A stretch of 17,784 bases of DNA from an uncultured Sphingobacteriaceae bacterium (GTDB lineage Bacteria; Bacteroidota; Bacteroidia; Sphingobacteriales; Sphingobacteriaceae), in assembly GCA_946480915.1 (NCBI GenBank), contig CAMLLO010000061.1, positions 1 to 17,784 on the forward strand. The letters are read 5' to 3'. This document shows positions 1-17,784 of the stretch, piece by piece. Made by a program: the position numbers and the translations under genes. The notes under the pieces were generated by a model. The model saw only the letters and a list, made by a program, of their open reading frames with translations, had not been told where the DNA came from and searched no databases. Position 1 is the first letter of the stretch; the number at the start of each line of letters is the position of its first letter.

Positions 1-80
1 CCTCTGGTTCCCTTCTCCTCGAGGAGAAGGGTTAGGGATGAGGTGATGCGATAAGGAGTATCACCCAATTCATTCCTCGT

Positions 81-124
81 TTTTTCCGGCAAAGCGCATT
101 ACGATTGCCGATCGGATCGGCAAT
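81..124 (+). repeat. Direct repeat unit, copy 1
   Basis: The unit begins TTTTTCCGGCAAAGCGCATT and runs into the ATTGCCGATC inverted repeat. It recurs 137 bp downstream at 218-260. The first 33 bases are identical in the two copies; two bases then differ (GG here, CT in copy 2), after which ATCGGCA is shared again. In this copy the hairpin at 104-124 is perfect. Confidence 0.8.
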
Positions 125-217
125 GACGGAGCTCTTGGGATGACGATTGTCGTTTAACACCCCATCGCCGTCATTCCCGCGCAGGCGGGAATCCTAATGC
201 AGAGCACGTTCCTCTTC

Positions 218-260
218 TTTTTCCGGCAAAGCGCATTACGATTGCCGATCCTATCGGCAT
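218..260 (+). repeat. Direct repeat unit, copy 2
   Basis: Second copy of the unit at 81-124. The two-base change weakens the terminal hairpin, leaving GCCGAT/ATCGGC around a 3-nt loop (244-258). It ends only 13 bp before the stop codon of the minus-strand gene at 274-276. Confidence 0.8.
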
Positions 261-273
261 GAGTCCGCTCCGT

Positions 274-2976
274 CTACTCAACCTTATACCGGTAAACAGT
301 CCTTCCAATATGCCCCTCAGCATCAATTCCTTCAGCAATCACCCGGTAAGTTCCGCGGCCATCGGCATTGTAAAATTCAATTACAGATTTGCCGGTGGTT
401 TTGTCGGTTTTTACTTTAGGGTCCCAATGAATGGTAGTGCGAAGATCGATGCCTTTTATAGCTGCCGAAGGAGAATACTTTGGCGAGTAAAACTCTCGTG
501 CGATGGTATATCCCTGGGGTATAAACTTCACCTCACCGGGCTTTGGTAAGAGGTTGCGGATATCTTCCATCTTCATCTTAGGTTTTTTCTCAACCGCCTT
601 TCCGTTGATTACCAGGGCGCCATTGCTGTTGTAGGTGCGGTTTACTAGTCCCAGCTGATCTTTTAAGAAGATTTCAATGGATTCTATTTCGGTCGAATTT
701 ACAGTGTTCATAAAATTCGCATCCACCGGCATTCCATTATAAAATACCTGCATAGGGGTTTTGTTGCCTGTATTATAGTCTCTGCTAACATAAAAGTTCT
801 CATTCTCATACGTTACCCCGGTTAGCATTGATCGTACGCAAGTGAAAAAATTCGGACAGTTGGCAAAGCGGTCGCTTGTGATTAAATGATCGGGCCAGGC
901 ACTTAAACCGCTCAATGCCGGATAATCGGTATGACTTGGAACCTTTGTTTTTGCTGCGCTTTTAATTACAACCTCTTTCAATACCAGCGATCTTTTCAAA
1001 AGCTCTTTGTTGTTTTTCAGGTATTTGTTCATGGTGCTATCCAGATTCAGCTCTTGCGGCCATTTTATGGTACCTATACCCGGTTGGAAGGCAGTAGGAT
1101 CTACCGTAAGCATAGGGTTTTTATTGCTGTAATCTGCCGAAGTAACAATCACCTGGGATGAATCTGCAACTACTATATTCGGAAACTTAAAAACTCCCGA
1201 TCCATTTGTTGTCGCATAAGCTGTATAGTACTTGTCGGGTATTCTAAGCTTTACATTCGCCTTATTTAAAGGCATGCCGGTAGAATTTCGCAGAATACCT
1301 GTGATGTCGATTCCCTGTTCGGGCAAGAAAAATATCTGCGGATTTTTATCGGCAAGTATGTCCGAATACAAAAAGCGGCGGTAACCCTGCGTGAGCATTA
1401 ACACATCTAAATTGGCTTCCGTTTTTTCACTTACCTGGTTAAAATAATAGTTGGGCTTTTCTATATATCCTTTTAATTCAGACGAAAGCAATAGATTACT
1501 TAAAATGGTGGTTTCGGCATTATCATCAAAAGGCACCTTTGTTTCGTCGACCACCGAAACCGATAAATTTGCTTCGCCTGGTAACTTATTGTTCCTGGCT
1601 TCTATATTGAGTTTTACTTTTTGCCTTCTTCCATAAGTGGTTTTATCTGTTTTTAAGGAAAGGTTAAGCTCATCCGCGTGGCGAATAAAAACAAGCCGTT
1701 CGCTCAAGCCTTTTCCCTGGGCAGATAACAAAGATAATTGAACGATGCCGGTGGGAAATTTGTTTTTAGGGATGGATGTTGCAAACGCCTGTTTTGTTAG
1801 ATTTATTTTTGCGGCGTAGTAAACAATCTCGCCGGATTTGGCAATTAAATAAAAGCTTTTACCCTCGTTAGCTGAGAGAAAACTGCTATTGCATAAAAAT
1901 CGAAGGTTCAGGCTTTCTTGATTTGCACCATTGCTTACAGCCAGGGTAATGCCGCTGGCGGCCACATTTGGCAAAGGGTAGGTGCCGCTATAATTAAGCG
2001 GAGAAGTAATTTTGGCCACATACGTTTTTCCGGCTTCGGGCGCTAACACAAAAAGCCCCATGCCCAAATGCTGCGAACTGAAGTCAGTTACTAAGTTACC
2101 TTCATTATCTGTGATGGTACCTTTAATGTCAATGCCTAATCCATCAGCCTTTAAGGCTTTAAAAGCGATTTTTGCAGGAATCTCGCTAATAATTTCTCCA
2201 CCTTCCGGGAAAAATTGAAGATCTATTTTTTTATCAGCCGCTTTTAAGGGGAATGTGTTAGAAACTGTATTATCGGTTAATTCAATGGTAGTTACCAGTG
2301 ATAAACTGTTAGCTGCAATTGAAAGATCATCCGGTAGGTTTAGGCTAAAAATTCCATTTTGATCTGTGACTCCCTTTCCCTTACGTTGTTTATCACCTTC
2401 ATCAATTTTCCAGCTTATTTTTTTATTTGAATAGGCTGTGCCGTTAGGGTTTTTGTAAGCAATGCTTGCCGTGGTGCCGGTGGTATTGTGATTAAAGCTA
2501 ATGTGGGTGTTAACGTTGTTTTCGCCGTTGCCTATGTTAATGCTTTTGCTAAATAAATAATCAGGATCAAAATTTATCATCCACCGGGTATATGCCCGGA
2601 TTTGATAATTTCCTTGTTTGTATTTTTCGGCGCTAAGTGCAATATTTCCCCATGCCATACTATTGCTAACCGGCAGCTTCAGTGTTTGAACCAGGGAGTC
2701 GCGGCTGGTTAACACGTCGACATAAACAATTTTGCTAAGCGGCGAGGGGATGTGCAAGCCTGCGGTTACATAGCTCTTAAGCCAGATGGTATCGCCAACA
2801 GCATAATAAGGTTTATCAAAATGAACATGTACTTTTTCTTGCGGATACTTGTTGGCGAAGCTTTCAAGCTTGATGAGGATTTTGGTTAAACCGGTGGAGT
2901 CCTGTTCTTGCGAAAAAGCAGAAAAGTTAAACGTTATCAGCAGGGCTGCCAGAGAATAGATTCTAAAAAGCGTCAT
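274..2976 (-). CDS. Secreted MG2/carboxypeptidase-regulatory/TonB-plug-like protein
   Basis: A 900-residue exported protein of a type common in Bacteroidota; its function is not established. Residues 1-22 form a Sec signal peptide (hydrophobic LAALLITFNF, then FSAFSQ). Residues ~45-150 resemble the macroglobulin MG2 fold (VHFDKPYYAVGDTIWLKSYV region at 51-70). Beta-rich repeats follow, including QFFPEGGEI (254-262). A carboxypeptidase-regulatory-like domain covers ~554-620 (GIDITGILRNSTGMPLNKA). A TonB-receptor plug-like segment covers ~665-795 (MQVFYNGMPVD at 742-752, IESIEIF at 764-770). The tail (~825-900) contains FYSPKYS and the DLRTTIHW motif typical of this family. It has no 22-strand outer-membrane barrel, so it is not a complete TonB receptor. 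I infer a periplasmic or surface role, perhaps as a scaffold or in transport. The stop is TAG. It is transcribed divergently from pncB. Confidence 0.8.
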   Translation of the reverse strand: MTLFRIYSLAALLITFNFSAFSQEQDSTGLTKILIKLESFANKYPQEKVHVHFDKPYYAVGDTIWLKSYVTAGLHIPSPLSKIVYVDVLTSRDSLVQTLKLPVSNSMAWGNIALSAEKYKQGNYQIRAYTRWMINFDPDYLFSKSINIGNGENNVNTHISFNHNTTGTTASIAYKNPNGTAYSNKKISWKIDEGDKQRKGKGVTDQNGIFSLNLPDDLSIAANSLSLVTTIELTDNTVSNTFPLKAADKKIDLQFFPEGGEIISEIPAKIAFKALKADGLGIDIKGTITDNEGNLVTDFSSQHLGMGLFVLAPEAGKTYVAKITSPLNYSGTYPLPNVAASGITLAVSNGANQESLNLRFLCNSSFLSANEGKSFYLIAKSGEIVYYAAKINLTKQAFATSIPKNKFPTGIVQLSLLSAQGKGLSERLVFIRHADELNLSLKTDKTTYGRRQKVKLNIEARNNKLPGEANLSVSVVDETKVPFDDNAETTILSNLLLSSELKGYIEKPNYYFNQVSEKTEANLDVLMLTQGYRRFLYSDILADKNPQIFFLPEQGIDITGILRNSTGMPLNKANVKLRIPDKYYTAYATTNGSGVFKFPNIVVADSSQVIVTSADYSNKNPMLTVDPTAFQPGIGTIKWPQELNLDSTMNKYLKNNKELLKRSLVLKEVVIKSAAKTKVPSHTDYPALSGLSAWPDHLITSDRFANCPNFFTCVRSMLTGVTYENENFYVSRDYNTGNKTPMQVFYNGMPVDANFMNTVNSTEIESIEIFLKDQLGLVNRTYNSNGALVINGKAVEKKPKMKMEDIRNLLPKPGEVKFIPQGYTIAREFYSPKYSPSAAIKGIDLRTTIHWDPKVKTDKTTGKSVIEFYNADGRGTYRVIAEGIDAEGHIGRTVYRYKVE

Positions 2977-2997
2977 TAATTTCTGAGAATGAGACCA

Positions 2998-3005
2998 TAA
3001 ATGTA
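2998..3005 (-). promoter_or_regulatory. Candidate -7 box of the MG2/plug-like gene
   Basis: On the minus strand this reads TACATTTA, seven of eight positions of the Bacteroidota primary-sigma -7 consensus TAnnTTTG, 21 nt before the ATG at 2976. I see no convincing TTTG -33 element at the expected distance, so this is tentative. Confidence 0.25.
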
Positions 3006-3028
3006 TCCATTCTATCTGTTATTAGCAG

Positions 3029-3069
3029 AACTTGTGTGCTGAAATTTCCAACAAGTTTCTGAAATTTCC
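3029..3069. promoter_or_regulatory. Candidate operator: twin GAAATTTC palindromes
   Basis: In the 194-bp divergent region between the MG2/plug gene and pncB, CTGAAATTTCC occurs twice (3039-3049 and 3059-3069) with an exact 20-bp period, about two helical turns. The core GAAATTTC is itself palindromic. A 7-bp inverted repeat, AACTTGT (3029-3035) and ACAAGTT (3051-3057), encloses the first copy. The layout fits a regulator binding two sites on one DNA face. Which gene it would control, and by which protein, cannot be read from the sequence. Confidence 0.35.
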
Positions 3070-3170
3070 TGTATGTGATGCAAAGATCATTTCGTTTAGC
3101 CTTTTTTCTCATCCAAGGGTAAACCAGCAGAACGAAACGGTGTTTCTTTTAAAATGCCTTAGGTTTTGAT

Positions 3171-4352
3171 ATGATACAAGCTTTTTCGCCTCTTCCATCG
3201 CTGCTCGATAACGATTTTTATAAGTTTACCATGCAGCAAGGGGTTATTCGCTTATTTCCGGAGGCTAAAGCCCGGTACGAGTTTATTAATCGGGGTAAAC
3301 ATTCTTTTCCGCCCGGCTTTGCCGAGGCGCTCAGAAATGCTGTAGATCAAATGGCTTTACTGAAACTCAGCTCGGAAGAAAAGCTCTTTCTCAGTTCTTG
3401 CTGCCACTACCTTGACCCGGTTTATCTCGACTTTCTCGACGGTTACCGGTACAATCCCGACGAAGTAGAAATCATACAGCACGGCGATAAGTTAAAGATC
3501 AGGATTGAAGGCTTTTGGTACCGGACGATTTTATGGGAAGTGCCTTTAATGTCGCTGATCTGCGAATTGTATTATACGCACAATCATTCTGAGCGGATAA
3601 GCAATGAAGAAGTTAAAGAATGCAACAAGAAAAAGATTGAGAAATTCAAAAACTTAGGGGTTACCGTTGCCGAATTTGGAACCCGTCGCAGGTATTCATA
3701 CCAGGTACACCGCCAGGTGGTACAAGCCTTAAAACAATATGGAAATGGCTCGTTTATAGGTACCAGCAATGTACATATGGCTATGCTGCAACAAACCAAA
3801 CCCATCGGAACACATGCACACGAATGGTTTATGTTTCATGCGGCTTGTTATGGATTTAAAATGGCGAATGCCATGGGTTTAGAAAATTGGGTTAAGGTTT
3901 ATCGGGGCGATTTGGGGATTGCTTTATCAGACACGTATACAACTGAAGTGTTTTTCCGCCAGTTCGACAAGATGTATTCAAAGCTGTTCGACGGAGTAAG
4001 GCACGATAGTGGAGATCCGCTCGTGTTTGCAGATAATGTTATTTCGCACTACCAGAAAATGGGAATTAACCCAAAAACCAAAACGATTATCTTTTCTGAC
4101 GGACTCAACTATCAGAAAGTTGCCCGCATAGCAGAACATTGCAGGAAAAGAATTGGCATGTCTTTCGGTATTGGTACCAATTTAACTAACGATGTTGGCC
4201 CCGAGCCACTCAACATTGTAATAAAAATGACAGCCGCCCGGCCCCAGGAAGGCGACTGGACCGAAGTGGTAAAATTATCCGACGAGCGGGGTAAATATTC
4301 GGGCTCGGAGAGTATGATCAATTTGGCTAAAACGATTCTCAACGTAGACTAA
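3171..4352 (+). CDS. pncB: Nicotinate phosphoribosyltransferase
   Basis: This enzyme joins nicotinate to PRPP, with ATP hydrolysis, to give nicotinate mononucleotide, the first step of Preiss-Handler NAD salvage in the cytoplasm. The 393-residue length is normal for bacterial PncB. The N-terminus has LLDNDFYKFTMQQGVI (residues 11-26), the family signature for the first substrate-binding strand. EFGTRRRYS (168-176) supplies the conserved arginine cluster for phosphoribosyl binding. GTHAHEWF (213-220) contains the histidine (H217 by my alignment) that is phosphorylated in the Salmonella enzyme. GVRHDSGDP (275-283) and SFGIGTNLTND (331-341) are the C-terminal PRPP/phosphate-binding motifs. No residue looks missing. 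The ATG directly precedes the conserved start of the family. It appears monocistronic: 125 bp separate it from the Rsb operon. Confidence 0.96.
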   Translation: MIQAFSPLPSLLDNDFYKFTMQQGVIRLFPEAKARYEFINRGKHSFPPGFAEALRNAVDQMALLKLSSEEKLFLSSCCHYLDPVYLDFLDGYRYNPDEVEIIQHGDKLKIRIEGFWYRTILWEVPLMSLICELYYTHNHSERISNEEVKECNKKKIEKFKNLGVTVAEFGTRRRYSYQVHRQVVQALKQYGNGSFIGTSNVHMAMLQQTKPIGTHAHEWFMFHAACYGFKMANAMGLENWVKVYRGDLGIALSDTYTTEVFFRQFDKMYSKLFDGVRHDSGDPLVFADNVISHYQKMGINPKTKTIIFSDGLNYQKVARIAEHCRKRIGMSFGIGTNLTNDVGPEPLNIVIKMTAARPQEGDWTEVVKLSDERGKYSGSESMINLAKTILNVD

Positions 4353-4477
4353 CATCTTCGGCCCCGGGATTTATATTTTTCTCTTTACCTGCTTTCCAAG
4401 CTCCTAAGGCACTATCACCACAATAAAAAGAAATCCCCCCTTTTTAATGCGTATCATTACATACATTAAATAAAAAA

Positions 4478-5338
4478 ATGGAATATAATATCCCTAAGTT
4501 GTTACTAAAGAAGAAGAAGAATATTATTGATTTGTGGATTAAAAATCAACTTTCGGAAACTGATTTAAGAGAAGATTTGATATCGGATGATGAGCTGCGT
4601 CAGCAGTCTGAAGAGTTGTTAGAATCAATATTAAACAATCTTAACCAGGACAATATAGAGGATGTGTACTCTACCGATTTCGACGGTGTTACCGAGATTC
4701 TGTCGGGCATATCAATAACCCGCGCACGACAAGGTTTCAGCCCACGCGAAACATGTGCTTTTATTTTCGGATTAAAACAAGCCCTTTTACAATTATTGCA
4801 GCAGGAGATTAAGGATGATCAATCGACACTCTATGAGTCGACACTTAAAGTGAACCGATTGATGGATTACTTTTGCATGATTACTTTCGAAACCTTTATT
4901 AAAGGCCGTGAAGAGGTAATTATAAGACAAACAGATGAAATTGCGGAAATTTCGACGCCTGTAATTCGGGTATGGGATGGTATTTTGGTAATGCCGATCA
5001 TCGGAACGCTGGATAGTTCTCGTAACCAGGTTGTGATGGAAAATTTACTTCAGGAAATTGTAGAAACTGGTAGCAGTATTGCTATTCTTGACATATCAGG
5101 AGTGCCTGCTGTCGATTCGCTGGTAGCACAACATTTAATAAAAACAGTTAGCGCAACCCGTTTAATGGGTGCCGAATGTATTATTAGTGGAATAAGGCCT
5201 GAAATTGCTCAGACTATTGTGCATTTAGGTATTGATTTGTCAAATATAATCACTAAAGCCAGCCTTGCCAGTGCTTTAAAGTTCTCATTCCATGCACTTA
5301 AGCTGGAGGTTAAGAAAACGCATATAGTAAATGGATAA
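4478..5338 (+). CDS. RsbR-type stressosome co-antagonist (RsbRD_N + STAS)
   Basis: This is a 286-residue stressosome scaffold/sensor subunit. Residues ~10-145 are all-alpha and match the RsbRD N-terminal sensor type, not the globin-like domain of Bacillus RsbRA. Residues ~160-280 are a STAS domain with the RsbR signatures VMPIIGTLDS, ILDISGVPAVDS and GIRPEIAQTIVHLGID. In Bacillus RsbRA, RsbT phosphorylates Thr171 and Thr205; by my remembered alignment the matching residues here are S180 and S214. It heads a five-gene operon, and its stop overlaps the next start by 8 bp. There is no transmembrane segment, so it should be cytosolic. The 125-bp leader contains TATATTTT (4372-4379), an imperfect -7-like box; no clear promoter was identified. 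The family call is firm; the signal sensed is unknown. Confidence 0.9.
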   Translation: MEYNIPKLLLKKKKNIIDLWIKNQLSETDLREDLISDDELRQQSEELLESILNNLNQDNIEDVYSTDFDGVTEILSGISITRARQGFSPRETCAFIFGLKQALLQLLQQEIKDDQSTLYESTLKVNRLMDYFCMITFETFIKGREEVIIRQTDEIAEISTPVIRVWDGILVMPIIGTLDSSRNQVVMENLLQEIVETGSSIAILDISGVPAVDSLVAQHLIKTVSATRLMGAECIISGIRPEIAQTIVHLGIDLSNIITKASLASALKFSFHALKLEVKKTHIVNG

Positions 5339-5738
5339 AATTGCTATTCTTAAAATGGGGCCGTTTTTGTTGGTTACAATTCAGGTCGACCTATATGATC
5401 GCCTTGCTTTGAGCCTCGAAGCTGATCTGGTTCAAATGGTGAATAAAACCAGCGCCAAAGGTGTGCTTATTGATATTTCTGCCGTTACAATTGTAGATTC
5501 ATTCATGGGTCGGATATTTGGCAATATTGCCAGCATGTGCAAAATTCTCGATGCAGAAACTGTAGTGGTGGGCATGCAGCCGGCAGTTGCTATTACCTTA
5601 ATTGAGCTTGGCTTGCCTTTAACAGGCGTGCATACGGCGCTAGACGTTGAAAAGGGAATGAAGTTATTATATTCCAAGGTTGAGATTGATAAAGACGAGA
5701 ATGATGATCTGGAGGATGATGATAACAGCACTATCTAA
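5331..5738 (+). CDS. rsbS: RsbS-type STAS antagonist
   Basis: A single-domain STAS protein of 135 residues, the partner that, with RsbR, holds the RsbT kinase in the stressosome. The core (1-115) contains LIDISAVTIVDS, where S57 sits at the position of the RsbT phosphorylation site (Ser59) of Bacillus RsbS. VVVGMQPAVAITLIELGLPL is the conserved RsbS second half. It begins inside the rsbR stop region (ATGGATAA), implying translational coupling. Residues 117-135 form a strongly acidic tail (DKDENDDLEDDD) absent from the ~121-residue Bacillus protein as I remember it; the DNA for this tail also carries the start region of the next gene. Confidence 0.93.
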   Translation: MDKIAILKMGPFLLVTIQVDLYDRLALSLEADLVQMVNKTSAKGVLIDISAVTIVDSFMGRIFGNIASMCKILDAETVVVGMQPAVAITLIELGLPLTGVHTALDVEKGMKLLYSKVEIDKDENDDLEDDDNSTI

Positions 5739-6132
5739 AGACCTTATGCCCATACTCTGGGACAAGGATGTAGTGCCTTTTAGAAACCGCGTAAAAGAAT
5801 ACGCGATTAAAATTAAAATGAGCCTTCTGAATCAAACTAAGCTGATTACTGCTGCCAGTGAGATGGTGCGTAATATGCTTAAGTATGCCAATGGCGGTCA
5901 GGCGCTTATTGAAATTGTAGTTAAAGGGGCCGAGAAAGGCGTGAGATTAACTTTTCAGGATAATGGCCCCGGAATAGCAGACATACCACTGGCCATGAAA
6001 GATGGATACTCTACAGGCAAAAGTCTTGGTTTGGGTTTGCCGGGAACGAAACGTCTTGTAAATGAATTTAACATAAGCAGCGTACCAGGTAAAGGCACCA
6101 CTGTGGTGCTAATTAAATGGGCTAATGGATAA
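5716..6132 (+). CDS. rsbT: RsbT-type serine/threonine switch kinase
   Basis: A small GHKL (HATPase_c_2) protein kinase. In the Bacillus pathway it phosphorylates RsbS and RsbR and, once released, activates a downstream effector. All ATP-binding boxes are present: N-box SEMVRN (E49, N53 in a 138-residue product), G1 box DNGPGI (82-87) and G2 box GLGLPGTKRL (104-113). The ending KGTTVVLIKWANG matches the end of Bacillus RsbT. The reading frame is open from TTG at 5680, but that would give an extra basic leader inside rsbS. I prefer ATG 5716, or ATG 5719, which lies 3 nt after a GGAGG at 5711-5715. Either gives about 137 residues, close to Bacillus RsbT (133). It overlaps rsbS by about 20 nt and the next gene by 8 bp. 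Confidence 0.92.
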   Translation: MMITALSKDLMPILWDKDVVPFRNRVKEYAIKIKMSLLNQTKLITAASEMVRNMLKYANGGQALIEIVVKGAEKGVRLTFQDNGPGIADIPLAMKDGYSTGKSLGLGLPGTKRLVNEFNISSVPGKGTTVVLIKWANG

Positions 6133-7132
6133 TTCAACATACAGTAGCTATCTGGTAGAGGATAGAAGTTACTTTTCTTTATTAAAAAAGGAGGTTAACA
6201 AAAAGGCTGTTCAAGCAGGTTTTGGCTCGAAGAAGTTAGATAAGCTAGATATTATTGTTGCCGAAATGACCTCAAATCTGCTGAAATATGCAGAAAAAGG
6301 CGAGCTTCTTGTTTGTGTAGCAGGCGAGGAGGAAAACGAATATATAGAGCTAATTGCCATGGATAATGGCCCTGGTATAGCCAACCCTGAAAGAATGATG
6401 CTCGACGGCGTTTCGACAGCAAGCACAAGCGGGAGTGGCCTGGGTAGCATAAAAAGACTTTCCGACTTTTTTGAGGTTTATAGCATTCAGGGCTGGGGCA
6501 CCATTATGTTGTGCCGCTTGTTTAAACATGCTAAACCAAAAGCTGCCCATAAAAACGTTGTTGTACGATCCATAACCGTAGCTAAGCCTGGCGAAGAGGT
6601 AAGCGGCGACGGAGGGGTGTGTTTAATTAGTCCGGATTATTTAAAATTATTAGTGGCCGATGGTCTCGGTCACGGTGTAGAAGCCCATCAGGCTGTCGTT
6701 GAAGCTTCTGCGGCGTTTAAAATTTGCGTAGATCATGATCCTGTGGAAATTATCAAGTTTATTCACGAATCGATTAAAAAAACCCGGGGCGCAGTAGGAA
6801 CAGTGGTTGTGTTTGACTTCAAAAATAAAGTTTGGAAAATAGCCGGGGTAGGTAATATCGCAACCAATATGATTAATTATCAGAAGGTGAAGAGTGTGAT
6901 GTCCTTCAACGGTATCATAGGTCATAATATACCTGCGTATATGAAAACTCAGGAGATCCCGGTAGATGAATTTCAAAGAATCATCCTCTGCTCTGACGGT
7001 TTGAAAACACGATGGGATACCAATAAATATGAAGGTATTAATAAATACGATCTGTCAATTCTTGCCGCAGCTTTATATAAAGATCAGGCAAAGAAAACGG
7101 ATGATATGTCGGTAGTGGTTTGCAGAGCTTAA
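6125..7132 (+). CDS. Fusion of RsbT-like ATPase with RsbX/SpoIIE-type phosphatase
   Basis: This 335-residue protein joins two opposing activities. Residues ~1-135 are an anti-sigma/RsbT-type GHKL ATPase: N-box VAEMTSN (E47, N51), G1 box MDNGPGIA (79-86) and G2 box GSGLGSIKRL (103-112). Residues ~145-334 are a PP2C/SpoIIE phosphatase of RsbX size. Its metal-binding acidic residues appear intact: SGDGG (D162), VADGLGHG (D179), CSDGL (D291) and KKTDDMS (D326/D327). In Bacillus, RsbX removes phosphate from RsbS-P and RsbR-P to reset the stressosome, so the phosphatase half probably does this here. The kinase half could give a second RsbS/RsbR kinase, or could simply dock the phosphatase on the complex. 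The start overlaps the rsbT stop as ATGGATAA. Domain calls are secure; the substrate is inferred from context. Confidence 0.92.
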   Translation: MDNSTYSSYLVEDRSYFSLLKKEVNKKAVQAGFGSKKLDKLDIIVAEMTSNLLKYAEKGELLVCVAGEEENEYIELIAMDNGPGIANPERMMLDGVSTASTSGSGLGSIKRLSDFFEVYSIQGWGTIMLCRLFKHAKPKAAHKNVVVRSITVAKPGEEVSGDGGVCLISPDYLKLLVADGLGHGVEAHQAVVEASAAFKICVDHDPVEIIKFIHESIKKTRGAVGTVVVFDFKNKVWKIAGVGNIATNMINYQKVKSVMSFNGIIGHNIPAYMKTQEIPVDEFQRIILCSDGLKTRWDTNKYEGINKYDLSILAAALYKDQAKKTDDMSVVVCRA

Positions 7133-7136
7133 TGAT

Positions 7137-8330
7137 ATGGTTGAGCTAATTAAGTTGACATTAGAAAATGAGATGGACCTGGTTCTGGCTCAAAAGAAGG
7201 CTTCAAAACTTTCCGAAGTTTTAAAATTAAGCCTTTCAACGCAGGCAACGTTTGCTACCGCCATAGCCGAACTGTGTCGGGTGGTTATTGATCATACAGA
7301 TACGGGCGTGCTTTTACTGGGGCTTTCAAATGAAAAAAATCGCTATTCTCTAAGGGGAACAATAGAATACAAAGAAATTGAAGGAATAAAAATTGCCGAA
7401 GAAAGTTATTATTACGCCAAAAAACTCATACCCTTTTTTAATATTTCTTCAGATAATGAAACAGCTGTATTAGAGATTAGTATCAATCTTCCGCGGTCGG
7501 CCAACTTAAATCCCGAACGGGTGAGCATGCTTAAAAATCTGTTTGAACAGGAACCGCCTATTTCTGCTTATGAAGAGATTAAGAAAAAGAATCTCGAGTT
7601 GTTCTATATCGCCGAAGATAAGGATGAACAGTTAAGGCGATCAAAATATATCGATGAGAAACGAAGCGAATTTATCTCCATTGCAAGTCATGAGTTAAAA
7701 ACGCCTATAACCATTATAAAAGCATATACCCAACTCGCTCTTTCTGGAAAAGAAGAATGCAGCGAACATATGAAAGATTTTCTGAAAAAGATTGATGCAC
7801 AATCTACCAAGTTAACCAATCTGGTACAGCAGCTGCTGGATACATCTAAAATTGAAAATGGCAAGTTAGAGTACAAGTATGAGGAAGTTGATTTTAATGC
7901 ATTCATTGAGGAAACGTCTTTTCTCATCACACATTTATTACCCCATCATACGTTAGTGTTTGATCTGGGTGTAAACGCTAAGGTAAAACTCGATAGAGAG
8001 AGAATGGATCAGGTATTTACCAATCTTATAAGCAATGCCGGGAAATATTCAAGAGCTGGCAGTCAGGTTTCTCTCAAAACATCTGTTAATGATCGTGGTA
8101 TTTTAACCGTATCGGTTAGTGATGAAGGTATTGGTATGTCGGAAGATAGTATTGAAAAGATATTTCAAAAGTTCCACCGCGATAAGCAAGTGATAAATGG
8201 CTATTCGGGATTAGGTATGGGGCTTTATATAGCTTCGGTTATTATAAACGACCATGGCGGGAAAATCTGGGTTGAAAGCATTAAGAACGAAGGCTCTACT
8301 TTTTTCTTTTCTTTACCGTGCATAGCCTAA
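7137..8330 (+). CDS. Soluble histidine kinase with degenerate RsbT-like N-terminal domain
   Basis: A 397-residue cytosolic sensor kinase with no transmembrane segment and no PAS or GAF domain. The C-terminal half is standard: HisKA phosphoacceptor SHELKTP (H185), N-box DQVFTNLISNAGKYS (291-305), G1 DEGIGM (329-334), F box IFQKFHR and G2 GYSGLGMGL (355-363). Residues ~145-175 are helical and probably coiled coil. Residues ~1-120 are unusual. TAIAELCRVVIDHTDTG (41-57) lines up with the TAISELARNI helix of RsbT, but the N-box Asn is V49 and no DxGxG or GLGL box follows, so this part probably cannot bind ATP. It starts 4 nt after the previous stop and is clearly co-transcribed with the Rsb genes. 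I infer that it is the output of the module. No response regulator is adjacent. Confidence 0.92.
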   Translation: MVELIKLTLENEMDLVLAQKKASKLSEVLKLSLSTQATFATAIAELCRVVIDHTDTGVLLLGLSNEKNRYSLRGTIEYKEIEGIKIAEESYYYAKKLIPFFNISSDNETAVLEISINLPRSANLNPERVSMLKNLFEQEPPISAYEEIKKKNLELFYIAEDKDEQLRRSKYIDEKRSEFISIASHELKTPITIIKAYTQLALSGKEECSEHMKDFLKKIDAQSTKLTNLVQQLLDTSKIENGKLEYKYEEVDFNAFIEETSFLITHLLPHHTLVFDLGVNAKVKLDRERMDQVFTNLISNAGKYSRAGSQVSLKTSVNDRGILTVSVSDEGIGMSEDSIEKIFQKFHRDKQVINGYSGLGMGLYIASVIINDHGGKIWVESIKNEGSTFFFSLPCIA

Positions 8331-8365
8331 ATACCTTAGTCTCATTCCAGAGAATAAGATATTAC

Positions 8366-10123
8366 TTACTGAAGCCGTTCAGTTTTTTTAACAATATCCC
8401 TGATAATATCATCTAATTCTTTGGCAGAGTCGTTCAAATGAGGGAGTAGTTCTTTAATAATGTCTTCATCGGGATCCCTGGTGCCCATCAGATAGGATAT
8501 GCCCATAATGCGCGATAAGGGAGCTCGCACCAAATGAGATTGTATCCATGAAATTTGATGAAAGCGTTGGTTTTGCTCTTCAATCGCCTGGATATGATTT
8601 ACCCTTTCGGTGATATCCTGCATGCATCCAATTATTCGTACAGGTTTTTTTGATTTATATATCAGAAAGCCCCGGTCAAGTGCAACTTTATAGGTGCCGT
8701 CTGCACAACGAAAACGATACTCGTCCTGCCATCTGGTTTTGTTGTTCGTCATCACCAGATTTATTCCAGCTTTAACACGCTCAACATCATCCGGGTGAAC
8801 CATATTATACCACCAGTCTATTGAGCTACCAGCTCTTTTGTGCCCAAAAACAGCTTGTAAGCCTTTGCTCCACTTAATCTTATTGGTCAATAGGTCCCAG
8901 TCGTAAATAGCGTCGCTGGTTGCCTTCGAAACGATATTATATCGCTCTATACCTTCTCTTATTTTTATATCGTTAGTTATTTCCAGGGTTACATCTCTTG
9001 AGTTGGTTACAATACCACCAACAGCCGGATCATCGGTCATATCCGTAACGATGGTTTCTATCCATCGGAATTTATTTTTTGTATCCTTAAAGCGAAATGG
9101 ACAAATTTTAGTGCTGTGTACCGATTTCAATTGCCGGAATTGATCCTGCACTCTGTCTTTATCATCTGCATGGATAAAATCGTACATGTTTTTTCCGATG
9201 AAATATTCCGCTTGTATCCCGAACACCTTTTCACAGGCGGGACTTATATAATTAAAATTACCCTCATCATCAAGTATGCTTATCAAGTCCGAACCATTCT
9301 GTACAAGCGCTTTAAAGCGCTGCTCGCTTGCAAGTAAAGCCAGCTCGGCTATTAGTTTTTCTGTAATATCTACCGCCACCACAAGGCGGACGTTTTTATT
9401 GTCGGATAAGATGGAATTGCTTTCAATATCAACGAAGATTTGTTCACCGTTTTTCTTTAGGTGCTTTACAGAACTTCGGTTGAAAAATCCTTCTTGTACG
9501 TTATTAACAAGTATATCACGAAGCGCTGCGATTTCTTCTTTTGGCCTGATATCTTCTATTGTCATAGAAAGAAACTCATCTTCACTATAGCCATAATGAT
9601 GTACAGCGGCTCTATTAACGGCGAGAAACCGAAGATCTCCGGTGTCATATACCCACATAGGGAGCGGGCTCAAATTAAAAAGACTTTGATACTTTTTTCT
9701 TTCTAAAGCAAGTTGATTAACCTGATCTGTGATATCTACAGGGTTATGGATAATGAATCGCACATTACCCTGCTTATCCAGAACCGGATAGGTGTCCCAA
9801 TCCCAGTAACGTACCTCGAAACATCCCGGAGCAGTTTGAACATCATATCTCTGGTTTCTTACTTTATGTGCTTTTTTTAAGATTGAAGCATGTTCCAACG
9901 AAGTTTTCACAACCTCTCCACTCTGAGATGCGGTATCATCGCGATTTTCTATAAATGCTTCAAAAATTCCTTTCCCTATAATATCACTTCTGGATGCACC
10001 CACTTCACGAATAAAAGTCTCGTTAACTTCGGCAACTGTATATCGGGGTGCATCAGGATACAGGATGAGGCAAGAAGTAGGGGAGGCATTAACGATGGAT
10101 AAGATATCTTCTAGTGACGGCAT
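8366..10123 (-). CDS. Four-PAS protein with orphan HisKA-like segment, no ATPase
   Basis: A 585-residue soluble protein with no membrane segment. Four PAS-type domains lie at ~1-135, ~142-258, ~265-383 and ~390-508; PAC-type endings such as VDITDQ, VDITEK, RDVTLE and QDITER mark their boundaries. The last ~60 residues contain SWIQSHLVRAPLSRIMG (525-541) with H530 at the phosphoacceptor position, then a helix ending in LDDIIRDIVKKTE. The protein stops there: no N, G1, F or G2 box follows. It may therefore accept phosphate from another kinase, or be a docking module, but it cannot autophosphorylate. I recall similar ATPase-less SHxVRAPLxRIMG proteins as frequent in Bacteroidota. It converges on the Rsb histidine kinase gene with 35 bp between stops, which suggests but does not prove a link. 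The stop is TAA. Confidence 0.88.
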   Translation of the reverse strand: MPSLEDILSIVNASPTSCLILYPDAPRYTVAEVNETFIREVGASRSDIIGKGIFEAFIENRDDTASQSGEVVKTSLEHASILKKAHKVRNQRYDVQTAPGCFEVRYWDWDTYPVLDKQGNVRFIIHNPVDITDQVNQLALERKKYQSLFNLSPLPMWVYDTGDLRFLAVNRAAVHHYGYSEDEFLSMTIEDIRPKEEIAALRDILVNNVQEGFFNRSSVKHLKKNGEQIFVDIESNSILSDNKNVRLVVAVDITEKLIAELALLASEQRFKALVQNGSDLISILDDEGNFNYISPACEKVFGIQAEYFIGKNMYDFIHADDKDRVQDQFRQLKSVHSTKICPFRFKDTKNKFRWIETIVTDMTDDPAVGGIVTNSRDVTLEITNDIKIREGIERYNIVSKATSDAIYDWDLLTNKIKWSKGLQAVFGHKRAGSSIDWWYNMVHPDDVERVKAGINLVMTNNKTRWQDEYRFRCADGTYKVALDRGFLIYKSKKPVRIIGCMQDITERVNHIQAIEEQNQRFHQISWIQSHLVRAPLSRIMGISYLMGTRDPDEDIIKELLPHLNDSAKELDDIIRDIVKKTERLQ

Positions 10124-10459
10124 CAGGTTTATAAAATTGAATTTATTAAGAGTTTATAATTAGAACTATTCCTTTCCCCACGACTCTTGATATTTTAAAT
10201 TTTAAATGGAGGCTTTTTTGCAAATATGGTTTCTTCTACTGAGAAAAACGGTTTAGGTTACTTAAAACTTTAAATATTTCTTTTTAATGTGGATCGTCAA
10301 GCTTAAATGGCTGCCGGGGCGAGATAATGATTTTTAATTAAACTGATCTGCGTTATTCTGTTCTTCACATTTTGTCGTTGTATGAGGGGGGAAACGCTGG
10401 CATGAGCTGGGTTGATACGTACATTTGGGGTTAAAAGATTAGGTTTCTTATATTGCATT
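10124..10459. other. Divergent AT-rich intergenic region
   Basis: These 336 bp separate the PAS gene (minus) from the nitrilase gene (plus). I see no convincing gene. The region is AT-rich, with poly-A/T tracts around 10185-10290. It holds one copy of AAGCTTAAAT (10299-10308) and a perfect -7-type box at 10420-10427 that serves the nitrilase gene. I could not identify a promoter for the PAS gene with confidence. Confidence 0.6.
10420..10427 (+). promoter_or_regulatory. -7 promoter box of the nitrilase-family gene
   Basis: TACATTTG is a perfect match to the Bacteroidota -7 consensus TAnnTTTG and lies 33 nt upstream of ATG 10460. The -33 position (around 10397) carries only CTGG, a weak match to TTTG. 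A start of transcription a few bases after 10427 would exclude the possible upstream TTG start at 10412, and so supports ATG 10460. Confidence 0.5.
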
Positions 10460-11248
10460 ATGAAAATAGCAATAGCCTCTCCACCTTTTCCGAGATCAAT
10501 ACCTGATGGCTTATACTGGCTTGAAAAATTAGTGAAAGATGCGGCAAAGGAAGAGGCCGAAATTATCTGTTTTCCCGAATCTTATATTCCCGGTTATCCC
10601 GGGATGGAATACACTGCGGAAGAGCGCTCGCCTGAAAGATTACAATCTGCGTTAGCTAGCGTATGTGAAATTGCATCCGAAAATAAAATAGCGATCATCA
10701 TACCGATGGATTGGCATCTTTCGGGGGGAATTACGAATCTGGCGCATGTGATATCACGTACAGGAAAGGTATTGGGGTATCAAACTAAAAATCAGTTAGA
10801 CCCTACAGAAGATGACATCTGGATTGCAGGTACTGAAAGAAGTATATTCGAGGTGAATGGCATAAGGTTCGGAATCACTATATGTCATGAAGGTTTTCGT
10901 TATCCTGAATCGGTACGATGGGCTGCTAAAAATGGCGCTCATATTGTATTTCATCCACATCTGGCAGGAAGTAATATAGCCGGTCCGAAACTTACAGAAT
11001 GGGGACATAAGGAAAATCCGTATTACGAAAAAGCCATGATGATGAGAGCACTGGAAAATACCATTTATTTTGCAAGTTCAAATTACTGTTCCCTTTACCC
11101 CGAATCTGCAAGCGCCATAATCAGTCCGGACGGTTCATGTCTGAGGCATGAAGTTTATGGAAGGACGGGCGTCATCGTTGCAGATGTTGATCCCTCACTG
11201 GCAACCGGACTGCTGGCAAAGAGATTTAAGAGTGAGTTATATTCTTAA
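10460..11248 (+). CDS. Nitrilase-superfamily carbon-nitrogen hydrolase
   Basis: A 262-residue cytosolic amidase or nitrilase-type enzyme of the CN_hydrolase fold. The Glu-Lys-Cys catalytic triad can be seen: E40 in CFPESYIPGYPG, K110 in YQTKNQLDP and C142 in GITICHEGFRYPE. The strand ending (FASSNYC, then IISPDGS) is typical of the family. The substrate is unknown: candidates are small amides, carbamoylated amines or nitriles, and no pathway gene adjoins it. The reading frame extends back to a TTG at 10412, adding 16 residues, but the sequence from ATG 10460 (MKIAIASPPF) begins with the first strand of the fold, and the promoter box overlaps the longer version. It converges on the DUF1905 gene with 23 bp between stops. 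Confidence 0.88.
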   Translation: MKIAIASPPFPRSIPDGLYWLEKLVKDAAKEEAEIICFPESYIPGYPGMEYTAEERSPERLQSALASVCEIASENKIAIIIPMDWHLSGGITNLAHVISRTGKVLGYQTKNQLDPTEDDIWIAGTERSIFEVNGIRFGITICHEGFRYPESVRWAAKNGAHIVFHPHLAGSNIAGPKLTEWGHKENPYYEKAMMMRALENTIYFASSNYCSLYPESASAIISPDGSCLRHEVYGRTGVIVADVDPSLATGLLAKRFKSELYS

Positions 11249-11271
11249 AATTAGAGATTAAGATCATGAAT

Positions 11272-11763
11272 TTAAGGCTTATCTCTTCCTACAAATCGTC
11301 CTTTTCCCTGCAGAAAATCAATTGCCCTGTTAATATTGCGGACAATACTTTCATCTGTTTTCAGAGAAGAAATGTATCTGACGATTTCGTGCTTCTTTGA
11401 TTTTGATAAGTTGTCGAACACGGTTTTGGCATCTGGATTTAGTTTAAGTGCTTCCACCAATTTGGGATGTGGCTCAATAGTTCGGTCGGCGGAGTCAAAC
11501 TCGACCGACACCTGAATGATTTCTCCAATTCTTTTGGGTGAATTTTCAAGCATCGTGGTATTTATGTACAATCTCCACGAACCCTGGAATTTTACTAAGG
11601 TCTGTTTGTATTCCTTTCCATTTACTTCGCCTTTAATCGGAATATGTCCTTTGAATTTACCTGAACTTGTAAAAATAGTAAGGAGTATTTCCTCGGGGAC
11701 AAGGACATAGGGGTTAATTCCTATAATCTCGATTTTAGCTTTGAATTTATTGGCGCTTGTCAT
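11272..11763 (-). CDS. DUF1905 / YdeI-OmdA-like protein
   Basis: A 163-residue cytosolic protein. Residues ~5-93 match the DUF1905 beta-barrel-like fold (KFKAKIEIIG, then GHIPIKGEVNG and LYINTTML, ending in IIQVSVEFD). Residues ~95-163 match the YdeI/OmpD-associated C-terminal type: a small helical segment with LVEALKLNPDAKTVFDNLS and SIVRNINRAIDFL. Some members have been named bacteriocin-protection proteins, but the biochemical function is not established and I do not assign one. It appears to be a single gene. Its upstream region carries a ~31-bp element also found upstream of the GH105 gene. Confidence 0.8.
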   Translation of the reverse strand: MTSANKFKAKIEIIGINPYVLVPEEILLTIFTSSGKFKGHIPIKGEVNGKEYKQTLVKFQGSWRLYINTTMLENSPKRIGEIIQVSVEFDSADRTIEPHPKLVEALKLNPDAKTVFDNLSKSKKHEIVRYISSLKTDESIVRNINRAIDFLQGKGRFVGRDKP

Positions 11764-11815
11764 TGTTTCTTTATCCCTGCTCGGATGGTAGCCATTCCAT
11801 ACCTATAAGGATGCA

Positions 11816-11847
11816 CTAATTAACGTAAATTCCAGTAAATTTTACCG
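11816..11847. promoter_or_regulatory. Duplicated cis-element, copy A
   Basis: An AT-rich 32-bp segment that starts CTAATTAACGTAAATTC and ends AAATTTTACCG. It aligns with copy B at 13160-13190 with 27 identities over 31 positions and one gap. It lies about 53 nt upstream of the DUF1905 start codon on the minus strand. The halves GTAAATT and AATTTTAC form an imperfect dyad, as in an operator. AAGCTTAAAT follows at 11850-11859. Confidence 0.5.
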
Positions 11848-11909
11848 GGAAGCTTAAATAGCAACAGCACACTTATGCAGCATCAAGGTACCCCGGGAAA
11901 AAAATAGCT

Positions 11910-13139
11910 TTATCTTGTCGCCTTTTCAAGTTTTAATATTTCTACCCCTGCATCAAGCAGCGGACCGGTTCCATGTTTTTCGTTTAACCCAACCGGACGA
12001 TTGTAATAAAATGGAAGATTGTCCTGAATACCAGTTCCAACACAAATGTCTTTAAGCTGACCCAGTTCATTAAGCTTATTCTTTTTTAACCCTTCCCAAC
12101 CTGTTTTGGCGATTGATGCATAGCGTTTATCTATCCAGCCCTGGTTTACGGCATGAGCGGTGCCATATACAAACATGGCGCTGCACGACGATTCTGTGTA
12201 CGAATCCTCCTTATCGAGTAACTGGTGCCATAAACCCTCGGCGCCCTGGTAATGCGCCAGGCCCAGAATCTGGCGCTCGAGTAATTTTATCAGGTTTTTC
12301 TTTTCAGGATGATTATCAGGAAGGACATCCAGCAGATGAACCGTTGACAGCATAATCCAGCCGTTGCAGCGCCCCCAATGTGCAACACCGTTTCGTTTCA
12401 GATCGCTGTAATAAGTATGCCAGTACAGTTGCTTGTCAGCATCCCATAAGTATTTATTAAAGTTTTTAACCTGCTTAATAGCATCATCTGTATATTTTTT
12501 CTGACCCGTTAGCGTACCCATCCGGGCCAGGAAGGGAACACTCATATACAAATCATCAGCCCATACGCTCATTTTATGAGGAAAAGCTCTGACAAAAGTT
12601 CCGTCTTCCAGGCGAGGTCTATCCTCTGTAAGGTGTTTAGCCGCTTTTTCTAGATAGGCTTTGTATTCAGGCCGTTTATTGTGCTTATATACCTCGATTA
12701 TGCTCGCACTCATGGCGCCAAAATCATCAAGCTCTTCCATGGTGAAAAACTCTCCATATGGATAGGTATAATGTTTTACATCATGTTTGAACCGTTTTTC
12801 GAATAGTTGATAATTGTCAAAGCCGAAAGCTACATGCCGGGCCGCGTAATCAACATATTTCTGATCATTTAAGTAATTCCCGAGGTTTATCATCGCTATG
12901 TTGAGAACGCCATGCGTATAATGCCAGCCGGTATATGGACTCGCATATTTTACCTTTACATTTTCAGGGATGTTTTGAGATGATTTGTAAAACTGCTTAT
13001 TCTCAACTCCTTCAAATCCTAATACGGTCTCTTTTATGATTTGGTCGGCGATTTTCCTGACTATTTCTTCGTTCGACTGAGCCTTAATAATAGCAGAACA
13101 AAGAAGGAACAGGCAGAGGCTTGTAAGTTTTCTATACAT
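11910..13139 (-). CDS. Glycoside hydrolase family 105/88-type unsaturated glycuronyl hydrolase
   Basis: A 409-residue exported enzyme. It probably removes the unsaturated uronic acid left at the end of oligosaccharides by polysaccharide lyases; rhamnogalacturonan-derived oligosaccharides are the usual GH105 substrate. Residues 1-21 are a signal peptide (LCLFLLCSAIIKAQ). The (alpha/alpha)6 toroid covers the rest. ELDDFGAM (136-143) and WADDLYMSVPFLARM (193-207) carry the aspartates that align with the two catalytic Asp of YteR (D139 and D195 by my alignment). HWGRCNGW (254-261) is the family GRxNGW motif, with Cys where Gly or Ala is more familiar. KHGTGPLLDAGVEI is the usual C-terminal motif. 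It is divergent from the GH95 gene, which suggests shared use on one plant polysaccharide. No SusC/SusD pair lies nearby. Confidence 0.88.
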   Translation of the reverse strand: MYRKLTSLCLFLLCSAIIKAQSNEEIVRKIADQIIKETVLGFEGVENKQFYKSSQNIPENVKVKYASPYTGWHYTHGVLNIAMINLGNYLNDQKYVDYAARHVAFGFDNYQLFEKRFKHDVKHYTYPYGEFFTMEELDDFGAMSASIIEVYKHNKRPEYKAYLEKAAKHLTEDRPRLEDGTFVRAFPHKMSVWADDLYMSVPFLARMGTLTGQKKYTDDAIKQVKNFNKYLWDADKQLYWHTYYSDLKRNGVAHWGRCNGWIMLSTVHLLDVLPDNHPEKKNLIKLLERQILGLAHYQGAEGLWHQLLDKEDSYTESSCSAMFVYGTAHAVNQGWIDKRYASIAKTGWEGLKKNKLNELGQLKDICVGTGIQDNLPFYYNRPVGLNEKHGTGPLLDAGVEILKLEKATR

Positions 13140-13159
13140 AAGCTTAAATTGGATAGGCC

Positions 13160-13190
13160 CTAATTAAGTAAATTCTAATAGATTTTATCG
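13160..13190. promoter_or_regulatory. Duplicated cis-element, copy B
   Basis: A 31-bp partner of copy A (11816-11847): it starts CTAATTAAGTAAATTC and ends AGATTTTATCG. Relative to A it lacks one C and has four substitutions, all transitions. It lies 21-51 nt upstream of the GH105 start codon on the minus strand, overlapping where the core promoter should be, so it could be either a promoter or an operator. Confidence 0.5.
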
Positions 13191-13408
13191 AGCCATGACT
13201 GGTATCTATAAAAATGTTACAATTTGAATGTTAATGCTGTTCTATGAAAATACTTTTCAAAAAATGAACATGAGGGGAATCTGTTAGCTATAGGGCTTTA
13301 TACGAAGCATTCTAAGTCTAGAAAAGGGGCATGCTGACAAATTCTGTATTTTCCTTTGATACAATGTAGATTCAAAGCGGCCCCTTAACAGAATAGAATA
13401 TTTTATCT

Positions 13409-13416
13409 TACTTTTG
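13409..13416 (+). promoter_or_regulatory. Candidate -7 box for the GH95 gene
   Basis: TACTTTTG matches the Bacteroidota -7 consensus TAnnTTTG at every fixed position. The -33 region lacks a clear TTTG, and the box is 220 nt before the ATG, so it may be a chance match or imply a long 5' leader. Confidence 0.3.
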
Positions 13417-13636
13417 ACATCGTAACAATTATACGCTATAAAATAACCTGAAATTCCTGTTTAAAAATGTACTCATTTATTACATGGAACCAGAGTGCCA
13501 ACGTTTGCATTTAATAAATATCAATTCGCTTTGCGAAGGTAATTTTACCCATCATTGGCGTTTTGCTCCGGGGATATTGATAAGCGCAGAATACATGGAT
13601 TAAGATAAACACTTCAGAATAATAAAATATATCAAC

Positions 13637-16120
13637 ATGGTGAATACAAACAGAAGTCTTTTAATACTACTAATGATTAGCCTGACCTTTTCAGGATTTG
13701 CACAAAAGCGCCCGGCGAGCGAGCTGAGTTTATGGTATGATAAACCTTCGTCAAACTGGAATGAAGCACTTCCTATCGGGAATGGTTTTATGGCGGCGAT
13801 GGTATTTGGAGGAGTAAACCAAGAGCGCCTGCAACTTAACGAAGAAACCATTTGGGCCGGCGAGCCTGGCAATAATATTCTGCAAAATGTTTATGAACCT
13901 TTACAGCAAATAAGAAAGTTAATTTTTGAAGGGAAATACAAGGAAGCTCAGGATCTGTCGAATGCCACCTTTCCACGAGGTGCTCCTGCCAACAGTAATT
14001 ACGGTATGCAATATCAACCGGCCGGAGATCTTTTTATCCGGTTTAACGATCATCAGTCCGCGATAAGTAATTACCGGCGAGATTTAGATATCAGCCGGGC
14101 TGTGGCAAGTGTATCTTACCACTTAAACGGCGTAAATTATAAACGTGAATATTTTGCATCACTTTCTGATCGTGCTATTATCGTACGGCTTACAGCCGAC
14201 AAACCCGCAAGTATCAGTTGCAGCCTGGCAATGGGTAGTCCATTTAAGGAGTACCAAAGGCAGATGCAGAATGGGAAACTACTACTTTCCGGACTTACAT
14301 CGTCGGTTGATAATAAGAAAGGGAAAGTACGCTACCAGGTGCAGGTATTGCCTAAGGCAGAGGGCGGAACGGTTACAAGTACCGATACAAGTTTCCAAAT
14401 AACGAAAGCCAATGTCCTGACTCTCTATATATCGGCCGCTACCAATTATATTAATTACAAGGATATAAGCGGAAACGAGGCAGAGAAAGCATCTAAAATC
14501 ATAAGCCAGGCAATAAAGAAGGATTATTTTTCTCTAAGAACTGCTCATGTGAATGCTTACAAACAATACTTCGACAGGGTATCGCTTGATCTTGGAACCT
14601 CTGATGCTGTTAAAAAGCCTACAAACATCCGGATTGCAGAGTTCGCCGGAGCAAATGATCCGGCCTTAACGTCTCTTTATTTCCAATTCGGTCGTTATTT
14701 ATTGATCTCTAGCTCAATGCCGGGAAGCCATCCGGCTAATCTTCAAGGAAAATGGAATGACAAGCTTAGTCCACCCTGGGATAGTAAATACACCGTAAAT
14801 ATTAATACTGAAATGAACTACTGGCCTGCAGAGGTTACCAGCTTAACGGAAATGCATCAGCCTCTGTTTAAGATGTTAAAAGACCTGTCGGAAACAGGGA
14901 AGGAGAGTGCATCCCAAATGTATCATGCCAGAGGATGGAACACGCATCATAATACCGATTTGTGGCGGATTACGGGGCCGGTTGATGGCGGATTTTATGG
15001 AATGTGGCCAATGGGAGGCGCATGGTTAAGTCAGCATCTGTGGCAGCATTATTTATTTACAGGCGATAAAGAATTCTTAAAAGAATATTACCCTGTGTTA
15101 AAAGGCGCTGCTTTATTCTATGTGGATGCTTTACAGGAAGAGCCCACTCATAAGTGGCTGGTTGTTGCACCATCGATGTCGCCGGAAAATACTTATATGA
15201 GTGGGGTGGGAGTAAGTGCAGGAACGACGATGGATAATCAGCTGGTATTTGATGTGTTTTCAAATCTTATCCGATCCAGCGAAATTTTAGGGATGGATAA
15301 GGCCTTATCAGACACCGTCAGGACCATGATCAAGCGACTTCCACCGATGCAAATCGGCAAGTTTGGACAGTTGCAGGAATGGCTTCAGGATTGGGATAGA
15401 GAAGATGATAAGCACAGGCATGTTTCCCATTTATATGGGCTATTTCCAGGTGCACAAATTTCTCCCTTCGCCCAACCCGAATTATTTGAAGCTGCAAAGA
15501 AAACTTTAACTATGCGGGGTGATAAATCGACAGGTTGGTCGATGGGTTGGAAAGTGAATTTGTGGGCACGGTTACTGGATGGAAATCGTGCCTATAAATT
15601 AATTGAAGATCAGTTAAGCCCGGCTCCTATGGAAACGCAAGGCCAAAATGGCGGGACCTATCCAAACCTCTTTGATGCTCATCCTCCCTTTCAGATTGAT
15701 GGTAATTTTGGCTGTACATCAGGTATTGCAGAAATGCTTATCCAGTCTCACGATGGCGCCATTCATTTGCTTCCGGCTTTACCGGATAAATGGAAAAAGG
15801 GGAGTGTAAAAGGTTTGGTTGCCCGCGGTGGGTTTGTTATTGATATGAAGTGGGATAGGGGCGAAATTACTTATTTAAAGGTGCTTTCAAAGCTTGGGGG
15901 AAACTGCCGTTTGAGGGTTCTTAGTGCCTTAACAACAAAACAGAAGTTTACCTTTGCTCCGGCTACGGGCGCAAATTCAAACCCCTTTTACGCCGAAACG
16001 AGTGTTAAGAAGCCGTTGATTTCAGAAAAAGCTTCATTGGCGGGAGTGTCAGTTAACAGCGGTAAGTTGTATGATGTGAACACCGTTGCGGGAAAGACTT
16101 ACGAGTTTTATAAGAAATAA
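13637..16120 (+). CDS. Glycoside hydrolase family 95 alpha-L-fucosidase / L-galactosidase
   Basis: An 827-residue exported inverting exo-glycosidase that releases terminal alpha-L-fucose or alpha-L-galactose. Residues 1-22 are a signal peptide (SLLILLMISLTFSGFAQ). The N-terminal beta domain (~28-290) opens with the family signature WNEALPIGNGFMAAMVFGG (41-59) and LNEETIWAG (67-75). The (alpha/alpha)6 catalytic domain covers ~330-720 and a C-terminal beta domain ~720-827. By alignment from memory with Bifidobacterium AfcA, the catalytic residues are N388/N390 in VNINTEMNYWPAE, E517 in PSMSPEN and D688 in FQIDGNFG; all are present, so the enzyme should be active. Full length for GH95. Together with the divergent GH105 it suggests trimming of pectic (rhamnogalacturonan) side chains, but the exact sugar cannot be told from sequence. 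Confidence 0.95.
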   Translation: MVNTNRSLLILLMISLTFSGFAQKRPASELSLWYDKPSSNWNEALPIGNGFMAAMVFGGVNQERLQLNEETIWAGEPGNNILQNVYEPLQQIRKLIFEGKYKEAQDLSNATFPRGAPANSNYGMQYQPAGDLFIRFNDHQSAISNYRRDLDISRAVASVSYHLNGVNYKREYFASLSDRAIIVRLTADKPASISCSLAMGSPFKEYQRQMQNGKLLLSGLTSSVDNKKGKVRYQVQVLPKAEGGTVTSTDTSFQITKANVLTLYISAATNYINYKDISGNEAEKASKIISQAIKKDYFSLRTAHVNAYKQYFDRVSLDLGTSDAVKKPTNIRIAEFAGANDPALTSLYFQFGRYLLISSSMPGSHPANLQGKWNDKLSPPWDSKYTVNINTEMNYWPAEVTSLTEMHQPLFKMLKDLSETGKESASQMYHARGWNTHHNTDLWRITGPVDGGFYGMWPMGGAWLSQHLWQHYLFTGDKEFLKEYYPVLKGAALFYVDALQEEPTHKWLVVAPSMSPENTYMSGVGVSAGTTMDNQLVFDVFSNLIRSSEILGMDKALSDTVRTMIKRLPPMQIGKFGQLQEWLQDWDREDDKHRHVSHLYGLFPGAQISPFAQPELFEAAKKTLTMRGDKSTGWSMGWKVNLWARLLDGNRAYKLIEDQLSPAPMETQGQNGGTYPNLFDAHPPFQIDGNFGCTSGIAEMLIQSHDGAIHLLPALPDKWKKGSVKGLVARGGFVIDMKWDRGEITYLKVLSKLGGNCRLRVLSALTTKQKFTFAPATGANSNPFYAETSVKKPLISEKASLAGVSVNSGKLYDVNTVAGKTYEFYKK

Positions 16121-16176
16121 TCGCCCGAATAGAGGCGAAATAAAGTATAAGCAGCTTTCTGTTAGACTTGATAGTA

Positions 16177-16222
16177 AAAGGTTATTTCCAGGCTTTTGAT
16201 TGCAAGCCTGGAAATAACCTTT
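16177..16222. terminator. Bidirectional hairpin terminator
   Basis: A perfect 19-bp stem (16177-16195 pairing with 16204-16222) with an 8-nt loop. The arms run AAAGGTTATTTCCAGGCTT and its exact complement. It lies between the convergent GH95 and DUF3570 genes. Each arm ends in AAA/TTT, so either strand gives a stem followed by a short T-rich stretch (TTTAATTCT on plus, TTTACTAT on minus). It should stop transcription from both sides. Confidence 0.75.
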
Positions 16223-16263
16223 AATTCTGATATAGTGAATTGAAATTCTTCAACAAACCAAGG

Positions 16264-17451
16264 CTACTTTACCTTCAAATTAAGACTTATGATATTTGAA
16301 TTCAGTCCAGTACTTCGTGTATAATGCCCATACCTTATCTCTAACCCGCGTAAATGCGAGTAGCCAAATACACCGTTGGGCGGAGCCAGACGAATTCCTG
16401 CACCGAAGAAATTGCTATTAAATTTGGACAAGTCAAAATCACTGGTAAAGTAAGATTCAGACACCGAATGCTGGGCAAAGGGAGCGAAATAATCAGCCTG
16501 ACTCTGTTGATAAAAACGATAAAAAGGACTGATGGAGAGAAATGGGCTTACCTTTACCGGTGTTTCTAATTCAAACGTATTGGCATTGAGGCCCCAGCTG
16601 TCTGTATAATAACGGTAAAAGGAGCGCAGAATGATTTTATCGCCTGCAAAGTAGTTTAGTCTCAATCCAATCGGGAGCTTATACCTGTTCTCGGGCAGTG
16701 TTTCTGATTGTTCGGAGTTGTTAGTGAAATATACACGCTGGTATTTTGTAGCAAGCAAACCGTGCTGATAAGCAGGCTCGATCATAATCAGTGCCTGCAA
16801 TCTTTTATTAATTACCTGAGAAATGGAAAGCGAACCGTTAAATGAATTTCTTGGACTGTGTTCATTATTGTTGTTCAGGCTTCTTAGTTCAATGGGATAG
16901 ATCACTTTCCATGTGTCCAGAAAGGCCTGTAGCTTTAAAGCCACTTCCCGGTTTTTGTCTTTAGATGTCTTAGAAAAGTTAATCCCGCCACCTAAAGAGT
17001 TATAATCAAATTCATTTGAGAAGGATGCGCTTACACCAAAATTACTGCCTGTTTTTTCATTTTCTATATTCCAGGATACGGATGGGTATATGCGTATATC
17101 CGACTTGGAAGCTGAAGAAATGGTAGAAGGATCTATCTTATCTGATGAGGCGGATGAATAGGTATCTACACCTAATTCGAACCCCAAATGATGCTTTATG
17201 AACGGCGACTTTCCGTATTTTGACAGCTGTAAATCAATGGTATTGGCTATATCGGTTAAATGTTCCGTTCCTATACCGCCAGTAACCGCAGAATTATTCC
17301 CGTCTTGCTGGTAGTAAGCTGAAACAATGTTTATTTCATCAATAGAAAGCTTTCTGCTTCTGTAAGCTGTGTCTGCCGGTTCAGTAGATTGTGAAAATGC
17401 ACTCAAAATGCTGAAGTACATTCCGACGATAGTTAAAGGGATAATTCTCAT
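16264..17451 (-). CDS. DUF3570 family protein, probable outer-membrane barrel
   Basis: A 395-residue exported protein. Residues 1-20 form a signal peptide (ending SILSAFSQ). After the signal comes the DUF3570 hallmark SAYYQQDGNNSAVTGGIGTE (44-63), then alternating amphipathic strands rich in Tyr, Phe, Ser and Asn. The C-terminal strands (RGLEIRYGHYTRS, NIISLNLKVK) end with a hydrophobic residue one from the end, as in outer-membrane barrels. The function is unknown. It is the last gene of an operon with a DUF4266 lipoprotein (12 bp upstream) and a probable ApbE flavin transferase; this grouping is, from memory, recurrent in Bacteroidota and Proteobacteria and suggests an envelope redox role. 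It ends at a strong terminator. Confidence 0.85.
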   Translation of the reverse strand: MRIIPLTIVGMYFSILSAFSQSTEPADTAYRSRKLSIDEINIVSAYYQQDGNNSAVTGGIGTEHLTDIANTIDLQLSKYGKSPFIKHHLGFELGVDTYSSASSDKIDPSTISSASKSDIRIYPSVSWNIENEKTGSNFGVSASFSNEFDYNSLGGGINFSKTSKDKNREVALKLQAFLDTWKVIYPIELRSLNNNNEHSPRNSFNGSLSISQVINKRLQALIMIEPAYQHGLLATKYQRVYFTNNSEQSETLPENRYKLPIGLRLNYFAGDKIILRSFYRYYTDSWGLNANTFELETPVKVSPFLSISPFYRFYQQSQADYFAPFAQHSVSESYFTSDFDLSKFNSNFFGAGIRLAPPNGVFGYSHLRGLEIRYGHYTRSTGLNSNIISLNLKVK

Positions 17452-17463
17452 AATACGTAGAAT

Positions 17464-17691
17464 TTAGTTACAACCACATCCACCGCCACTTTTGCCGCCA
17501 TTTGCTCCCGACGCACCTTCCCGGTACAATTCAAAGTTCTGTTCAAACTTTTGAACCTTGCGCGATGAAAGTTCCATTTCAGAATCGTTTAACTGGGCCT
17601 TTTGGTAAGGTTTAACGCTGCTACATGAGGCAAGTCCTGCACATGCTATCGCAGCTAATAAAATTGATTTAAGGAAGGTTGGCGTTTTCAT
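17464..17691 (-). CDS. DUF4266 small lipoprotein with Gly/Cys tail
   Basis: A 75-residue predicted lipoprotein. The lipobox is GLASC, with C23 as the lipidated residue. The mature part has CSSVKPYQKAQLNDSEM (23-39), the DUF4266 signature, a helical middle, and a Gly-rich tail from 58 ending in GGGCGCN (69-75), whose two cysteines (C72, C74) could bind metal, form a disulfide or be modified. Just before the tail, SGAN (61-64) resembles the SGAT core of ApbE flavinylation sites, with Asn replacing the acceptor Thr. It starts 2 nt after the stop of a probable ApbE gene and precedes the DUF3570 gene by 12 bp, so the three form one operon. The function is not established. Confidence 0.85.
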   Translation of the reverse strand: MKTPTFLKSILLAAIACAGLASCSSVKPYQKAQLNDSEMELSSRKVQKFEQNFELYREGASGANGGKSGGGCGCN

Positions 17692-17693
17692 AG

Positions 17694-17784
17694 TTATTTG
17701 ATTTTTATATTCTTTGAGGTGTACAGGTGATCATTCTCATCTATAATAATGCATTCAACGTTTTTAATCTGGTCAATTAAGTTT
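17694..17784 (-). CDS. apbE: C-terminal end of a probable FAD:protein FMN transferase (ApbE)
   Basis: A reading frame enters from the right edge on the minus strand and ends at TAA (17694-17696). The last 29 residues contain LIDQIKNVECIIIDENDHLY and end SKNIKIK. A hydrophobic strand after a KNVE turn, followed by a short exit with SKN, is what I expect at the end of ApbE proteins, and the DUF4266/DUF3570 neighbours support it. ApbE attaches FMN covalently to Thr in extracytoplasmic redox proteins. Only the tail can be seen, so the assignment rests on a short match and on context. Confidence 0.5.
   Translation of the reverse strand, partial: NLIDQIKNVECIIIDENDHLYTSKNIKIK

Follow-up and report, generated by a model that had tools for sequence, protein, structure and literature searches.

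An RsbT-derived domain lacking ATP motifs in the histidine kinase of an RsbRSTX stressosome operon

Stressosome outputs and the operon of the window

PMC12143880 and PMC9237108 describe RsbT as docked on the core of the stressosome and as set free by stress to activate RsbU, whose linker it orders into a coiled coil. The same papers place the genes of outputs carrying the RsbT-binding domain RsbU_N, namely B. subtilis RsbU, Moorella MtG and the RsbU_N histidine kinases reported in proteobacterial stressosome operons (PMC12143880), behind rsbRST(X), and describe these outputs as an N-terminal module, a coiled linker and an output enzyme (PMC12143880, PMC9237108). Another arrangement is found in Vibrio vulnificus, where the two-component protein VvD1 is encoded behind rsbRSTX of a minimal Gram-negative stressosome (PMC9237108). 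In the accessible text of PMC9237108 no RsbT-like domain is reported for VvD1, its link to the stressosome is left unexplained, no positive VvRsbT–VvD1 interaction was obtained, and the majority of downstream proteins in clusters with globin-type RsbR are without RsbU_N.

The DNA analysed here, hereafter the window, is a stretch of 17,784 nucleotides from an uncultured Sphingobacteriaceae bacterium (contig CAMLLO010000061.1 of GenBank assembly GCA_946480915.1). It contains a compact five-gene operon on the plus strand, with the order RsbR-RsbS-RsbT-RsbX-histidine kinase:

4478..5338, plus strand: RsbR-type co-antagonist (Pfam RsbRD_N, 91.4 bits; STAS, 57.3 bits)
5331..5738, plus strand: RsbS, a single STAS domain (Pfam STAS, 32.3 bits)
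5719..6132, plus strand: RsbT switch kinase with intact ATP motifs (Pfam HATPase_c, 51.0 bits)
6125..7132, plus strand: RsbX-type phosphatase with an N-terminal RsbT-like domain (Pfam HATPase_c_2, 33.7 bits; SpoIIE, 37.9 bits)
7137..8330, plus strand: output histidine kinase of 397 aa (Pfam HisKA, 58.8 bits, residues 176–242; HATPase_c, 86.8 bits, residues 286–394)

The RsbT start codon was set at 5719, while the list of open reading frames has a TTG at 5680. The kinase gene starts 4 bases past the stop codon of the phosphatase gene. With RsbR, RsbS, RsbT and RsbX adjacent, the operon belongs to the RsbRSTX stressosome clusters; none of the five genes encodes RsbU, RsbV, RsbW or a response regulator. 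Both kinase domains score above the cut-offs, as expected of a HisKA-type sensor histidine kinase, and its own core boxes are intact, with H185, N296, N300, G331, G333, G358, G360 and G362 invariant in a 20-sequence kinase alignment. Outside the operon, the scan of the window covered the gene facing the kinase (8366-10123, minus strand), which encodes a PAS-repeat protein of 585 aa with a weak HisKA match (15.2 bits) at its C-terminal end and no ATPase domain found by Pfam.

The window kinase resembles the RsbU_N outputs in the place of its gene and in its succession of N-terminal module, coiled linker and output enzyme. The modules differ: the window kinase carries an RsbT derivative where those outputs carry RsbU_N, and a Pfam scan of it at E <= 1 gave no match to RsbU_N (PF08673). 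By description, the kinase also resembles VvD1, both being two-component outputs encoded behind rsbRSTX. The literature searched, as far as the available parts of PMC9237108, PMC4976288, PMC12143880, PMC7340262 and PMC9237128 go, describes RsbU_N outputs and two-component outputs of stressosomes and contains no RsbT-like domain on a histidine kinase; Pane-Farre 2005/2017 may describe one. The parts of the window kinase are of known kinds, and their combination and its ATP-dead version are new to us. The arrangement bears on how Gram-negative stressosomes signal to outputs that have no RsbU_N domain.

The N-terminal domain of the kinase

A preliminary description of this DNA regarded the kinase N-terminus as a decayed RsbT paralogue that had lost ATP binding and kept its fold, pointing to the motif TAIAELCRVV at residues 41–50, to V49 in place of the N-box Asn, and to the lack of DxGxG and GLGL boxes. 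The motif and the substitution were recovered in the open reading frame 7137-8330 (397 aa), and the following features were delimited:

7137..7490, plus strand: decayed RsbT-like domain (K_N), residues 1–118, assigned from a profile-profile match and the predicted fold
7257..7286, plus strand: equivalent of the N-box, TAIAELCRVV, residues 41–50, with Glu45 and Arg48 kept and Val49 for Asn
7374..7397, plus strand: site of the missing G1 box and ATP lid, residues 80–87, placed by model secondary structure and RsbT alignment
7512..7664, plus strand: conserved linker, residues 126–176, with the EPPISAYEEIKKKN motif, placed by the full-length monomer model and alignment to intact fusions

Residues 1–118 lack the Asn, G1 and G2 boxes as well as the ATP lid, and in the model the gap at residues 80–87 is flanked by strand 69–79 and helix 88–97. 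The ATP site of RsbT kinases (N-box Asn, DxGxG, GxGxG) is thus missing, and this loss of motifs predicts no Ser/Thr kinase activity on RsbS/RsbR.

Single-sequence scans of kinase residues 1–158 with Pfam and NCBIfam gave nothing reliable, and a search of PDB sequences with the profile of the kinase N-domain returned chance matches only (best E 0.53); therefore, the link to RsbT needs profile-profile comparison or the fold. The WIV_dom match (E 0.15) in the scan of residues 1–158 was treated as noise. NCBIfam DS1_2_antiphage matches residues 16–103 of translated 7137-7610 with 19.6 bits, far below its cut-off of 315, and this is probably a distant resemblance or noise.

The preliminary description compared the domain with a Bacillus RsbT sequence; here the likeness was tested against the operon's own RsbT. 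An hhalign comparison of 81 kinase N-domains (72 past the redundancy filter) with 78 operon RsbTs scored 97.0% (E 8.6e-11, 107 columns), while the controls, namely the ATPase end of the kinase itself, RsbS, the STAS part of RsbR and the phosphatase part of RsbX, reached at most 0.4%. The domain as a copy of the RsbX N-domain was rejected, with an hhalign score of 40.4% versus 97.0% for RsbT and a tree that separates the two.

In the aligned kinase N-domains, the window counted in, E45 is found in 80 of 81 and R48 in all 81. Asn occurs at position 49 in 10/81, comprising none of the 65 short kinases and 10 of the 16 longer ones (>500 aa), and 13 of the latter 16 also have Asp at the position of the G1 Asp. 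By contrast, operon RsbTs have the N-box Asn in 77/78 cases (one gap) and the G1 Asp and both G1 Gly in 78/78. Among 153 listed window-type proteins, many of them near-identical and two being the window's own or near-identical to it, a G1 or G2 motif was found in none and the Asn motif in 78; the homologues were listed as the best 120 of 1207, and the motif counts hold for the listed proteins. Loss of the ATP motifs looks stepwise in these alignments, with the branch of the window far along.

The predicted fold of the domain is that of HATPase_c_2 and anti-sigma kinases and is closest to RsbW, UsfX and SpoIIAB, and modelling supports retention of the fold. Unlike the domain of the window kinase, which is part of a fusion and appears ATP-dead, these three anti-sigma kinases are proteins in their own right that have an ATP site and target sigma factors. 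With RsbT the domain shares ancestry, the predicted fold, Glu45 and Arg48 of the N-box helix and a place in the operon beside rsbR and rsbS; it differs from RsbT in lacking the Asn, the G1 and G2 boxes and the ATP lid and in being fused to a histidine kinase. As judged from sequence, the kinase N-domain is RsbT-derived and has lost the ATP motifs, in agreement with the preliminary description on ancestry, loss of ATP binding and predicted fold.

The word decayed needs qualification. The dN/dS of the domain was 0.02–0.17 in the 7 of 12 genome pairs with usable dS; of the other five, four, among them the two that involve the window, were saturated for dS in this domain, and the fifth, at a dS of 0.01, allowed no ratio. 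These values indicate that the kinase N-domain is under purifying selection, and a freely decaying relic is ruled out by the seven pairs. As a further refinement, the nearest kin of the domain are intact fusions, described below.

The full-length kinase was modelled as a monomer with a pLDDT of 83.6 and a pTM of 0.52. The linker is predicted to form helices 126–138 and 144–203 (block pLDDT about 66–89), the second of which (block pLDDT about 66–86) runs on into the HisKA helix with His185. Since one modelled helix joins the linker to the His185 helix, a change in the N-domain could reach the kinase core.

Genomic linkage, intact fusions and two wirings

The order R-S-T-X-kinase was found in 75 of 80 related loci identified through the kinase domain; three of the others are cut by contig ends, and two (L044 and L054) are without neighbours. 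Of 151 genomes of one family, 29 contain the kinase N-domain, and RsbT was found in exactly these 29. A comparison of the two tables by eye showed that at all 31 places each domain has its own RsbT partner, with contig and strand in common. Their start-to-start distance is about 1.4 kb, except for a partial match at 1.3 kb. Context supports the stressosome link assumed in the preliminary description: RsbT is accompanied by the domain in 29/29 genomes, and the output kinase carries the domain where other clusters have RsbU_N.

Several loci depart from the common pattern. L044 (5546-6760, draft genome G006) carries a pseudo-RsbT kinase without adjacent rsbRSTX, and no RsbT was matched in G006 at E 1e-15. 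In the draft genome G007, L054 and the RSTX genes are on different contigs, the latter on a small one (L123). A broken RsbT occurs once among the 31, in the second stressosome copy of G880 (L153), where the gene (6178-6610, minus strand) consists of two overlapping fragments of 88 and 70 aa and the R, S, X and kinase frames are open.

The RsbX of these clusters has its own RsbT-like N-domain, spanning residues 1 to about 133 in the window and retaining the ATP motifs; the N-box Asn is present in 77/77 aligned RsbX N-domains. Such a domain was found in all 14 sampled clusters with an RsbT-like-domain kinase and in none of the 19 other sampled clusters with RsbX beside RsbT. On the tree, the RsbX N-domains group with the RsbTs of other clusters (96/83) and not with the RsbT of their own operon.

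The N-domain and linker of the kinase matched intact RsbT-histidine kinase fusions with an hhalign score of 99.4% (E 4.6e-22) over 173 columns including the linker. On sequence evidence, the nearest kin of the decayed domain is these fusions and not the operon's own RsbT. The window kinase, with an RsbT domain, the conserved linker, HisKA and HATPase_c in one protein, belongs to the same fusion family, on its ATP-dead branch. The intact fusions (PF13581+PF00512+PF02518, some with REC) share its architecture and a homologous linker but keep the ATP motifs, and four of them are encoded behind rsbRSTX. At L111 (G195), a two-receiver kinase comes next after rsbRSTX and precedes an RsbT-HisKA-HATPase_c fusion with a complete RsbT domain (Asn, DEGPG, GMGIG); L128 (G562) is similarly arranged, with one intervening kinase gene, and at L134 (G670) and L135 (G820) the fusion immediately follows RsbX. 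All four fusions have the three ATP motifs (Asn, G1, G2), of which the 10 decayed relatives from the same sample have none. The intervening kinase of L111 (6687-8279) consists of two receiver domains, HisKA and HATPase_c; it and the further kinase gene of L128 (6720-8351) may encode phosphorelay partners of the fusions.

A protein search with the G195 fusion returned 219 proteins, and among the best 120 listed, many of them near-identical, 116 match all three motif patterns, three are without the G2 pattern and one is without the G1 pattern. Some names among the listed proteins point to Acidobacteriota.

On a tree of 67 domains, the decayed domains form one clade (100/100) whose neighbours are intact fusions, including those of L134 and L135; the branch leading to this clade is long (1.97 changes per column), which can distort its placement. 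The RsbTs of the window cluster type (100/98) and the RsbX N-domains (100/88) form clades with a common inner order, L111/L128 outside, then L134/L135, then the group of the window, although the pairing of L111 with L128 is weak in the RsbX part (92/29). In our reading of this order, one operon was probably inherited as a unit, and the ATP site of the fused RsbT was lost within it. As the tree is unrooted, the direction from intact to decayed follows from taking the intact motifs as ancestral.

Sampling through RsbT took in 13 of 296 phylum genomes and 10 of 395 and 22 of 294 class genomes, giving 37 genomes with 38 clusters, one of which, that of G002, is the same as L005; a partial RsbT match (G707:C410) stands outside all counts. 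The sampling profile was built from window-type clusters, and distant RsbTs are under-sampled. An RsbT-like-domain kinase is present in 14 of the 38 clusters (4 intact, 10 decayed), directly after RsbX in 12 and after one other kinase gene in two. An RsbU_N output gene is present in 21, and neither type in three (L129, L151, L152). RsbU_N was detected by Pfam in 21/21 of these alternative output genes, with scores that reach the cut-off in 19 and fall just short of it in L118 and L142. HisKA_3 and HATPase_c share the frame with RsbU_N in 19/21 clusters; no kinase domain was seen in the RsbU_N frame of L136, and L146 has RsbU_N in a frame of its own ahead of a kinase frame. RsbR and RsbS were not seen beside RsbT in three of the 21 RsbU_N clusters (L122, L148, L150), and no RsbX was seen in five (L122, L140, L144, L148, L150), that is, in 5 of the 24 clusters without an RsbT-like-domain kinase.

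The RsbT-like domain and RsbU_N never occur together in the 38 clusters, which comprise groups related by descent and do not amount to 38 independent cases. One class sample includes G195, G670 and G820 together with 17 of the 20 RsbU_N genomes, so that the contrast appears inside one class too. A second wiring is thus visible in genomes, with an RsbT derivative in the output kinase, in intact and dead versions, and a matching domain in RsbX. The output of L152 (6391-8061, minus strand), one of the clusters with neither type, is a SpoIIE-HATPase_c_2 protein and not a kinase.

Possible coupling of the kinase to the stressosome

The dead RsbT at the front of the kinase suggests that the stressosome may hold and release its output kinase directly. 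In the mechanism we propose, a copy of RsbT was fused to a histidine kinase, later lost ATP binding and is kept by selection, and this pseudo-RsbT domain would dock the kinase on the STAS core (RsbS and/or RsbR) at sites also used by RsbT. Upon stress, catalytic RsbT would phosphorylate the core, the docked kinase would be released or its linker helix rearranged, and histidine kinase activity would be switched in consequence; RsbX, docking through its own RsbT-like domain, would reset the core. The analysis shows the ancestry, the loss of motifs, the predicted fold, the link to the operon and selection; that the domain docks on STAS, that it competes with RsbT and which way the kinase is switched are what we infer, and we lean towards this mechanism with modest confidence. 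If it is true, the link between a megadalton sensor and a two-component system is a pseudo-enzyme. The broader notion that RsbT-like domains are exchangeable stressosome plugs, borne by the free kinase, RsbX and the output kinase, with the latter held and released directly and no RsbU_N receptor involved, is put forward tentatively and with slightly more doubt than belief.

Some observations stand against docking. Position 19 of the kinase presumably corresponds to Arg23 of RsbW, an RsbV contact, by gapless alignment with an RsbW sequence; Arg occupies it in 100% of the aligned intact fusions, and most decayed domains have His, Tyr or Gln there. Of five RsbW contacts mapped in this way, two (Ser and Glu) persist in the decayed domain; RsbT itself keeps two or three of these five RsbW-RsbV contact residues, which makes the mapping of limited use. 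Surface near the STAS partner is lost together with the lid, one draft genome (G006) has the kinase and no detectable RsbT, and inherited linkage by itself would produce the same adjacency and co-occurrence. On the side of docking, Glu45 is kept, which we tentatively take, with support for SpoIIAB, to be the equivalent of the RsbW Glu that contacts the STAS serine. That contact itself is described in PMC7340262.

An unlikely but serious alternative is that the N-domain is a receptor for free RsbT or its GHKL-type dimer partner, the stressosome never holding the kinase; released RsbT would use helix 1 and strand 1 to pair with the N-domain, or bind the linker as with RsbU, and turn the kinase on. 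PMC7340262 describes dimerisation of RsbW through alpha1 and beta1, and the corresponding patch is the most conserved here, positions 9, 11–15 and 17 being 97–100% conserved. This patch, residues 9–21, overlaps both the GHKL dimer surface and the STAS-facing helix. In PMC12143880, moreover, the effect of RsbT on the RsbU linker is coiled-coil formation, the window kinase has a conserved linker predicted to be helical, and RsbT is expected to act in trans on the RsbU_N kinases of other clusters. On the other hand, the complete RsbT domain of the intact fusions is more naturally a STAS-binding part than a receptor for RsbT, such a domain is also present on RsbX, an enzyme with the STAS core as substrate, and Pfam found no RsbU_N in the window kinase.

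We regard it as quite improbable that the N-domain is a mere structural leftover of the fusion, nucleating a dimer or coiled coil, with the kinase sensing something else and the adjacency to rsbRSTX due to inherited linkage. Loss of the ATP motifs, the need of histidine kinase dimers for an N-terminal organising element, the orphan copy at L044 and the copy at L054 (draft genome G007) lying away from its RSTX genes would fit this explanation, but the co-occurrence in 29/29 and the adjacency in 31/31 cases among 151 genomes, the strong purifying selection on the domain and its mutual exclusion with RsbU_N in the 38 clusters argue against it. Chance or generic GHKL resemblance, with which the failure of the single-sequence scans and the PDB-sequence profile search to see RsbT agrees, is refuted in practice by both hhalign scores beside controls that include a generic GHKL domain, by the ranking of RsbW, UsfX and SpoIIAB first among folds and by the N-box Asn kept in 78/153 listed relatives.

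Pseudo-RsbT domains could also exist outside kinases. A free-standing protein of 137 aa at L121 (1719-2132) matches the pseudo-RsbT profile over residues 12–89 (E 2e-6); it is encoded on the opposite strand about 4 kb from an RsbU_N-type cluster and is possibly a stand-alone pseudo-RsbT.
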